Shown: positions 1 through 64,000 of the stretch, one piece after another
How positions within the stretch are numbered: position 1 is the stretch's first letter
How the letters are laid out: every line of letters starts with the position of its first letter
Assembly: GCF_003952525.1 (NCBI RefSeq)
Contig: NZ_CP034451.1
Span: 3,348,001 to 3,412,000 of the forward strand
Reading direction: 5' to 3'
Source: Mesorhizobium sp. M3A.F.Ca.ET.080.04.2.1
GTDB taxonomy: Bacteria > Pseudomonadota > Alphaproteobacteria > Rhizobiales > Rhizobiaceae
DNA length: 64,000 nt
Translations under genes and position numbers: made by a program
The notes under the pieces: generated by a model
Databases searched by the model: none
Told to the model about the DNA's origin: nothing
The model's input: the letters and a program-made list of their open reading frames with translations, nothing else

Positions 1-2141
1 TGAAAACCCTTGCCGCCGGAGGTTTTGACCAGGTTGAGCAGCGACAGCTCGTCGAGCTTCGCGCGGATGTCGAGCGCCGCATCACGCACAGCCTGAACGC
101 CGATGCCTTCGTCCGGGTCGAGGTCGAAGACGATCTGGTCCGGGCGGTCCAATTCGTCGACGGTGCAGCCCCAGATGTGGACCTCGACGACGCCGTACTG
201 GACCAGCGCGGCGATGCCGTCGAAATCCTTGATGAACAGGATCTCCTCGCCGTCGGTCGGATCCTTGGTCCTGGCGATCTTATCGCTCATGCCGGGCGAA
301 GCATGCTTCTGGAAGAAGCGCTGGCCATGGATACCGTCCGGCGCCCGCACCAGGCTCAGCGGCCGGTTGACGACGAACTGCTCCATGCGCGGCCAAACCA
401 GCGCGTAGTGGTCGAGCAGGCCCTGCTTGGTGACCTTCTCGTCGGGCCACAGGAACTTGTCGGGATGCGAGAGCTTGACCGAGGTCCTGGCGGTCCCGGC
501 CGCGGGCTTCGACGCAGCCTTGGCGCCGCTCGCCTTCCCTTCCGCCTTGCCGGGGGCTTGCTTCGGCTTTTCCTGCACGACTTCCTCCGCCGGCTTGTCC
601 TCGCGCAGCCCCTGGAAGGCAGCGTGGCGGATTATACGGTCGGATGTCCAGCTGCGGAACTCCACCTCCCCGACGAGCTTGGGTTCGACCCAGGTGAGGC
701 CCTTGCCCTTGGGCACGGCGGCCGCGAATGGCGAGGTCTTGGCCTTGAGGCCGTCGAGCTGCTTCTTCAGGTCCGCCGCGACCTTGCCGGAAAAGCCGGT
801 GCCGACGCGGCCGGCATAATGCAGCTTGCCGCCTTCATAGTAGCCGACCAGCAATGAGCGCAGGCCGCGCCCGGTCTTGTCCGAAGGCAGGTAGCCGCCG
901 ATGACGAACTCCTGGCGCAGCGTGCATTTCGACTTGATCCAGGTGAGACCGCGGCCGCTGCGATAGGGCGCATCGGCGCGCTTGGAAACAACGCCTTCGA
1001 GGCCCATGCGGCAGACATGCTGCAGCATGACCTTGCCGGGCTCGTTGAAATGGTCGCTGAAGCGCAACGCCGAGTCCTCGGCTTGCTTGCCAAGCAGGTC
1101 GGCCAGGGCCTGCTTGCGCTCGACCAGCGGCTCGCCGCGCAGATCCTCGCCGTCCAGCCGCATCAGGTCGAAGACGTAGTAGACGAAGCGATCGGTGCGG
1201 CCGGCCGAGAGATCGGCCTGCAGCAGGGCAAAGGACGACACGCCGCTGTCGGCCAGGACGACGATTTCGCCGTCTATGACGGCATCGCGGCATTTCAAGC
1301 CGGCCAGCCCGGCCACCGCCGGACCTTCGAACTTCTTCGTCCAGTCGAGACCGGTGCGCGTCAGCAGCCTGACCTCGCTGCCGGCGATCTGCGCCTGCAT
1401 GCGATAGCCGTCGAACTTGACCTCATGCACCCATTCCTCGCCCGACGGCGCGGTCTTTTCCAGCGTGGCGAGCTGCGGCTCGATGAATTCCAGGCGGGCA
1501 GCCTTGGCCTTGGCCGTGGCCGGCCTGTTGGAGTGCCAGACCTTCGGCTTGGCGCCCCTCGCGGTCTTGCCTTCGCCGACCTCCTCGACAGTGAGGCCGG
1601 ACTTCACCGATTGCGGCGCCTCGGCGAGAATGTCCTCGCCGGGCCGGGCGGCGGCATCGTTGGACTTGATCAGCAGCCAGTTGTCGCGCTTCTCGCGCGG
1701 GCGCGGCTTCAGCCTGACCAGATGCCAGCGGCCATTGAGCTTGTGGCCTTCGAGTTCGAAGTCGATATGGCCCTTCTTCATGGCCTTGGCCGGATCGCCA
1801 TCCGGGATCCATTTGCCTTCGTCCCAGACGATGACCGAGCCGCCGCCATACTCGCCCTTCGGAATGGTGCCCTCGAACGAGGCATAATCGAGCGGGTGGT
1901 CCTCGACATGCACGGCCAGCCGCCGCTCATGCGGATCGAGGCTTGGACCGCGCGTCACCGCCCAGCTCCACAGCACACCGTCATATTCCAGCCGAAAATC
2001 GTAGTGGAGCCGCGTCGCGGCGTGCTTCTGGACGACGAAAATGCCGCCCGTTTCCCCTTTCTTGCGGCGATCGACCTTGCCGGCCGGCTCGGCGGTTTTC
2101 CGAAAATTGCGCTTTGCGTGGTATTGCTCGAGGCTGGCCAT
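1..2141 (-). CDS. ligD: LigD, multifunctional NHEJ DNA ligase (3' end beyond window)
   Basis: ATP-dependent ligase of bacterial non-homologous end joining, acting with Ku on double-strand breaks. The frame is open for 713 codons from the ATG at 2141 and runs off the left edge, so the C-terminus is missing. Order is phosphoesterase-ligase-polymerase. The 3'-phosphoesterase domain is about residues 1-170, with the motifs LHYDFRLE and HPLDYASFEGTIP. The ligase domain starts near 215 and carries the adenylation motif KFDG, with nucleophile Lys242. After an Ala/Lys-rich linker the primase-polymerase domain begins near 545 (KLSHPDKFLWP) and continues to the edge. It lies 12 bp downstream of ku and is almost certainly co-transcribed with it. 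Family identity is very secure; only the exact C-terminus is unknown. Confidence 0.97.
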   Translation of the reverse strand, partial: MASLEQYHAKRNFRKTAEPAGKVDRRKKGETGGIFVVQKHAATRLHYDFRLEYDGVLWSWAVTRGPSLDPHERRLAVHVEDHPLDYASFEGTIPKGEYGGGSVIVWDEGKWIPDGDPAKAMKKGHIDFELEGHKLNGRWHLVRLKPRPREKRDNWLLIKSNDAAARPGEDILAEAPQSVKSGLTVEEVGEGKTARGAKPKVWHSNRPATAKAKAARLEFIEPQLATLEKTAPSGEEWVHEVKFDGYRMQAQIAGSEVRLLTRTGLDWTKKFEGPAVAGLAGLKCRDAVIDGEIVVLADSGVSSFALLQADLSAGRTDRFVYYVFDLMRLDGEDLRGEPLVERKQALADLLGKQAEDSALRFSDHFNEPGKVMLQHVCRMGLEGVVSKRADAPYRSGRGLTWIKSKCTLRQEFVIGGYLPSDKTGRGLRSLLVGYYEGGKLHYAGRVGTGFSGKVAADLKKQLDGLKAKTSPFAAAVPKGKGLTWVEPKLVGEVEFRSWTSDRIIRHAAFQGLREDKPAEEVVQEKPKQAPGKAEGKASGAKAASKPAAGTARTSVKLSHPDKFLWPDEKVTKQGLLDHYALVWPRMEQFVVNRPLSLVRAPDGIHGQRFFQKHASPGMSDKIARTKDPTDGEEILFIKDFDGIAALVQYGVVEVHIWGCTVDELDRPDQIVFDLDPDEGIGVQAVRDAALDIRAKLDELSLLNLVKTSGGKGF

Positions 2142-2153
2142 GAGGCTGTGCTC

Positions 2154-3026
2154 CTATGCGGATTTGCGCTTGGAGGCCGACGCCTTCCTGCCCCGCCTCG
2201 CCGGCGCTGCGGCCTTCGAGGATTTCCCGGTCTTCGTGCTTGAGCCGCCTTCGGAGGAAAGGCTCTTCTTCAGCGCATCGAACAGGTTGACGACGTTGGA
2301 AGGCTTGGGTTCAGCCTTGGCCTTCGGCGCCTTCTTGCCGGCCTTCTTGGCGCGAACCAGCTCGAGCAGCGCCTCCTCGTACCTGTCCCTGAACCCGGCG
2401 GGGTCGAACTTGCCCTTCTGCTTGTCGATGATGTGCTCGGCGAGGTCGATCATCTCGCCTTCGGGCTTGCTGGCCTTGATGTCGTCGAAGACGCTGCCGG
2501 GCTCCCGCACCGTGTCGCCGTAGCGCAGCGTGGTCAGCACCATGCCCTTGCCGCGCGGCTCGATCACGGCGGGCCGCTCCCGCTGATAGAGCACGATGCG
2601 GGCGAGGCCGGCCATCTTCTTCTCGGCCAGCGCATCGCGGATCACCGCAAAGGCTTCCTCCGATACCTTGTCGGCCGGCGTGACGTAGTAGGGCGTGTCG
2701 AGATAGATCTGTTCGATCGAGGACTTGTCGACGAAGCCATCGAGATTGAGCGTGTGCGAGGACTCGATCTGCACCGCCTCGATGTCTTCCTCCTCGATGT
2801 GGATGAACTCGTCCTTGCCGACCTCGTAGCCCCTGACTTCGTCGCCTTCCTCCAGCGGCTTGCCGCTTTGCTGGTCGACATAGATGCGCCGGACACGGTT
2901 GCCGGTCTTGCGGTTGAGGACGTGAAAGGAAACCTTCTCGGCGTGGCTGACGACATTGGTCAGTTCGATGGCGCAGGTGACCAGGGAAAGCTTGAGATAA
3001 CCGCTCCAGGCGGGGCGCGGCGCCAT
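2154..3026 (-). CDS. ku: Ku protein, NHEJ DNA-end-binding homodimer
   Basis: Bacterial Ku binds double-strand DNA ends and recruits LigD. The protein has 290 residues and begins MAPRPAWSGYLKLSLV, the typical N-terminus of the bacterial Ku core beta-barrel. The core extends to about residue 230, followed by a Lys/Ala-rich basic tail (KKAGKKAPKAKAEPK, then Ser/Lys-rich) of the kind that aids DNA binding and LigD contact. The start at 3026 is chosen over an upstream frame extension because AAGGAG lies just before it and the protein homology begins there. It is the first gene of a ku-ligD operon. An EcfG-type GGAAC-N16-CGTT element lies 37-61 bp upstream, which suggests control by the general stress response. 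Confidence 0.97.
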   Translation of the reverse strand: MAPRPAWSGYLKLSLVTCAIELTNVVSHAEKVSFHVLNRKTGNRVRRIYVDQQSGKPLEEGDEVRGYEVGKDEFIHIEEEDIEAVQIESSHTLNLDGFVDKSSIEQIYLDTPYYVTPADKVSEEAFAVIRDALAEKKMAGLARIVLYQRERPAVIEPRGKGMVLTTLRYGDTVREPGSVFDDIKASKPEGEMIDLAEHIIDKQKGKFDPAGFRDRYEEALLELVRAKKAGKKAPKAKAEPKPSNVVNLFDALKKSLSSEGGSSTKTGKSSKAAAPARRGRKASASKRKSA

Positions 3027-3062
3027 GGGGAACTCCTTGCATGATGATGCGAGTCGAACCGG

Positions 3063-3087
3063 AACGGTCAAGCACCGCTTCGGTTCC
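3063..3087 (-). promoter_or_regulatory. EcfG/RpoE2-type promoter of ku-ligD
   Basis: On the minus strand GGAAC (3087-3083) is followed after exactly 16 bp by CGTT (3066-3063), which matches the EcfG general-stress sigma consensus of Hyphomicrobiales. The -10 element lies 37 bp from the ku start codon. The match is seen directly; function is inferred. Confidence 0.72.
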
Positions 3088-3095
3088 GGCGCGCG

Positions 3096-3120
3096 AAGGC
3101 CGGCGCGGCGCGCCGGCCTT
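3096..3120 (-). terminator. GC-rich hairpin after the DUF892 gene
   Basis: AAGGCCGGCG (3096-3105) pairs perfectly with CGCCGGCCTT (3111-3120) around a 5-nt loop. It lies about 18 bp beyond the stop of the DUF892 gene and just upstream of the ku promoter. There is only a short T tract, so termination strength is uncertain. Confidence 0.5.
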
Positions 3121-3137
3121 GCATTCGGTCGGCAAGC

Positions 3138-3644
3138 CTATTCGGCAGCCTGCAGGTTGACCTTGCTTTCGGCGATCTCGGTGAGCTTGCGGTCGGTCGC
3201 CTGCTCTTCCTTGAGATTCTTGGCCAGCACATTGGCGCAGTCGCTGCGGCCGAGCTGCTTGGCCCAGGCGATCAGCGTGCCGTAGCGCGTCATCTCATAG
3301 TGCTCGACGGCCTGCGCCGAAGCGATCAGCGCGGCGTCGAGGACTTCCTTGTCGTCGACATCGCCGCTCACCTCGTCGGCCTCCTCGAGAATGCCGTCGA
3401 TGGCCGGACAATTCACCGTCTTGGCCTTGACGCCGTGCAGCTCGAACACCTGCTCGACCCGCTCGATATGACCCTTGGTCTGTTCGAGATGCTTTTCGAA
3501 GCCGGCCTTCAACTGCGGATCGGTCGTCTTGTCGATCATCTTCGGCAGCGATTTCTCGATCTGCTTCTCGGCATAATAGATGTCGCGCAGCGTATGCACG
3601 AAAAGATCATCCAGCGTCTTGATGTCTTTCGAAAAGAAACCCAT
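3138..3644 (-). CDS. Ferritin-like DUF892 (YciE/YciF family) stress protein
   Basis: A 168-residue protein that is almost entirely alpha-helical, with the DUF892 pattern: LDDLFVHTLRDIYYAEKQIEKSLPKM at the N-terminus, a central GFEKHLEQTKGHIERVE, and a C-terminal QAVEHYEMTRYGTL. The conserved Glu and His residues of the four-helix ferritin-like bundle are present (EKQ, EKHLEQT, EHYE). YciE/YciF proteins are induced by osmotic and general stress, but their biochemical role is not firmly known. The start at 3644 follows GGAAGG at good spacing and gives the canonical MGFFSKDIKTLDDL N-terminus. It is a single-gene unit with a GGAAC-N16-CGTT promoter about 90 bp upstream, so it probably belongs to the same regulon as the adjacent ku-ligD. 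Confidence 0.93.
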   Translation of the reverse strand: MGFFSKDIKTLDDLFVHTLRDIYYAEKQIEKSLPKMIDKTTDPQLKAGFEKHLEQTKGHIERVEQVFELHGVKAKTVNCPAIDGILEEADEVSGDVDDKEVLDAALIASAQAVEHYEMTRYGTLIAWAKQLGRSDCANVLAKNLKEEQATDRKLTEIAESKVNLQAAE

Positions 3645-3735
3645 GGCGGTTGCCTTCCATGTCTCGTGTTGTCGGGAAGTTGCGCCGGCCCGGCCGGCGC
3701 CAACGCGACCGGCTCTCGACCGGCCTTGTCTGGTC

Positions 3736-3760
3736 AACGTAACCGTCTCGGGCAAGTTCC
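3736..3760 (-). promoter_or_regulatory. EcfG/RpoE2-type promoter of the DUF892 gene
   Basis: On the minus strand GGAAC (3760-3756), a 16-bp spacer, then CGTT (3739-3736). This is identical in layout to the element before ku. It lies about 92 bp upstream of the DUF892 start codon, leaving a sizeable 5' leader. Confidence 0.7.
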
Positions 3761-4041
3761 TGAGGCATGCAGGTCGAGCAAGGAAATTCCGACGTGCGCT
3801 TGCGATTTGAAACAGAAGCGCGCTCAAGCGACATTCAGACGAAACATATGTGATGCAAAAGTCACACGAGCCGGAAACGCGACAAAAAGCACCGAAAGAC
3901 CGCGAATCAGCCGCAATCCAGCCATGAAGCAACGGGTTTCGGACCAGAAATTAACATCACGTTCACCGACTATTCACGCCTCGACGCTATATTCCCGAAC
4001 AATTCGGACGGGACATCCGAAACGGGACAGGGACTGGTAAA

Positions 4042-4188
4042 ATGAACTTCTGGAACCACATCGCCGGCTATGCCGCCGCCATTCGCGAATTCGTCGCGCC
4101 GACCTATCGGCCGGAGCGCTATTACATGCGCGGCCCGGGACCGGCCTGCGCGCGCCGCGGCAGCTCGCTCGGTGTCGGCACGCACTGA
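4042..4188 (+). CDS. Small hypothetical protein (48 aa)
   Basis: Short ORF beginning MNFWNHIAGYAAAIREFV and ending SSLGVGTH. It has no signal peptide or clear membrane helix and belongs to no family I recognise. Codon use fits the GC-rich neighbours, and it lies between a stress-gene promoter region and the TRAP cluster. The putative ribosome site (ACAGGGAC) is only moderate. The 3645-4041 stretch before it contains the DUF892 promoter and leader and an AT-richer segment, but no other gene that I can see. It may be a lineage-specific small protein; the call rests on open frame and codon use only. Confidence 0.4.
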   Translation: MNFWNHIAGYAAAIREFVAPTYRPERYYMRGPGPACARRGSSLGVGTH

Positions 4189-4468
4189 CCACGATGCCCG
4201 ACAGCCGCCACAACAGCCGGATCTGCAAGCCGGCCGCCGGCCAGCGCGCCACGACCTATCGTGACGAATGCCCGGCCGTCGCCGACGGCCGGCGTGCGAC
4301 AACGCCGCGGCTTTGAGGCCGCAGCCGGCTGACTTAGTGTCTTAAGACATGGGCAGAGAGGCTGCCGAAGCCGCCAAGCCGCCCGACCTGAAACCTGCTC
4401 TTTTCCCGCCCACCGACCAGACCCTCTCGGCGATCGCATTCGCGGATCCCGCGCTATGCTCGCTGGCT

Positions 4469-4831
4469 TCAATCCTGGCAAGGCCGAAGCACGATCGCTT
4501 CTCCCGCCGTCTTGCCGAGGTCTCGGCAGCTCGTGGCCGTACACAACGTCCATCCCTGCCTGGACGCCCCCGACGCCGCGAGCATCAGGCGCGGCTGAGG
4601 TCCGATCCGTGGCACGTAGCTCCACCAGCCGTTCCGCAAGACCGAACCTTCGGGCGGGTCCATGCCGGCCCCGGAGCCCTGGATCCGTGCCTCGATCAGC
4701 TGAAGCCCGGCAGGCGTGACTTTCCAGTCTTCCTGCCAGCGCGTCCGTTCCACCGAATGCGTCCACGACAGCGTGAAGGCGGCGACGGCAAGGGTCACCG
4801 TCTTGCCGGCAGCCAGGATGCACAGGCTCAT
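4469..4831 (-). CDS. DUF1850 protein, TRAP-TAXI accessory
   Basis: A 120-residue protein starting MSLCILAAGKTVTLAVAAF, a hydrophobic N-terminus that looks like a signal or anchor. It continues with the DUF1850 pattern LSWTHSVERTRWQEDW and a C-terminal CTATSC motif. DUF1850 proteins of unknown function are commonly encoded beside fused TRAP permeases of the TAXI class. The ATG at 4831 overlaps the TGA of the permease by four bases (ATGA), indicating translational coupling. It is the last gene of the cluster TAXI binding protein - permease - DUF1850. The role is inferred as assisting the transporter in the periplasm. Confidence 0.85.
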   Translation of the reverse strand: MSLCILAAGKTVTLAVAAFTLSWTHSVERTRWQEDWKVTPAGLQLIEARIQGSGAGMDPPEGSVLRNGWWSYVPRIGPQPRLMLAASGASRQGWTLCTATSCRDLGKTAGEAIVLRPCQD

Positions 4832-6924
4832 AGGGAACCGGCCGCGGGCGCCCGGCTTGCGCGCCAGCAGTGCCAGCCGATCCACGCAAGCGCCAGGGCC
4901 CAGCCGGTCTCGTCGGTGAGCGGCAGTGCCGCGACCAGGAGCACGCCCGCGGCGAAGGCGACCAAGCGTTCCCACCAGGCCATGCGGCGCGCGAGGAAGC
5001 CGACCGCGGCAGCGCCCCAGAGCACGATGCCCATGCAGGCTTTGGCGAGGATGTAGGCGACCTCGACCGGATAACCGAACGAAGCGGCGATCGGGCCGGC
5101 ATCCTGCAGCATCAGCGCCGGCGTGTAGACCGCCATGAACGGCACGACGAAGCCGGCGATGGCGAGCTTTGTCGCCTGGATGCCGATCTTCAGTCCGCTT
5201 TCCTTCGCCATCGGCGCGGCGGCGAAGGCGGCGAGCGCCACCGGCGGGGTAAGGTCGGCCATGATGCCGAAATAGAAGACGAACATGTGGCTGACGATCA
5301 GCGGCACGCCGAGCGACAGCAGCGCCGGGCCGGCGAGCGAGGAGGTGATGATGTAGTTGGGGATGGTCGGGATGCCCATGCCGAGCACCAGGCAGGTGAG
5401 CATGGTCAGCACCAGCGACAGGAACAGATTGTTCTCGCCGATGGAGATGATCCAGCCGATGAAGGTCGAGGCGATGCCGGTCAGCGTCAGCGTGCCGATG
5501 ACGATGCCGACGATGGCGCAGGCGATGCCGACCGGCAGCGCGTTCTTGGCGCCTTCGGCAAGCGAGTCGACGCAGATGCGCAGCGTCTCGCGACCACCTC
5601 TGAAAGTGAAGCAGGCGGCGACAAGCGCCACGATGACGAGGCCGAGAATGTTGACGCCGAACCGCATGAAGGAGGCGGCAGCAAGCCCAAGCGCCAGCCA
5701 GAAAACGACGCGGAAGGCAAACGGCCCGATCAAGGCCGCCAGCGGCGTGCCGAGGATCAGCACGATGGTCAGCGCCAGGCCCATGGTGCCGGCGAAGATC
5801 GGCGTGTAGCCGGCAAACAGCAGGTAGACCAGCACGGCAAGCGGCAGCACCAGCGGCCAGTGCTGACGGACCGCGTCCCAGGGATCGGGCAGGTCATCCT
5901 TGGCCATGCCGTGCAGGCCCGCTTTGCCGGCCTCGAGATGCACCTGCCAGAAACAGGCGCCGAAATAGAGCAGCGCCGGAATGATCGCGGCCTTGACCAC
6001 CTCGGCGTAAGGGATGTTCAGCGTCTCGGCCATGATGAAGGCAACCGCACCCATCACCGGCGGCATGATCTGGCCGCCCATCGAGGAGGTCGCCTCGACG
6101 GCGCCGGCAAAGGCCGGGCGGAAACCGAAGCGTTTCATCAGCGGGATGGTGAACTGGCCGCTCGCCACCACATTGGCGACGCCCGAACCGGAAATGGTGC
6201 CCATCAGCGCCGAAGAGAGCACGCAGACCTGGGCCGGGCCACCGCGCCAGGAGCCGACCAGGCCAAGCGCGAAATCGTTGAACAGCGCGATCATGCCGGC
6301 GCGTTCGAGAAAGGCGGCGAAGACGACGAAGATGAAGATATAGGCGGCCGAAACATAGACAGGCGTGCCGTAGATGCCTTCGGTGCCAAAGGCGAAGGTG
6401 TCGACCAGCTGCGCGAAATCATAACCGCGATGGATGAAAGGCGGCGGCAAATGATTGCCGACGAAGCAATAGGCGAGGAAGATGAAGGCGATGACCGCTA
6501 GCGGCAACCCCATCAGCCGCCTTGCCGCCTCGAAGACGAGCACCACCAGCAGCGTGCCGACGATCAGGTCGGGCGTGGTGAGAAAGCCGGAGCGGCGGAT
6601 GAGGTCGGCATAGAAGACCCAGTTGTAGAGGCCGGTGGCGAAGCCCAGCACGCCAAGCGTCCAGAAACCTGCTTTGGCTGCCGCGCTGGTGGCGCGCAGA
6701 TTGGCGATCAGAGCGAAACCGAGCAGCAGCAGGAAGCCGACATGCATGGCGCGCACCACCTGGCTCGGCAGGCTGCCATAGGCAGCGATGTAAATCTGGA
6801 AGACGGAAAAGGCGACGGCAATCAGGAACGCCGCCTTGCCGGCGATGCCGTCGCCAAAGCCCGGCGGCAGGCCTTCGAGAGTCTCTTCGACGGCTGGCGA
6901 AATGACGGTCGGAGTTTCGGCCAT
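4828..6924 (-). CDS. TRAP transporter fused permease, 4TM/12TM type (TAXI family)
   Basis: A 698-residue inner-membrane protein with about 16 or more hydrophobic segments, in which the small and large TRAP permease subunits are fused. The N-terminal part (to about residue 150) is the small-subunit equivalent. The remainder is a DctM-like domain with the conserved SGSGVANVVASGQFTIPLMKR region and GGQIMPPVMGAVAFIMAE, and a second inverted-repeat half containing GMGIPTIPNYIITSSLAGPAL. It would import an organic anion using an ion gradient, with substrate delivered by the TAXI protein encoded upstream. The substrate cannot be told from sequence; dicarboxylates or amino acids such as glutamate are typical for the family. 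The leftward end overlaps the DUF1850 gene. Confidence 0.95.
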   Translation of the reverse strand: MAETPTVISPAVEETLEGLPPGFGDGIAGKAAFLIAVAFSVFQIYIAAYGSLPSQVVRAMHVGFLLLLGFALIANLRATSAAAKAGFWTLGVLGFATGLYNWVFYADLIRRSGFLTTPDLIVGTLLVVLVFEAARRLMGLPLAVIAFIFLAYCFVGNHLPPPFIHRGYDFAQLVDTFAFGTEGIYGTPVYVSAAYIFIFVVFAAFLERAGMIALFNDFALGLVGSWRGGPAQVCVLSSALMGTISGSGVANVVASGQFTIPLMKRFGFRPAFAGAVEATSSMGGQIMPPVMGAVAFIMAETLNIPYAEVVKAAIIPALLYFGACFWQVHLEAGKAGLHGMAKDDLPDPWDAVRQHWPLVLPLAVLVYLLFAGYTPIFAGTMGLALTIVLILGTPLAALIGPFAFRVVFWLALGLAAASFMRFGVNILGLVIVALVAACFTFRGGRETLRICVDSLAEGAKNALPVGIACAIVGIVIGTLTLTGIASTFIGWIISIGENNLFLSLVLTMLTCLVLGMGIPTIPNYIITSSLAGPALLSLGVPLIVSHMFVFYFGIMADLTPPVALAAFAAAPMAKESGLKIGIQATKLAIAGFVVPFMAVYTPALMLQDAGPIAASFGYPVEVAYILAKACMGIVLWGAAAVGFLARRMAWWERLVAFAAGVLLVAALPLTDETGWALALAWIGWHCWRASRAPAAGSL

Positions 6925-7115
6925 TCAGCGGGCTCCTGGCGGGCGGTATCCATGCCCGAAAAGGGGCAGGTGACGAGCGAAGCGAGGCGGAAGGGGTCAC
7001 CTCAATTGCGTCGACCTTCATCTAAGAAGATGGAGCGCGTCGCAGAGGACCCCACCCGTCCATCGGCCTTCTGCGGCTTGTCCACCCTCCCCTCAAGGGC
7101 GAGGAAAATCGGCGC

Positions 7116-8075
7116 CTACTTCAGCAGCCCTTTTTCCTTGTAATATTTCTCCGCGCCGGGATGCAGCGGCACCGGCATGCCGTCCAGCGCCTTGGCCGGG
7201 TCGATCGCCTTGGCGGCGGCATGGGCGGCGGCGAGCTGGTCGAGATGCTCGAACATCAGCTTGGTCATCTGATAAGCGGTCTCGTCGGAAACGTCGGCCC
7301 GGGTGACGAGGAAATTGCCGACCGCGGCGGTCGCGACATCGTCTGTCTGGCCCTCGTAGGTTCCCTTGGGAATGACGACCGAAAGATAGGGCGAGCCGAT
7401 CTTGGCGACGTCCTCGGGCGGCACGGCGACGACGTTGATCGGTATCGAGGTGGCGAGATCGCGGATCGAGGCGACGCCCAGGCCGGCCGATTGAAGCGTG
7501 GCGTCCAGCTGACGGTTCTTGATCAGCTCGACCGATTCGGCGAATGGCAGATATTCCACCCTGCCGAGGTCCTCATATTTCAGCCCGGCGGCAGCGAAGA
7601 TGGCGCGGGCATTGAGCTCCGTGCCGGAGGCAGGCGCACCAACCGACAGGCTCTTGCCCTTGAGGTCGGCAAGCGTCTTGATGCCTGACTCCTTGCTGGC
7701 GACGATCTGGATGTAGTTGGGATAGATGGCGGCAATGCCGCGCAGCTTGTCGAGCTTGCCCGGGAAGCCGGCCTCGGTGTTGCCTTCCGCGGCCATCTTG
7801 ACGGAATCGCCGAGCGCGAAGGCGATCTCGCCCTTGCCCTGCTGCAGCAGGTTGAGGTTTTCGACCGAAGCCTTGGTCGCCTGGACCTGGGTGCGGGCAC
7901 CTTCGATGCCCTTGCCGTAAATCTCGGATAGCGCGACGCCGAGCGGATAATAGACGCCGGACGTGCCGCCGGTCAGCACGTTGATGAATTCCTGAGCTCG
8001 AGCCGACGCTGCGCCGAGGCCGAGCGACAGCGCCAAAGCGCCGGCGGCAATAAATTTGGTTCTGAAATAGAACAT
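7116..8075 (-). CDS. TAXI-family TRAP solute-binding protein
   Basis: A 319-residue periplasmic binding protein. A Sec signal peptide (about 27 residues, cleavage near ASARAQ-EF) is followed by the TAXI hallmark FINVLTGGTSGVYYPLGVALSEIY. Further family signatures are LQQGKGEIAFALGDSV and LSVGAPASGTELNARAIFAAAGL. It is the high-affinity receptor for the fused permease encoded about 190 bp downstream on the same strand. The ATG at 8075 follows GGAGGAG at ideal spacing. It is the first gene of the TRAP cluster; the 339-bp gap upstream separates it from a divergently transcribed DGPF/ECF42 unit, and the promoter must lie there. Confidence 0.95.
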   Translation of the reverse strand: MFYFRTKFIAAGALALSLGLGAASARAQEFINVLTGGTSGVYYPLGVALSEIYGKGIEGARTQVQATKASVENLNLLQQGKGEIAFALGDSVKMAAEGNTEAGFPGKLDKLRGIAAIYPNYIQIVASKESGIKTLADLKGKSLSVGAPASGTELNARAIFAAAGLKYEDLGRVEYLPFAESVELIKNRQLDATLQSAGLGVASIRDLATSIPINVVAVPPEDVAKIGSPYLSVVIPKGTYEGQTDDVATAAVGNFLVTRADVSDETAYQMTKLMFEHLDQLAAAHAAAKAIDPAKALDGMPVPLHPGAEKYYKEKGLLK

Positions 8076-8337
8076 GGTGAACTCCTCCCTGTGACATCAA
8101 TTCGGGGAGAGTTTAGACAGCAAGCGGTAAATGCCAACCCGCAATTGCAGTCATTAGACGAACGGTTAAGGAGCGGCGAAAACGGACGACAAACGCTCAA
8201 TTCCGGCCTGTTTCGGTCGGCCACGCGGGGCACGGCTTCGGCCGCGAACGTCAATCCGGCGGCGCTGCGGTCGCGGCGATTTCAAGTGCCCTGGTGCTTG
8301 CGAAATCTCGGAACGAAGACAAAAATTTTCGCCAGCC

Positions 8338-8366
8338 TGTCGAAATCGACCGGGGCCGCGCGACTT
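8338..8366 (+). promoter_or_regulatory. Candidate ECF42 autoregulated promoter
   Basis: TGTCGA (8338-8343) is followed after 17 bp by CGACTT (8361-8366), 48 bp upstream of the DGPF-protein start. This agrees with the motif reported, as I recall it, for ECF42 sigma factors (TGTCGA at -35 and a CGA/TC-type -10) that drive linked DGPF genes. The rest of the 8076-8414 gap shows nothing else I can identify. Confidence 0.6.
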
Positions 8367-8414
8367 TAGCTCGGCCCGCGACCACGCGGCCTTCGGAAAA
8401 AACGGGAGAAGACC

Positions 8415-8786
8415 ATGCGATACATGCTTTTGATTTACAACGACGAGGCCGCGATGGCGAACACGCCAAGCGAAAAGACCTATCAGATCAGCGCAGCCTA
8501 TGGCGCTTATACCGAGGCGCTGAAGAAATCCGGCGCATGGCTTGCCGGCGACCGGCTGCGGCCGACGCAGGCGGCGACCGTGGTGCGGACGGCCAACGGC
8601 AAGACCAATGTGCTCGACGGTCCTTATGCCGACACCAAGGAGCAGCTCGCCGGCTTCTACATGATCGAGGCGACGGACATCGACGCGGCGATCGAATGGA
8701 GCGCGCGCTGCCCGGCGGCCAGCACAGGGACGGTCGAGGTGCGGCCGATCTGGGAAATGACCGACTACCTGTCTAAGGCGGGATGA
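8415..8786 (+). CDS. DGPF-domain (YCII-related) protein
   Basis: A 123-residue YCII-superfamily protein beginning MRYMLLIYNDEAAM, with the diagnostic DGPYADTKEQLAGFYMIEA segment from which the DGPF family takes its name. It has a ferredoxin-like dimeric alpha/beta-barrel fold; no catalytic activity has been firmly assigned to this subgroup. A gene for an ECF42 sigma factor lies 120 bp downstream on the same strand, and this association is a conserved feature of that sigma group, in which DGPF genes are the typical targets. A candidate TGTCGA-N17-CGAC promoter precedes it. The stop codon lies inside a stem-loop, which may set the ratio of the two products. Confidence 0.93.
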   Translation: MRYMLLIYNDEAAMANTPSEKTYQISAAYGAYTEALKKSGAWLAGDRLRPTQAATVVRTANGKTNVLDGPYADTKEQLAGFYMIEATDIDAAIEWSARCPAASTGTVEVRPIWEMTDYLSKAG

Positions 8787-8809
8787 GTTTTCCGCGAACG
8801 CTCATCCCG
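8779..8809 (+). terminator. Stem-loop overlapping the DGPF gene stop
   Basis: CGGGATGAG (8779-8787) is complementary to CTCATCCCG (8801-8809) with a 13-nt loop. The sequence after it (CTTTATCTTCC) is only partly T-rich, so it may be an attenuator or RNA-stability element between the DGPF gene and the sigma-factor gene rather than a strong terminator. Confidence 0.4.
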
Positions 8810-8825
8810 CTTTATCTTCCTGTTT

Positions 8826-8891
8826 GAGCATGATCTTTTCCGAACCAGCGGTCCGCAAAGCGAAAATCGCTGCATATTTTCGGGTTCATGC
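8826..8891 (+). repeat. Intergenic palindromic repeat (GAGCATGATC...TCATGC family)
   Basis: Imperfect palindrome beginning GAGCATGATCTTTTCCGAA and ending TTTTCGGGTTCATGC. A related copy is at 42876-42920. This type of element, GAGCATGAT-N-ATCATGC with internal CCGAAA, is frequent in rhizobial intergenic DNA. It sits between the DGPF gene and its sigma factor, ending about 15 bp before the sigma start codon. Confidence 0.6.
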
Positions 8892-8906
8892 ATTGGAAGC
8901 GACGCT

Positions 8907-10250
8907 GTGATGGAGAATCGCCCGGACATGGCGCGGGCGGCGGCCGAAGCAGCCGCCCGCCGCAGCTACGGCAAGCTCGTGGCCTGGCTCGCCGCCCGGA
9001 CGCGCGATGTCGCCGGCGCCGAGGATGCGCTGGCCGATGCATTCGCGGCCGCGCTCGAACGCTGGCCGCAGAACGGTGTGCCGGAAAAACCGGAGGCCTG
9101 GCTGTTGGCCGTGGCGCGACGACGAAGCGTCGATGTCGTCCGACGGCGGCTGACCGGCGAGGCGGCCAGCGACCATCTCCAGCTGATCGCCGAGGAGGTG
9201 GAGGCCCGCGTGAACCACGAAGAATTGCCCGACGAGCGGCTGCGGCTGATGTTTGCCTGCGCCCATCCGGCGATCGACGCCACGGTGCGGGCACCGCTGA
9301 TACTGCAGACGATCCTCGGCTTCGACGCCGCGACGATCGCCTCTGCCTTCCTGGTGTCGCCGGCGACGATGGGACAACGGCTGGTGCGGGCAAAGGCTCG
9401 CATCCGCGAAACCGGCATTCCGTTTCGCGTGCCGGAGCGGGGCGAACTCGGCGAAAGGCTCGATGCGGTGCTGGAGGCGATCTATGCGACCTTCGCCGAA
9501 GGCTGGACCGACCCGGCGGGCACGGAGACGCGCCGGCGCAGCCTCGCCAGCGAAGGCATCTGGCTTGGCAGGCTGGTCGCCTCGCTCATGCCTGACGAGG
9601 CTGAGGCGCTCGGCCTCCTGGCGCTGATGCTTTTCGCCGAGGCGCGACGCGCGGCGCGGCGCAGTCCCGAAGGCGACTTCGTGCCGCTCGCCGAACAGGA
9701 CGTTGCATTGTGGGACGGCGCGCTGATCGACGAAGCCGAGGCCCTGCTCGAACGCGCCGCAGCCAAAGGGATCATCGGCCGCTACCAGCTCGAAGCGGCC
9801 GTGCAGTCGGCGCATACGGCGCGGCGGCTGAGCGGCCGCACCGACTGGGCCGCGATCCGCCAGATCTATGACGCGCTGATGGCGATTGCCGCCTCACCGG
9901 TGGTGGCGATCAACCGCGCCGTGGCGATCGCCGAGGCCGAAGGCGCGGCCGAGGGCCTTGCTGCGCTCGACCGGATCGGCGACGACAGGCGGCTTGTCCA
10001 ATACCAACCCTATTGGGCGGCGCGCGCCGAGCTGTCCGCCAGGCTGGGCAAGCTTGCCGAGGCCACGGAAGCCTTCGACCAGGCGATCGGGCTGGAACGC
10101 GATCCGGCCTTGCGCCGTCACCTGCAGGCCGACGGGCGAAACTTGCCGGCAACTGAGACCTGCTCGCGGCTTGCCGCACAAGCGGTCGGCATTTCGGCCA
10201 GGCAGGGTGAGCCTTCTCGAGATGTAACGAATTGGCTCTCGGGCGCCTAA
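8907..10250 (+). CDS. ECF42-type RNA polymerase sigma factor with C-terminal extension
   Basis: A 447-residue sigma factor, far longer than ordinary ECF factors (about 180-200). Region 2 is near residues 15-85 ([37 protein letters not shown]). Region 4 is near 115-180 ([44 protein letters not shown]). A long helical C-terminal extension with TPR-like repeats ends [17 protein letters not shown]. This architecture plus the adjacent DGPF gene identifies group ECF42, in which the extension is needed for activity and no classical anti-sigma factor is encoded nearby; none is seen here. Start codon is GTG 8907 or the directly following ATG 8910; GGAAG lies upstream. The 3' end overlaps the convergent cysK stop by three bases. 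Confidence 0.92.
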
Positions 10251-11227
10251 GCCCCCAGCCCGTCGAACAGGATCGTCGACAGATAGCGCTCGGCGAAGGA
10301 CGGGATGACGACGACCAGGTTCTTGCCCTTGTTCTCCGGCCGTGAGCCAACGACGATTGCCGCCTGGAGCGCAGCGCCCGACGAGATGCCGACCGGCACG
10401 CCTTCGAGGCGGGCGACGAGGCGCGAATTGGCGACCGAGTCCTCGTTCGAGACCCTGACGATCTCGTCATAGATCGAGGTGTCGAGGATCTTTGGCGCGA
10501 AGCCGGCGCCGATACCCTGGATCTTGTGCGGGCCGGGCTGGCCGCCGGACAACACCGGCGAGGCTTCCGGCTCGACCGCCACGACATGCACCGAAGGCTT
10601 GCGCTTCTTCAGCACCTGACCGACGCCGGTGATGGTGCCGCCGGTACCGATGGCGGAGACGAAGATGTCGACCTCGCCATTGGTGTCGTTCCAGATCTCC
10701 TCGGCCGTCGTGCGGCGGTGGATTTCCGGGTTTGCCGGATTCTCGAACTGCTGCGGGATGATGGCGTTGGGGAGCGTCGCGGCAAGCTCGTCGGCCTTGG
10801 CGATGGCGCCCTTCATGCCCTTCGGCCCTTCGGTCAGCACCAGCTCGGCGCCGAGCAGCGCCAGCATCTTGCGGCGCTCGACCGACATCGTCTCCGGCAT
10901 GGTGAGGATCAGCTTGTAGCCCTTGGCGGCGGCGGCGAAGGCAAGCGCGATGCCTGTGTTGCCGGAGGTCGGCTCGATCAGGGTCGTCTTGCCGGGCGAA
11001 ATCTTGCCGGCCTCCTCCAGCGCCTCGATCATGGAAACGCCGATGCGGTCCTTGACCGAAGCGATCGGGTTGAAAAATTCGAGCTTGGCCAGGAGATTGG
11101 CGACGACGCCCTTCTCCCTGGCGAACTTGTCCAGCCGCACCAGCGGCGTGTCTCCAATCGTCTCGGTGATCGAATTGAAGATGCGGCCGCGACCGGGGAT
11201 GCGCGCGGAGGTGACGGGCTTGTTCAT
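10247..11227 (-). CDS. cysK: Cysteine synthase A (O-acetylserine sulfhydrylase)
   Basis: PLP enzyme making L-cysteine from O-acetyl-L-serine and sulfide in the cytoplasm. The 326-residue product has the PLP-lysine motif [10 protein letters not shown], the substrate loop TSGNTGIAL, the phosphate-binding GTGGTITG loop and a C-terminal PVGISSGAA segment. The start at 11227 ([14 protein letters not shown]) is preferred to a TTG fifteen bases upstream because GGGAG lies eight bases before the ATG. No sulfate-assimilation neighbours are present; it stands alone, convergent with the ECF42 sigma gene and overlapping its stop. Assignment to the CysK/CysM family is certain, and length with the [10 protein letters not shown] ending favours CysK. 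Confidence 0.95.
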
Positions 11228-11413
11228 TGGTTTTGCTCCCAAGGCAATGTAGAGGCAGACAGAATAGGGATTTCAGCCGCGCAAGATAGGCTGGGCGCCG
11301 AAAATATCCGAGTGGGGCGATTGCTCAAAACCGCGCCGCGCCGGAAATGCATTTTCCAGATTGGGCCGTTTTCGGAACGGATTCGCTGAAATGATGGCGG
11401 GTTGGGACGGCAG

Positions 11414-12031
11414 CTATTGACGAGCGGCGATCGCGGCTGCCGCCCCCACCATGAAGCCGGCGGCGGTGCGGTTCAACAGCTTGAGCGCGCGCGGCGACTT
11501 CAGGAACCAGCGCGCCTTGGCGGCGAGCGCCAGATAGGGCACCAGCACCACGAACAGAACGATTGCGGTGAGCGCGAGAAGGACGCCGTAGTCGGCCAGC
11601 GTGATCGCTTTGAGATCGACGATGGTGGGCGTAATGGCGAGATAGAAGATCATCGTCTTCGGGTTGCCGAGCGTCAGCGTCAGCCCGGCGATGAAGCTCG
11701 CGGCCAGGCCGCCCTTGCCCTTGCGGGCCTCGACAGTTTCGGGCGAGATGCCGGTGGTCCAGAAGCGCCAGCCTAGGAAGGCGAGATAGGCGACGCCCGC
11801 CCATTTGATGGCGAGGAAGACCATGCCGAAGCTCTGCGCGATGAAGGCGAGGCCGAGCACCACAGCGGTGAGATAAGTGACGTCGCCAAGCATAAGGCCG
11901 AAGAACATCGCCAGCGAAGAACGAAAGCCCGAACCGAGCGCACGGGCGACAAGCGCCGTGACGCCGGGCCCCGGAATGGCGGCGGCCAGGCCGAGGGCCG
12001 CGCTGTAGGCGAGAAATCCTGTCAGTGTCAT
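11414..12031 (-). CDS. LysE/RhtB-family amino-acid exporter
   Basis: A 205-residue inner-membrane protein with about six transmembrane segments. The family signature is near the N-terminus (AAIPGPGVTALVARALGSG), followed by MFFGLMLGDVTYL and the conserved LGWRFW and LTLGNPKTMIFYLA motifs. LysE/RhtB proteins export amino acids such as lysine, threonine or homoserine lactone; the substrate here is unknown. The ATG at 12031 (MTLTGFLAYSAALG) is chosen because homology starts there, although the frame remains open upstream. It is flanked by intergenic repeat debris on both sides and is not in an obvious operon. Confidence 0.92.
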   Translation of the reverse strand: MTLTGFLAYSAALGLAAAIPGPGVTALVARALGSGFRSSLAMFFGLMLGDVTYLTAVVLGLAFIAQSFGMVFLAIKWAGVAYLAFLGWRFWTTGISPETVEARKGKGGLAASFIAGLTLTLGNPKTMIFYLAITPTIVDLKAITLADYGVLLALTAIVLFVVLVPYLALAAKARWFLKSPRALKLLNRTAAGFMVGAAAAIAARQ

Positions 12032-12240
12032 GGTTGAGCCTGGAGCGTGGGGAGCGATGTCGAGCCGCCCTTTATCATGATACCGGGGCAACGGTAATTC
12101 CCTGACGGCGGGATTCGTTGCGCCAGTCCGAGTATGACGACGTCAGTCGGCAATCTCCGCTGTTGGGAGCGCCCGCTCAGCGTTGCTGGACATGTCTGAG
12201 ATTGGTTGACATTCATGCGATCGTCAGCCACGGGCGGAGC

Positions 12241-12280
12241 AAGGCGCGACGCGACGCGGCGCAGACTCTGGGATGACGAG
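12241..12280. repeat. Partial copy of the CGTCATCC-type composite repeat
   Basis: Contains the GCGCAGACTCTGGGATGACG half-element found in fuller form at 18867-18942, 45118-45275 and 52531-52636. It lies at the 3' side of the sorbosone-dehydrogenase-like gene. Confidence 0.5.
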
Positions 12281-12290
12281 GTTCGGGTGG

Positions 12291-13631
12291 CTACCCGCCG
12301 TAAGTGATGCGCCAGATGGTGCCGTTGCCGTCCTCGGTGAGGATCAGTGCTCCGTCCTTGGCCACCGCGACGCCAACCGGACGGCCCCAGACCGCGTCAT
12401 CGGCGATGACGAAGCCGGTGGCGAAATCCTGATATTCTCCGGTCGGCTTGCCGTCCTTGAATTTCAATCGCACCAGCTTGTAGCCGGTGCGGACATTGCG
12501 GTTCCAGGAGCCGTGCAGCGCGACGAAGGCATCGCCCTTGTAGTCGGCGGGGAAGTTGCCGCCTTCATAGAAGGCGATGGTGAGCGGCGCCGAATGCGCC
12601 TGCATCAGCACGTCGGGAACCGTGACCTTTTCCGCGAGATCGGGGCGTGCGCCCTCGTGGCGCGGGTCCTCGTTGCCGCCGAGATAATACCAGGGCCAGC
12701 CATAGAAGGCGCCGTCCTTGACGGCGGTGGCATATTCGAAGGGCACGTTGTCGCCAAGCTCGTCGCGTTCGTTGACGACGCACCAGAGCGCGCCGGTCGC
12801 CGGCTGAACGGTCATGCCGGAGCAGTTGCGCAGCCCGGTGGCGACCATCCGGCGGTTCCTGCCGTCGGGATCGAAGGCGAGCACATCGGCGCGGCCCTCC
12901 TCCGGCCCCCAGCTGGCGCCAAGCGGCTGCGATCGCGCCCATTCCTCGACCCCGCCCTTCGGCCTGGCGCCCATATCCTCGGCGACGTTCGAGCCCGAGC
13001 CGACCGACAGGTAGAGCGTCTTGCCGTCGGGCGAGAAGGCGATGTCGCGCGTCCAGTGATGGCTTGAAGGAATGTTCGAGACGATCGTCTCCGGCTTGCC
13101 GGAGGCTTGCATGTCGCCGTCACGATAAGCAAAACGAACGACGCTGTTGCTGTTGGCGACATAGACCCATTGCGGCTTGTCGCCAGGCGGATAGAAGGCG
13201 ATGCCATAGGGGCGGGTAAGACGCTTGGCGAAGATCGCTTCCGCAGCGGGCTTGGCGCTGCCCTCGGCCAGGCGGTAGACGCGGACCTGGTTCGCCCTGC
13301 TGTCGGCGACGAAGAGATCGCCGTTCGGCGCAACGCGCACGACACGCGGGCTGTCGATGCCGGAAGCCACGAGCTCGACGGAAAAGCCGGGCGGCACGAT
13401 GGGCTTGGCGCCCTCCGGGCGGTCGGTCAGCCCGCCGCCGTTCGAGGCGGAGTCGGTGACATAGGGCTGCTGCAGATCGTCCGGTTTGATGAGACGCCTC
13501 ACGCCGGGACGATCGGCCTTCCAGTCACCGAAGGCTTGCTTGCCGGTCAGCAAGGGCTGGTCCGCCTGCTGCGCGAAGGCGCCGGCGGCCAGCAACAGTC
13601 CGAGAGCGGCCAGGCCCGCGATCCGGATCAT
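12291..13631 (-). CDS. Exported sorbosone/glucose dehydrogenase-like beta-propeller protein
   Basis: A 446-residue protein with a Sec signal peptide (MIRIAGLAALGLLLAAGAFAQ) and the six-bladed beta-propeller of the GSDH/L-sorbosone dehydrogenase family. Characteristic motifs include PRVVRVAPNGDLFVADSRANQVRVYR, RPYGIAFYPP, HHWTRDIAFSPDGKTLYLSVGSGSN, GLRNCSGMTVQPATGALWCVVNERD and AFVALHGSWNRN. Members are probable periplasmic PQQ-dependent or PQQ-like sugar/aldehyde dehydrogenases, but substrates are seldom known. The conserved Cys residues (GLRNCSG, LWCVVNE) resemble the cysteines of this subfamily. It stands alone between repeat-rich spacers, so context gives no substrate. Family confidence is high; enzyme activity is inferred. 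Confidence 0.9.
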   Translation of the reverse strand: MIRIAGLAALGLLLAAGAFAQQADQPLLTGKQAFGDWKADRPGVRRLIKPDDLQQPYVTDSASNGGGLTDRPEGAKPIVPPGFSVELVASGIDSPRVVRVAPNGDLFVADSRANQVRVYRLAEGSAKPAAEAIFAKRLTRPYGIAFYPPGDKPQWVYVANSNSVVRFAYRDGDMQASGKPETIVSNIPSSHHWTRDIAFSPDGKTLYLSVGSGSNVAEDMGARPKGGVEEWARSQPLGASWGPEEGRADVLAFDPDGRNRRMVATGLRNCSGMTVQPATGALWCVVNERDELGDNVPFEYATAVKDGAFYGWPWYYLGGNEDPRHEGARPDLAEKVTVPDVLMQAHSAPLTIAFYEGGNFPADYKGDAFVALHGSWNRNVRTGYKLVRLKFKDGKPTGEYQDFATGFVIADDAVWGRPVGVAVAKDGALILTEDGNGTIWRITYGG

Positions 13632-13714
13632 GCTGTTCTCCCTGTTTGATCGCCGCTTTCGAACGGCTCATGCATCAGCGCAGAAACAGCTGGGATCAAG
13701 AGGCGTTCCATTCA

Positions 13715-13813
13715 ATTGAAGCGCGTCGCGCCGAAACGGATCAGGCGACCCCCTTGTCTCTATGGATGTCGTTCTTTCAAGACCGCTGCACGCTTGGCGC
13801 GACATGCAGTAGG
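13715..13813. repeat. Rhizobial intergenic repeat (GCGCGTCGCG ... GCGACATGC type)
   Basis: About 100 bp of the same organisation as 62292-62403: AAGCGCGTCGCGCCGAAACG, then a segment with ATGTCGTT, ACCGCTGCACGC and a terminal GCGACATGC. A second partial unit (AAGAACCGCTGTGCCCTTGG) follows at about 13880, up to the stop of the next gene. The 277-bp gap is filled mainly by this material. Confidence 0.6.
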
Positions 13814-13908
13814 CGCGCACCAGAGTTCGGCCGGGTGGCCGCCCGTTTTGCGCACTGCTTGTCTCAAACCGCGTCTCCCAAGAACCGCTGTGCCCTTGGG
13901 GCGAAGCA

Positions 13909-14106
13909 TCAGCCGTCCTCGGAGTCGAGATCCTCGTCGAGCTGCCTTTCCAGCTCGACCAGATCGGCCGGCAGCGGCAGGCCCATGGCGCGAAGCTCCA
14001 TGAGCTTCTCGCGCAGCTGCTCCTGTATCTCGTGCTCGTCCTCGGGCTGGTTGACCATTTCCTCGAGCAACAGGCTGATCTGAGCCTTGAGCGATTCCAG
14101 CGCCAT
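13909..14106 (-). CDS. Small acidic helical protein downstream of hrcA (65 aa)
   Basis: Begins MALESLKAQISLLLEEMV and ends LERQLDEDLDSEDG. It is rich in Glu, Asp, Leu and Gln, with heptad-like spacing that suggests a short coiled coil, and has no signal peptide. The ATG at 14106 is preferred to a GTG six bases earlier because AAGGAGG then has proper spacing. It starts 38 bp after the hrcA stop on the same strand, so it is likely the second gene of an hrcA unit. I do not recognise the family; a role linked to the heat-shock repressor is only a contextual guess. Confidence 0.7.
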   Translation of the reverse strand: MALESLKAQISLLLEEMVNQPEDEHEIQEQLREKLMELRAMGLPLPADLVELERQLDEDLDSEDG

Positions 14107-14143
14107 CTCCACCCTCCTTGCAGCGATATCCGTAATCTTTCGC

Positions 14144-15226
14144 TTACCGAAGCATGCGCGAAATCAGCTGCGCCGTATAGTCGACCATCGGCACGATGCG
14201 CGCGTAGTTCAATCGGGTAGGCCCGATGACGCCGAGCGCGCCGATGACGCGGGCATCCTTGTCGCGATAGGGCGCAACGACCAGCGACGAGCCGGACAGC
14301 GAGAACAGCTTGTTCTCAGAGCCGATGAAGATGCGCACGCCGGAGCCCTGCTCGGCAAGGTCGAGCAGCTGCAGCAGGCCGTCCTGCGTCTCCAGATCAT
14401 CGAACAGATGGCGCAGCAATTCCAAGTCGGCCTGGGCGGTGACATTTTCCAGGAGGTTGGCTCGGCCGCGCACGATGAGCCGCGCCGGTAGGCCGCTGTC
14501 GGCGCCAGCCCAAACCGCGAGGCCCTTTTCGACCAGTTCCTGCGACAGCGTGTCGAGCGCCGCCCTGGTCTCGTCCTTGATGCGGCCGATCTCGACCCGC
14601 ACCTCGGCGAGCGTCCGGCCGCGTATGTGAGCGTTGAGGAAGTTCGAAGCCTCGTGCAGCTGCGAGACGGTGATGCCTGCCGGCAGATCGACGACGCGGT
14701 TCTCGACGTCGCCATTCTGCGACACCAGGACTGCCAACGCCTTGGTCGGCTCGAGCTGGATGAACTCGATATGCTTCAACGCCACCTCGTTCTTGGCGGC
14801 AAGCACCAGGCCGGCGCCGCGCGACATGCCGGACAGCATCTGGCTGGCTTCGGTCAGCATATGCTCCAGCGTCGCGCCGGAACCGGAGGCACGCACCTGC
14901 GCCTCGATGGCGCGGCGCTCCTCTTCGGAGAGATCACCGAGCTCCATGAAGGCGTCGACGAAAAAGCGCAGGCCGGTCTGTGTCGGCAGGCGGCCGGCCG
15001 AGATATGCGGCGCGTAGATGAGGCCGAGTTGCTCGAGGTCGCTCATCACGTTGCGGATCGTGGCCGGCGACAGCGAGGAGGGCAGGATGCGCGACAGGCT
15101 GCGCGAGCCGACAGGCTCGCCGTCGCGCAGATAGGAATCGACAATGCGCCGGAAGATGTCGCGCGATCGGATGTCGAGCGACTGAAGCACGGGCGACTGC
15201 GACGCGGGATCGACTGCCTTGTTCAT
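14144..15226 (-). CDS. hrcA: Heat-inducible transcription repressor HrcA
   Basis: Repressor of the chaperone operons that binds CIRCE operators and needs GroEL for activity. The 360-residue protein has an N-terminal winged helix ([50 protein letters not shown]), followed by [18 protein letters not shown]. It also has the GAF-like central domain and the C-terminal motif [28 protein letters not shown]. The gene is divergent from rph across 155 bp, an arrangement typical of rhizobia. I searched that gap for a CIRCE element and saw none, so autoregulation is not indicated here. The start at 15226 has a GGAGG about 15 bases upstream. Confidence 0.97.
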
Positions 15227-15381
15227 TCCAGCCAGAACCTCCGGTTCTCAAAAGATATAGACTCCCGGCCCTGCGGCGCAACCCGGCCCCTTTTGCTTCG
15301 CGCGCCCTTTTCCTTTGCGCCACGCACCGCATGCGTCTACAAGCCGCCGACGAATCCGGAAGAAGAACAGAAAGAGTCCCG

Positions 15382-16098
15382 ATGCGCCCCTCCAAACGCC
15401 AAGCCGACGAAATGCGCGCCATCTCCTTCGAGCGCGGCGTCTCCAAGCATGCCGAAGGGTCGTGCCTGGTGAAGTTCGGCGACACGCATGTGCTGTGCAC
15501 GGCGAGCCTGGAGGAAAAGGTGCCGGCCTGGATGCGCAATTCCGGCAAGGGCTGGGTGACGGCGGAATATGGCATGCTGCCGCGCTCGACCGGCGAGCGC
15601 ATGCGGCGCGAGGCGTCCGCCGGCAAGCAGGGCGGCCGCACGCTGGAGATCCAGCGCCTGATCGGGCGCAGCTTGCGCGCCGTGGTCGACCTGCAGGCGC
15701 TGGGCGAGCAGCAGATCACCGTTGACTGCGACGTCATCCAGGCCGATGGCGGCACCCGCACCGCCTCGATCACCGGCGGCTGGGTGGCGCTCCATGATTG
15801 CCTGCGCTGGATGGAGGCGCGCCAGATGGCAAGCGTCTCGAAGGTGCTGAGGGACCATGTCGCCGCGATCTCCTGCGGCATCCATGACGGCCAGCCGGTC
15901 ATCGATCTCGACTATCTCGAAGACTCGTCGGCCGGCACCGACGCCAATTTCGTCATGACCGGCAAGGGCGGCATCGTCGAGATCCAGGGCACTGCCGAGG
16001 GCGAGCCGTTTTCCGAGGAGCAGTTTGCCGCGCTGATGGGATTGGCCAAGAAAGGTATTTCGCGGCTGGTGAGCTTGCAGCAGATGGCGGTGGCGTAG
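15382..16098 (+). CDS. rph: Ribonuclease PH
   Basis: Phosphate-dependent 3'-5' exoribonuclease that trims tRNA 3' ends. The product is 238 residues, the usual length. It opens [39 protein letters not shown] and contains the RNase PH core motifs [14 protein letters not shown] and [19 protein letters not shown]. The catalytic region [19 protein letters not shown] is followed by the C-terminal [19 protein letters not shown]. The ATG at 15382 has a modest GAAAGAG ribosome site; an upstream in-frame extension is not conserved. It is the first gene of a rightward housekeeping run rph-VOC-rdgB-hemW. Confidence 0.97.
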
Positions 16099-16118
16099 GT
16101 TTCGGATGCCGAGCCCAG

Positions 16119-16263
16119 GCACCCCCCTCTGGCCTGCCGGCCATCTCCCCCTCAAGGGGGGAAATCGGGTATCAATCGCCAACATCGCAGAAAGGATGCC
16201 GACGCAGCCACAGCCAATCTCCCCGCTTGAGGGGGAGATGCCCGGCAGGGCAGAGGGGGGTGC
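16119..16263. repeat. Long inverted repeat, CCCCCCTCTGG...CAGAGGGGGG
   Basis: Two arms of about 50 bp (16119-16168 and 16214-16263) are near-perfect inverse copies: GCACCCCCCTCTGGCCTGCC at the left, and GCAGAGGGGGGTGC at the right end. Each arm also contains its own CTCCCCC...GGGGGAG hairpin. The spacer is about 45 bp. A half copy is at 37312-37372. The right end supplies the purine-rich sequence just before the GTG of the next gene. Confidence 0.75.
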
Positions 16264-16266
16264 CTC

Positions 16267-16677
16267 GTGACTCCCTCGGCGATTCTGGAATCAGCGCTCT
16301 ACGTCACAGATCTAACCGCTGCCGAACAGTTCTATCGCGACATCCTCGGCCTCGAGGTGCTGGGCAAGGTCGAAGGCCGGCACGTGTTCTTCCGCTGCGG
16401 CAACGGCGTGCTCCTCCTCTTCAATGCCGAGGCAACCAAAATACCGCCGGCACCCGACGCCAAAGTGCAGGTGCCGCCGCACGGCACGGTGGGCGAAGGC
16501 CATCTCTGCTTCACCGCAAGCGCCGACGAGATCGCCGAATGGCGCAAGCACCTGGCGGCGAGGAACATCGCCATCGAAAGCGATTTTGAATGGCCGCAGG
16601 GCGGACACTCGATCTATATCCGCGACCCGTCGGGCAATTCGATCGAGTTCGCCGAGCCAAGGATCTGGGGCCTCTGA
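16267..16677 (+). CDS. VOC-family (glyoxalase/bleomycin resistance-like) protein
   Basis: A 136-residue vicinal-oxygen-chelate fold protein with two beta-alpha-beta-beta-beta units. The first starts [28 protein letters not shown], and the second ends [23 protein letters not shown]. Probable metal ligands are a His in the GEGHLCF segment and the Glu in SIEFAE. VOC proteins cover glyoxalases, dioxygenases and antibiotic-resistance proteins; the substrate cannot be assigned. The GTG start at 16267 lies immediately after a long repeat whose GAGGGGGG probably acts as its Shine-Dalgarno sequence. The TGA overlaps the ATG of rdgB by one base. Confidence 0.88.
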
Positions 16678-17348
16678 TGCATTCTTCGCATTTTCATTCC
16701 CTGAGGGGACAGAAGATCGTCGTGGCCAGCCACAATGAAGGCAAGCTGCGCGAGTTCGCCGACCTGATGGCGCCGTACGGCTTCGAGGCGAAGTCGGCCA
16801 AGGAATACGGCCTGCCGGAGCCGGACGAGACGGGCACGACCTTCGAGGAGAACGCCTATATCAAGGCATATGCCGCTGCCAAGGCGACCGGTTTGCCGGC
16901 GCTGTCCGACGATTCGGGACTCTGTGTCGACGCGCTCGATGGAGCGCCCGGCGTCTATACCGCCAACTGGGCAGAGACGCCGGACGGCAGCAGAGATTTC
17001 GGCATGGCCATGCAGCGCACCGAAGTGGCGCTGCAGGAGGTCGGCGCGACCGAGCCGGCGCAGCGCACCGGCCGCTTCGTCGCCGTCATTTGTCTCGCCT
17101 TTCCCGACGGCGAGGCCGAGTATTACCGGGGCGAGGCCGAAGGCAGGCTGGTGTGGCCGCCACGCGGCACGCTCGGTTTTGGTTACGATCCGGTGTTCCT
17201 GCCCAACGGTTTCGACAAGACCTTTGGCGAGATGAGCGCGGAGCAAAAGCACGGCTGGAAGCCCGGCCAGGCGACGGCACTGTCGCACCGCGCGCGCGCC
17301 TTCCAGAAGTTTGCGCAAGCGCGATTGGATATGGCGCGCCTGGGATGA
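16677..17348 (+). CDS. rdgB: RdgB/HAM1 family non-canonical purine NTP pyrophosphatase
   Basis: Hydrolyses dITP, ITP and XTP to the monophosphates, keeping deaminated purines out of DNA and RNA. The 223-residue product has the family motifs [73 protein letters not shown] and a C-terminal [11 protein letters not shown]. The catalytic Asp lies in the DDSGL segment. The ATG at 16677 overlaps the stop of the VOC gene by one base, and its own stop overlaps the hemW ATG (ATGA), so the three are translationally coupled. In rhizobia this gene normally lies between rph and hemW, as here. Confidence 0.96.
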
Positions 17349-18517
17349 GCGGGATGACCATGCCGCTCGACCGCAGCCCAGGCTTCGGTGTCTACATCCA
17401 CTGGCCGTTCTGCGCGGCCAAATGCCCGTACTGCGACTTCAACAGCCATGTTCGCCACCAGCCGGTCGACCAGGAGCGTTTTGCACGCGCCTTCGCGATG
17501 GAGTTGGCGGCCATGCGCGCCCGCACCGGCCCGCGCGAAGTGACCAGCATCTTTCTTGGCGGCGGCACGCCATCGCTGATGAAGCCGGAAACGGTTGGCG
17601 CGGTGCTGGAAGCGGTGGCGAAGAACTGGACGGTGCCCGCCGGGATCGAGGTGACGCTCGAGGCCAATCCGTCCTCGGTCGAGGCCGAGCGCTTCCGCGG
17701 CTATCGCGCGGCCGGCGTCAACCGCATCTCGCTCGGCGTGCAGGCGCTGAACGACAAGGACCTGCGCTTCCTGGGGCGGCTGCACAATGTCGCGGAGGCG
17801 CTGCATGCGATCGGGCTGGCGCGGGAAATCTTTCCGCGGCTGTCCTTCGACCTGATCTACGCGCGGCCTGGCCAGACGCCGGAGGCCTGGCGGGCGGAAC
17901 TCGAAGAAGCGATCGGCCATGCCGCCGACCACCTGTCGCTCTACCAGCTGACCATCGAGGAGGGGACGCCGTTCCATGCGCTGCACGCGGCACGGAAGTT
18001 CATCCTCCCCGACAACGACCATGCCGCCGACCTTTACGCGCTGACACAGGACGTCACCGAGGCGCATGGGCTGCCGGCCTATGAAATCTCCAATCATGCG
18101 CGGCCGGGGGCCGAGAGCCGTCACAATCTGACCTACTGGCGCTATGGCGAATATGTCGGGGTCGGGCCGGGCGCGCATGGCCGCTTCGTCGAGAATGGCC
18201 GCCGCACCGTGACCGTCGCGGAAAGAATGCCGGAGACCTGGGCCAATCTGGTCGAGGCCAAAGGCCACGGCGTCACCGGCGGCGAGGTGCTGACCCGCAC
18301 TGAGGAAGCCGACGAGTTCCTGCTGATGGGGCTGAGGCTTGCCGAAGGCATCGACCTCGCGCGCTACGAGGCGCTTTCTGGACGCGGCCTATCGAGCGCG
18401 AGGCTTTCGGTGCTGCAGCAGGAGGGACTGGTGGCGCCGGTCGGCAATGCCCGCCTGCGCGCCACCACCGCCGGCATGATCGTGCTCGACGCCGTGGTGG
18501 CGGATCTGGCGCGGTAA
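17345..18517 (+). CDS. hemW: HemW-like radical SAM protein (haem chaperone)
   Basis: The 390-residue cytoplasmic radical-SAM protein carries the HemW-type cluster motif CX3CX2C (Cys23, Cys27, Cys30) followed by DFNSH. It also has the GGGTPS SAM-binding motif and the HemW-typical [35 protein letters not shown]. HemW binds haem and delivers it to haem proteins; it is often annotated as oxygen-independent coproporphyrinogen oxidase, but it has one fewer cysteine in the motif than HemN. A C-terminal HemN-type winged-helix domain is present ([21 protein letters not shown]). Start at 17345 overlaps the rdgB stop. Confidence 0.95.
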
Positions 18518-18522
18518 CACCT

Positions 18523-18843
18523 TTGAAGAATGTTCTGTTCGTCTGCAGCCAGAACCGCCTGCGCAGTCCGACGGCCGAGCAGGTGTTCTCCAAGCGCCGC
18601 GACATCGAGGTCGAATCGGCCGGCACCAATCACGATGCCGACAATCCGCTGACGCATGAACTCGTCGCCTGGGCCGACATCATCTTCGTCATGGAAAAGG
18701 CGCATCGGGCCAAGCTGCAAAAGAAATTCCGGGCGAGCCTGAAGGGGGCCAGACTGATCTGCCTCGACATCCCGGACGACTACGCGTTCATGGATCCGGA
18801 ACTGGTGCGGATTCTGGAGGCGAGGGTAGGCAGATATCTCTGA
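18523..18843 (+). CDS. Low-molecular-weight phosphotyrosine phosphatase-like protein
   Basis: A 106-residue protein starting at a TTG. The phosphatase P-loop C-X5-R-S is at Cys8 to Arg14 (VCSQNRLRSPTAEQVF), and an aspartate-containing loop follows (LDIPDDYAFMDPEL). It is shorter than classical LMW-PTPs (about 150 residues) and belongs to the short bacterial subgroup whose substrates are unknown. It starts six bases after the hemW stop, suggesting an operon. A minor oddity is the replacement of the usual C(L/I)GN(I/S)CRS P-loop residues by CSQNRLRS, so activity should not be taken for granted. Confidence 0.88.
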   Translation: MKNVLFVCSQNRLRSPTAEQVFSKRRDIEVESAGTNHDADNPLTHELVAWADIIFVMEKAHRAKLQKKFRASLKGARLICLDIPDDYAFMDPELVRILEARVGRYL

Positions 18844-18866
18844 GGATGTGGCGCTTCCCCGCGCAT

Positions 18867-18942
18867 TCGTCATTCTCGGGCTTCAACGGCATGGATCCCA
18901 GGGTCTGCGCGCGTCGCTCCGCTCCCGCCTTGGGATGATGAC
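18867..18942. repeat. Composite CGTCATCC-type intergenic repeat
   Basis: Starts CGTCATTCTCGGGCTTCAAC, passes through ATGGATCCCAGGGTCTGCGC and ends CCTTGGGATGATGAC, with the outer ends mutually inverted. Related copies are at 45118-45275 and 52531-52636. Confidence 0.6.
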
Positions 18943-18962
18943 CGCGAACGTCGCCAGATGCT

Positions 18963-19151
18963 TCAAGCGTCGTGCTTCTGGCGGTGCTTGCCGCGGGTCT
19001 TATCCGCATGCGCCTCGCCGTTGCGGACCGGCTTCTGGTCCGCCTTGCCGCGGCGGGCGCCGTGCTGGGCGGCGATCGGATGTGGGGGAATGCCCTCGCG
19101 GGCGGTCTTGCTTTCAAGTCGGCTGATGAAAATGTCGAAGCGATTGGGCAT
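18963..19151 (-). CDS. Small basic hypothetical protein (62 aa)
   Basis: Begins MPNRFDIFISRLESKTAREG and ends RGKHRQKHDA; the C-terminal half is rich in Lys, His and Arg and probably disordered. It starts only 7 bp after the stop of the preceding small gene on the same strand, so translation could be coupled; no strong ribosome site of its own is visible. Codon use resembles coding DNA of this genome. I do not recognise it. It may be a real lineage-specific protein or a fortuitous frame. Confidence 0.42.
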   Translation of the reverse strand: MPNRFDIFISRLESKTAREGIPPHPIAAQHGARRGKADQKPVRNGEAHADKTRGKHRQKHDA

Positions 19152-19158
19152 CGTCCGG

Positions 19159-19356
19159 TCAGTGCTCCGTCGTGCTTTCGGTTTCGTTCGGGACGTCTTG
19201 AACCGCAGGGCGCGGAAGCGGCTTCATCACTTCCTCGTCCTTTGTCCTGGCGGCGGGTTCCCCATTCTCCGCACCGGCAACCCTTTCCGATCCGGCAAAG
19301 CGCTTGCAGCCCGAATAGTAGGGCGTGAAAGCGTCCTGTATGATCAGGCTGTCCAT
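19159..19356 (-). CDS. Small hypothetical protein (65 aa) with strong ribosome site
   Basis: Begins MDSLIIQDAFTPYYSGCKRF and ends DVPNETESTTEH. It has a single Cys, no signal peptide and no membrane helix. GGAGGAGGACAGG lies directly before the ATG, one of the better Shine-Dalgarno sequences in the window, and this is the main reason to believe it. It heads a two-gene cluster that points away from rsmI, the two separated by about 200 bp. I do not recognise the family. Confidence 0.52.
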   Translation of the reverse strand: MDSLIIQDAFTPYYSGCKRFAGSERVAGAENGEPAARTKDEEVMKPLPRPAVQDVPNETESTTEH

Positions 19357-19553
19357 CCTGTCCTCCTCCTCGGGGAATCAGGAGTAAATCCGCCTTGCGC
19401 GGTTTGGTTCCGCATCGTGGCAAAGGCATGGCGATCGCCTTTGCATCGCCATCACGTTTTGCAACCGGAGATCAGCCGTGGCAAACAGACCTTGTTCTTG
19501 CGCAATTCCGGGCGGAAAACCGCTGCGCACTTGCTCGGAGGGGAGGGCTTCAA

Positions 19554-20450
19554 TTGAGCAGCGAGAAACGCAGCTATGTGATCGGGCAGACCGAGATGCC
19601 GGCGCGGCCGCTGGAGCCGGCGCTCTATCTGGTGGCGACGCCGATCGGCAACCTTGCCGACATCACGCTGCGCGCGCTGGAGACGCTGGCGAGTGCCGAT
19701 GTCGTCGCCTGCGAGGACACGCGAGTCTCGCGCGTGCTGCTCGATCGCTACGGCATCCGCCGCCGCACCACGGCCTATCACGATCACAATGCCGCCGAGG
19801 CCGGGCCGAAGCTGATCGAGGCGCTCGCAGCGGGGCAGAGCGTGGCGCTGATTTCGGATGCCGGCACGCCGCTGGTGTCCGATCCTGGCTACCGGCTGGT
19901 CGGCGAAGCGCTGGAGCGCGGCATCCGCGTCGTGCCGGTGCCTGGGCCTTCGGCGGCGCTCGCAGCGCTGACCGCTTCCGGGCTCCCCTCCGATGCGTTC
20001 CTGTTCGCCGGGTTTTTGCCGGCCAGGGCCGGGCAGCGGCTGACCAAGCTCGAAAACTACAGGCAGGTTGCGGCGACGCTGATCTTCTTCGAATCGCCGC
20101 GCCGGCTCGCCGAGACGCTTGCCGCGATGGTCGAGGCGCTCGGCGGCGCGCGCAAGGCCGCGATCGGCCGCGAGCTGACCAAGACTTTTGAGGAAATGCG
20201 CACCGGCACGCTTGCCGCGCTCGCCGATCACTATGCGGCGGCCGACACGCCGAAGGGCGAGATCGTGATCTGCGTCGGCCCAGCGGAAGCAATGGCGGAC
20301 CAACCGGCCGACATCGACCGGCTGCTGTTGTCGCTCGCGGCCGAAATGCCGGCCTCCAAGGCGGCGGCGGAGGCGGCCAAGATGACCGGCGGCCAGAAAC
20401 AGGCGCTTTACCGGCGGCTGCTGGAGCTCAGGGAAGTCAACGGTGACTGA
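19554..20450 (+). CDS. rsmI: 16S rRNA (cytidine1402-2'-O)-methyltransferase RsmI
   Basis: SAM-dependent tetrapyrrole-methylase-fold enzyme that 2'-O-methylates C1402 in the ribosomal P site. The 298-residue product has [59 protein letters not shown] and [30 protein letters not shown], all RsmI hallmarks, plus the C-terminal [26 protein letters not shown]. The TTG at 19554 is chosen because GGAGGGGAGGG precedes it at good spacing; an ATG at 19596 is the alternative and would lose only 14 residues. The end overlaps the GTG start of the YraN-family gene by eight bases. Confidence 0.95.
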
Positions 20451-20820
20451 GCGCGGCGTCGGCAATCGGCGCAAGGCCTATCGGCGCGGCCATCGCAGCG
20501 AGTGGCTGGCGGCGCTGGCGCTGATGCTAAAGGGCTACCGGATTCTCGCGCGCCGCCACCGCACCAGGCTGGGCGAGATCGACCTGATCGCCAGGCGCGG
20601 CGATCTGGTGCTGTTCGTCGAGGTCAAGGCGCGCCGCACGCTGATCGAGGCGATGGAAGCGATCGCCCACAGTTCGGAGCGCCGCATCGAGGGCGCCGCC
20701 GATCTCTGGCTGTCGCGCCAGCCGGATTATGGCCGGCTGTCGGCGCGCTTCGACATGGTGGCCGTGCTGCCCTGGCGCTGGCCGGTGCATGTCGAGAACG
20801 CGTTTTATGGCAGGAATTGA
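20443..20820 (+). CDS. yraN: YraN/UPF0102 family endonuclease-like protein
   Basis: A 125-residue protein of the UPF0102 family with a restriction-endonuclease-like fold: [49 protein letters not shown]. The nuclease-type residues Glu (GEIDLI), Asp and the EVK pair are present. Physiological function is unclear; the family is thought to act on nucleic acids. It has a GTG start overlapping rsmI by eight bases, a classic pairing. In many rhizobia gshB follows, but here the next gene is uppP on the opposite strand. Confidence 0.93.
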
Positions 20821-20846
20821 GCCATCCACTTCGCGGCGGTTTAGCC

Positions 20847-21653
20847 TCACCCCCAGATCATCAGCGCCACCAGGCCGAGCCCGCCGACCACCAGCCGCCA
20901 CCAACCGAACAGCGAATAGCCGTTGCGTGAGACGTAATCGAGCAGGAAGCGCACGACGATCAGCGCGCTGACGAAGGCGGCGACGAAACCGACGGCGATG
21001 ATCGGCAAGTCGGCCGAGGTCAGCACGTTGCGGTTCTTGAACAGGTCGTAGGCGAAGGCGCCGACCATGGTCGGCATGGCGAGGAAGAAGGAGAACTCGG
21101 CGGCCGCGCGCTTGTCGACACCCAAGAGCAGCGCGCCGACGATGGTGGAGCCGGAGCGCGAGGTGCCGGGGATCAGCGACAAGCACTGGAAGAGCCCGAT
21201 CTGCAAATAGAGCCTGGTCGGGAAGCGTTCGACGTCACGGTAGTACGGCTTGAGATTCATGCGGTCGACCGCAAGCAGCACCGCGCCGCCGATGATCAGC
21301 ATGATGCAGATCAGCCGTGGCGATTCGAACAGGAAGGTCTTGATGAAATCGTGCCCCAGCGCGCCGATGATCGCCGCCGGCAGGAAGGCGATCAGGATGC
21401 CAATGACGAAATGCCGGGTCAGCCGGTCATGGGGCAGTTCGAGCAGCATCTGCCAGAGGCGGCGGAAGTAGACGCTCAGGATCGCCAGAATCGCGCCGAG
21501 CTGGATCAGGATCTCGAAGGCCTTGCCGGTCGAGTGGAAGCCGAGGAAATGGCCGGCAAGCAGGATATGGCCGGTCGAGGACACCGGGATGAATTCGGTC
21601 AGGCCTTCGAGCAGTCCAAGCAACAGCGCTTCGACGATGGTCTGGCTTTCCAT
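20847..21653 (-). CDS. uppP: Undecaprenyl-diphosphate phosphatase (BacA/UppP)
   Basis: Integral membrane phosphatase that recycles undecaprenyl diphosphate to the monophosphate carrier used for peptidoglycan and O-antigen synthesis; overproduction confers bacitracin resistance. The 268-residue product has the two conserved motifs, [18 protein letters not shown] near the N-terminus and [33 protein letters not shown] in the middle, with about eight hydrophobic segments. The start at 21653 ([14 protein letters not shown]) follows an AGAGG-containing leader. It stands alone; its 5' side faces a repeat-rich gap. Confidence 0.96.
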
Positions 21654-21789
21654 GGCAACCTCTGCTTTTCGAATGACGGCTTGGGAAAGGGCTTGCTTGT
21701 CATGGGACGGAAGTCCCCCTATAGGTCGCAGCACCCTGACAGTCCTGGAATCGGGCGGCCAAGACTTACCGGCGCCAAAAACGATTCGC

Positions 21790-21862
21790 CAGTGTGGCAA
21801 TCCGGAATTCGCCGCACCTGGGAGCCGCGCACTGTGCTAATTCCGGATTCTGAGCCACACTG
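21790..21862. repeat. Inverted-repeat element with CAGTGTGGC ends
   Basis: CAGTGTGGC...AATCCGGAATT on the left is mirrored by AATTCCGGATTCTGAGCCACACTG on the right, giving a foldback of about 73 bp. It lies in the gap between uppP and the GST gene, directly before another foldback. Confidence 0.65.
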
Positions 21863-21875
21863 TCAACTTTGAGTT

Positions 21876-21954
21876 CTAGTGCGGTTTCGGATTTGAAGTT
21901 CCTGGACGCGCTGATGCCATTGAGGGTACAGGAACTTCAAATCCACCACACTAG
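21876..21954. repeat. MITE-like foldback with CTAG ends
   Basis: GGATTTGAAGTTCCTG (21889-21904) is perfectly inverted as CAGGAACTTCAAATCC (21929-21944), and the outer ends are CTAGTG and CACTAG. The total is about 79 bp with a 24-bp centre, and CTAG at both ends may be a target duplication or part of the terminal repeat. It has no coding capacity. It ends 22 bp before the GST start codon. Confidence 0.68.
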
Positions 21955-21976
21955 TGCGCCCTATCATCGCGGAACC

Positions 21977-22669
21977 ATGCTGACGCTTTTCCACCATCCG
22001 ATGTTCGCCACCTGCCGGTTCGTGCGCCTCGCCTTCGGCGAATATGGCGAGGAGCTGGCGCTGATCGAGGAAAAGCCTTGGACGCGGCGCAAGGAGTTTC
22101 TGGCGCTGAACCCGGCCGGCACGCTGCCGATCCTGCTCGCCGAAGGCGACGTGCCGATCATCGGCGCCATGGTGATCGCCGAATATCTCGACGAGACGCG
22201 CGGCGTGCTCAAGCGCGACAAGCGGCTGTTCGCCGAGGATCCGATGCAGCGCGCCGAGATCCGCCGGCTGACCGACTGGTATCTCAGCAAGGCCGAAAGC
22301 GAGGTTACCCGCCATCTGGTGCGCGAGCGCGTGCTGAAGCCGGTCATGCCGGAGACGGCCGGCGGCGGCTCGCCCGATTCGGCCGCGATCCGTGCCGCGC
22401 GCGCCAATATCCGCCAGCACATGAAGTATACCAACTGGCTGGCCGGCACCCGCCATTGGCTGGCCGGCAACAGGGTGACCTATGCCGACCTCGCGGCGGC
22501 GGCGGCGCTTTCGGTGCTCGACTATCTCGGCGAGATCGACTGGCGCGAGCATACCGCGGCGCGCGAATGGTACACGCGGGTGAAATCGCGGCCGGCCTTC
22601 CGGCCGCTGCTGTCGGATCGGGTGCGCGGCCTGTCGCCGGTGTCGCATTATGCGGACCTCGATTTCTAG
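21977..22669 (+). CDS. Glutathione S-transferase family protein
   Basis: A 230-residue soluble protein. An N-terminal thioredoxin-like domain ([24 protein letters not shown] ... [29 protein letters not shown]) has the cis-Pro in TLPIL. It is followed by an all-helical C-terminal domain (residues about 90-225, with [21 protein letters not shown]). Glutathione conjugation or a related thiol reaction is likely; substrate unknown. The ATG at 21977 starts the conserved domain even though the frame is open upstream through the foldback. The 3' end overlaps queG by 20 bases, so the two are co-transcribed. Confidence 0.93.
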
Positions 22670-23807
22670 CAGGGCAAAACTGCGCGCGCTGATCGACGCG
22701 GAGGCGCGGCGCGCCGGCTTCGAGGCTATTGCCGTGACCACGCCGGACGCGATCCCTATGGCGCCCGCGCGGCTGGCGGAATTCGTCGCCGACGGTTTTC
22801 ACGGCTCGATGGGCTGGATCGCCGAGACGATCGAGCGCCGCGCCGAGCCCTCGACGCTGTGGCCGGAGGTGCGCTCGATCATCGTTCTGGCGATGAACTA
22901 CGGGCCGGACCACGACCCGCGCGACGTGCTCGGCAGGCGCGACCGGGGCGCGATTTCGGTCTACGCGCAAAACCGCGACTATCACGACGTGATGAAGGGC
23001 CGGCTGAAGGAAATCGCCGGCAAAATCGTCGCGCGCGCCGGCGGCGACGTGAAAGTCTTCGTCGATACGGCTCCAGTGATGGAAAAGCCGCTGGCCGAAG
23101 CCGCCGGCCTCGGCTGGCAGGGCAAGCACACCAACCTGGTCAGCCGCGCGCATGGCTCATGGCTGTTCCTCGGCACCATCTTTACGACGGCCGACCTCGA
23201 ACCCGACGCGGCGGAAGAGGACCATTGCGGTTCCTGCCGCGCCTGCCTCGATGCCTGCCCGACCGGCGCTTTCCCGGCACCCTACCGGCTCGATGCGCGG
23301 CGCTGCATTTCCTACCTCACGATCGAGAACAAGGGGCCGATCCCGCACGAATTCCGCGAGGCGATCGGCAACCGCATCTATGGCTGCGACGATTGTCTCG
23401 CCGCCTGCCCCTGGAACAAGTTCGCCAGCGCTGCCTCCGACGCCAAGCTTGCCGCGCGCACCGATCTGCGCGAGCCGCCGCTGTCGGAACTCTTGAAGCT
23501 CGACGATCCGGGGTTCCGGGCTTTCTTCTCGGGCTCGCCGATCAAGCGCATCGGCCGCGACCGTTTCATCCGAAACGTGCTGATCGCCGCCGGCAATTCG
23601 GGCGATACTTCGCTGACGCCGGCCGTGCAAAGCCTGCTCGAAGACGGCTCACCGCTGGTGCGGGGTGCGGCAGTTTGGGCCCTGTCGCGACTTCTCTCCA
23701 ACCGCGACTTTAGAGACCTCGCCACCGCCGTGTTGCAGACCGAAGGCGATCCAGCGGTGCGCGACGAATGGTTTTCGGCGCTGCCAGACCGCGCAGAGCT
23801 TCACTGA
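22650..23807 (+). CDS. queG: Epoxyqueuosine reductase QueG
   Basis: Cobalamin-dependent iron-sulfur enzyme that reduces epoxyqueuosine to queuosine in the wobble position of tRNAs. The 385-residue product has two ferredoxin-type 4Fe-4S motifs, [34 protein letters not shown] and [14 protein letters not shown]. Upstream lies the QueG-specific catalytic region ([34 protein letters not shown]), and the C-terminal part contains HEAT-like repeats. The ATG at 22650 lies inside the end of the GST gene. The next gene (SDR) starts 14 bp after its stop, so all three appear to form one operon. Confidence 0.96.
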
Positions 23808-23820
23808 TGGGGGTTCATTG

Positions 23821-24723
23821 ATGGGCGAAAGACGCTTCTTCATCTTCGGCGCCGGCTATTCCGGCAAGGCGTTCGCGCGGGCCAACGAAAGCGGTGCGCC
23901 GATCCTGGGCACCACGCGCTCGCCAGAAAAGTCCGATGGGTTGCGCCACGCCGGCATCGAGCCATTGCGCTTCGACGGTTCGCTGACGGGTGAGATCAGC
24001 GACGCACTGCGGCAAACGACGCATCTCATCGTCTCGGTGGCGCCGGATGAAGCCGGCGACCCCGTCCTCAACGCCAGCGGCGAAACAATCCGGGCGCAAA
24101 TGCCGGCGCTGGAATGGATCGGCTATCTCTCGACCGTCGGCGTCTATGGCGACCACGGCGGCGCCTGGGTCGACGAGAGCGCCGAATGCCGGCCGGTGTC
24201 CAAGCGCTCTGTGATGCGGGTGGCGGCCGAACAGGCGTGGCTGGCCCTTGGCCGAGAGATCGGGAAACCAGTGGCGATCCTGCGGCTTTCCGGGATTTAC
24301 GGCCCGGGCCGTAATGCGCTTGGCAATCTCGAGGAGGGCACCGCGCGGCGGCTGGTCAAGCCCGGCCAGGTCTTCAACCGCATCCATTGCGACGACATTG
24401 CCGGCGCGCTCTGGCATCTGGCCGACAAAAATCTCGGCGGCATCTTCAACGTCACCGACGACGAGCCGGCGCCGCCGCAGGACGTCGTCGCCTATGCCGC
24501 CAAGCTGATGGGCGTCGAGGCGCCACCCGAAATTCCCTTCGAGACCGCCGAGCTTTCGCCCATGGCGCGGTCCTTCTATGGCGAGAACAAGCGCGTCACC
24601 AACAAGGCGATCAAGGCGGCCGGCTACGAATTCCGCTTTCCCAATTATCGTGCGGCCCTTGACCGGATGTGGACCGACGGGAACTGGCGCGACGGCGAGC
24701 CGCGCAGCCCCATGAAACGCTAG
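23821..24723 (+). CDS. Atypical SDR / NAD(P)-dependent epimerase-like protein (YeeZ type)
   Basis: A 300-residue Rossmann protein with the N-terminal nucleotide motif FIFGAGYSGKAFARA, the segment EWIGYLSTVGVYGDHGGAWVDES and ILRLSGIYGPGRNAL. The usual SDR catalytic YxxxK is not obvious (SKRSVMRVAAEQAW instead), which is typical of the atypical YeeZ-like subgroup. The C-terminal region NRIHCDDIAGALWHLADKNLGGIFNVTDDEPAPPQDVV matches that family. No substrate is known. It follows queG by 14 bp and is likely co-transcribed. Confidence 0.88.
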   Translation: MGERRFFIFGAGYSGKAFARANESGAPILGTTRSPEKSDGLRHAGIEPLRFDGSLTGEISDALRQTTHLIVSVAPDEAGDPVLNASGETIRAQMPALEWIGYLSTVGVYGDHGGAWVDESAECRPVSKRSVMRVAAEQAWLALGREIGKPVAILRLSGIYGPGRNALGNLEEGTARRLVKPGQVFNRIHCDDIAGALWHLADKNLGGIFNVTDDEPAPPQDVVAYAAKLMGVEAPPEIPFETAELSPMARSFYGENKRVTNKAIKAAGYEFRFPNYRAALDRMWTDGNWRDGEPRSPMKR

Positions 24724-24805
24724 TGATCGAAGCGCGGCCCGCGACATGATATGATTCGCGCCACGCCAGACCGCTGACGGATCGACTGGAGAGGGAACCG
24801 GCCTG

Positions 24806-25888
24806 ATGACATTGCGATCGCTGCCCGACAGGAAACCCTTCCTGAGCGCCGCGCTTGCGCTTGTGACGCTGACCGCGTTGGCCGCAGGCGCAATCTCTGC
24901 CGAGCAGAAGGCAAAGGACCTGTTCGGCGCCAAGAAACTGCCGGCCGTGGCATCGGCGCAATCCTTCGGCTTCTATTCCAAGGGCTGCTTCAGCGGCGGC
25001 GTTGCGCTGCCGATGGAAGGTCCGACCTGGGAAGTGATGCGTCCCTCGCGCAATCGCCGCTGGGGCCACCCGGTACTGATTGGGTTGATAGAGAAACTGT
25101 CGCGCGAGGCCCTGGCCGACGGCTGGCCAGGTCTCTTGATCGGCGACATCTCGCAGCCGCGCGGCGGCCCGATGACGACCGGCCATGCCTCGCACCAGAT
25201 CGGGCTGGATGCCGACATCTGGCTGACGCCGATGCCGAGGCGAGCACTGACCTATGCGCAGCGCGAGACGATGAGCGCCACCTTGATGGTGAACGAAAAG
25301 ACACATCTGGTGAAGGAGGCGCTGTGGACCCCGGCGCATACGCGGTTGTTCAAGCGGGCGGCCAGCTATCCGGAGGTCGAGCGCATCCTGGTCAATCCCG
25401 GCATCAAGAAGAAGCTGTGCGACACGGTCACCGGCGATCGCTCCTGGCTGCGCAAGATCCGCCCGTTCTGGGGCCATGACTATCATTTCCATATGCGCAT
25501 CGGCTGCCAGCCCGGCTCGATGGGCTGCAAGGCGCAGGAGGCGACGCCTGCCGACGACGGCTGCGGCAAGGCGCTGGCCTGGTGGTTCACCGAGGAGCCG
25601 TGGCGGCCGAACAAGAATCCGGATGCGCCGAAGGCGCGCGACCTGATGACGATGGCCAACCTGCCGAGAGAATGCCAGGCGGTGCTCGCCGCGGCCGATG
25701 CGCCGTCGCTGCAAGCAGTCACCTATCAGGGCGGCAGCGCCACCGCGGTGGCGGTGGCCGAACCCCAGCCGAGCGAGCCGGCGCAGACGATCTCCAGCGA
25801 TGCGGCTGCGCTCCCGGCGCAAGCCAGCGCCTTCGCCCCCACACCGAAGATCGGTATCCCGCTGCCAAGGCCAAGACCGGGGAACTGA
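24806..25888 (+). CDS. mepA: Penicillin-insensitive murein endopeptidase MepA
   Basis: Periplasmic zinc peptidase cutting D-Ala-mDAP crosslinks of peptidoglycan. The 360-residue precursor has a signal peptide (to about residue 32, AAGAISA-EQ) and the LAS metallopeptidase motifs GGPMTTGHASHQIGLDADIWL and FWGHDYHFHMRIGC, which provide the zinc-binding His and Asp residues. Cysteines in CFSGG, CDTVTG, GCQPGSMGC and CGKAL fit the disulfide pattern of MepA. After about residue 290 there is an Ala/Pro/Ser-rich, probably disordered tail not found in the E. coli enzyme, ending IGIPLPRPRPGN. Confidence 0.95.
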   Translation: MTLRSLPDRKPFLSAALALVTLTALAAGAISAEQKAKDLFGAKKLPAVASAQSFGFYSKGCFSGGVALPMEGPTWEVMRPSRNRRWGHPVLIGLIEKLSREALADGWPGLLIGDISQPRGGPMTTGHASHQIGLDADIWLTPMPRRALTYAQRETMSATLMVNEKTHLVKEALWTPAHTRLFKRAASYPEVERILVNPGIKKKLCDTVTGDRSWLRKIRPFWGHDYHFHMRIGCQPGSMGCKAQEATPADDGCGKALAWWFTEEPWRPNKNPDAPKARDLMTMANLPRECQAVLAAADAPSLQAVTYQGGSATAVAVAEPQPSEPAQTISSDAAALPAQASAFAPTPKIGIPLPRPRPGN

Positions 25889-26212
25889 CGCCGAAGCCAT
25901 TTGGGCGGGCCAATTGTCGAAGTCAGCGCCGTGCCTCATGCCCTACCGTGCCCAGCGGATAGAGGGGTTACAGATTGAACCGGATACATAGGTAACAGTT
26001 CTCCCCCTATGATGCGGCCGCCGCACGATTGGCGAAACCGCCAACGAGCTTCCCTCTCCTCGTCCTTATATGGAAGAGGACGCCGGCAGGCAGGTGAGGG
26101 GCGGCGCCGACGCTGGATAGATAGGCACCGAAGCGGCTTTCCCTTTCCAGGGTCATGCGCTAGTCAACGCACAGACGACGGCGGGTGGCCCGAACAGGGA
26201 CGAGCAGACAGA
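25889..26212. other. Intergenic gap mepA-glk, no gene seen
   Basis: A 324-bp gap. It contains a short repeat fragment (CGGCAGGCAGGTGAGGGGCG, 26084-26106) that recurs with one mismatch at 63515-63537. Otherwise I see no gene, RNA or clear promoter. Confidence 0.5.
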
Positions 26213-27232
26213 ATGGCAGGCGAAGACGACACAGCGCTGCGGTTTCCGGTCTTGATCGGCGACATAGGTGGCACAAATGCGCGGTTTTCGGTCGTGCTCG
26301 ACGCCAATTCGGAAGCGACCGAGCCGCAGATCGTCCAGACGGCCAATTTCAAGACCATCGACGAGGCGATCCAGGCGGCGGTGCTCGACCGCTCGTCGGT
26401 GCGGCCGAATTCGGCAGTGCTGGCGGTGGCCGGTCCGGTCGACGGCGACGAGATCCGGCTCACCAACTGCCCCTGGGTGGTCAAGCCCCGCCAGATGTTC
26501 ACCAATCTGGGCTTGAGCGAGATCGTCGTGCTCAACGATTTCGAGGCGCAGGCCCTGGCCGTCGTGGCGCTGGGCGAAGAGCATATGGAAAAGATCGGCG
26601 GCGGCACGCCGGAGCCCAATGCCGGCCGGGTCGTTCTCGGCCCCGGGACCGGGCTCGGCGTCGCCGGGCTGATTTACGCGCTGCGCCACTGGATTCCGGT
26701 TCCAGGCGAAGGCGGCCACATGGACATCGGTCCGCGCACGCCGCGCGACTTCGAGGTGTTTCCGCATATCGACAAGCTCGATGGCCGCATCTCCGGCGAG
26801 CAGATCCTGTGCGGCCGCGGGCTGGTCAACCTCTATCGCGCGGTGGCCAAGGCCGACGCCAGGCCAATGCCGTTCACGACGCCGGCCGAGGTCACCGCGG
26901 CGGCGCTCTCGAAATCCGACGCTGTGGCGGAAGAGGCGCTGTCGCTGTTCGTCACCTGCCTCGGACGCACCGCCGGCGACCTGGCGCTGGTGTTCATGAG
27001 CCGGGGCGGCGTGTTCTTGACCGGCGGCATCGCGCAGAAAATCGTGCCGGCGCTGAAGGCCGGCAATTTCCGCGCCGCCTTCGAGGACAAGGCGCCGCAC
27101 AGCGCCCTGCTGCGCGCGATGCCGGTCTATGTCATCACGCATCCGCTGGCGGCGCTTCTCGGCCTCGCGGCCTATGCCAGGACGCCGTCGCTGTTCGGCG
27201 TCCAGACGGCAGGTCGGCACTGGCGGGCGTAG
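26213..27232 (+). CDS. glk: Glucokinase (ROK-independent, Glk type)
   Basis: ATP-dependent phosphorylation of glucose to glucose 6-phosphate in the cytoplasm, feeding the Entner-Doudoroff or pentose-phosphate route. The 339-residue product has the phosphate-1 motif [35 protein letters not shown] with [10 protein letters not shown] (sugar-binding Asp), [15 protein letters not shown] and [12 protein letters not shown], all typical of Glk. The ATG at 26213 has only a weak GAGCAGACAGA leader; the frame is open upstream but without homology. It precedes the ABC transporter gene by about 90 bp on the same strand. Confidence 0.95.
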
Positions 27233-27325
27233 CTTTTCGAGCTCTCGGAACCGCAGCGTCAGGTCCCGAACCGCGCCGCGACGAAGTTTCGCCATAGGCA
27301 AGGAGCAACCGGGGCGCTAAGAGAA

Positions 27326-29236
27326 GTGCCAAATCTTGCCGCCTCGGTCCTGCGAGAACCACGAAGCACTCCTGATTTGACAGCTCAAGCCCAAAACATG
27401 CTGAAGGTGCGGCCCGGCGAGGTTACGGCGGTGCTGCGCCGCATCCTCAAGGAAAACGGCAATGAATATCGCTGGTCCTATGTGGTCGCCGTCGCCTGCC
27501 TGCTGATCGTCTCGGGCACGACGGCCTTCACGGCGTGGATCATGGCGCCGATGGTCGACCAGATCTTCTACGAACGGCGCGGCGACATGATCGTCTGGAT
27601 CTGCGCCGGCTTCATGGCAGCCTTCCTGCTGCGCGGCTTCGCCGGCTACGGCCAGGCGGTGACGCTGGCCAAGATCGGCAACAATCTGGTGGCGCGCTAC
27701 CAGAAGCGCATCTTCGACCATCTGATGAAGCTCGGCGTCGGTTTCTTCAACGACACACGGTCCGGCCGGCTGGCGGCACAGGTCAATGAGAATGTCGGCG
27801 GCATTCGCGACCTGCTGTCGCTGACGCTGACCTCGATCAGCCGCGACGCGGTCACGCTGGTCGGTCTTGTCGGCGTCATGATCTACCAGGATCCGGTGTT
27901 GTCGCTGAGTTCGCTGCTGATCGGACCGCCGCTGATCTGGGCGGTCGTCTACATCACCCGCCGGCTGCGGCGCATCAACCGCGAGTCCGTGCTCATCAAC
28001 TCCCGGCTGACCGGGGCCGTGCAGGAGGCGACCCAGGGCATCGCAATCGTCAAGGCCTTCACCATGGAGCAGGAGCTGGCACGCCGCATCGGCGTCATGG
28101 CCGACACGGCGGAGCAGCGGAACAACAAGATCGCCCGCGTCTCGGAACGGCTGTCGCCGATCTCCGACATTCTGGCCGGTCTGGCCGTCACCGCGGTGCT
28201 GGCCTATTCCGGCTATCGGGCGCTGGTACTCGGGCAGCCGCCGGGCGCGGTCTTTTCCTTCATCACCGCGCTGATCATGGCCTACGACCCGGCGAGGCGC
28301 CTAGCCCGCATGCAGGTCGGCATGGAGCGCGCGCTGGTCAACGCCCGCATGATCTACGAGCTTCTCGATCTCGAGCCGCAGCAGAGCGACGCGCCAAACG
28401 CGGCCGAGGCCAGGATCACCAGGGGTGAGGTGCGCTTCAACAATGTCTCGTTCGGCTATTCGGCCGACCTGCCGGTGCTGCGCGATCTGAGCTTCACCGC
28501 CGCAGCCGGCAAGGTCACGGCCATCGTCGGCGCCTCCGGTGCCGGCAAATCGACGCTGGTGGCGCTGCTGCAGCGCTTCTACGACGTCGACGGCGGCAGC
28601 ATCGAGGTCGATGGCCAGGACATTGCCAAGGTGACCAAGCATTCGCTGCGCCAATCGATCGCCTATGTGGCGCAGGCGCCCTATCTGTTCGAGGGCACGA
28701 TCCGCGACAACATCCGCTACGGCCGGCTTGCCGCCACCGATGCCGAGATCGAGCTGGCGGCAAGGCAGGCCGCCGCCGACGAGTTCATCCGCCAGCAGCC
28801 GCGTGGCTACGACACACCTGTCGGCGAGAACGGCGTGACGCTGTCGGGCGGGCAGCGCCAGCGCGTCTCGATCGCCCGCGCCATCGTGCGCCAGGCGCCG
28901 ATCCTTTTGCTCGACGAGGCGACCTCGGCGCTGGACAATGAGGCGGAAGCGCGCGTCCAGGAAGCGCTGACCCATGTCATGGAAGGGCGCACCACCATCG
29001 TGATTGCGCACCGGCTGTCGACCGTGGTCAACGCCGACCACATCATCGTGCTGGAGGAGGGCAGGCTGGTCGAGGAGGGCACGCATGCCTTGCTGATGGC
29101 CGATCCGAACAGCGTCTATGCCCGCTTCCATCGGGTGCAGGGCAAGAAGGGCCTGGGGCTTGTCGATGACGCCAAGCCAATCCAAACTCCGCCCCCGCGC
29201 AGCCGCGCGAAGAAGGCGGTCGGGAGAAACGCATGA
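27326..29236 (+). CDS. ABC transporter, fused permease/ATPase (MsbA-like exporter)
   Basis: A 636-residue half-transporter of the ABC exporter class, working as a homodimer in the inner membrane. The transmembrane domain (about residues 45-335) has six helices ([19 protein letters not shown] through [17 protein letters not shown]). The ATPase domain has Walker [10 protein letters not shown], signature LSGGQRQR, Walker B ILLLDEAT and the H-loop IAHRLS. MsbA-like proteins flip lipid A core or other lipids; small-molecule export is an alternative. GTG 27326 is the assumed start, with ATG 27398 possible. The last codons overlap dapB by four bases (ATGA), so dapB is coupled to it. Confidence 0.94.
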
Positions 29237-30054
29237 GCGAAGCAGGCGATATGGGCCTGGTGGTGGTCGGCGCCGCCGGCCGCATGGGCCAGACACTGAT
29301 CCGCGCCATCCACACCATGCCCGGCGCGCGCGTTGCCGGCGCGGTGGAGCGGCCGGGCTCGCCGCATCTCGGCAAGGATGCCGGCGAGCTTGCCGGCATC
29401 GGCATCATCAACGTGCCGATCGTCGACGACCCGCTGCCGGCCTTCGCCAAGGCCGACGGCGTGCTGGATTTTACGGCCCCTGGCGCAAGCGTCGAGTTCG
29501 CCGGCTATGCCGCGCAGGCGCGCATCATCCATGTCATCGGCACCACCGGCTGCTCGGCCGACGACGATGCCAAGATCGCGGCCGCGGCGCGCCATGCGAC
29601 AATCGTCAAGTCCGGCAATATGAGCCTCGGCGTCAATCTGCTGGCGGTGCTGGTCGAACAGGCCGCGCGCGCGCTCGACCCGCAGGATTTCGACATCGAG
29701 ATCCTGGAAATGCATCACAAGCACAAGGTCGACGCCCCGTCCGGCACGGCGCTGCTGCTCGGCGAGGCGGCGGCCAATGGCAGAGAGATCGCGCTCGCGG
29801 ACAACAGCGTGCGGGTGCGCGACGGCCATACCGGGGTGCGCAAGGCGGGCACGATCGGCTTCGCCACGCTGCGCGGAGGGTCGGTGGTCGGCGACCACAG
29901 CGTCATGCTGGCCGGCACCGGCGAGCGCGTCACGCTCTCCCACCACGCCGAGGACCGGGCGATCTTCGCCCGCGGCGCCGTCAAGGCCGCACTCTGGGCA
30001 CGAGGCAGGAAGCCCGGCCTCTATTCCATGCGGGACGTGCTCGGTCTCGCCTGA
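29233..30054 (+). CDS. dapB: 4-hydroxy-tetrahydrodipicolinate reductase
   Basis: NAD(P)H-dependent step of the diaminopimelate/lysine pathway, supplying mDAP for peptidoglycan and lysine for protein. The 273-residue product has the nucleotide loop [12 protein letters not shown] (residues about 11-22), [26 protein letters not shown] and the catalytic [20 protein letters not shown] with the essential His and Lys. The C-terminal [40 protein letters not shown] is typical. The start overlaps the stop of the ABC transporter. gpmA follows after 78 bp, likely in the same transcript. Confidence 0.97.
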
Positions 30055-30132
30055 GACGACCCGGAAAAACTTGTCATTCCGCAATTCCGGAGGGGAAAAC
30101 CCGCTCTGGTGTTGTTCAACGAAGGAGCAAAC

Positions 30133-30753
30133 ATGTCGGGAACTCTCGTGCTCGTGCGCCATGGCCAGAGCGAATGGAACCTGAAGAACCTGTTCACCGG
30201 CTGGCGCGACGTCGACCTGACCGAGCAGGGCAATGCGGAAGCTCTTGCCGCCGGCGAGAAGCTCAAGGCACGCGGGTTGAAATTCGATATCGCCTTCACC
30301 TCCGACCTGAAGCGGGCGCAGGAGACGTGCCAGCACATCCTCGACGTGGTCGGCCAAAGCGATCTCGAGACCATTCGCCACCTGGCGCTCAACGAGCGCG
30401 ACTATGGCGACCTTTCCGGCCTCAACAAGGATGACGCGCGCAAGAAGTGGGGCGAGGAGCAGGTGCATGTCTGGCGCCGCTCCTACGACGTCGCGCCGCC
30501 CGGCGGCGAAAGCCTGAAGGACACCGGCGCCCGCGTGTGGCCCTATTACCTGCACGACGTGCAGCCGCATGTGCTGCGGGGCGAGACCGTGCTGGTCGCC
30601 GCGCACGGCAATTCGCTGCGGGCGCTGATCATGGCGCTGGACGGCAAGAGCGGCGAGGAGATCGTCAAGCTCGAGCTCGGCACCGGCGTGCCGGTGATCT
30701 ACAAGCTCAACGCCGATTCCACCGTGGCTTCGAAGGAAGTGCTGGCGGGGTGA
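30133..30753 (+). CDS. gpmA: 2,3-bisphosphoglycerate-dependent phosphoglycerate mutase
   Basis: Interconverts 3- and 2-phosphoglycerate in glycolysis and gluconeogenesis. The 206-residue product has the histidine-phosphatase motif [20 protein letters not shown] with phosphorylated His10, then [36 protein letters not shown] and the second catalytic His in [18 protein letters not shown]. It is shorter than the 250-residue E. coli enzyme, as is usual in Rhizobiales. The ATG at 30133 follows AAGGAG. It lies downstream of dapB, and the tRNA-Leu gene with its own promoter follows. Confidence 0.96.
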
Positions 30754-30785
30754 GCCGGCGGCCAGCCGGGTTTGAAAAAAGCGCG

Positions 30786-30813
30786 TTGACACGCTTCGTT
30801 CGCCCGCTTACAT
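30786..30813 (+). promoter_or_regulatory. Sigma70-type promoter of tRNA-Leu
   Basis: TTGACA (30786-30791), a 16-bp spacer and TTACAT (30808-30813), followed 13 bp later by the 5' end of the tRNA. The -35 box is perfect and the -10 moderate, as expected for a strong stable-RNA promoter in this group. Confidence 0.65.
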
Positions 30814-30825
30814 GAGCCCGCACCA

Positions 30826-30910
30826 GCCCAGATGGCGGAATTGGTAGACGCGCACGGTTCAGGTCCGTGTTCCGCAAGGAGTGGAGGTTCGAGTCCTCTT
30901 CTGGGCACCA
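30826..30910 (+). tRNA. tRNA-Leu (anticodon CAG)
   Basis: An 85-nt class II tRNA with encoded CCA. The acceptor stem GCCCAGA pairs with TCTGGGC (30900-30906), discriminator A, then CCA at 30908-30910. The anticodon stem CACGG/CCGTG encloses the loop TTCAGGT, giving anticodon CAG at 30860-30862, which reads the very common CUG codon. A long variable arm (TTCCGCAAGGAG) and the T-arm GGAGGTTCGAGTCCTC are present. It is preceded by a TTGACA promoter and followed by a rho-independent terminator, so it is an independent unit. Confidence 0.97.
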
Positions 30911-30943
30911 AATTCCCGTTTCAGACGCTCTGAAGCGATGAGC

Positions 30944-30971
30944 AAAAAGCCCGGATTTTCCGGGCTTTTTT
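30944..30971 (+). terminator. Rho-independent terminator after tRNA-Leu
   Basis: AAAAAGCCCGG and CCGGGCTTTTTT form a perfect stem with a short ATTTT loop and a run of six T residues. It is one of the two clearest intrinsic terminators in the window. Confidence 0.9.
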
Positions 30972-31034
30972 GTGCCCTGCAACTCGTCCCGAGTTGAACC
31001 GTTCCTATCTTGTCGGTCAACCCGAGGTTCCGTG

Positions 31035-31754
31035 ATGCCCAAGCCATTCAAGGAATGGAAGGTTCTGCCGCATGGCAGGCTCACTTCTGTCGACGACAAT
31101 ATTCTGACGGTGACCGGCGACATACCGATGCCCGTCGGCAACATGAAACGGCGCATGACCGTGGTGCGATTGCGCGACCAACGGCTCGTCATCTTCAGCG
31201 CCATCGCGCTTGATGACGACCAGATGCGCGCGATCGAGGCCTTTGGCCAGCCGGCCTTCCTGATCGTCCCGAACAATCATCACCGGCTCGATGCAAAGCC
31301 ATGGAAGGACCGCTATCCCGGCCTTCAGGTGATTGCACCGCCGGGCGCGCTCGACAGCGTCGGGAAGGCGGTACATGTCGATGCGACACGCGGCGACTTT
31401 GGCGACCCCGACGTCAAGCTCATCACCGTCCCCGGAACCGGCGAGCGCGAAGCGGCGCTGCAGGTTGACGGACCAAACGGCACGACGCTCGTCCTCAACG
31501 ATCTCGTCGGCAACATCCGCGATGCATCCGGCTTTGCAGGCTGGGCGTTGCGAATGATGGGATTTGCCGGTGATGAGCCGCATATACCCTTGCCGGTCAA
31601 GCTGACGATGGTCGGCCACAAGGCCGCGCTCGCAGCGCAGTTGAGACGATGGGCGGAACAACCAGCGCTCAAGCGCATCCTTGTATCGCATGGCTCCGTC
31701 ATCACGGATGATCCGCAGGGGGCCTTGCGCAAGCTGGCGACGTCGCTCGGATAG
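31035..31754 (+). CDS. DUF4336-like protein (metallo-beta-lactamase-fold relative)
   Basis: A 239-residue cytoplasmic protein beginning MPKPFKEWKVLPHGRLTSVDDNILTVTGDIPMPVGNMKRRMTV. Segments LVIFSAIALDDDQMRAIEAFGQPAFLIVPNNHHRLDAKPWKDRYP and LVLNDLVGNIRD resemble the DUF4336 family, which shares the beta-lactamase-like hydrolase fold but lacks the full HxHxDH zinc motif; only the HH pair of NNHHRLD is present. Function is not known and enzymatic activity is doubtful. The ATG at 31035 begins the homologous part. It starts about 60 bp after the tRNA terminator. Confidence 0.78.
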   Translation: MPKPFKEWKVLPHGRLTSVDDNILTVTGDIPMPVGNMKRRMTVVRLRDQRLVIFSAIALDDDQMRAIEAFGQPAFLIVPNNHHRLDAKPWKDRYPGLQVIAPPGALDSVGKAVHVDATRGDFGDPDVKLITVPGTGEREAALQVDGPNGTTLVLNDLVGNIRDASGFAGWALRMMGFAGDEPHIPLPVKLTMVGHKAALAAQLRRWAEQPALKRILVSHGSVITDDPQGALRKLATSLG

Positions 31755-31841
31755 ATGAAAGCATAGCGACCAACCTCCCCTGGCGGCCAGGTGCCGAACA
31801 AAGCGCTTCAAACCCGGCGACCGCGGCGCTACGCTCGCCCC

Positions 31842-33530
31842 ATGGCCCCTTTCGTCAGCCCGACCATCGCTGCTCGTCGCGACCAGATGTTTCCCGTCCT
31901 GGCCGATGCGGACATCGAGCGGATGCGCCGGTTTGGCGAACCTGGTGCCTATGCCGCGGGCGACCGCATCGTCACGGCCGGCGAGGTGTCGCCCGGGCTG
32001 ATCGTCATCCTGTCGGGCAAGGTCGAGATCACGCAGGCCGGCGGGCTCGGCCGGCCCGAGCCGATCATCACCTACGGCGCCGGCAACTTCATTGGCGAGC
32101 TGGCGCAGCTTTCGAGCCGGCCGTCCCTAGTCAATGCCGAGGCGATCGAACCGGTCGAGGCCATCGTCATCCCCTCGCAGCGGCTGCGCGACCTGATGGT
32201 GCAGGAGGCCAATCTCGGCGAGCGCGTCATGCGGGCGCTGATCCTGCGCCGTGTCGGCCTGCTGGAGAGCGGGACCAGCGGACCGATCATCATCGGCCCT
32301 GGCGGCAATGGCGACGTGTTGCGGCTGCAGGGCTTTCTCACCCGCAGCGGCCTGCCGCACCGGGCGCTCGATTCCGACGACGATCCCTGCGCCAAGACGC
32401 TGATCGCGCGTTTCCACGTCGATCCGCACCATCTGCCGATCGTGCTCTGTCCGAATGGCAAGCTGCTGCACAATCCGGGCGAAAGCGAGCTCGCCCGCTG
32501 CGTCGGCGTGTTGCGGCCAGTCGATGCCGACAAGGTCTATGACGTCGCCATCGTCGGCGCCGGTCCCGCCGGGCTGGCGGCGGCGGTCTATGCGGCCTCC
32601 GAAGGACTGTCGACGATCGTGCTTGATTGCCGCGCCTTCGGTGGTCAGGCGGGGGCTTCCTCGCGCATCGAAAACTATCTCGGCTTCCCGACCGGCATTT
32701 CGGGCATGGCGCTGATGGCGCGCGCCTACAACCAGGCGCAGAAGTTCGGCGTCGAGATGGTGATCCCGGATGGGGCGAAGCTGCTCGGCGCCGCCGCCGA
32801 AGGCGCCCGCTATAAGCTCGAAGTCGGCGACGGCGAGATGGTGCGCACACGCACCGTGGTGATCGCCAGCGGCGCGCGTTACCGCCGCCTCGATATCGCC
32901 AACCTAGCGCAATTCGAGGGGACGTCCGTGCATTATTGGGCCTCACCGATCGAGGCGCGGCTGTGCCAGGACCAGGAGGTGGCGCTGGTCGGCGCCGGCA
33001 ATTCGGCCGGCCAGGCGGCCGTCTATCTGGCGAGCCAGGTGCGCCAGGTGACGCTCTTGGCGCGGCGCGACAGCCTCAATGCCACCATGTCACGCTACCT
33101 GGTCGAGCGCATCGAGGCGCAGCCGAACATCGAGGTGCTGGCAGAGACCGAGATCACGGCACTGGAAGGCCACGACGGCAATCTCGACCGGGTGCGCTGG
33201 CGCAACCGGCTCACCGGCGAGGAGACGGCGCGCGCCATCCATCATATCTTCCTGTTCATCGGCGCCGACCCCAACACCGACTGGCTGGCTGATTGCAATG
33301 TGGCGCTCGACGCCAAGGGCTTCGTTCGCACCGGCCCGGACGTGAAACCGGGACATGGGTTGATGGAGACGAGCCGCAGCGGCGTGTTCGCCATCGGCGA
33401 TGTGCGCTCCGGCTCGACCAAGCGGGTCGCCGCCGCCGTCGGCGAAGGCGCCCAGGTGGTGGCGGCACTGCATGCCTATCTTGCGCAGAACGGCGACCCC
33501 CCCGGTGAGAACGAACCCAGGAGACCGTGA
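31842..33530 (+). CDS. cNMP-binding / glutaredoxin-like / TrxR-like flavoprotein fusion
   Basis: A 562-residue three-part protein. Residues about 15-130 form a CRP-type cyclic-nucleotide-binding domain (GDRIVTAGEVSPGLIVILSGKVEI, GNFIGELAQLSSRPSLVNAEAIE). Residues about 147-225 look like a glutaredoxin-type alpha/beta domain (VLRLQGFLTRSGLPHRALD ... LPIVLCPNGKLLHNPGESELARCVG). From 233 on it is thioredoxin-reductase-like, with FAD loop GAGPAG, FGGQAGASSRIENYLGFP, NADP loop GAGNSAG and the FAD-binding FAIGDVRSGSTKRVAAAVGEG. The redox CxxC of thioredoxin reductase is absent (GTSVHYWASPIEA lies where it should be), so it cannot reduce thioredoxin conventionally. The stop overlaps the start of the UBP zinc-finger gene. 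Confidence 0.9.
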   Translation: MAPFVSPTIAARRDQMFPVLADADIERMRRFGEPGAYAAGDRIVTAGEVSPGLIVILSGKVEITQAGGLGRPEPIITYGAGNFIGELAQLSSRPSLVNAEAIEPVEAIVIPSQRLRDLMVQEANLGERVMRALILRRVGLLESGTSGPIIIGPGGNGDVLRLQGFLTRSGLPHRALDSDDDPCAKTLIARFHVDPHHLPIVLCPNGKLLHNPGESELARCVGVLRPVDADKVYDVAIVGAGPAGLAAAVYAASEGLSTIVLDCRAFGGQAGASSRIENYLGFPTGISGMALMARAYNQAQKFGVEMVIPDGAKLLGAAAEGARYKLEVGDGEMVRTRTVVIASGARYRRLDIANLAQFEGTSVHYWASPIEARLCQDQEVALVGAGNSAGQAAVYLASQVRQVTLLARRDSLNATMSRYLVERIEAQPNIEVLAETEITALEGHDGNLDRVRWRNRLTGEETARAIHHIFLFIGADPNTDWLADCNVALDAKGFVRTGPDVKPGHGLMETSRSGVFAIGDVRSGSTKRVAAAVGEGAQVVAALHAYLAQNGDPPGENEPRRP

Positions 33531-33835
33531 TGGACGAATGTGGGCATACGGACGGCATCAAGGACGTCACGCCGAGCGCGCTCGGCTGCGAGGAATGCCT
33601 GAAGAGCGGATCCTGGTGGGTGCATCTCAGGCTCTGCCGCACCTGCGGCCATGTCGGTTGCTGCGACGACTCGCCCAACCGCCACGCCACCAAGCATTTT
33701 CACGCGACCCAGCATCCGGTCATCGAGGGCTACGATCCACCGGAAGGCTGGGGCTGGTGCTATGTCGACGAGGTCTTCATCGACCTCGGCGCGCGGACGA
33801 CGCCGCAGAACGGCCCAATACCGCGCTTTGTTTGA
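33530..33835 (+). CDS. UBP-type zinc-finger protein
   Basis: A 101-residue protein that is essentially a single ZnF-UBP domain: MDECGHTDGIKDVTPSALGCEECLKSGSWWVHLRLCRTCGHVGCCDDSPNRHATKHFHATQHPVIEG. Zinc ligands Cys and His (CGH, CEEC, CRTCGHVGCC, HATKHFHATQH) match the fold that in eukaryotic deubiquitinases binds a free C-terminal Gly-Gly. Bacteria lack ubiquitin, so the bacterial partner is unknown. The start codon overlaps the stop of the cNMP/TrxR-like gene (TGATG) behind AGGAG, so the two proteins are translationally coupled and probably act together. Confidence 0.93.
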   Translation: MDECGHTDGIKDVTPSALGCEECLKSGSWWVHLRLCRTCGHVGCCDDSPNRHATKHFHATQHPVIEGYDPPEGWGWCYVDEVFIDLGARTTPQNGPIPRFV

Positions 33836-33865
33836 TTTGAACAGTGAGTTAGCATAGTTGAGATA

Positions 33866-34066
33866 ATGAAGACCAAGCTCCCAGACAAAGCTCGCAAGGG
33901 CATATCCGACGCTCCCATTGAGCCGAAAGAGTTGCTTGATCGAACGCTCATTACGGTCACGGCAGCAGCCTATGCGCAGTTTGTCGCCCAGCTTGACGCG
34001 CCTCCGAAGCCCAATGAGAGATTGCGCAAAACGATGAACGCGCCTCTGCCTTGGAAGAACGAATAA
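33866..34066 (+). pseudogene. Truncated DUF1778/TacA-type antitoxin remnant
   Basis: A 66-codon frame whose C-terminal half (LLDRTLITVTAAAYAQFVAQLDAPPKPNERLRKTMNAPLPW) is the classic DUF1778 antitoxin tail, normally responsible for toxin binding. The N-terminal ribbon-helix-helix DNA-binding part of this roughly 90-residue family is missing and replaced by an unrelated MKTKLPDKARKGISDAPIEP stretch. No GNAT-type toxin gene follows; the next gene is on the other strand. I interpret it as a decayed or orphan antitoxin. It could still be expressed as a toxin-neutralising peptide. Confidence 0.62.
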
Positions 34067-34087
34067 CGATCTCGCGGCGAAGCCGCC

Positions 34088-34261
34088 CTACTTCACCGAA
34101 CTGGTGACGGTGCGGTCGAGGGCGCTGGGGTCGCGGTTGTTGCCGGCGAGCGCGCCGATGATCAGAAGGCTGACGATGATCGGCACAAACAGCATGGCGA
34201 CACGCGCTTGCACGTAGAAAATGGCACGCCATTCGTTGCGTTTTTCGGGGTCGTCGTTCAT
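34088..34261 (-). CDS. Small single-helix membrane protein (57 aa)
   Basis: Begins MNDDPEKRNEWRAIFYVQAR, then a single hydrophobic helix VAMLFVPIIVSLLIIGALAG, and a short polar tail ending RTVTSSVK. Topology is probably N-in. The start at 34261 follows a purine-rich leader (AGGACAGAGTGAG); a GTG nine bases upstream is possible. I know of no assigned function. It faces the antitoxin remnant tail-to-tail. Confidence 0.6.
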   Translation of the reverse strand: MNDDPEKRNEWRAIFYVQARVAMLFVPIIVSLLIIGALAGNNRDPSALDRTVTSSVK

Positions 34262-34689
34262 CGCGCTCACTCTGTCCTGCCTCCCGAGGCGGGAGATAGT
34301 AGCGAAGCGTTAAACAACCCCTTCCGATTCCGTTAACGCTGAGGTTTTGGCGGCACGGGCCATTGTTTGTTTAGCCCGCAGAATGCACGGCGCTGGCCAC
34401 AAGCCATCAGGCGGCGGATGAAGGCGAGGCGGAATTTTCTGGCGCTGGTGCCGCCTGGCATCAATGGCCCAACCATGCTTCTAGCGCCGGCCGGCTCGCC
34501 CTTCGGCGAAAGGCGAGTATGCAGACTCAGCCGGGCCGTGACTGGCTCCGAAACTGAGTAGCAAAGGATGCCGCGACCACCACTCTTCCAGATGCGGCAG
34601 CAGCGACTTTCGCTTTTAGGACGAGACTGGGTCAGCCATGCCGGGACCCGGACTTTAGACCGTTCCCCGGCTTGGCCCGTGCGCCTTCT
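34262..34689. other. Intergenic gap with no recognisable gene
   Basis: A 428-bp stretch between two leftward small genes. Short open frames here have poor starts and no homology that I recognise. Palindromic fragments such as CGTTAACG (34331-34338) occur but no full promoter or RNA is evident. Confidence 0.45.
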
Positions 34690-34977
34690 CTAACAAGGAT
34701 TGCCAGGGGGACAAAGAGGGGCGTGGTGCGTTGCGCACTCATGCACACATTCGTTTCCTACTTTGTAAGCGCAACAACCGGTGTCACAGGTATAAGGCCC
34801 GCATTGCACAGAGACCTTTGTGACAAGCGGAGTCGACATTTGCGGTGCTGGCACCGGTTTTATGTAGGTAAAGGCCATCAACTGCGTCTTGTCAAAAACT
34901 TTGACTGCAGTTTCGTCCGAGGATGCCGTCGATAGGCACGTGACGGTGACTAGCGCCGCTATTAACACACGAAGCAT
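34690..34977 (-). CDS. Small secreted cysteine-rich protein (95 aa)
   Basis: A Sec signal peptide (MLRVLIAALVTVTCLSTASS) is followed by a mature part of about 75 residues whose last 40 hold eight cysteines (pattern QCGPYTC, DTGCC, NECVHEC, APLCPPG, terminal Cys). This suggests four disulfides in a compact periplasmic or secreted domain. GGAGGAAACA immediately before the ATG is an excellent ribosome site, which makes it a real gene despite its size. No family is recognised. The surrounding 33.8-35.1 kb is less GC-rich than the rest and carries other orphan genes, consistent with acquisition or relaxed selection. Confidence 0.75.
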   Translation of the reverse strand: MLRVLIAALVTVTCLSTASSDETAVKVFDKTQLMAFTYIKPVPAPQMSTPLVTKVSVQCGPYTCDTGCCAYKVGNECVHECATHHAPLCPPGNPC

Positions 34978-35025
34978 TGTTTCCTCCTGCGCTAACTGCG
35001 TTACAGCAAGCGCATCTTGCAAACT

Positions 35026-35074
35026 ATTCCACGAGTCCATTATCCATTGTTGCCTCACACTTGTTTCGTGGAAT
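35026..35074. promoter_or_regulatory. Inverted repeat upstream of the Cys-rich gene
   Basis: ATTCCACGA (35026-35034) and TCGTGGAAT (35066-35074) are perfect 9-bp inverse copies 31 bp apart, 49-97 bp upstream of the Cys-rich gene start. They could be a two-site operator. No regulator gene adjoins it. Confidence 0.35.
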
Positions 35075-35108
35075 ATTTTAAGTTGGAGTGGATTCGTAGC
35101 CGTCCGCT

Positions 35109-35930
35109 TCACCTCGCCGGCAGGGCAAACAGCCTGCCGCCGGCCGGCACGACGTCATCGATGCCGGCAAGCCGCAGGCAGTGCCAGGCCATGGCGTGAT
35201 TGCTGGAGGTGACGGGGATACCGATGCGTCGTTCGAGCTCCGCCACCGCCTCGGCGACACGCAGACTGGTGCAGGAGATGAAGATCGCCTCGACGCCCGG
35301 TACGGCAGCCATGCGCTCGGCCGCCGCCTCGATCGACGCGAGCGAGATGCGGGCCGCTTCCCGGTCGTCGCGGCGGTCGAAGGTGGCGACGGCTGATATG
35401 TCGAGGCCGCGGCCATTGAAATAGCGGACCAGCCCCTTGTTGATCTCGGGCGCGTAGGGCGTGAGCAGGCCTATTCCCTTGACGCCCAATGCCTTGAAGG
35501 CGGCAAGCGCGCCGGTGACCGGCGTGGTGCAGGCGACACCCGGCCGCGCCTTGCGGATCTCGGCGAACACGGCTTCCTCGCCGAGGGTCATGGTGGCGGA
35601 AGTGCAGCCGAAGCCGACGACGTCGAGCGGGATGCTGGGCAGGATGAGGTCGACCGTCGGCGCGATCCGCGGGCCCATGGCGCGCAGCGTGTCGGGCGTG
35701 ATGTCGTTGTCGTTGAAGAGGCGCGCCTCGTAGAAGGCGACGCCCGGAATGCGGACCAGCGCGCGGAACTCATGCTCCAGCGTCTGGTCGGTGGCAAGGA
35801 TCGCCAGTCCGATCGCCGCGCGCGAGGCAAGGCCGCCGTCGATCTCCGACGGCAACACGCCCAGATCGACCGGCTTGGGATCGAGCGATTCCGAAGATTG
35901 CAGGCGGGTAGCAGCTGCGCTGACAGACAT
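35109..35930 (-). CDS. Asp/Glu/maleate racemase-superfamily protein
   Basis: A 273-residue member of the Asp/Glu racemase - maleate isomerase - arylmalonate decarboxylase superfamily. Two half-site cysteines are visible, GFGCTSATMTLGEE and FISCTSLRVAEAV, flanked by DLILPSIPLDVVG and IPVTSSNHAMAWHCLRLAGI. EutA (ectoine catabolism) and maleate isomerase are the closest functional classes, but no ectoine genes are seen here. The gene lies 54 bp downstream of dadA on the same strand, suggesting a D-amino-acid catabolic pair in which one enzyme isomerises and the other oxidises the substrate. The exact reaction is undetermined. Confidence 0.85.
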   Translation of the reverse strand: MSVSAAATRLQSSESLDPKPVDLGVLPSEIDGGLASRAAIGLAILATDQTLEHEFRALVRIPGVAFYEARLFNDNDITPDTLRAMGPRIAPTVDLILPSIPLDVVGFGCTSATMTLGEEAVFAEIRKARPGVACTTPVTGALAAFKALGVKGIGLLTPYAPEINKGLVRYFNGRGLDISAVATFDRRDDREAARISLASIEAAAERMAAVPGVEAIFISCTSLRVAEAVAELERRIGIPVTSSNHAMAWHCLRLAGIDDVVPAGGRLFALPAR

Positions 35931-35984
35931 GGCATTCCCTTTCTTCTGATCGATCCTGCTCGGGTCCAGTCTTGGATCATGCTC

Positions 35985-37226
35985 TCAGTTCAAAAGACCG
36001 TCCATGGAAATGGCCGGCCGGCGTCCGGCGATCAGATCGGCGGTGATGCGGGCCGAACCATGCGACATGGTCCAGCCGATATGGCCATGCCCGGTGTTGA
36101 AGTAGAGATTGCGCAGGCGGCGACGTCCGAACTCAGGCAGGTTGTTCGGAGTCATGGGTCTGAGGCCCGCCCACATCTCGGCGCGGTCATAGTCGGCGCC
36201 TTCCGGGTAGAGCTCCTGCGTCACGCCCTTCATGAAGGCGAAATCGGCCGGCTTGTGGCTGGTGTCGTAGCCGGCGAACTCGGCCGTCGCGGTGATCCGC
36301 AGCCGGTCGCCGAAGCGCGACATGGCGACAAGATTGTGCTCGTCGACGGAAGCGATGGTCGGCGGCGCCGGCCGGTTGCCGACCGGAATGGTCAGCGAAT
36401 AGCCCTTGATCGGATAGATCGGCAGGCTGATGCCGACCGTTTTGGCGATCAGCGGGCTGTAGGAGCCGAGCGCCAGCACATAGGCATCGCCCTTGAAGCT
36501 TCCCTTGTCGGTCAGCACCTGCGTGACGCCGTCGCCTGAGGTCTCGATGCCGGTGATTGTCGTGCCGGTATGGATCACACCGCCGCGCTCTACAACCTTT
36601 GCCGCAAGCGCCCGCGTGAACTTGGCCGGATCGCCGGTCTCGTCGGTCGGGCAATAGATGCCGCCGGCGATCTTTTCTTTGGCCGAGGCCAGCGCCGGAT
36701 CGAGCGCAACGACGCCGTCGCGGTCGAGCACCTCGATCTGCTGCCCGTCCTCCTCCAAAAGCTTCATGTGCTCGACGCCCCTGTCGAGCGCCTGCTGGCT
36801 GCGGTGGAAATAGAGGATGCCGCGATCGTTGCGGTCGTAATCTATCTGCTCGTCGGCGATGACCTCGTGCAGGACGGATTGCGAATAGGCGGCAAGGCGA
36901 TGCTTGAGCAGCGTGTTGCGACGGGCCTTCTCTGCCGTGCATTCCATCAGGAACAGCCATGACCAGCTGTAGAGCCTGGGATCGGACGAGAGCTTGAAGC
37001 GCAGAGCCTGGTCCTTCAGCACCAGCGATTTCAAAAGGATCATCGGCGCCTTCGGCGACGACCAGACGAAGGAATGTCCCGGCGCGATCATGCCGGCATT
37101 GCCCCAGCTGGTCTCGGCGGCGACCTGGGACTGGCGCTCGAGGACGATGACCTCGTGCCCATCCTTCTGCAGCTGATAGGCGGTGGTGACGCCAACCACG
37201 CCGCCGCCCAACACGATCACGCGCAT
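35985..37226 (-). CDS. dadA: D-amino-acid dehydrogenase (DadA family)
   Basis: FAD-dependent membrane-associated dehydrogenase oxidising D-amino acids to 2-oxo acids and passing electrons to the respiratory chain. The 413-residue product has the N-terminal dinucleotide motif MRVIVLGGGVVGVTTAYQLQKDGHEVIVLERQ, SWGNAGMIAPGHSFVWSSPKAP and the C-terminal MWAGLRPMTPNNLPEFGRRRLRNLYFNTGHGHIGWTMSHGSA, all DadA hallmarks. The ATG at 37226 follows GGAGG; a longer frame upstream lacks homology. There is no alanine racemase gene next to it; the downstream racemase-superfamily gene may take that role. Confidence 0.94.
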   Translation of the reverse strand: MRVIVLGGGVVGVTTAYQLQKDGHEVIVLERQSQVAAETSWGNAGMIAPGHSFVWSSPKAPMILLKSLVLKDQALRFKLSSDPRLYSWSWLFLMECTAEKARRNTLLKHRLAAYSQSVLHEVIADEQIDYDRNDRGILYFHRSQQALDRGVEHMKLLEEDGQQIEVLDRDGVVALDPALASAKEKIAGGIYCPTDETGDPAKFTRALAAKVVERGGVIHTGTTITGIETSGDGVTQVLTDKGSFKGDAYVLALGSYSPLIAKTVGISLPIYPIKGYSLTIPVGNRPAPPTIASVDEHNLVAMSRFGDRLRITATAEFAGYDTSHKPADFAFMKGVTQELYPEGADYDRAEMWAGLRPMTPNNLPEFGRRRLRNLYFNTGHGHIGWTMSHGSARITADLIAGRRPAISMDGLLN

Positions 37227-37790
37227 GGCGCCTCCGGAGATCGCAAGCCGGCGCAGTTTAGAGCGTGGATTGCGGTCTGCAATGGCACACATACCGACAT
37301 GTCGGCGGGACAGCGCCCCCTGGTGGCCTGCCGGCCATCTCCCCCACGAGGGACCCACTTGGGGAGGAGATCAGCAGCTTCGCCGGCACAGCTTTTCTGA
37401 CAACGTTGGCGATTGGCGAAAGTCTGGGCGACATTCGATCGGCAGCACGTCAGCGCCAGCACATTCCTGATCAATCGCATCGGCGTGGCCGCTTCGAAAA
37501 GACGATCCTTCATCGCGATGGGCGCGCAATAATGAAGCGCAAGGAAGCGAAGCAGTCGCTCCAGCTTCTACTTGGGGACTGAGGGCCAGTCCTATTCGAG
37601 ACTTCCAGCGCAGCGGTCCGGTTCTTCATTAACAATACGTTGACGCATTGCGAAAAAGTCATGACGAACTGTTTCGCGGCGACTCCAAACGTGTGCCTCT
37701 GCCATGGAACCGACAGACAGCTGCCGCATTTCCCGCCTCATTCGACACTTACCGGCGGGGCCTGTCTTGTAAACGGAGCTGTCCCCAAAG
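37227..37790. other. Intergenic gap dadA-rlpA with repeat
   Basis: A 564-bp gap between divergent genes. It holds a half copy of the CCCCCTGG repeat (37312-37372) and a near match to the CtrA site, TTAA-N7-TTGA (37629-37643), about 150 bp before rlpA. No convincing gene is seen. Confidence 0.5.
37312..37372. repeat. Half copy of the CCCCCCTCTGG inverted-repeat family
   Basis: GCGCCCCCTGGTGGCCTGCC followed by GGCCATCTCCCCCACGAGG and GGGGAGGAGAT corresponds to the left arm of the 16119-16263 element, slightly diverged. Confidence 0.6.
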
Positions 37791-38153
37791 ATGAAGAGAA
37801 CCAAGCGGACCGCGCTTGTCGCGGTAACGGTCGCGGCTGGCCTGATGGCTGGCGCCTCGGCAGCTTCTTCGGCCGCCGCACAGTGCGGCCGAGCGTCCTG
37901 GTACGCGCTGCATTCCAGAACCGCCTCCGGCGAGCGCATGAACCCTTCGGCACTGACCGCCGCACATCGCACCTTGCCGTTCGGCACCAAGCTCAAGGTC
38001 ACCAACAAGAACAACGGCCGCAGCGTCGTCGTTCGCATCAACGATCGCGGCCCGTTCGTCAGGGGCCGGGTGCTCGACCTCTCCCGCGGCGCGGCCGGCC
38101 AGCTCGGCTTCATCGGCTCGGGCCATACCGCGGTGTGCATGGCGCGGGTGTGA
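37791..38153 (+). CDS. rlpA: RlpA-like septal-ring lytic transglycosylase / DPBB protein
   Basis: A 120-residue exported protein: signal peptide (to about residue 31, SAAAQ-C) and one double-psi beta-barrel domain, [71 protein letters not shown]. The His ([10 protein letters not shown]) and Asp (VRINDRGPF) required for glycan cleavage are present. It is a minimal RlpA without the C-terminal SPOR domain that targets the septum in Pseudomonas. The Cys at the predicted processing site (AAQC) might allow lipidation, although the lipobox is poor. Confidence 0.88.
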
Positions 38154-38461
38154 GGCAGCCATCGACCGTGACCATTGCCGGATGCGAAGGCCGGGTTCCG
38201 CCGGTGCGACCCTGCTGCCGGTGAATCCCGGTTCGGTGTCCGGCAACAGCGGCCGGACAGGTTTCCTGCACATTTCGGCAATGCACAGTGAGCCGGCGCC
38301 GCCGTTCGATGCGGGTTTTCAACACCTTGGACAAAAGAAGCATTGATCACTCGGCGTGACCTATTGCATCGCAACAATATCTTGTTAACGTCGTTGCGAG
38401 ACATTTGAGGCTCGGCGCTGCCCGTCGTCGTTGAGTCGGAAGGCCGGCAGCGGAGTTGTCG
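38154..38461. other. Intergenic gap rlpA-phaZ, no gene seen
   Basis: A 308-bp gap. The part nearest phaZ is AT-richer and probably holds its promoter; the remainder shows no recognisable gene or RNA. Confidence 0.4.
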
Positions 38462-39739
38462 ATGTTCTACCAGCTCTACGAACTGAACCATGCGGCGCTG
38501 CAACCGGTCCGCCTTTACGCCGACGCGGTGCGGCTGCTTTATTCCAACCCACTCAATCCGATCTCGCATACGCCCTTCGGCCGTTCGGTCGCGGCGACCG
38601 CCGAGCTCTTCGAGCGCACCACGCGCCGCTACGGCAAGCCGCAATTCGGCCTGAGCAAGGCCGTGGTCGACTGGAACACGGTCGACGTCGTGGAAAGGAC
38701 CGTCTGGTCCAGGCCGTTCTGCAACCTCGTGCGGTTCGAGCGGGCTCTGCCGGCAGGGCGCAAGCCGGACCCCAAGCTTCTGATCGTGGCGCCGATGTCC
38801 GGCCACTACGCGACGCTGCTGCGGGGCACGGTCGAGGCGATGCTGCCCCATGCCGACGTGCACATCACCGACTGGGTCGATGCCCGCATGGTGCCGCTCG
38901 CCGACGGCAGTTTCGACCTGGACGACTATATCGACTACATCATCGACATGTTCCACGCGCTTGGCCCCGACACCCATGTCATGGCGGTGTGCCAGCCTTC
39001 CGTGCCGGTGCTGGCGGCGGTTGCGCTGATGGAAAAGCGCGGCGATCCCTTCGTGCCTTCGACCATGACGCTGATGGGCGGCCCGATCGATACCAGGCGC
39101 AACCCGACCGCGGTCAATCTTCTCGCCGAGGAAAAGGGCAGCGGCTGGTTCCGCGACAACGTCATCATGAAGGCACCTTGGCCGGTGCCCGGCTTCGGCC
39201 GCGAGGTTTATCCCGGCTTCCTGCAGCTTTCGGGCTTCATGAGCATGAACCTCGACCGCCACATCCTCGCCCACAAGGACTTCTTCATGCACCTTGTGAA
39301 GAACGACGGCGACAGCGCCGAGAAGCATCGCGACTTCTACGATGAATATCTGGCGGTGATGGATCTGACGGCGGAATTCTACCTGCAGACCGTCGATACG
39401 GTGTTCGTGCGTCACGCTCTGCCGAAGGGCGAGATGAAGCATCGCGGCGAGGCGGTCGATCCTTCGGCGATCCGCAACGTCGCCCTGTTCACCGTGGAAG
39501 GCGAGAACGACGACATTTCCGGCCTCGGCCAGACCGAGGCCGCACATGACCTGTGCATCAACATTCCGCCCGACAAGCACGCGCATTACATGCAGCCGGC
39601 CGTCGGCCATTACGGCGTCTTCAACGGTTCGCGCTTCCGCTCCGAGATCGTACCGCGCATCGTCGACTTCATCACGGGCTATGGCAGGCAGAGCCGCGTG
39701 GCCGCGAAGCCCAAGCTGGTGCGCTCCGCCAAGGCGTGA
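38462..39739 (+). CDS. phaZ: Intracellular polyhydroxyalkanoate depolymerase
   Basis: Mobilises stored polyhydroxybutyrate granules in the cytoplasm. The 425-residue alpha/beta-hydrolase has the intracellular PhaZ pattern MFYQLYELNHAALQPVRLYADAV at the N-terminus and the nucleophile elbow VMAVCQPSVPVLAAVALM, where a Cys replaces the usual Ser, as in the Cupriavidus PhaZa1 enzyme. TLMGGPIDTRRNPTAVN and PAVGHYGVFNGSRFR follow, the latter with the catalytic His. The ATG at 38462 has GGAG six bases before it; a TTG two codons upstream is less likely. No PHA synthase or phasin adjoins it. Confidence 0.95.
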   Translation: MFYQLYELNHAALQPVRLYADAVRLLYSNPLNPISHTPFGRSVAATAELFERTTRRYGKPQFGLSKAVVDWNTVDVVERTVWSRPFCNLVRFERALPAGRKPDPKLLIVAPMSGHYATLLRGTVEAMLPHADVHITDWVDARMVPLADGSFDLDDYIDYIIDMFHALGPDTHVMAVCQPSVPVLAAVALMEKRGDPFVPSTMTLMGGPIDTRRNPTAVNLLAEEKGSGWFRDNVIMKAPWPVPGFGREVYPGFLQLSGFMSMNLDRHILAHKDFFMHLVKNDGDSAEKHRDFYDEYLAVMDLTAEFYLQTVDTVFVRHALPKGEMKHRGEAVDPSAIRNVALFTVEGENDDISGLGQTEAAHDLCINIPPDKHAHYMQPAVGHYGVFNGSRFRSEIVPRIVDFITGYGRQSRVAAKPKLVRSAKA

Positions 39740-39962
39740 AAGACAGATCCGCTCGCCGATGAAGCGATTCCAGGACGGCGGTCCTCCGCGTCGTCGCCTC
39801 GTACCTATGCTTGCAGGCGCCACTACCAAAGGCTGCATTGTCGAGGCGGTCGGCGGCGTTCAGCCCGAGGGCTGTTGCGAAATAGCCGCTCTCGCGATCG
39901 TGCGGGTAACCATGCCGTCAAACTAGCCGCCGTCGCTAATTGACACGGACTGTAAATCGCCC

Positions 39963-39977
39963 TTAACGTTTCGTTAA
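39963..39977 (+). promoter_or_regulatory. CtrA-type box before the transglutaminase-like gene
   Basis: Perfect TTAA-N7-TTAA (TTAACGTTTCGTTAA), the full consensus of the alphaproteobacterial cell-cycle regulator CtrA, 23 bp upstream of the start codon at 40000. Confidence 0.6.
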
Positions 39978-39999
39978 TAAAAACAGGGCGGCGGGGGCA

Positions 40000-40617
40000 A
40001 TGACTTCCTCAGCGATGGCGCGGATGCTGCGTTTGTGTGCAGTCGCAGGGCTGGCGATCTCGGCCCACTGGGCGGTGCCGGCTTGGGCGGCCGGCGCCAT
40101 GACGACCGGTGGCCTGACGTCGCAGCCGATTGGACATTACGATTTCTGCAAGAGCCATCCGGGCGAATGCAACATCCGGCCAAACAATCTCGCACCGGCC
40201 AAGATGACCGAGGGGGTCTGGCGCAAGCTGACAAGCATCACCGCGAAGGTCAATGCCGCGGTCAGGCCGATGAGCGATCTCGATCACTACGGCAAGGACG
40301 AAGTCTGGGCCTATCCGGACGACGGCTTTGGCGATTGCGAGGACTATGTGCTGGAAAAGCGGCGCGAGCTTTCCGGCATGGGCATTTCGCTCGCCGATCT
40401 TCTGATCACCGTCGTGCGCAAGCCTGACGGCGAGGGCCATTCGGTGCTGACCGTCCGCACCGACAGGGGCGATTACGTCCTCGACAATTTGACCGACAAG
40501 GTCAAAGCCTGGGACGAGACAGGCTACCGCTTCCTCAAGCGGCAGGCGATCGACAACACCGGCCGCTGGGTTTCGATCCGCGATGGCCAGCAGGTGCTGG
40601 TCGGCTCGGTGCAGTAG
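40000..40617 (+). CDS. Bacterial transglutaminase-like cysteine peptidase (BTLCP)
   Basis: A 205-residue exported protein with a signal peptide (to about residue 31, VPAWAAGAM). The BTLCP domain has a Cys-His-Asp triad: FGDCEDYVLEKRREL (Cys), GEGHSVLTVRT (His) and GDYVLDNLTDKV (Asp). Members resemble LapG, the calcium-dependent periplasmic protease that cleaves surface adhesins, but this one has no LapD/LapA neighbours. Start ATG 40000 is preceded by GCGGGGG; ATG 40015 is the alternative. A perfect CtrA-type box immediately upstream suggests cell-cycle-timed expression. Confidence 0.9.
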   Translation: MTSSAMARMLRLCAVAGLAISAHWAVPAWAAGAMTTGGLTSQPIGHYDFCKSHPGECNIRPNNLAPAKMTEGVWRKLTSITAKVNAAVRPMSDLDHYGKDEVWAYPDDGFGDCEDYVLEKRRELSGMGISLADLLITVVRKPDGEGHSVLTVRTDRGDYVLDNLTDKVKAWDETGYRFLKRQAIDNTGRWVSIRDGQQVLVGSVQ

Positions 40618-40790
40618 GCGAGAGCCTCGAGTCTGGCGGCCGCGCCGCCCGGGACCGCTTCCATCGCATTTTGCCAGATAGCGAGCGTCGGCGCCGCCCT
40701 GCCGGGCATTTTTCCTCGGTTCACGGCCGTGCATGGGGAGAGGATGGCGGCCGCCAGATGAGGGCAAGCGCCGACGTTGCCAATTGCCGC

Positions 40791-41162
40791 TTACCGCCCG
40801 CGTCGACCGAGCGCCGCACGGACCGACGCAGTGATTGTCCGCAGTTCCGCCTCGTCCAGCCTCTCGATGCTCTCGGCCAGGAGGTTGGCCAGCTCGGTCG
40901 CGGCGGGCGACAGACCCGACGTATCGATCCTGACCCGGGGATGCGAGGTCTCGGCCAAACGGGCGAGGTCCTCGGCATCGTCCCAGATGATGTTGAAATA
41001 GCCGATGATCTTCTGGATCAGCGTCCAGGTCGGCGCCCCGCGGCGGCCATGCTCGAGCGCCGACAGATAGGCGGCGCTGACCCCGATGGCTTGCGCCATC
41101 GCCTTCTGGCTGACGCCGCGCTCGGCTCGCAGCGCCCGCAACTTTTCGCCGAACGGGGTCAC
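40791..41162 (-). CDS. XRE-family helix-turn-helix regulator
   Basis: A 123-residue DNA-binding protein. An N-terminal HTH-XRE domain (residues about 5-60, MTPFGEKLRALRAERGVSQKAMAQAIGVSAAYLSALEHGRRGAPTWTLIQKI) is followed by a helical tail (PAATELANLLAESIERLDEAELRTITASV) that may dimerise. It starts 10 bp after the stop of the Smr gene and is the last gene of the timA-mltA-smr unit, a conserved rhizobial arrangement. Targets are unknown. Confidence 0.92.
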   Translation of the reverse strand: MTPFGEKLRALRAERGVSQKAMAQAIGVSAAYLSALEHGRRGAPTWTLIQKIIGYFNIIWDDAEDLARLAETSHPRVRIDTSGLSPAATELANLLAESIERLDEAELRTITASVRAALGRRGR

Positions 41163-41172
41163 GGGGCCATTC

Positions 41173-41697
41173 TCATGCGCGCGTGCGTCTCAACCGGACA
41201 TAGAGCGCGCCCGAGCCGCCGTGGTTGCGGGCGGCGTGATCGTGACTCGAGACAAGATGCCGGAAAGCCGGTGTAGACAGCCAATGCGGCACCGAACGCC
41301 GCAGGATCCCGTCGCCGCCGGAGGACGAGCCCTTGCCGGTGATGACGAGGACATAGCGGATGCCGCCGGCATGCGCGCGATGCAGGAAGGTAAGCAGCAG
41401 CGAATAGGCCTCGTCCTGCGTCATGCCATGCAGGTCGACGCGGCCCTCGATCGGCAGCCGGCCCTTTTTCAACTTGTGCAGCGTCTGGTCGTCCAGCGCG
41501 TGCGCAACATGCTGCACCTTCGGCTTCGCGGCGATTGCCGGAACGCCGTTGACCGGTGGGGGCTCCGGCGTCGCGTTCGGTTTCACGAGGTCGGGAATCT
41601 CTACCGCGGCCTTGCCCTTGAGCGGCCGGGCCGTCCGAGCAACCAGGTTCCAGAGGATGCGGTCATCCTCGCTGAGCTTGTCGTCGCGGCGGGTCAT
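41173..41697 (-). CDS. Smr-domain (MutS2 C-terminal-like) protein
   Basis: A 174-residue protein with a disordered Pro-rich N-terminal half and a C-terminal Smr domain containing VDLHGMTQDEAYSLLLTFLHRAHAGGIRYVLVITGKGSSSGGDGILRRSVPHWLS. The DLHG motif and the GKG loop are the hallmarks of Smr nucleases. Stand-alone Smr proteins cleave or rescue nucleic acids, in some cases collided ribosome mRNAs; its exact role is not known. The ATG overlaps the stop of mltA by four bases. Confidence 0.92.
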   Translation of the reverse strand: MTRRDDKLSEDDRILWNLVARTARPLKGKAAVEIPDLVKPNATPEPPPVNGVPAIAAKPKVQHVAHALDDQTLHKLKKGRLPIEGRVDLHGMTQDEAYSLLLTFLHRAHAGGIRYVLVITGKGSSSGGDGILRRSVPHWLSTPAFRHLVSSHDHAARNHGGSGALYVRLRRTRA

Positions 41698-42800
41698 CGG
41701 CGCACTCCGTTGACCAGCACGCGCGGGACCAGCGCATAGAAATCGGCGGCGTTGCGGACAACACCGGCGATTTCGCCCGCCGCATCGCCGGAGCCGGCAA
41801 AGAGATCGCCGCGCGCCGGACCGGTAATGGCCGAGCCGGTATCCTGCGCGATCATCAGGCGACGAAACGGCTTCTGGTCAAAGGCAGTGAGACTCGGCGC
41901 AACGATATGGAAAGGCGTGCCGAAGGTATGCAGCAAGCGGTCGACAGCGACCGAGCGGCCCGGCGCCAGCGGCACCTTGGCGGCGGCGATGGGACCGAGT
42001 GCTGCATCTTCGACCGGGGCTTCGCGAAAGAAGATGTAGGAGCGGTTCCGCCACAGGATCTCGTCGACGCGGTCGGGATGCGCCTTGAACCAGGCGCGGA
42101 TCGACTGCATCGTCACCTTCTCGAGCGGAATCTCGCCAAGCTCGCTCAGGATCCGGCCGGGACCGGTGAAACGCTGGCCGGACTTCGAGGCATAGGTGAC
42201 GCGGCAGAGCCTGCCGTCCGTCAACTTCAGCCGCGCCGCGCCCTGCACGTGGATGAAGAAGGCATCGACCTTGTCGGCGAGCCAGGCGATTTCGAGATTC
42301 CGACCGGAAAGCGCGCCGCGCTCGATCGCGCCGCGGTCGAAATATTCGATCAAGCCCGCCGGCGTTTCACGCGCGAAGGCGAGATAGGGGTCCATCCCGG
42401 CCGGCCGGTTGCCATCGTCGATGTCGATGAGATCCGCAGGGCGCGAAAGCAGCGGCACGCTGAAGCGGTCCGTCCTGACCGGCGAAGCCTCAGCCTCCGG
42501 CTCGTAGAAGCCGGTGACCAGGCCGGGGCCGCCGTCTTCCGCCGCCACCAGCATCGGAACGAAATGACGCTCGAAAAAAGACCGCGCCTCCGACGCATCC
42601 GGGACCGAAACGGCGCGCGCCTCGGCATAGGCTTCGGCAAAGGCGTCGCCAGCGACGCCGAGCGAGCCGGTGCGATAGGACTTGACGAGGACGTGGAAGG
42701 CAGAGCGCCGAAACGCCGCGTAAGCGGCGGCATGATCGTCCTCATCCCAGCCGGGCAGGTCGCTGAAGGTCGTTTGGCTGAATGCGGGAGAGAGCGACAT
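41694..42800 (-). CDS. mltA: Membrane-bound lytic murein transglycosylase A
   Basis: Cleaves peptidoglycan glycan strands to 1,6-anhydro muropeptides. The 368-residue product has the MltA barrel (GGPGLVTGFYEPEAEASPVRTDRFSVPLLSRPADLI) and the C-terminal 3D domain with the catalytic aspartate in RLMIAQDTGSAITGPARGDLFAGSGDAAGEIAG. The N-terminus MSLSPAFSQTTFSDLPGW lacks an obvious lipobox or signal peptide in this frame; an N-terminal export signal may be missing from the predicted start. It lies between timA and smr. A palindromic repeat (42815-42922) separates it from timA. Confidence 0.93.
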   Translation of the reverse strand: MSLSPAFSQTTFSDLPGWDEDDHAAAYAAFRRSAFHVLVKSYRTGSLGVAGDAFAEAYAEARAVSVPDASEARSFFERHFVPMLVAAEDGGPGLVTGFYEPEAEASPVRTDRFSVPLLSRPADLIDIDDGNRPAGMDPYLAFARETPAGLIEYFDRGAIERGALSGRNLEIAWLADKVDAFFIHVQGAARLKLTDGRLCRVTYASKSGQRFTGPGRILSELGEIPLEKVTMQSIRAWFKAHPDRVDEILWRNRSYIFFREAPVEDAALGPIAAAKVPLAPGRSVAVDRLLHTFGTPFHIVAPSLTAFDQKPFRRLMIAQDTGSAITGPARGDLFAGSGDAAGEIAGVVRNAADFYALVPRVLVNGVRR

Positions 42801-42814
42801 GGCAGCCGCCGCCT

Positions 42815-42922
42815 AGAGCCGGATGATTTCAGGCGGATTCGACCTGAAATCGGGATCCGGCTCCAAATCATAAAACATGATGTCGTCCGAAAACCGCTTC
42901 ACACTTTTCGGCATCATGCTCC
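42815..42922. repeat. Double palindrome inside the timA-mltA operon
   Basis: Two adjacent foldbacks: GAGCCGGATGATTTCAGG / CCTGAAATCGGGATCCGGCTC (42815-42863), and ATGATGTCGTCCGAAAAC / TTTTCGGCATCATGCTC (42876-42920). The second is related to the element at 8826-8891. The position suggests an operon-internal RNA stem that could stabilise the timA message or attenuate mltA. Confidence 0.68.
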
Positions 42923-42925
42923 AGG

Positions 42926-43633
42926 TCAGTCTTCTTCTTCCGTGGCGACGAGCTTCCAGTTCGGATCGCGCGAGCGGGTATCGCGGAAGAAGGTCCAGAC
43001 GTCCTTGACCTCGGCCACTTTCTCCGGATCGCCGTCAATGACGGCGCCGACCTTGTCGCGGGTTGCCGAAACCAACTCGCTGACGATGCGCAGCGTGATA
43101 TGGGCCTCGCTGCCCTTCATCTCCGCGGCGACGATATCGACCTTGTCGATGCCGACGAAAGAGGACTGGATCTTTTCCGATTTCGCCTCGCGCTCGCCGA
43201 TCGCAGCGGCGAAGCTGTCATAGACCTCGCGCGACAGCAGGTTCTTCAGCGTCTTGCGGTCGCCGTCGGCAAAGGCCATGACAATCATCTCATAAGCCAT
43301 TTTGGCGCCGTCGATGAAGGTCTTCGGATCGAAGGACGGGTCGTTGTCCTTGATCGTCCGCAAGCCCTTGTTGAGGTCGCTGTCGGGCTTGGCGAACGCA
43401 TCGATCGCGGCATAGGTCTCGGCGGCGGTCTCGCCAGGCATGCGCTTGCGCGGCAGCGACACCACATTCTCCGATTTCTGCGCCGCGTCCTGGTCGCGCG
43501 TGCGGCTCGCCGAATAGGGATCGAAGGGCGGACGCTCGTTTCCGGTGCGACGGCCCAGCACGTTGCGCAGCTGGAAGAAGATCACAACTGCCGCAATCAA
43601 AAAGAAAATCGTGCCGAAGTCGAAGAAACCCAT
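42926..43633 (-). CDS. timA: Tim44/TimA-family membrane-anchored protein
   Basis: A 235-residue protein with an N-terminal transmembrane helix (MGFFDFGTIFFLIAAVVIFFQLRNVLG), a charged linker and a C-terminal Tim44-like domain (DPKTFIDGAKMAYEMIVMAFADGDRKTLKNLLSREVYDSFAAAIGEREAK ... WTFFRDTRSRDPNWKLVATEEE). It is the bacterial counterpart of the mitochondrial import subunit Tim44, found throughout Alphaproteobacteria; its bacterial role is unclear and probably envelope related. The ATG at 43633 is chosen over a TTG upstream. It is the first gene of the leftward operon, divergent from fxsA. Confidence 0.93.
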   Translation of the reverse strand: MGFFDFGTIFFLIAAVVIFFQLRNVLGRRTGNERPPFDPYSASRTRDQDAAQKSENVVSLPRKRMPGETAAETYAAIDAFAKPDSDLNKGLRTIKDNDPSFDPKTFIDGAKMAYEMIVMAFADGDRKTLKNLLSREVYDSFAAAIGEREAKSEKIQSSFVGIDKVDIVAAEMKGSEAHITLRIVSELVSATRDKVGAVIDGDPEKVAEVKDVWTFFRDTRSRDPNWKLVATEEED

Positions 43634-43835
43634 ATCTTCCGCCAACTCGATCCCTGTACCGGCCGGACCGCCAGAGCTTCTAAGAAGGCGGCGGTCGCAT
43701 AGCGTTCATCACCCAAAGCATATAGAACGGCGGGCGCAATCATTCAAATCAAAGGCAGCCATACCTATCTAAGGGCGCCAAGGCCAGCGGCGATTGTCGC
43801 CGAGCCTGCGAAAGAAGAAAGCGATCGGTCGACAC

Positions 43836-44334
43836 TTGCGCGTTTCGTTCATTCCGCTGTTCCTGCTCCTGCTGCCGTTTGCTGGAGATCGCCGGCTTCG
43901 TCATTGTCGGCCGTGAAGTCGGCGCCTTGGCGACGGTTGGGCTGGTCATTTTGTCCACCATCGCCGGCAGCCTGCTGCTCCGGCTCCAGGGCTTTGGCGT
44001 GATGGCCCGGGTGCGCGCGGAGATGGACGCCGGACGCGATCCCAGCCGCCAGCTCGCGCATGGCGCGATGATCGTGCTGGCTGCGATCCTGCTCATCATT
44101 CCAGGCTTCATCACCGACATTATCGCCATCCTGCTTCTGCTCCCGCCAGTGCGCGACCTGGCCTGGCGCCTGCTCAAGAACCGCATCGTGATGGCGACCA
44201 GCTTCAGCGGCGGCTTTCGCGCCCGCAGCCGCGACAAGACCATCGATCTCGACGACAGCGACTATTCGCGTGCCGACGACTACAAGCGCGGGCCGGACCA
44301 TGATTCGCCCTGGCGACGCCTCAAGGACGACTAG
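43836..44334 (+). CDS. fxsA: FxsA family membrane protein, apparent N-terminal frameshift
   Basis: FxsA is a small four-helix inner-membrane protein. The main frame from 43879 reads [51 protein letters not shown] ... [29 protein letters not shown], typical of the family. The expected first 15 residues ([15 protein letters not shown]) are encoded at 43836-43880 but in a different frame: CCGTTTGCTGGAG has one G (43881) more than needed to read PF-LEIAGF continuously. Either the gene is genuinely shifted, the base is a sequencing error, or translation starts at TTG 43879. The gene is divergent from timA and upstream of secB, as usual in rhizobia. Confidence 0.88.
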
Positions 44335-44531
44335 GCCCGGGCACCGTTGCGCCGAGTCGCGGATCGGCGCCTGAAAATCCCGTCCCGACTCTCGCTTGCC
44401 ACAGGACCGCTGCGGATTTTCGGACGACATGCACAGGGCGGCGAAACTTGTCTTGTGCTGCCGACCATGGTAGCGAACCCCCGATTTCAATCCGGTCAGC
44501 AACGCTGCCCAGGCAAAAGGACCACAGGCTC

Positions 44532-45032
44532 ATGGCCAGCAATGATGACGCCGCGGCAGGCGCCGCCAACGGCAACGGCAACCAGACGCAGCCCTCGCTC
44601 AACGTGCTTGCCCAGTATGTGAAGGACCTGTCCTTCGAAAGCCCCGGCGCACCCAACTCGCTGCGCGGCCGCGACAAGGCTCCGGGCATCGCCATCAATG
44701 TCAACGTCAACGCCAATCCGCTGTCGGACAAGCAGTTCGACGTCAACCTGACGCTGAATGCCAAGGCCTCCTTCGACCAGGAGGTGCTGTTCAACGTCGA
44801 GCTGGTCTATGGCGGCGTCTTCGCCATCGCCGGCTTCCCGCAGGAGCACATGCTGCCGATCCTGTTCATCGAATGCCCGCGGCTGCTTTTCCCCTTCGCC
44901 CGCCAGATCATCGCCGAGGCGACCCGTAATGGCGGCTTCCCGCCGCTGATGCTCGACCCGATCGATTTCGCGCAGATGTTCCAGCAGAAGCTGGCCGAGG
45001 ACCAGGCGGCGGCCAAGGTTCAGGTGAGCTGA
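44532..45032 (+). CDS. secB: Protein-export chaperone SecB
   Basis: Cytoplasmic tetrameric chaperone that keeps preproteins unfolded and passes them to SecA. The 166-residue product has a Gly/Asn/Ala-rich N-terminus ([21 protein letters not shown]). The SecB core follows ([86 protein letters not shown]). ATG 44532 starts the homologous region; the frame extends upstream without family support. An intrinsic terminator lies about 28 bp after the stop. Confidence 0.97.
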
Positions 45033-45060
45033 GACGGCCACCGTCGCATCTTATCGAAAC

Positions 45061-45085
45061 GCCCGGCTTCGTGCCGGGCTTTTTG
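45061..45085 (+). terminator. Rho-independent terminator after secB
   Basis: GCCCGGC / GCCGGGC stem with a TTCGT loop, followed by TTTTTG. A compact perfect hairpin, ending the fxsA-secB side of the transcript. Confidence 0.88.
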
Positions 45086-45117
45086 TTGCCTTCGACGTGG
45101 CGCTACGACGGCTCGGT

Positions 45118-45275
45118 CGTCATCCTAGGGCGCAGCAAGGAGCGAAGCGAAGCGCGCAGACCCTGGGATCATGCCGTGACGCTAAGGCGTCGCCGCGGTT
45201 ACAGAATTCTGCACCGTTGCAGTCTACGGCAAAGGTCGGGGCATGGATACTCGGGTCAAGCCCGAGCATGACGAC
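45118..45275. repeat. Composite CGTCATCC-type repeat, longest copy
   Basis: Begins CGTCATCCTAGGGCGCAGC and ends GCATGACGAC. Internally it contains GCGCAGACCCTGGGATCATG and TCGGGTCAAGCCCGAGCATG, so two half-units are arranged around a core of about 60 bp. Copies at 18867-18942 and 52531-52636 have different internal lengths. Confidence 0.65.
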
Positions 45276-45304
45276 GTGAGGGTGCTTTCGGCCAATCCTC
45301 AGCA

Positions 45305-46021
45305 TCAGGCGCTACCAGCGCCGACTGCCACCTTCAGCCACAGCGCCTTTTCGCCAAGCGCCGAGACAAGGGCGGCATGCGCGGCGCGATCGGCCTCGGT
45401 GAGGCGCGGCGGCAGCGCGATCGGCCGGGCAACGATCGAGATGTCGATGTCGGCCACCTCGCCGGCGCCGTTCACCTGCACCGCCACGGCATCGAGGATC
45501 AGCGCCGCCTGCTTGCCGCCGATGAGCTCGATATAGACTTCGGCCAGCAATTCGGAGTCCAGGAGCGCGCCGTGCTTGGTGCGGCGGGTGTTGTCGATGC
45601 CATAGCGCCGGCAGAGCGCATCGAGCGAATTCGGGCCCATCGGATGCTTGCGCCGGGCCAAGGCCAGCGTGTCGACGATGCGGCCCGGATCGATGGCCGG
45701 ATGGCCGAGCCGGCTGAATTCCAGGTTGAGGAAGCCGAGGTCGAAGGTGGCGTTGTGCGCGATGAGCTTGGCCCCATCGGTGAAGGCCAGCCATTCCTCG
45801 ACGATCTCCGTGAAGGTCGGCTTGCCGACGAGATCGGCCGCGCTGATGCCGTGCACGGCCTGCGCTTCGGCGTGGATCGCACGCCCTTGCGGATTGATGA
45901 ACTTGTGGAAGGTGCGGCCGGTCGGAAAGCGATTGACAAGCTCGACCCCGCCGAGCTCGATGATGCGGTCTTCGCGCAAATCGAGGCCGGTGGTTTCGGT
46001 ATCGAAGATGATCTCACGCAT
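45305..46021 (-). CDS. dnaQ: DNA polymerase III epsilon subunit
   Basis: 3'-5' proofreading exonuclease of the replicative polymerase. The 238-residue product has ExoI (MREIIFDTETTGLDLREDRIIELGGVEL), ExoII (IAHNATFDLGFLNLEF) and ExoIII-epsilon (RRTKHGALLDSELLAEVY, HxAxxD) motifs. A Pro-rich clamp-binding site is not obvious. The start at 46021 gives the canonical MREIIFDTETTG; the frame upstream is non-homologous. It is the last gene of the leftward ppsR-maf-aroE-coaE-dnaQ row that leads away from oriC. Confidence 0.97.
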   Translation of the reverse strand: MREIIFDTETTGLDLREDRIIELGGVELVNRFPTGRTFHKFINPQGRAIHAEAQAVHGISAADLVGKPTFTEIVEEWLAFTDGAKLIAHNATFDLGFLNLEFSRLGHPAIDPGRIVDTLALARRKHPMGPNSLDALCRRYGIDNTRRTKHGALLDSELLAEVYIELIGGKQAALILDAVAVQVNGAGEVADIDISIVARPIALPPRLTEADRAAHAALVSALGEKALWLKVAVGAGSA

Positions 46022-46096
46022 TTCGAATCGGTCCGCTCTGGATACCAGAATCACAAACCGGAACAAAATGGCAATGGGGTCTGCTGACAGGGGCCG

Positions 46097-46717
46097 TCAG
46101 GAAGCGTCCTTGCCGGAGTTTTCCCCCGTCAATTCGCGGATGATGGCTTCGACCGCCCGGCGCGCGGCATCGAAGCCCTGGCCGGTGTCGACGATGAAAT
46201 CGGCCTGGCGGCGCTTTTCGGCGTCCGACACCTGCTTGGCGAGGATCGCGGCAAACTTCTCCTCGCCCATGCCGGGCCGTGCGAGCACACGCTCTCGCTG
46301 GATGTCGGCGGGCGCGGTGACGACCACGACCTTGTCGACGCGGTCGCGGCCGCCGGTCTCGAAGAGCAGCGGAATGTCGAGCACGGCGAGCGGCGCGCCG
46401 GCGGCGCGATGGCTGGCAAGAAACGCATCGGCATCGGCCCGCACCAGCGGATGGATGATCGCTTCCAGCTTGCTTAGCGCGGCCGGATCGCCCAACACCT
46501 TTTCGGCCAGCCTGGCGCGGTCGACGACGCCCGATCGCGTCGTGCCGGGAAAGGCCGCCTCGACCAGGGGCGCGGCCTTTCCTGCATAGAGCCGATGCAC
46601 GGTCTCGTCGGAATCATGGACCGGCACGCCGGCCTCGGCGAACATCTTCGCCGTGGTCGACTTGCCCATGCCGATCGATCCGGTGAGGCCGAGCACGATC
46701 ATGGCGTTGTCCGTCAT
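46097..46717 (-). CDS. coaE: Dephospho-CoA kinase
   Basis: Last step of coenzyme A synthesis, phosphorylating the ribose 3'-OH. The 206-residue product has the P-loop [66 protein letters not shown] and [18 protein letters not shown], all CoaE motifs. The start at 46717 ([10 protein letters not shown]) overlaps the aroE stop by one base; a start at 46702 (MIVLG) is equally plausible. It is followed by dnaQ after 75 bp. Confidence 0.97.
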
Positions 46718-47550
46718 CAATGGGCTTCGATGTCGGCGACGATGATGCGCCGCAATTCCGGCGTGACCTCCGGCTTTTGCCCGAACCAGAGCTCGAAACC
46801 AGGCACCGCCTGGTGCAGCAGCATGCCGAGGCCATCCACAGTTTTCAGACCGCGGGTTCTGGCCGCAGCGAGCAACGGTGTTTCCAGCGGCATATAGACG
46901 ATGTCGGTGACGATGGCATGGCCGGGCAGGCCCGCCGGGTCGGCGGCAAGAGCCTCGTTGCCATGCATGCCGAGCGCCGTGGTGTTGACGAGCAGGCCGG
47001 CATCGGAAAGCAATTCCCCGACAGCGCCGGCGCCATGCGCGGAAACCCCGGCGCCGAACCGGTCGGCGAGTTCCTGAGCTCGCGCCAGCGTGCGATTGAC
47101 GATGCGGATGTCGCCGATGCCGCGCTGTTTGAGCGCGTGGATCACGGCCCGGGATGCTCCGCCCGCCCCCAGCACCACGGCCGGACCATTGGCCGCCCAG
47201 CCCGGTGCGTGGTCGTCGAGATTGGCGGCAAAGCCGTGGCCGTCGGTGTTGCCGCCCCACAGAACCCCGTCCTCGAACCACAGCGTGTTGACCGCGCCGA
47301 TTTGCTCGGCGGCGTGATCGCGGCGGGCGACCCCCGCGAAGGCGGCTTCCTTGTGCGGAATGGTGACGTTGCCGCCACGATAGCCACCGGCACCGATCGA
47401 TTTCAGGAAGCGGGCAAAATCGGCCAGCGCGACGTCGATCGCCTGGTAGCTGCCGTCGATGCCATATTGCGCCAGCCAGTGGCCATGGATCTTCGGCGAG
47501 CGCGAATGCGCGATCGGATGACCGGTGACGAACGCCCTCCTCTCAGCCAT
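46717..47550 (-). CDS. aroE: Shikimate dehydrogenase
   Basis: NADPH-dependent reduction of 3-dehydroshikimate in aromatic amino-acid synthesis. The 277-residue product has [22 protein letters not shown] and the catalytic Lys in [36 protein letters not shown], the dinucleotide loop [16 protein letters not shown] with the NADPH-type NRT motif, and [19 protein letters not shown] follow. The ATG at 47550 overlaps the maf stop by eight bases and its own stop overlaps coaE, so maf-aroE-coaE are tightly coupled. Confidence 0.97.
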
Positions 47551-48142
47551 CGATGGCTCCCAGGGCGCGCAATTCCTCCAGAACCGGCAAGAGCGGCAGG
47601 CCGACAATGGTGAAATAGTCGCCTTCGATCTTCTCGAACAGCTGGATGCCTTCGCCCTCGATCTGGTAGGCGCCGACGCTGGACAGCGCCTTGGCGCCGA
47701 CGCGGGCCAGGTGCCGGCCGATGAAGGCCGGGTCGAGCTTGAGCATGGTGAGGCTGGCAATGCCGACATGGCGCCACAGGACCTCGCCATCTCGGCAGAG
47801 CACGGCGGCGCTGTTCAACTGATGCGTCTTGCCGGACAAAGCCAAAAGATGCCTGCGCGCGCCTTCCATGTCGGCCGGCTTGTGGAAGACCTCGTCACCC
47901 AACGACAGCGTCTGGTCGCAGCCCAGCACCAGAGCGCCGGGCTTGCGCTCGCTGACTTCCGTTGCCTTGGCCTCGGCGAGGATCGAAGCCACGTCCTCCG
48001 GCGAGGCGCCGCTGTCCTGCAAGGGCGCCTCGAGCGCGCGTTCGTCGACATTCGCCGGCACCGCCTCGATGTCGAGCCCGGCATTGACGAGCATCGCCTT
48101 GCGGAAAGGACTGCCCGAAGCGAGGATGATTTTCTCGGCCAT
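47543..48142 (-). CDS. maf: Maf-family nucleoside triphosphate pyrophosphatase
   Basis: Hydrolyses certain canonical and modified nucleoside triphosphates; Maf proteins have been linked to septum inhibition and nucleotide sanitation. The 199-residue product begins [23 protein letters not shown], where the family SPRR motif reads SPFR. It continues with [19 protein letters not shown] and [40 protein letters not shown]. The start at 48142 gives the conserved N-terminus. It follows ppsR by about 130 bp and overlaps aroE. Confidence 0.95.
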
Positions 48143-48275
48143 GGTTTTGTGGTTGCCTAAGGTTTGAACTGGGCAGGAGACGAGTGCGGCGAGCAATTTC
48201 TTGGATCGCTGCACTCCTCGGCCACGGTTACGAGCGACGCGGCGGTGGTCGTCAGCCGCGCATCGCCGGCCCCAG

Positions 48276-49097
48276 TTATCTGTTCTTTCCGCGCAGGGCA
48301 ACGATGGCCGCCGCCGTTTCCTCGATGGAGCGGCGGCTGACGTCGATCATCGGCCAGCCATGCCTGGTGCAGAGCTGGCGCGCATAGGCGAGCTCCTCGT
48401 TGATCGAGACGCGATCGATATAGTCGGTCGAGACATAAGGGGCGGTGTTGCCGAGGATGCGGTTCTGCCGCACATGCGAGATGCGCTCGGCAGTGGCGAC
48501 CAGGCCGACGATCAGCGGCGTCTTCGCGGCGATCAGACTTTCCGGCAGCGGCACGCCCAACACGATCGGGATGTTGGCGGTCTTGATGCCGCGGTTTGCC
48601 AGATAGATGCTGGTCGGCGTCTTCGAGGTGCGCGAGATGCCGATCAGCACGATATCGGCGTCGTCCATATTGGCCGGCAGCTGACCGTCATCATGCTCCA
48701 TGGTGAAGTTCAGCGCATCGATGCGGCGGAAATATTCGGCGTCAAGCACATGCTGGGCACCGACGCGCCGGCCGGCCGGCGTGCCGAGATAGGATTGGAA
48801 GACACTGAGCACCGGCTCGAGCACCGAAACGCAGGGCAGGCCCATGGCGGCGCAGCGCTCGTCTATGCTGCGCGCGAGCTTCTGGTCGACGACGGTGTAG
48901 AGAATGATGCCGGGCTCCTGCTCGATATCCTCGAACACCTTGGCGATCTGCTTTTCGGTGCGGATCAGCGGATAGATGTGCTCGATGGCCCGCGCGTCCT
49001 TGTACTGGGCGGACGCCGCGCGGCCGGCCGCCAGCAGCGTCTCGCCGGTGGCGTCGGAAATCAGATGCAGGTGAAAGAAGCTCTGGGGTTTGTTCAC
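48276..49097 (-). CDS. ppsR: PPDK/PEP-synthase regulatory protein, DUF299 (RP001 homologue)
   Basis: Bifunctional serine/threonine kinase and Pi-dependent phosphorylase that switches pyruvate phosphate dikinase or PEP synthase on and off. The 273-residue product begins (GTG start) with [31 protein letters not shown] and has the P-loop-like [22 protein letters not shown] and the C-terminal [16 protein letters not shown]. It is the homologue of the Rickettsia RP001 gene, which flanks the chromosomal origin opposite hemE in Caulobacter, Rickettsia and relatives. Here it is divergent from hemE across a 399-bp gap with origin features. Confidence 0.95.
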
Positions 49098-49123
49098 AAG
49101 GGCGGTTCCGGGCTGTGGGCAGA

Positions 49124-49132
49124 TGTGGACAA
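49124..49132 (-). promoter_or_regulatory. DnaA box
   Basis: TGTGGACAA on the plus strand, that is TTGTCCACA on the minus strand, within the ppsR-hemE gap. Confidence 0.75.
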
Positions 49133-49182
49133 GGCTGGACGAAAAATCGGGGCCGGCGAAGGCGACTGTATCAGATGCCAGC

Positions 49183-49191
49183 TTGTCCACA
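49183..49191 (+). promoter_or_regulatory. DnaA box
   Basis: TTGTCCACA on the plus strand, 51 bp from the inverted box at 49124-49132. Confidence 0.75.
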
Positions 49192-49496
49192 ATTCGCCCC
49201 GCTGTAGGCTTTGCCGCGGCGCTGGGGACAAAACTGGGGATCAACTTTCCTTGGCCGGTACCATCCACAGTGCCAAATTCGAGGCGGCAAGGCCAAGCCG
49301 CTGACTCCACAGCCTGAATCCGGTTCTTCCCCAGATCCCTCCAATTTGCGAACAAGGGCGCGCGACAATATGCTGACTGGCGTTTTCGGGCGGCAGGCGG
49401 GACAGGTCGCAACCACCACAACCAACAGACTCTTAGAATCAGAAGACTCTTTTAAAATAGATATTTGATTGTAAGAGACCCAAGGATCGACGCCTG

Positions 49497-50525
49497 ATGG
49501 CTGGGAAACGGATCATGCTGGACGTCCTCAAGGGCCAGACGGTCTCACCGCCGCCGCTCTGGATGATGCGCCAGGCAGGTCGCTACCTGCCGGAATATCG
49601 CAAAACCCGGAAGCGGGCCGGATCCTTCCTCGATCTCTGCTACGATCCCGAGCTTGCCGTCGAAGTGACGCTGCAGCCGATCGAACGCTTCGGCTTCGAT
49701 GCCTCGATCCTGTTCTCCGACATCCTTGTCGTGCCCAATGCGCTGGGCCGGGAAGTCCGGTTCGAAGAAGGCCGCGGGCCGATCCTGAAGCCGATCGCGG
49801 CGGCCGAGATACCGGCGCTCGATGGCGAAACGTTTCACGTGAATCTCGAGCCGGTCTACGAAACGGTGCGTCGCCTGCGCGCGAAACTGCCGGATGAAAC
49901 GACTCTGATCGGTTTCTGCGGCGCACCCTGGACGGTGGCCACCTATATGATTGCCGGCCACGGCACGCCGGATCAGGCGCCGGCACGGCTTTTTGCCTAT
50001 CGCGAACCGGAGGCTTTCGCGCGGCTTCTGAAGCTACTGGCCGACCATTCGGCCGCCTATCTCATCCGCCAGATCGAGGCCGGCGCCGATGTCGTGCAGA
50101 TTTTCGATTCCTGGTCGGGCGTTCTCGACGACGCCTCGTTCGAGGCGTTCTGCGTCGAGCCCGTGGCCGAGATCGTGCGGCAGGTGAAGGCTGCGCATCC
50201 CGATGTCCCGGTGATCGGTTTCCCGAAAGGCGCCGGCGAGCGCTATCGCGACTATCGCAAGAAGACGGGAATCACCGGTCTTGGCCTCGACTGGACCGTG
50301 CCGCTTTCGATGGCCAAGGAGTTGCAGAGCGAAGGCGCGGTGCAGGGCAATCTTGATCCGCTGCGGCTGGTCGCCGGCGGCAAGGCGCTGGCTGACGGCG
50401 TGGCCGCCATTCTTCGGACGCTCGGCGATGGCCCGCTGATCTTCAATCTCGGCCATGGCATCACGCCCGAAACACCGGTGGCGCATGTCGAGGCGATGGT
50501 GAAAATGGTGAGGAGCCGCGGATGA
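49497..50525 (+). CDS. hemE: Uroporphyrinogen decarboxylase
   Basis: Converts uroporphyrinogen III to coproporphyrinogen III in haem synthesis. The 342-residue product has the signature [20 protein letters not shown], the second motif [33 protein letters not shown] and [16 protein letters not shown] lies about ten bases before the ATG at 49497. It is the first gene to the right of oriC, and hemJ overlaps its end by four bases. A degenerate parS-like sequence (CGTTTCACGTGAATCT) lies inside the gene at 49831-49846. Confidence 0.97.
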
Positions 50526-51058
50526 CCGGTATAGCCAGCGAGAACAGCACCGGCCAGGCGATGAAACGCATGGTGATCGGCATCCTCGTGCTTGTCCTGC
50601 TGACCGGGCTGCTGTTCCTTGTGGCGCCGGACAGCTTCTATCTTTGGGCAAAGGCGATCCATGTCATCGCCGTCATCTCGTGGATGGCCGGCATGCTCTA
50701 CCTGCCGCGGCTCTTCGTCTACCATGCCGATGCCCAGAGGGGCTCGGCGCAGTCCGAGACCTTCAAGGTGATGGAGCGCAGGCTGCTGCGGGCCATCATC
50801 AATCCGGCGATGACCGTGACCTGGGTGTTCGGCCTCTGGCTCGCCTGGAAAGGTTTCGCTTTCCAGGGCGGCTGGCTGCACGCCAAGATCGCCGCGGTGC
50901 TGCTGCTTTCAGGGCTTCACGGCTATTTCGCCGGCGCGGTGCGAAAATTCGCCGAGGACCGCAACGAAAAGAGCGCCAAGCACTGGCGGGTCGTCAATGA
51001 AATCCCCACATTGTTGATGATCGTCATCGTCATCCTGGTCATCGTGAAGCCGTTCTGA
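50522..51058 (+). CDS. hemJ: Protoporphyrinogen IX oxidase HemJ
   Basis: Membrane haem-biosynthesis enzyme converting protoporphyrinogen IX to protoporphyrin IX in bacteria lacking HemG and HemY. The 178-residue product has four hydrophobic helices and the conserved histidine-bearing segments [49 protein letters not shown] and [31 protein letters not shown]. The hydrophobic region starts after a short hydrophilic lead ([17 protein letters not shown]). It overlaps hemE by four bases (ATGA), forming a hemE-hemJ pair conserved next to alphaproteobacterial origins. Confidence 0.95.
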
Positions 51059-51237
51059 GATTCCCAAGAACGGGCCGGATGGCCCAGCAAAAGGCGGCTT
51101 GCTCTTTCAGGCGACCGACGATAAAAGACGGGTCTTCCTTCCCGTCATGCGCCGCCCCCTTTTCGCTTTCGGCCGCGCCCGGCATTTGTCGCATACCAGC
51201 CGATTTTTCTCCCCAAAGCCTACCCAGAGTCTATCTA

Positions 51238-52503
51238 ATGCAAGAAATGAAACTCGCCGAGTTCAAGAACAAGAAGCCGCCAGAGCTGATCGCTTATGCC
51301 GAATCGCTCGAGGTCGAGAACGCCAGCGTCATGCGCAAGCAGGAGCTGATGTTCGCAATCCTGAAGAAGCTCGCTGCCCAGGACATAGAAATCATCGGCG
51401 ACGGCGTGGTCGAGGTGCTGCAGGACGGTTTCGGTTTCCTGCGCTCGGCCAACGCAAACTACCTGCCCGGTCCCGACGACATCTATATCTCGCCGTCGCA
51501 GATCCGGCGCTTTTCGCTCAAGACCGGCGATACGGTCGAAGGACCGATCCGCAGCCCGAAAGAGGGCGAGCGCTATTTCGCCCTGCTCAAGGTCAACACG
51601 ATCAATTTCGACGATCCGGAGAAGATCCGGCACAAGATCCATTTCGACAATCTGACGCCGCTCTATCCGACCAAGCGGCTGAAGATGGAGATCGACAATC
51701 CGACCTCCAAGGACATCTCGCCGCGCGTCATCGACCTGGTCGCACCGATCGGCAAGGGACAGCGCGCGCTGATCAACGCGCAGCCGCGTACCGGCAAGAC
51801 GGTTCTCATGCAGAACATCGCGCACTCGATCACCGCCAACCATCCGGAATGCTATCTGATCGTGCTTCTGATCGACGAGCGCCCGGAGGAAGTGACCGAC
51901 ATGCAGCGCTCGGTGAAGGGCGAGGTGATCTCCTCGACCTTCGACGAGCCGGCCGCCCGCCACGTGCAGGTCGCCGAGATGGTGATCGAAAAAGCCAAGC
52001 GCCTGGTCGAGCATGGCCGCGACGTCGTCATCCTGCTCGATTCGATCACGCGCCTCGGCCGCGCCTACAACACCGTCGTGCCGTCATCCGGCAAGGTGCT
52101 GACCGGCGGTGTCGACGCCAACGCGCTGCAGCGCCCGAAGCGCTTCTTCGGCGCCGCCCGCAACATCGAGGAAGGCGGTTCGCTCACCATCATCGCCACG
52201 GCGCTGATCGATACCGGCAGCCGCATGGATGAAGTGATCTTCGAAGAGTTCAAGGGCACCGGCAACTGCGAAATCCAGCTCGACCGCAAGGTCGCCGACA
52301 AGCGCATCTACCCAGCGATGGACATCCTCAAGTCCGGCACCCGCAAGGAAGACCTGCTGGTGCCGCGCGCGGATCTGCAGAAGATCTTCGTGCTGCGCCG
52401 CATCCTGGCGCCGATGGGAACGACCGACGCGATCGAGTTCCTCATCGACAAGCTCAAGCAGACCAAGACCAACGCCGATTTCTTCGATTCGATGAACACG
52501 TGA
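51238..52503 (+). CDS. rho: Transcription termination factor Rho
   Basis: Hexameric RNA helicase that ends transcription. The 421-residue product has the N-terminal helical domain ([46 protein letters not shown]) and the RNA-binding cold-shock-like domain ([30 protein letters not shown]). The P-loop [39 protein letters not shown] and the Q/R-loop region [34 protein letters not shown] follow. Start 51238 (or MKLAEF at 51247) gives the usual length. The 180-bp leader may carry rho autoregulation signals, but no defined structure is evident. Confidence 0.98.
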
Positions 52504-52530
52504 TCGGGTGGGGCGCTGCCCCTCCTCTTC

Positions 52531-52636
52531 GTCATCCTAGGGCTTGACCCGAGGATCCATGCCGTGACCTCCGCCGTCACGGCATATCCTAGGGTCTGCG
52601 CGCGTAGCTTCGCTCCTTGCTCCGGCCTAGGATGAC
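52531..52636. repeat. Composite CGTCATCC-type repeat
   Basis: Begins GTCATCCTAGGGCTTGACCC and ends GGCCTAGGATGAC, with the internal half-unit ATATCCTAGGGTCTGCGCGC and a central GCCGTGAC...GTCACGGC dyad. The stop codon of the next leftward gene (52627-52629) lies inside this element. Confidence 0.68.
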
Positions 52637-54654
52637 GAGCCCCGCCGCAGCAACTTCTCCAACTCCGCGGCATCGGTTGCCACCGGCAGGCACACTTGCC
52701 CGGTGCAGAGCCAGGCGCCTGGCTTATCCGTCGGCGGCAGCACGCCGCCGGGCAGCAGCGGTCGATTCGGTTCCGTGCCGATCGGAACGACGACATCGAC
52801 ACGCCTTGGGTCCGGTGTTCGATTCGCTACCGGAACGAGGCTTGAAGACTCAGTTCCATCTATAATGACCAGCTTCAGCGGTTCGAGCGCCAGCGCGCAG
52901 GCGTTGATGATGCCGGCCTGGCCATAGGCCTGCTGGGCGGCGCGGCCGACGGCGTGCTCGGCCGTCGTCCAGGCCTTGTCCCAGAGTTCGAGATCGCCGG
53001 TAAGAGACGAGAGCCGAACCAGTGCTTCGATGATCTGGCTGGTGGCCGAAGGGATCGCCTCGTCGACATCGCCGCGGATGCGGATCAGGACGTCACTGCT
53101 GTCCGACGCCGTCAGATAGTAGCCGGTCTCTGCACTGTCCTGATGCCAGCGGTCGAGCTGGTCGATGAACTGCTTGGCATGGTCCGAGTAGATCGAATTT
53201 CCGGTCGCCTCGAACAAGGCGATCGCGGCATTGGTCATGGCGGCATAGTCGCTCGACAAGGCCGGGAACAGCTTTTTGGCGCCCAGCATCGAATGCGGTA
53301 ACCGGCCATTCTGGCTGGCTCCGACAATATGAGCGAAGGCCTTGGCCGCGGCCTCGATCCAGTCGGATCGCCCGAAGGTTCGGCCAGCTTCGGCGAGAGC
53401 GGCGATCATCAGGCCGTTCCAGTCGGTGAGCGCCTTGCCGTCGCGTCCCGGCCTGACCCGCTTTTCCCGGCTGGCGAGCAGCTTGGCCTTCAGCGGCGCA
53501 AGTTGGATGCAGTCGGCGACGCCCTGGCGTTGTTGTCCGGCGGTCTGGCTGATAATCGGCTTGCCTTCCCAGCCATGAGGAGCGGCCAGCTCGAAATAGC
53601 GGAAGAACATAGCCGTCTCGTCCCCGAGTGCGGCTTCGACCTCTCCCGGGCTCCAGGTGTAGAACAGCCCCTCCTCGCCTTCGCTATCGGCATCGAGGCT
53701 GGCGGCAAAGGCGCCGCCGTCGTCGCGCATCTCGCGCAGCAGCCAGGCGATCGTTTCTTCGATTCGTATCCGGAACAACTCGTTCTCGCTCGCCGCATAG
53801 GCCCAGTTGCAGAGGCGGATGAGCTGGGCATTGTCGTAGAGCATCTTTTCGAAATGCGGCACCAACCATTCGGCGTCGGTCGCATAGCGGCTGAGGCCGC
53901 CGCCGAGATGGTCGTAAATGCCGCCGGCGAGCATCCTTTCGAGGCTGAGCAGCACGGCGTCGCGGTGGGCAGCGTGGCCGTCGCGGAGCCAGGACAGCCA
54001 TAGGGTGTGCATGAACGGCGCGTTGGGGAATTTCGGTGCGCCGCTCAAGCCCCCGAGATCGCGGTCGATCATGCGGTCGATACGCCCGGCGAGGTCGGCC
54101 AGCGTGCCGCGGTCGAGCGCCGCCCTGCCCTGGGTTCCGGCAAGCCGCTGCTCCACATGGGCGGCCAATCCAGCGGCGCTGTCGGCAAGGCTTTGCCGCT
54201 TCTCCCGCCATGCCTTGTCAACCGCTTCCAGCACCTGGATGAAGCCGGGGCGGCCGTAGCGGGCCTCGCGCGGAAAATAGGTGCCGCCCCAGAACGGCTT
54301 GCCGTCGGGCGTCAGGAACATGGTCAACGGCCAGCCGCCCTGCTCGCCCATGGCATGGAGTGCCGCCATATAGATCTGGTCGATGTCCGGGCGCTCCTCG
54401 CGATCGACCTTGATATTGACGAAGAGCCGGTTCATGACGGCAGCCACGGCGGCGTTCTCGAAGCTTTCATGCGCCATGACATGGCACCAGTGGCAGGCGG
54501 CATAGCCGATGGAGAGAAGGATCGGCCGTTCGAGCTCCTTGGCTTCGGCCAGGGCCGTCGGCGACCAGGCCCGCCAGTGCACGGGATTGTCGCTGTGCTG
54601 CTGCAGGTAGGGACTGGCCTCTTCGGCAAGCAGGTTTCGTGCGGGCAGGGTCAC
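52627..54654 (-). CDS. DUF255 thioredoxin-domain / glycoside-hydrolase-like protein (YyaL/spermatogenesis-20 family)
   Basis: A 675-residue protein. The N-terminal thioredoxin-like domain has the motif SIGYAACHWCHVMAHESFEN with CxxC (CHWC), preceded by the family start NLLAEEASPYLQQHSDNPVHW. The remainder is an alpha/alpha-toroid resembling six-hairpin glycosidases (EKMLYDNAQLIRLCNWAYAAS, SFDAD-like SLDADSEGEEGLFYTWSP, DGKALTDWNGLMIAALAEAGR). Function is not established. The start is uncertain because the frame is open back to 54951 into mnmE; GTG 54654 is taken because it gives the normal family length. No good Shine-Dalgarno sequence is visible. Confidence 0.9.
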   Translation of the reverse strand: MTLPARNLLAEEASPYLQQHSDNPVHWRAWSPTALAEAKELERPILLSIGYAACHWCHVMAHESFENAAVAAVMNRLFVNIKVDREERPDIDQIYMAALHAMGEQGGWPLTMFLTPDGKPFWGGTYFPREARYGRPGFIQVLEAVDKAWREKRQSLADSAAGLAAHVEQRLAGTQGRAALDRGTLADLAGRIDRMIDRDLGGLSGAPKFPNAPFMHTLWLSWLRDGHAAHRDAVLLSLERMLAGGIYDHLGGGLSRYATDAEWLVPHFEKMLYDNAQLIRLCNWAYAASENELFRIRIEETIAWLLREMRDDGGAFAASLDADSEGEEGLFYTWSPGEVEAALGDETAMFFRYFELAAPHGWEGKPIISQTAGQQRQGVADCIQLAPLKAKLLASREKRVRPGRDGKALTDWNGLMIAALAEAGRTFGRSDWIEAAAKAFAHIVGASQNGRLPHSMLGAKKLFPALSSDYAAMTNAAIALFEATGNSIYSDHAKQFIDQLDRWHQDSAETGYYLTASDSSDVLIRIRGDVDEAIPSATSQIIEALVRLSSLTGDLELWDKAWTTAEHAVGRAAQQAYGQAGIINACALALEPLKLVIIDGTESSSLVPVANRTPDPRRVDVVVPIGTEPNRPLLPGGVLPPTDKPGAWLCTGQVCLPVATDAAELEKLLRRGSSS

Positions 54655-54763
54655 GATGGGCGGCTCGGCATGATCGTTGATGAGCGACAATTCCGGCAAG
54701 CCAGCAGCAGCGTGTCCGGAATTGTGAAACGAAATACCTAGGGCGGTTCGGCAGGTCGGGCAA

Positions 54764-56086
54764 ATGGTTTCCCAGATGGCTTCGAAGGATTCGATCGTGG
54801 CGCTGTCGAGCGGCCGCCTGCCGGCCGGGGTCGCTGTGGTCCGCATCTCGGGCCCGAAGACTCGATTCGTGGTCGAAACGATCGCTGCCGGAGGCGTTAA
54901 GGAAAGGCATGCCACGCTGCGCAAGCTGACGGCGTCGGATGGCTCGGTCATCGATCACGGGCTTGTTCTGTTCTTTGCGGGGCCGGCAAGCTTTACCGGC
55001 GAGGACGTCGCCGAGTTCCATGTTCATGGCGGCCGCGCCGTTGCCGCGAAGCTGCTCGAGGCGATCACGGCCTTCGATGACATCAGGCACGCCGAGCCGG
55101 GCGAGTTTACCCGGCGCGCCTTTCTCAACGGCAAACTCGATCTGGTGGAGACGGAAGCGTTGGCCGATCTCGTTAGTGCCGAGACGGAAGCGCAGCGCCG
55201 CTTTGCCGTGCGCAATGCGGAAGGCGTGCAGAGCGATCTTTACGCGGGCTGGCGCCGGCGGCTGATCCATGCACGCGCGATGATCGAGGCGGAGATCGAC
55301 TTCGCCGAGGAAGACGATGTGCCAGGCTCTGTTTCGGACGCGGTTTGGTCTGATGTGGCCACGATGATTGTCGAGATCGAACGCCACATCCGCGGGTTCA
55401 AGGCCGCCGAAATTATCCGCGACGGCTTTGAGGTGGTTATCCTCGGCGCGCCAAATGCCGGCAAGTCCAGCCTGTTCAATGCACTCGCCCAGCGAGAGGC
55501 GGCGATCGTGACTGACGAGCCGGGGACCACCCGGGACCTACTGGAAGTGGCGCTTGATCTGAACGGGATGCGCGTTCGGGTCGTCGATACAGCCGGTTTG
55601 CGCGAGGCCGTCGGCAAAGTCGAGACTATCGGCATCGAAAGGGCACGCGCCAAGGCCGGCGGCGCCGACCTTGTGCTGCTGCTGGAGGACATGACAGGTC
55701 CCCTGCCCGTGGGCGAGATTCCGGCAGGTGTGCCTTTGCTCAAGCTGGGGACGAAAGCTGATCTCGGAGCTGGACAGCCGAACGGCTATGATCTTTTGAT
55801 CTCGTCGAAGGACGGCACGGGGCTGACCGCGCTGCTGGACGTAATTGGCAGCCGCGCTGCGCAAGCGATCGGCGATGCCGGCGATATCCTGCCGTCGAGG
55901 CTTCGGCACGTCGAGCTCTTGAACGAGGCGAAGGGCTTTCTTGCGAGGGCCCGTTCCGGGGTGAGCCCGGAACTGAGGGCTGAGGACCTGCGCTTGGCGG
56001 CCGATCGTATCGGGAAGATCGTCGGTGCCGTTGACGTCGAGGACCTGCTCGACGTCATCTTCTCGCAGTTCTGCATTGGGAAGTGA
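54764..56086 (+). CDS. mnmE: tRNA uridine-5-carboxymethylaminomethyl GTPase MnmE
   Basis: GTPase that, with MnmG, modifies the wobble uridine (cmnm5U) of several tRNAs. The 440-residue product has the N-terminal folate-binding domain (DSIVALSSGRLPAGVAVVRISGP, SFTGEDVAEFHVHGG, AEPGEFTRRAFLNGKLDL). The G domain has G1 GAPNAGKSS, the DEPGTTRD switch and G3 DTAG, but G4 reads GTKAD rather than NKxD. The C-terminal CIGK carries the catalytic Cys. Start is ATG 54764, with 54776 possible. Three parS-like sites follow directly after its stop. Confidence 0.97.
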   Translation: MVSQMASKDSIVALSSGRLPAGVAVVRISGPKTRFVVETIAAGGVKERHATLRKLTASDGSVIDHGLVLFFAGPASFTGEDVAEFHVHGGRAVAAKLLEAITAFDDIRHAEPGEFTRRAFLNGKLDLVETEALADLVSAETEAQRRFAVRNAEGVQSDLYAGWRRRLIHARAMIEAEIDFAEEDDVPGSVSDAVWSDVATMIVEIERHIRGFKAAEIIRDGFEVVILGAPNAGKSSLFNALAQREAAIVTDEPGTTRDLLEVALDLNGMRVRVVDTAGLREAVGKVETIGIERARAKAGGADLVLLLEDMTGPLPVGEIPAGVPLLKLGTKADLGAGQPNGYDLLISSKDGTGLTALLDVIGSRAAQAIGDAGDILPSRLRHVELLNEAKGFLARARSGVSPELRAEDLRLAADRIGKIVGAVDVEDLLDVIFSQFCIGK

Positions 56087-56173
56087 CTCACGTGAAACAC
56101 CGGATCGCGGCGCGCCGGCGTGACTCACGTGAAACACCGCAGGCTGCAATGGTGGCGTGTTTCACGTGAAACG
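56084..56173. promoter_or_regulatory. parS cluster (three sites)
   Basis: Three 16-bp ParB-binding sequences: TGACTCACGTGAAACA at 56084-56099 and again at 56121-56136 (two mismatches each to TGTTTCACGTGAAACA), and TGTTTCACGTGAAACG at 56158-56173 (one mismatch). The first overlaps the mnmE stop codon. They lie 2.6 kb before parA, about 7 kb from oriC. Confidence 0.88.
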
Positions 56174-56249
56174 AGTCGGGCGTTCGTCCTTGACAGCGCG
56201 GGGCAGCGGGGACATGTGTTCGGACGATCTCTGAAACCGGATTCTTGAA

Positions 56250-58124
56250 ATGACCAATCACTATGACGTGGTGGTGGTGGGCGGCGGCCATGCCGGATGC
56301 GAGGCGGCCAGTGCTGCCGCGCGCGCCGGCGCAAGGACCGCGTTGGTGACGCTGCGTTTCGAGACGATCGGGGTCATGTCCTGCAACCCGGCGATCGGCG
56401 GCCTCGGCAAAGGGCACTTGGTTCGCGAAATCGATGCCATGGACGGGGTGATGGGGCGCATCGCCGATGCCGCCGGCATCCAGTTTCGCCTGCTTAATCG
56501 CCGCAAAGGCCCGGCCGTGCGCGGACCGCGCACTCAGGCTGACCGCAAACTTTATCGACTCGCCATGCAGGCGGCGATCGGCGATCAGGCCAATCTCGAC
56601 GTGATTGAGGGCGAGGTTCTGGATCTCGCGATCGAGGACGAGCGGGTCGAGGCCGTCCTCGTTTCCGGCGACCGGCGGCTGGCCTGTGGTGCCGTGGTGC
56701 TGACCACCGGCACCTTCCTGCGCGGGCTGATCCATATCGGCGAGAAGAAAATGGTTGCCGGCCGCATGAACGAGCAGGCGAGCATGGGCTTGTCGGCGAC
56801 CATGAGCCGCGCAGGCTTCAAGCTTGGACGCCTGAAGACGGGAACGCCCCCTCGCCTCGATGGCCGCACCATCGACTGGGCGTCGCTGGAAAGCCAGGCG
56901 GCAGACGAGGATCCGGTCCCGTTCTCGCTGATGACTGACCGGATCACGAATCCGCAGATTCATTGCGGCATTACCCGCACCACGCCGGCGACGCATGATC
57001 TAATCCGTGCAAATCTCGGCCGCTCGGCCATGTATTCCGGATCGATCGAAGGTGTCGGACCGCGCTACTGCCCGTCGATCGAGGATAAGATCGTCAAGTT
57101 CGGTGATCGCGAGGGTCACCAGATCTTTCTCGAACCGGAAGGCCTCGACGACGACACCGTCTATCCGAACGGAATTTCGACCTCGCTGCCGGAAGACGTG
57201 CAGCTTGACATATTGAAGACGATTCCCGGGCTGGAGCGAGCGACGATGCTGCAGCCGGGCTATGCCATCGAATACGACCATGTCGATCCGCGCGAACTGA
57301 GGACGACGCTGGAGACGAAGCGCATTGCCGGCCTGTTCCTGGCCGGGCAGATCAACGGCACGACCGGCTATGAAGAGGCCGGGGCGCAGGGACTGCTTGC
57401 CGGCATCAACGCTGCGCGGAAGGCTTCGGCCAGCGAGCAGATCGTGCTCAGCCGCACCGAGGCCTATATCGGCGTCATGATCGACGATCTTACCAGCCGC
57501 GGCATCGCCGAGCCCTACCGCATGTTCACCTCACGGGCCGAGTTCAGGCTCTCGCTGCGCGCCGACAACGCCGATGAGCGGCTGACACCGCTGGCTGCGA
57601 AGCTCGGAATTGCCTCGTCTCATCGAATGTTGCGCTTCCGCGAGATGACGCAGCAACTGGACCAGGCGCGTGCGCTGGCCAAATCCGTGACGTTCACCCC
57701 GAACGAAGCGGCGCGGCATGGGCTGGAGATCAACAAGGACGGCGTGCGGCGCTCTGCCTATGAGCTGCTTGCGCATCCCGGTGTCGACATGGCTTGGCTC
57801 ACCCGCGTCGAGCCCCGCTTTGCCGCGCTGGATGGCAAAACGGCGGAACGGCTCGAGACAGAGGCCAAGTATGCCGTTTATCTCGAACGCCAGCAGGCTG
57901 ATGTGGCGCAGATCAGGCATGAGGAGTCGCGCCTCATCCCGGAGAGCATCGACTTCTCAGGCGTGCCCGGGCTGTCGAATGAGTTGAAGCAAAAGATGAA
58001 GATCCGTCGGCCACGCTCGATCGCTGATGCGCAGCGGATGGAAGGTATGACGCCGGCGGCCCTTGCCATCATCGTCGCCCATGTCCGCAATGTCGAGCTC
58101 GCCGTGCGGAAGGACGTGGCGTGA
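56250..58124 (+). CDS. mnmG: tRNA uridine-5-carboxymethylaminomethyl modification enzyme MnmG (GidA)
   Basis: FAD-dependent partner of MnmE. The 624-residue product has the dinucleotide motif [23 protein letters not shown], the catalytic-cysteine region [37 protein letters not shown], the segment RTPPRL-like [15 protein letters not shown], and the [25 protein letters not shown] motif. MTNHYDVV begins at 56250, 76 bp after the last of the three parS sites. The last four bases overlap rsmG. mnmG is conserved close to alphaproteobacterial and other bacterial origins. Confidence 0.98.
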
Positions 58125-58762
58125 GCGCTGATGCCTGGGAAGACCTGCAGCAGGCTGCCGGTGCGGTTTCACGTGAAACATTCGAACGTCTCAAGGTCTT
58201 CGAGCGGCTCTTCCTCAAATGGAATCGCAGCATCAATCTGGCGGCGCCGTCGACGCTGGAGGACGTCTGGCGTCGCCATGTCCTCGACAGCGCTCAGCTT
58301 GCCCGAATCGCGCCTGTCGCAAAGCGGTGGGTCGACATCGGCTCGGGCGGCGGCTTTCCCGGATTGGTGATGGGTTTCCTGCTGGCCGAGCGCGCGGGCG
58401 CGTCAATCGACCTGGTCGAGAGCAACCGCAAGAAAGCGTCGTTCCTGCAGTCCGTCGTTGGCCAGTTCGGGCTGCCGGCACGAGTCCTCGCGCGGCGCAT
58501 CGACGACAGCTATCCTTTTATTTCCGCACCGGAAATTGTGACAGCGCGGGCATTGGCGGCACTGCCCGAACTGCTTGGTCTGTCAGCGCCCTGGCTGACG
58601 CAAGGGTCGCGCGCGCTCTTTCATAAAGGCCGGGATTACCGAGCCGAAGTGGAAGAAAGCGCTCACCGCTGGACCTTCGATCTGGTAGAACATCCCAGCA
58701 TGACCGACCCCCACGCCGTCATCCTGGAAATCACCGATCTGCGCCCGGCGACCCCACAATGA
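58121..58762 (+). CDS. rsmG: 16S rRNA (guanine527-N7)-methyltransferase RsmG (GidB)
   Basis: SAM-dependent methylation of G527 of 16S rRNA; loss confers low-level streptomycin resistance. The 213-residue product has [31 protein letters not shown], the SAM motif [21 protein letters not shown] and [15 protein letters not shown]. Near the N-terminus the codons for [10 protein letters not shown] contain a one-mismatch parS site (58165-58180), so a coding segment doubles as a ParB-binding site. GTG start at 58121 overlaps mnmG by four bases and the stop overlaps parA. Confidence 0.97.
58165..58180. promoter_or_regulatory. parS site inside rsmG
   Basis: GGTTTCACGTGAAACA, one mismatch to the consensus TGTTTCACGTGAAACA, encoding part of VSRET near the rsmG N-terminus. 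It is about 0.6 kb upstream of parA. Confidence 0.82.
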
Positions 58763-59577
58763 ATTACTGGCATAGACCCATGAAAACTGGACCGCGTATC
58801 ATCACCGTTGCCAACCAGAAGGGCGGCGTCGGCAAGACGACCACGGCGATCAATCTGGCCACCGCGCTGGCCGCGATCGGCGAACAGGTGCTGATCGTCG
58901 ATCTCGATCCGCAGGGCAATGCCAGCACCGGTCTCGGCATCGACCGCAAGGACCGCACGGTGTCGTCCTACGACGTGCTGACGGGCGAGCTCGAGCTCGA
59001 AGCAGCCGCGGTGCCGACGGCGGTACCGGGCTTGTCGATCGTGCCTTCGACCCTCGACCTGCTCGGCATCGAGATGGAGATCGCCTCGGCCCCCGACCGG
59101 GTGCTGCGCCTGCGCAATGCATTGCGCGCCGCTGCCGAACGCGCGGCACCGTTCGGCTATGTGCTCATCGACTGCCCGCCGTCGCTCAACCTTTTGACTT
59201 TGAATTCAATGGCGGCAGCCGATTCGGTTCTGGTGCCGCTGCAATGCGAATTCTTCGCGCTGGAAGGTCTCAGCCAGCTGCTCGAGACGGTCGAGCAGGT
59301 GCGCCGCACGATCAATCCGGATCTCACCATCCAAGGCATCGTGCTCACCATGTTCGACGGCCGCAACAACCTCGCCAACCAAGTGGTGCAGGACGTTCGG
59401 GCGCATATGGGCGACAAGGTTTACGAGACGATCATCCCGCGCAATGTGCGCGTTTCCGAAGCCCCCTCCTACGGCAAGCCGGCGATCCTTTACGATCTCA
59501 AATGCTCGGGCAGCCAGGCCTATCTGCAACTCGCCTCCGAAGTGATCCGCCGCGAGCGCAAGCTGCGCGCAGCCTGA
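58759..59577 (+). CDS. parA: Chromosome-partitioning ATPase ParA
   Basis: Walker-type DNA-binding ATPase that moves ParB-bound origins apart. The 272-residue product has the deviant Walker A motif [53 protein letters not shown] and [24 protein letters not shown], as in chromosomal ParA/Soj. The ATG at 58759 overlaps the rsmG stop; MKTGPRII at 58780 is an alternative. parB follows after 54 bp, giving the canonical rsmG-parA-parB operon near the origin. Confidence 0.98.
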
Positions 59578-59631
59578 TCGCATCCTGATGACGATTAGCC
59601 GATTCCATCCCGAAACGACCTGGACAGAATA

Positions 59632-60522
59632 ATGAGCGAAGACCAATCGAGAAAAAGACTGGGCCGTGGGCTCGCGGCGCTGATCGGCGAGATCGACCGT
59701 CCGGCAGTGGCGGAAAAGCCGAGCCAAGTCGCGGCGGACGGCAAGGTGCCGATCGAGTTCGTCAGCCCCAACCCGAAGAACCCGCGCCGGCATTTCGGCG
59801 ATGCCGAGCTTACCGATCTGGCGCAATCGATCCGCGAACATGGCGTGGTGCAGCCCGTGGTGGCGCGGCCAGCGCCGTCGCAGCCCGGCCGTTACGAGAT
59901 CATCGCCGGCGAGCGGCGCTGGCGGGCGGCGCAACGTGCAGGACTCACCGAGATCCCGCTGATCGTGCGCGACGTCAACGATCGCACCGCGCTGGAACTG
60001 GCGATCATCGAGAACGTGCAGCGCGCCGACCTCAATCCGGTCGAGGAGGCGCAAGGCTACCAGCAACTGATCGACGAGCATGGCTATACCCAGGCCGATC
60101 TCGGCCAGGTGATCGGCAAAAGCCGCAGCCATGTCGCCAATACGCTCAGGCTGCTCAAGCTGCCCGGGGTCATCCATGACATGCTTGTCGACGGCGCACT
60201 GTCTGCCGGGCATGCGCGCACGCTGGTGACGGCCGGCGATCCGGCCGGGCTTGCGAAGCGGATCGTCGAGGAAGGACTTTCGGTCCGCCAGGCCGAAGCA
60301 CTGGCGCAGATGCCGGCCGGTCCGACGCCGGCCAAAGTGAAAACCGCGTCGAGCGCGCCGGACAAGGATCCCGACACGCTGGCGCTGGAAAAGCTGATGA
60401 CCGACACGATCGGCATGATCGTCAGCATCGAGCACAAGGGCAAAGGCGGCACGCTGCGGGTCAATTACCGCACGCTGGACCAACTCGACGAGCTCTGCCG
60501 ACGTCTCAAAGACGAACGCTAG
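59632..60522 (+). CDS. parB: Chromosome-partitioning protein ParB
   Basis: CTP-dependent DNA clamp that loads at parS and spreads. The 296-residue product has an N-terminal ParA-contact segment (RKRLGRGLAALIGEI), the CTP-binding/hydrolysis motif IIAGERRWRAAQRAG (GERRWR), the ENVQRADLNPVEEAQGY motif, a central HTH (YTQADLGQVIGKSRSHVANTLRLLKLP) and a C-terminal dimerisation domain (GTLRVNYRTLDQLDELCRRL). Its likely targets are the parS sites at 56084-56173 and 58165-58180. Confidence 0.98.
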   Translation: MSEDQSRKRLGRGLAALIGEIDRPAVAEKPSQVAADGKVPIEFVSPNPKNPRRHFGDAELTDLAQSIREHGVVQPVVARPAPSQPGRYEIIAGERRWRAAQRAGLTEIPLIVRDVNDRTALELAIIENVQRADLNPVEEAQGYQQLIDEHGYTQADLGQVIGKSRSHVANTLRLLKLPGVIHDMLVDGALSAGHARTLVTAGDPAGLAKRIVEEGLSVRQAEALAQMPAGPTPAKVKTASSAPDKDPDTLALEKLMTDTIGMIVSIEHKGKGGTLRVNYRTLDQLDELCRRLKDER

Positions 60523-60825
60523 GCCATTGAGGAAGAACTGTATTTAGCCGGCAAATTATCTTCCAGCTTAAGATGAACGTCGGGGCCTTTTCGAGAAGAA
60601 GCGGTTGCAGCCGGCAGGCGCGATGAGAGGCAGCCGAAGCTGGCCCGGCCTGTTCCTTGACAGTGCGCGGTATCGGCGTAACCTCCATTAGGTGCAACTG
60701 AACAATATGCCCTGGCGCGCCGAGAAGCCGTGATGTCGGGCTATGTGCCGTTCCTCCGATGCCAGCGAAGCGGCGCCCATCTCGTCTAGCCGTGCCGCCG
60801 CGCCTGACAGAGCAGGGAGGTGAAA
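60523..60825. other. Intergenic gap parB - DUF1326 gene
   Basis: A 303-bp gap. A promoter-like TTGACA (60657-60662), a 16-bp spacer and TAACCT (60679-60684) is present, with a small dyad ACCT-N5-AGGT (60681-60693) overlapping the -10. The dyad resembles a MerR-type operator but no such regulator is adjacent. Nothing else is recognised. Confidence 0.4.
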
Positions 60826-61452
60826 ATGGCAATCAGTTGGCAATTGTCTGGGAGCTATTTCGAAAATTGCAATTGCGACGTCGTGTGTCCCTGTCTGTTG
60901 TCCACCAACGCGCAGTTGACCTCGAAGCCGACGCAGGGCGTCTGCGATGTCGCCCTGGTGTTCCACATCGATCAAGGCAATTACGGCGACGTCCGGCTGG
61001 ATGACCTCAACGTGGCGATGATCGCTCACACGCCGGGTCCGATGGCGGAGGGCAACTGGACGGCTGCCGCCTATATCGACGAGCGTGCGGACGAAAGGCA
61101 GATGGAAGCGCTGGGTGCGATCTTCACCGGTGCCGCAGGTGGCCCGATGGCTGCCTTTGCGCCCATGATCGGCAACAATCTCGGAGCGAAGAAAACGCCG
61201 ATCAGATACCAGGTCGACGGTAAGAAACGGTCGGCGGAAATCCCTGGCGTCATGCACATGGCCGTCGAACCGCTGCCAACCATGCGCGAGGACGGCGAGA
61301 TGTGGGCGGCGACCGGACATCCCGTCAATCCCGACAGGCTCACAATGGCGATGGGCGTACAAGGCAGCACGTTCAGCGACCACGGCATGAACTGGGACAA
61401 TTCCGGCCGGAACGGCCATTATGCCCCGATCAACTGGTCCGGCCAGCAATAG
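60826..61452 (+). CDS. DUF1326 protein with Cys-rich N-terminus
   Basis: A 208-residue soluble protein starting MAISWQLSGSYFENCNCDVVCPCLL, with four closely spaced cysteines (residues about 15-23, CxC...CxC) that look like a metal or thiol site. The rest has the DUF1326 pattern (VCDVALVFHIDQGNYGDVRLDDLNVAMIAHTPGPMAEGNWTAAAYIDERADERQMEALGAIFTG). Start at 60826 follows GGGAGG. DUF1326 genes are often paired with DUF2182 genes, as here, where the partner starts seven bases after the stop. Function is unknown; metal handling is an inference. Confidence 0.88.
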   Translation: MAISWQLSGSYFENCNCDVVCPCLLSTNAQLTSKPTQGVCDVALVFHIDQGNYGDVRLDDLNVAMIAHTPGPMAEGNWTAAAYIDERADERQMEALGAIFTGAAGGPMAAFAPMIGNNLGAKKTPIRYQVDGKKRSAEIPGVMHMAVEPLPTMREDGEMWAATGHPVNPDRLTMAMGVQGSTFSDHGMNWDNSGRNGHYAPINWSGQQ

Positions 61453-61459
61453 GCGTTCC

Positions 61460-62260
61460 ATGGCCGGAGCAGACCCGCTCGCGCTGCAAAGAAACATCAT
61501 TCTGGCGCTGCTGATCGCTGTCGCGGCGGCGGCCTGGGCTCTGCTGGTCCTGCAGCAGAGCGGCATGGACGCCGGCATGTCGATGGAGATGTATTCACCC
61601 ACCATGGGCATGACGGCGCCGGTGTTTCTTGCTGTCTGGATCATCATGATGGTCGCGATGATGTTCCCGACGGCCGCGCCGATGATCCTTATGTTCCATC
61701 GAGTGCAGACCGGCAAAATGGGGCGCGGCGAAACCTTTGTCTCGACCTGGGCTTTCGTGGCTGGATACATGCTGGTCTGGGGTGCGACGGGCGCGCTAGC
61801 CTTTGCCGGCGCGGTTGCCGGAGAACTGCTTGCCGCGCAGGCGGGAATGTCCGCCGCGACGGCCGCGCGTATCGGTGGTGTGCTGGTGATCGTCGCGGGC
61901 GCCTACCAGCTTTCCCCATTGAAGGACCTTTGCCTGGCCAAATGCCGCACTCCACTTGGGTTTATCCTCACCTCATGGCGCGACGGTCATTGGGGCGCGG
62001 TGCGCATGGGCCTGACGCATGGGCTCTATTGCCTCGGCTGCTGCTGGCTGTTGTTCGTCGCGCTTTTTCCGCTCGGGATGATGCACATCGCGGCAATGGC
62101 CGTGGTCACCCTGCTGGTCTTTGCGGAAAAGACCCTTCCGGCGGGAGGGCGGATAGCAAAGGTGTCCGGGATTGCTCTGCTGCTCTACGGTGCCACCGTG
62201 CTCGTCTTTCCGCAGGCGCTGCCGACCTTCCAGGCGGCGGACGGCATGACCATGAACTGA
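61460..62260 (+). CDS. DUF2182 predicted metal-binding membrane protein
   Basis: A 266-residue inner-membrane protein with about six to seven hydrophobic segments. The Met-rich stretch MDAGMSMEMYSPTMGM and the MMVAMMFPTAAPMILMFHRV segment, together with the CLAKCRTPLGF motif and GLYCLGCCWLL, suggest binding of a soft metal such as copper. The family is of unknown biochemical role but repeatedly pairs with DUF1326 proteins. It lies immediately after the DUF1326 gene and before a palindromic repeat and holA. Confidence 0.88.
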   Translation: MAGADPLALQRNIILALLIAVAAAAWALLVLQQSGMDAGMSMEMYSPTMGMTAPVFLAVWIIMMVAMMFPTAAPMILMFHRVQTGKMGRGETFVSTWAFVAGYMLVWGATGALAFAGAVAGELLAAQAGMSAATAARIGGVLVIVAGAYQLSPLKDLCLAKCRTPLGFILTSWRDGHWGAVRMGLTHGLYCLGCCWLLFVALFPLGMMHIAAMAVVTLLVFAEKTLPAGGRIAKVSGIALLLYGATVLVFPQALPTFQAADGMTMN

Positions 62261-62291
62261 ACGGCAGAACAAGTGCCATGGCGCGAAGGGG

Positions 62292-62403
62292 GCTAAAGCG
62301 CGACGCGCTGAAACGGAGTCAGGCGACGCGCTTTAAGTCTTTGTTTTTACGCATGTCGTTGCCCCAGAACCGCTGCGCACTTCTGGGCGACATGCTTTAG
62401 CGC
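62292..62403. repeat. Rhizobial intergenic repeat (GCGACGCGCTTTAAG ... GCGACATGCTTTAG)
   Basis: A complete copy of the family represented less well at 13715-13813: CTAAAGCGCGACGCGCTG, then GGCGACGCGCTTTAAG, ATGTCGTTGCCCC, AGAACCGCTGCGCAC and a terminal GGGCGACATGCTTTAGCG. The holA stop codon (TAA in reverse, 62397-62399) lies in its last bases. Confidence 0.72.
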
Positions 62404-63440
62404 TGCCCCAGCCTGGCGCTTTCCACCGCGATGCCGAGCAGGGCCTGGCGCGCCAAGGCCTCCGATAAATCGGGCCGCTTGCGGGTCTGCAGCACCGCCG
62501 TCTGCAATCGGTTCAGCGCGCGGCCGAGCGCTTCGCTGCTCCAGCGTTCGAGTGTCTTTTCGACCAACCTGCGGCGCGAAAAGAAAACCGGCGGGCGGGC
62601 GGCGGCGACGACCGACGCGGCATTGCGGCCCCCCGATTCCATCTGGCCGCGCATTGCCTGGATCGCCTGCAGCTGCCGCATCGCAGCCGACAGCACCAGG
62701 AACGGGTGACCACCCGACTGGCAGTGGCGGGTGAAGGCGGTGTCGAAATCGCCGATCCTGCCGTCGAGCACGGCATCGACCGCGTCGTCGAAGGAGGCGC
62801 CGGACACATCGCCCGACATCGCATTGACGTCGTCGAGGACGATCTCCCTCTTGCCGTGGGCGTAGAGCACCAGCTTCTCGATCTCGCCGCGCGAGGCCAG
62901 CCGGTCTCCGCCGAGATTGCGGCGCAACGCCTGCCTGGCGTCGAGCGTCATCGACATGCCGGCCTTGCGCAGTTCGTCATCGATGACCGAATCCAGATCC
63001 CTGGCCTCGTCGGCATAGCAGGGCAAGGCCATGGCGTTGCCGGCGGCTTCGACGATGGCTCGCAAGCCGGTGCCCTTCTTCAGGTCGCCGGCTTCGATCA
63101 GGATGACCGCATCCCGTGCCGGCTCGCTCGTCAGCGCCTTGATGTCGTCGGCCAGGGCCTTTTGGCCGCTGGCATTGCGCACCCAGAGCAGCCGCCGGTC
63201 GGAGAACATCGGCACGGTGCGGGCCTCGTCGAGCAGGCGGCCCTGGTCACGGTCGACTTCCGCGCCGTCCAGCTTGACCACCGAGAACGGGTCGTCGAGC
63301 GGCAGGCCGGTCTTGGTGGCAAAGGTCTTGGCCCGCTCGGCGACCAAGCCGCGATCGGGGCCGTAAAGCAGGACAATCGCCATCGCGGGGTCCGGCTTCG
63401 CGAGCCACGAATCGACCTCGTATCCCTTCTTCTGTGCCAT
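62397..63440 (-). CDS. holA: DNA polymerase III delta subunit
   Basis: Clamp-loader subunit that opens the sliding clamp. The 347-residue product has MAQKKGYEVDSWLAKPDPAMAIVLLYGPDRGLVAERAKTF, LPLDDPFSVVKLDGAEVDRDQGRLLDEARTVPMFSDRRLLWVRNA, LASRGEIEKLVLYAHGKREIVLDDVNAMSGD and a C-terminal helical domain (DLSEALARQALLGIAVESARLG), all typical of alphaproteobacterial HolA. The normal upstream neighbour lptE is not present; the 5' side faces an intergenic gap and the divergent bkd operon. Confidence 0.94.
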   Translation of the reverse strand: MAQKKGYEVDSWLAKPDPAMAIVLLYGPDRGLVAERAKTFATKTGLPLDDPFSVVKLDGAEVDRDQGRLLDEARTVPMFSDRRLLWVRNASGQKALADDIKALTSEPARDAVILIEAGDLKKGTGLRAIVEAAGNAMALPCYADEARDLDSVIDDELRKAGMSMTLDARQALRRNLGGDRLASRGEIEKLVLYAHGKREIVLDDVNAMSGDVSGASFDDAVDAVLDGRIGDFDTAFTRHCQSGGHPFLVLSAAMRQLQAIQAMRGQMESGGRNAASVVAAARPPVFFSRRRLVEKTLERWSSEALGRALNRLQTAVLQTRKRPDLSEALARQALLGIAVESARLGQR

Positions 63441-63797
63441 GCGGGGTGAGTTAGCACGGGGCGGGGTGAGGGAACCAGAGGTTCGGCCATTAAGGGCGGC
63501 AGGTGGTCAGGCCGCGGCAGGCAGGTGAGGGGCAGCGTCACCGCCGGCAAATGGGCGCTGACCGAACCTACCGCCGACTTGCCTCCTCTTGCGCCTAACG
63601 CCCAGCCACCATTCGCCAAATTGCGCGGGAGGCAAAAACATCGACAAGAAATTTCGCTGCCATATCTGCATCTTGTCGGCCATGGGCTGCCGCCGCCGGC
63701 GGCGGCCGGCAACAGGGAAGGCAGCCGCTATCTCGGCCGATGAAATGGCGGCGCGGATGTGCCACTATCGCACCGGCAACATTGGAGGACGAAGGTC
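63441..63797. other. Divergent intergenic gap holA-bkdA
   Basis: A 357-bp gap. It contains the repeat fragment CGGCAGGCAGGTGAGGGGCA (63515-63537) found also before glk, and presumably the bkd promoter; no gene or RNA was recognised. Confidence 0.4.
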
Positions 63798-64000
63798 ATG
63801 GCCGATGCTGGAATGTTGCGCTTTCATGTGCCCGAGCCCGAGGTTCGGCCCGGCGGCACGCCCGATTTCTCCAATGTGACCATTGCCAAGGCAGGCTCGG
63901 TGCCGCGTCCGGAGATCGATGTCGATCCGCGCAGCATCCGCGACATGGCCTTCTCCATCATCCGGGTGCTCAACCGTGCCGGCGAAGCGGTCGGTCCGTG
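63798..64000 (+). CDS. bkdA1: Branched-chain 2-oxoacid dehydrogenase E1 alpha (start only)
   Basis: The first 67 codons of a gene leaving the window on the right. MADAGMLRFHVPEPEVRPGGTPDFSNVTIAKAGSVPRPEIDVDPRSIRDMAFSIIRVLNRAGEAVGP matches the characteristic N-terminus of the E1-alpha subunit of the branched-chain (3-methyl-2-oxobutanoate) dehydrogenase complex, which catalyses TPP-dependent decarboxylation of valine-, leucine- and isoleucine-derived oxoacids. GGAGGACGAAGG precedes the ATG. E1-beta, E2 and lpd genes are expected further right. Confidence 0.88.
   Translation, partial: MADAGMLRFHVPEPEVRPGGTPDFSNVTIAKAGSVPRPEIDVDPRSIRDMAFSIIRVLNRAGEAVGP

Follow-up and report, generated by a model that had tools for sequence, protein, structure and literature searches.

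The intergenic region between ppsR and hemE is the probable chromosomal replication origin of a Mesorhizobium strain

The 399-bp gap between a ppsR-family gene and hemE (positions 49098 to 49496 of the 64-kb stretch of DNA analyzed here, called the window; near 3.397 Mb of the 6,165,597-base chromosome) is very probably the site (oriC) from which this Mesorhizobium initiates DnaA-dependent replication of its chromosome. The assignment as oriC follows from the genomic address, a cluster of conserved DnaA boxes, an unstable tract, GANTC sites, neighboring parAB genes and parS-like sites, and octamer polarity taken together, and the same lines of evidence uphold a sequence-only reading that had proposed oriC here. 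Judged by its sequence features, the gap appears to be a DnaA-type oriC at the alphaproteobacterial hemE-ppsR address, and neither a CtrA-regulated origin of the Cori type nor a DnaA-trio origin.

On the left, the gap is bounded by the minus-strand ppsR-family gene (DUF299/COG1806, RP001 homologue; 48276 to 49097), whose GTG start is at 49097; on this side, the codon-like conservation pattern of the genus alignment also ends at 49097. The protein reaches 340 bits with the NCBIfam subfamily model NF003742 (cutoff, 225) and 140 with the PpsR equivalog model NF049928, which is under the cutoff of 350. The right boundary is hemE on the plus strand (49497 to 50525; ATG at 49497; TIGR01464, 416 bits; cutoff, 303). 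As the sequence-only reading had described, the flanking genes are transcribed away from the gap on both sides: maf, aroE, coaE, and dnaQ, named by eye from their open reading frames (ORFs), point leftwards, and hemE, hemJ, and rho point rightwards. To the right of rho, one large minus-strand ORF (52627 to 54951) is followed by mnmE and mnmG on the plus strand. The gap thus occupies the position between hemE and COG1806/ppsR that characterizes alphaproteobacterial origins. The origin of Sinorhizobium meliloti lies near hemE. The claim that RP001-oriC-hemE is the known arrangement in Caulobacter and Rickettsia agrees with the accessible text of a published study (PMC1914354). According to that text, Cori of Caulobacter crescentus shares with our gap the location between hemE and COG1806/ppsR, a length of about 400 bp, and an AT content of 43.6%, and the origin of Rickettsia prowazekii has the same hemE-COG1806 address in a gap of 384 bp but is 82.55% AT, compared to 43.6% in Mesorhizobium.

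Two perfect inverted DnaA boxes of the type TTGTCCACA are located in the gap, at 49124 to 49132 on the minus strand and 49183 to 49191 on the plus strand, as first noticed from the letters alone, and both are one mismatch away from the E. coli box TTATCCACA. The left one reads TTATCCACA in 36 and TTGTCCACA in 22 of 60 genus genomes, with at most one mismatch in 59 of 60; the right one is identical in 59 of 60. A third box with one mismatch had also been claimed and is indeed present, but there are two such boxes, not one: TTGTTCACA at 49090 to 49098 (plus strand) and TTGTCCCCA at 49223 to 49231 (minus strand), each one mismatch from TTGTCCACA. The first of these overlaps the ppsR start codon and falls almost outside the gap (49098 to 49496), and its conservation (identical in 57 of 59 genus sequences) is ambiguous because the site is partly coding. 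The second, identical in 58 of 60 genomes, includes a TCCCCA W-box core (49223). Two more W-box-like TCCCCA sites occur at 49235 to 49240 (minus strand; one base off the genus consensus) and at 49328 to 49333 (plus strand; identical in 50 of 60). A weak DnaA-box-like site, CCATCCACA, at 49261 to 49269 (plus strand) has two mismatches to TTATCCACA here; the commonest form in the genus is TCATCCACA, and 42 of 60 genomes are within one mismatch of TTRTCCACA.

Could such a group of short motifs have arisen by chance? In number, the one-mismatch boxes of the window are unremarkable, with five TTATCCACA boxes against 3.2 expected and 25 of 100 shuffles reaching five. The spacing is unusual, meaning that the cluster is more than chance. 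TTGTCCACA has 21 exact sites on the chromosome, and the only pair less than 1 kb apart is the pair in the gap; exact TTATCCACA occurs nine times on the chromosome and not at all in the gap. With a wider class of box (up to one mismatch to TTATCCACA or TTGTCCACA), the gap together with the ppsR start has four boxes in 200 bp, and nowhere else in the 1.975 Mb that were read, equal to 32% of the chromosome, does a 400-bp stretch exceed two. With the strict class (up to one mismatch to TTATCCACA), the count in the gap is two, which three other places in the same 1.975 Mb equal; one of these, at 2,685,886, precedes the dnaA domain by about 1.4 kb. The conservation of the motifs in 60 gaps of the genus and across nearer genera makes a chance cluster scarcely credible, and the gap has what is expected of a DnaA-dependent oriC, a DnaA-box cluster in an intergenic region.

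A second expected property of such origins is an easily melted AT-rich tract beside the boxes. No 50-mer of the window is less stable than the segment from 49427 to 49476, a candidate DNA-unwinding element; positions 49421 to 49480 are 68% AT in a window with 64.5% GC, and the tract is conserved in composition, with 69 to 78% AT across 60 genomes. The AT-rich tract pointed out earlier beside the GANTC sites is therefore borne out by both its composition and its duplex stability, the lowest of the window. GANTC, the CcrM methylation motif, was said to occur five times with three copies within 22 bp, and the sites are found at 49303 and 49316 (49303 to 49320; kept in 55 and 47 of 60 genomes) and at 49428, 49436, and 49445 (49428 to 49449; kept in 60, 60, and 55 of 60). 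The window holds 116 GANTC sites, from which about 0.7 would be expected per 399 bp; another triplet within 22 bp occurs at 16269. The N base varies freely at 49316 and 49445 among the 60 genus genomes, a pattern that points to selection for the methylation motif as such. A gene for a CcrM-like methylase with N6_N4_Mtase and RAMA domains is present at 1.808 Mb. Searches for exact consensus sequences in the gap revealed neither CtrA sites (TTAA-N7-TTAA or TTWW-N7-TTWW, both strands) nor an IHF site (WATCAN5WTR).

The query stretch is matched in all 61 genus genomes examined, which were drawn from a larger group. One of them (G023) matches in the hemE part only and was left out of the genus alignment (n = 60), its contig ending within the gap; G003, whose record starts inside the gap, joins the alignment from query base 151. 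Both DnaA boxes and GANTC sites are conserved across the 60 aligned gaps. A further run of conserved columns, GCGACTGTATCAGATG (49162 to 49177), lies beside the box at 49183; this block matches no known motif. Its conservation is strong both within the genus and in near genera, with zero to two mismatches in loci L188 to L199 and at least four in the other listed loci. Of 80 named loci, 67 have at least two strict boxes (up to one mismatch to TTATCCACA) upstream of hemE and 42 have at least three; among 707 control stretches taken from these loci, the corresponding numbers are 2 and 0. The 80 loci do not count as independent cases, being related and in many instances from Mesorhizobium. A divergent ppsR gene stands beside hemE in 93 of 110 loci, of which 77 have at least two boxes; among loci lacking ppsR with at least 1.2 kb of upstream sequence, only 4 of 16 do, one of the 110 being excluded for too little upstream sequence. 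Brucella, Agrobacterium, Rhizobium, and Phyllobacterium gaps share the hemE-ppsR address, two to four strict boxes, and a conserved block before hemE that we call block C, but box positions and types shift between genera. Across the order (L253 to L278), only 11 of 26 loci have at least two strict boxes before hemE. Within the genus, an insertion of about 90 to 350 bp separates the AT tract from hemE (between 49480 and 49496) in 7 of 61 genomes (G006, G018, G019, G025, G046, G047, and G060).

No ppsR gene was found upstream of hemE in seven loci of the Mangrovicella/Aurantimonas/Aureimonas/Jiella type (L220, L223, L225, L228, L229, L233, and L244). Each retains at most one strict box, so the origin may have changed in these species; in L229, a maf-like gene adjoins hemE. 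In Pseudaminobacter soli (L210), hemE lies directly behind a hemA-like gene, as judged by eye, and the locus has neither strict boxes nor block C; here hemE has left the origin.

No other part of the gap is as widely conserved among nearer relatives as block C (CCAACAGACTCTTAGAATCA, 49422 to 49441; core ACAGAcTCt-AGAAtcAgAA, 49425 to 49444), which in them mostly lies 60 to 120 bp before hemE. It is present with up to six mismatches in 73 of 80 named loci, differing by one mismatch in Brucella/Ochrobactrum, two in Phyllobacterium, three in one Agrobacterium locus, and four in one Bartonella locus; shuffled blocks compared with random 700-bp stretches of the same loci usually have 8 to 10 mismatches and reach six or fewer in 2 of 200 cases. 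As an order-wide mark it was rejected, with up to six mismatches in only 2 of 26 loci (L253 to L278). In the 83 loci with a good core, the first part of the block is GANTC in 80, N being C, G, or T, a count that is colored by the choice of loci with a core containing GACTC. Loci outside Mesorhizobium mostly have a weak box-like TTAATCC in front of the block. Six of the ppsR-less loci (L220, L223, L225, L228, L229, and L233) keep block C with four to six mismatches, and it is absent from L210, where hemE follows the hemA-like gene, and from L201, L203, and L205. Retention without ppsR and loss behind the hemA-like gene fit an origin-opening element and a hemE promoter alike, and block C may be either or both.

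These observations raise the question of whether the gap serves only as a divergent promoter region, with DnaA and CcrM as the regulators of ppsR and hemE. Both genes start at the gap, so their promoters must lie within or near it, and the usual distance of block C from hemE and its persistence at the six ppsR-less loci suit this explanation. Yet promoters alone would not need boxes at this density, the unstable tract, or the parS neighborhood described below, and a crude scan of the gap for sigma-70-like promoters found none, with 0.2 expected. A purely regulatory role is therefore highly unlikely, and promoters and origin can overlap in the gap.

For an oriC at this position, a tentative suggestion is that block C, together with the TTAATCC preceding it in most relatives outside Mesorhizobium, is an origin-opening element; this reading covers Mesorhizobium, Brucella, Phyllobacterium, Agrobacterium, Rhizobium, Bartonella, and Aurantimonas-type loci. 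Since the GANTC of block C adjoins the melting tract, CcrM methylation could conceivably gate strand opening directly, in an origin without Cori-type CtrA sites, and the block provides a precise target for probing methylation control of initiation without such sites. Block C also has four NAN steps with a near-invariant A, a likeness to the DnaA-box/DnaA-trio basal unwinding system as set out in the available part of PMC8287927. At least four NAN steps occur in 53 of 56 loci outside Mesorhizobium, loci that were themselves chosen by likeness to a NAN-bearing core. The DnaA-trio reading was not adopted, because of this selection bias and because the A-steps of block C, read 5' to 3', lead away from the boxes, opposite to the published arrangement on a 5' tail (PMC8287927). 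In this genome, no box (up to two mismatches) was followed by three NAN steps within 16 bp on its own strand.

The chromosome segregation genes lie close by. The parA and parB genes (58759 to 60522, plus strand; Pfam AAA_31 and ParB_N, HTH_ParB, and ParB_C) are accompanied by three parS-like sites (56084, 56121, and 56158; 56084 to 56173) in the end of mnmE and the mnmE-mnmG interval and by a fourth (58165 to 58180) in the ORF that follows mnmG and was judged by eye to be rsmG. A search of the whole chromosome, allowing up to two mismatches to what we take to be the parS consensus, revealed only these four places, all 6.6 to 8.7 kb to the right of the gap and none near dnaA. The 13-bp parS core is present in 60 of 61 genus genomes. 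parS is expected within about 10 kb of an alphaproteobacterial hemE-COG1806 origin, and this is where it is found.

The polarity of KOPS-like (FtsK-polar) octamers bears on the origin from a greater distance. A dif-like site with three mismatches at 609,712 (the genome has three such places, and a reversed-pattern control has one) sits between a forward run of GGGCAGGG ending at 608,866 and a reverse run starting at 613,579, and the octamer switch at the terminus coincides with it. Left-arm samples (0.62 to 2.65 Mb) contain 2 forward and 30 reverse octamers and 4 forward and 19 reverse; the other samples contain 8 and 8 (3.41 to 4.4 Mb), 24 and 6 (4.6 to 6.1 Mb), and 5 and 8 (0 to 0.6 Mb). Between dnaA and the gap there are 16 forward and 36 reverse octamers (P = 0.008), the same polarity as the left arm, indicating that the origin lies to the right of dnaA. 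From the gap to 3.955 Mb, the octamers are barely polarized (27 forward, 21 reverse; P = 0.47), and their cumulative minimum falls at 3,484,292 to 3,489,686, which is 87 to 92 kb to the right of the gap. The octamers thus argue against dnaA as the switch better than they place it at hemE. In the segment from about 42 to 403 kb, GGGCAGGG is mostly reverse (17 of 24 by hand count) despite lying on the right-arm side of the dif-like site; this segment has possibly been inverted or acquired.

The best rival origin is the region upstream of dnaA (2.687 Mb), about 0.71 Mb from the gap. If replication started there, the gap would be a former origin or a DnaA-titrating site, and the composition of the chromosome lends this some weight. 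A switch in strand composition usually accompanies a DnaA-dependent oriC, although it does not strictly define one. The GC-skew check proposed with the sequence-only reading failed to give a minimum at the gap; in the contiguous stretch from 2.6 to 3.955 Mb, the minimum is at 2,664,672, near dnaA (2,687,306). Across the entire chromosome (40 samples), cumulative GC skew reaches its lowest value at 310 kb and dips at 2.635 Mb, again with no minimum at the gap. The skew of this genome is weak and of mixed sign along the left arm, and it conflicts with the octamer polarity; third-position skew by gene strand has no sign change at the gap and no clear switch. Classifiers of strand composition based on strand-asymmetric 3- and 4-mers place the switch at 3.40 Mb in two of six settings and at 2.78 to 2.80 Mb in four, an outcome that varies with settings at a leave-one-stretch-out accuracy of 0.66 to 0.78. 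Upstream of dnaA, at least two boxes lie within 1.5 kb of the domain in all nine genus genomes read (2685706 to 2687306 in this genome), and exact TTGTCCACA occurs there in five of eight relatives, although not in this genome.

Against an origin at dnaA, these upstream boxes are all on one strand and are spread over 0.2 to 0.5 kb, a pattern that autoregulation would also explain and which probably reflects it. The lack of parS-like places around dnaA and the left-arm-like octamers between dnaA and the gap argue in the same direction. In addition, dnaA and hemE are widely separated in one relative (G004), where about 2.1 Mb lie between dnaA (0.40 Mb) and the gap (2.52 Mb). Among the samples of that genome, cumulative GC skew is lowest at 2.41 Mb, some 0.1 Mb short of the gap and about 2.0 Mb from dnaA; the 20 stretches sampled cover 6% of the one chromosome, more densely near the gap, and their octamers are too few to be informative. 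The skew of G004 follows hemE, not dnaA. Overall, an origin at dnaA is unlikely, and the probable replication start of the Mesorhizobium chromosome is at hemE, about 0.7 Mb from both dnaA and the skew minimum of the contiguous stretch. Among the nine genus genomes searched for dnaA, the assemblies of G008, G032, and G037 start within 2 kb of dnaA; one genus assembly, that of G003, starts inside the gap. With three of nine records beginning so close to dnaA, analyses of gene dosage and replichores would be misled by coordinates that take dnaA or the skew minimum as the origin. About 10 to 30 kb to the right of the gap in G004, a 20-kb stretch (L289) has 46.8% GC and is perhaps an acquired island near the origin.

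From the sites, their conservation and position, the clustering of parS, and the methylase gene, we infer the following course of events for an oriC in the gap. DnaA would load on the strong inverted boxes at 49124 and 49183 and then extend in the direction of hemE, occupying the weaker boxes and TCCCCA sites. Melting would follow in the AT-rich tract at 49427 to 49476, after which the helicase would be loaded and two forks would depart. The CcrM-type methylase encoded in this genome probably acts on the GANTC sites within and next to the tract that melts; those in the tract would become hemimethylated once the fork passes, which could mark newly copied origins. ParB would spread from parS, 7 to 9 kb to the right, and carry the new origin to a pole.

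How does this origin compare to those already described? parABS is located close to Cori in C. crescentus, as it is to our gap. The strong boxes of Cori are G-boxes of the type TGATCCACA, whereas those of the Mesorhizobium gap are of the types TTGTCCACA and TTATCCACA. Cori likewise combines DnaA boxes with TCCCCA W-box cores, according to the part of PMC4285127 available, which describes TTGTCCACA-type boxes in Actinobacteria and TCCCCA cores in Caulobacter. In contrast to Cori, the gap contains no matches to the CtrA consensus, strict or loose, or to the IHF consensus, and dnaA is 0.71 Mb away. Predicted origins apart from dnaA or near hemE have also been reported, in the portions of the texts at hand, for Methylocystis SC2, which has no clear GC-skew pattern and a predicted oriC away from its dnaA genes (PMC3794950), and for Sphingopyxis TFA, whose oriC was placed near hemE by authors who hold that the database-predicted origin of a relative should move to hemE (PMC4741004); both differ from our case in being other genera, and their origins too are predictions as far as these portions show. 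The openly searchable literature, to which the search was confined with subscription papers outside it, yielded no paper on the Mesorhizobium origin, and oriC is not treated in the accessible part of PMC10185800. The address is already known from relatives, making the Mesorhizobium gap an ordinary further case and block C the interesting residue.

Two irregularities were encountered in the genomes compared. In G036, eighteen extra weak DnaA-domain matches, most of them equal in score, are probably copies of an insertion-sequence ATPase. A locus from an assembly titled Bacillus subtilis SK6B4 (L212) holds a rhizobial hemE-ppsR locus, and that assembly is probably mislabeled or mixed.
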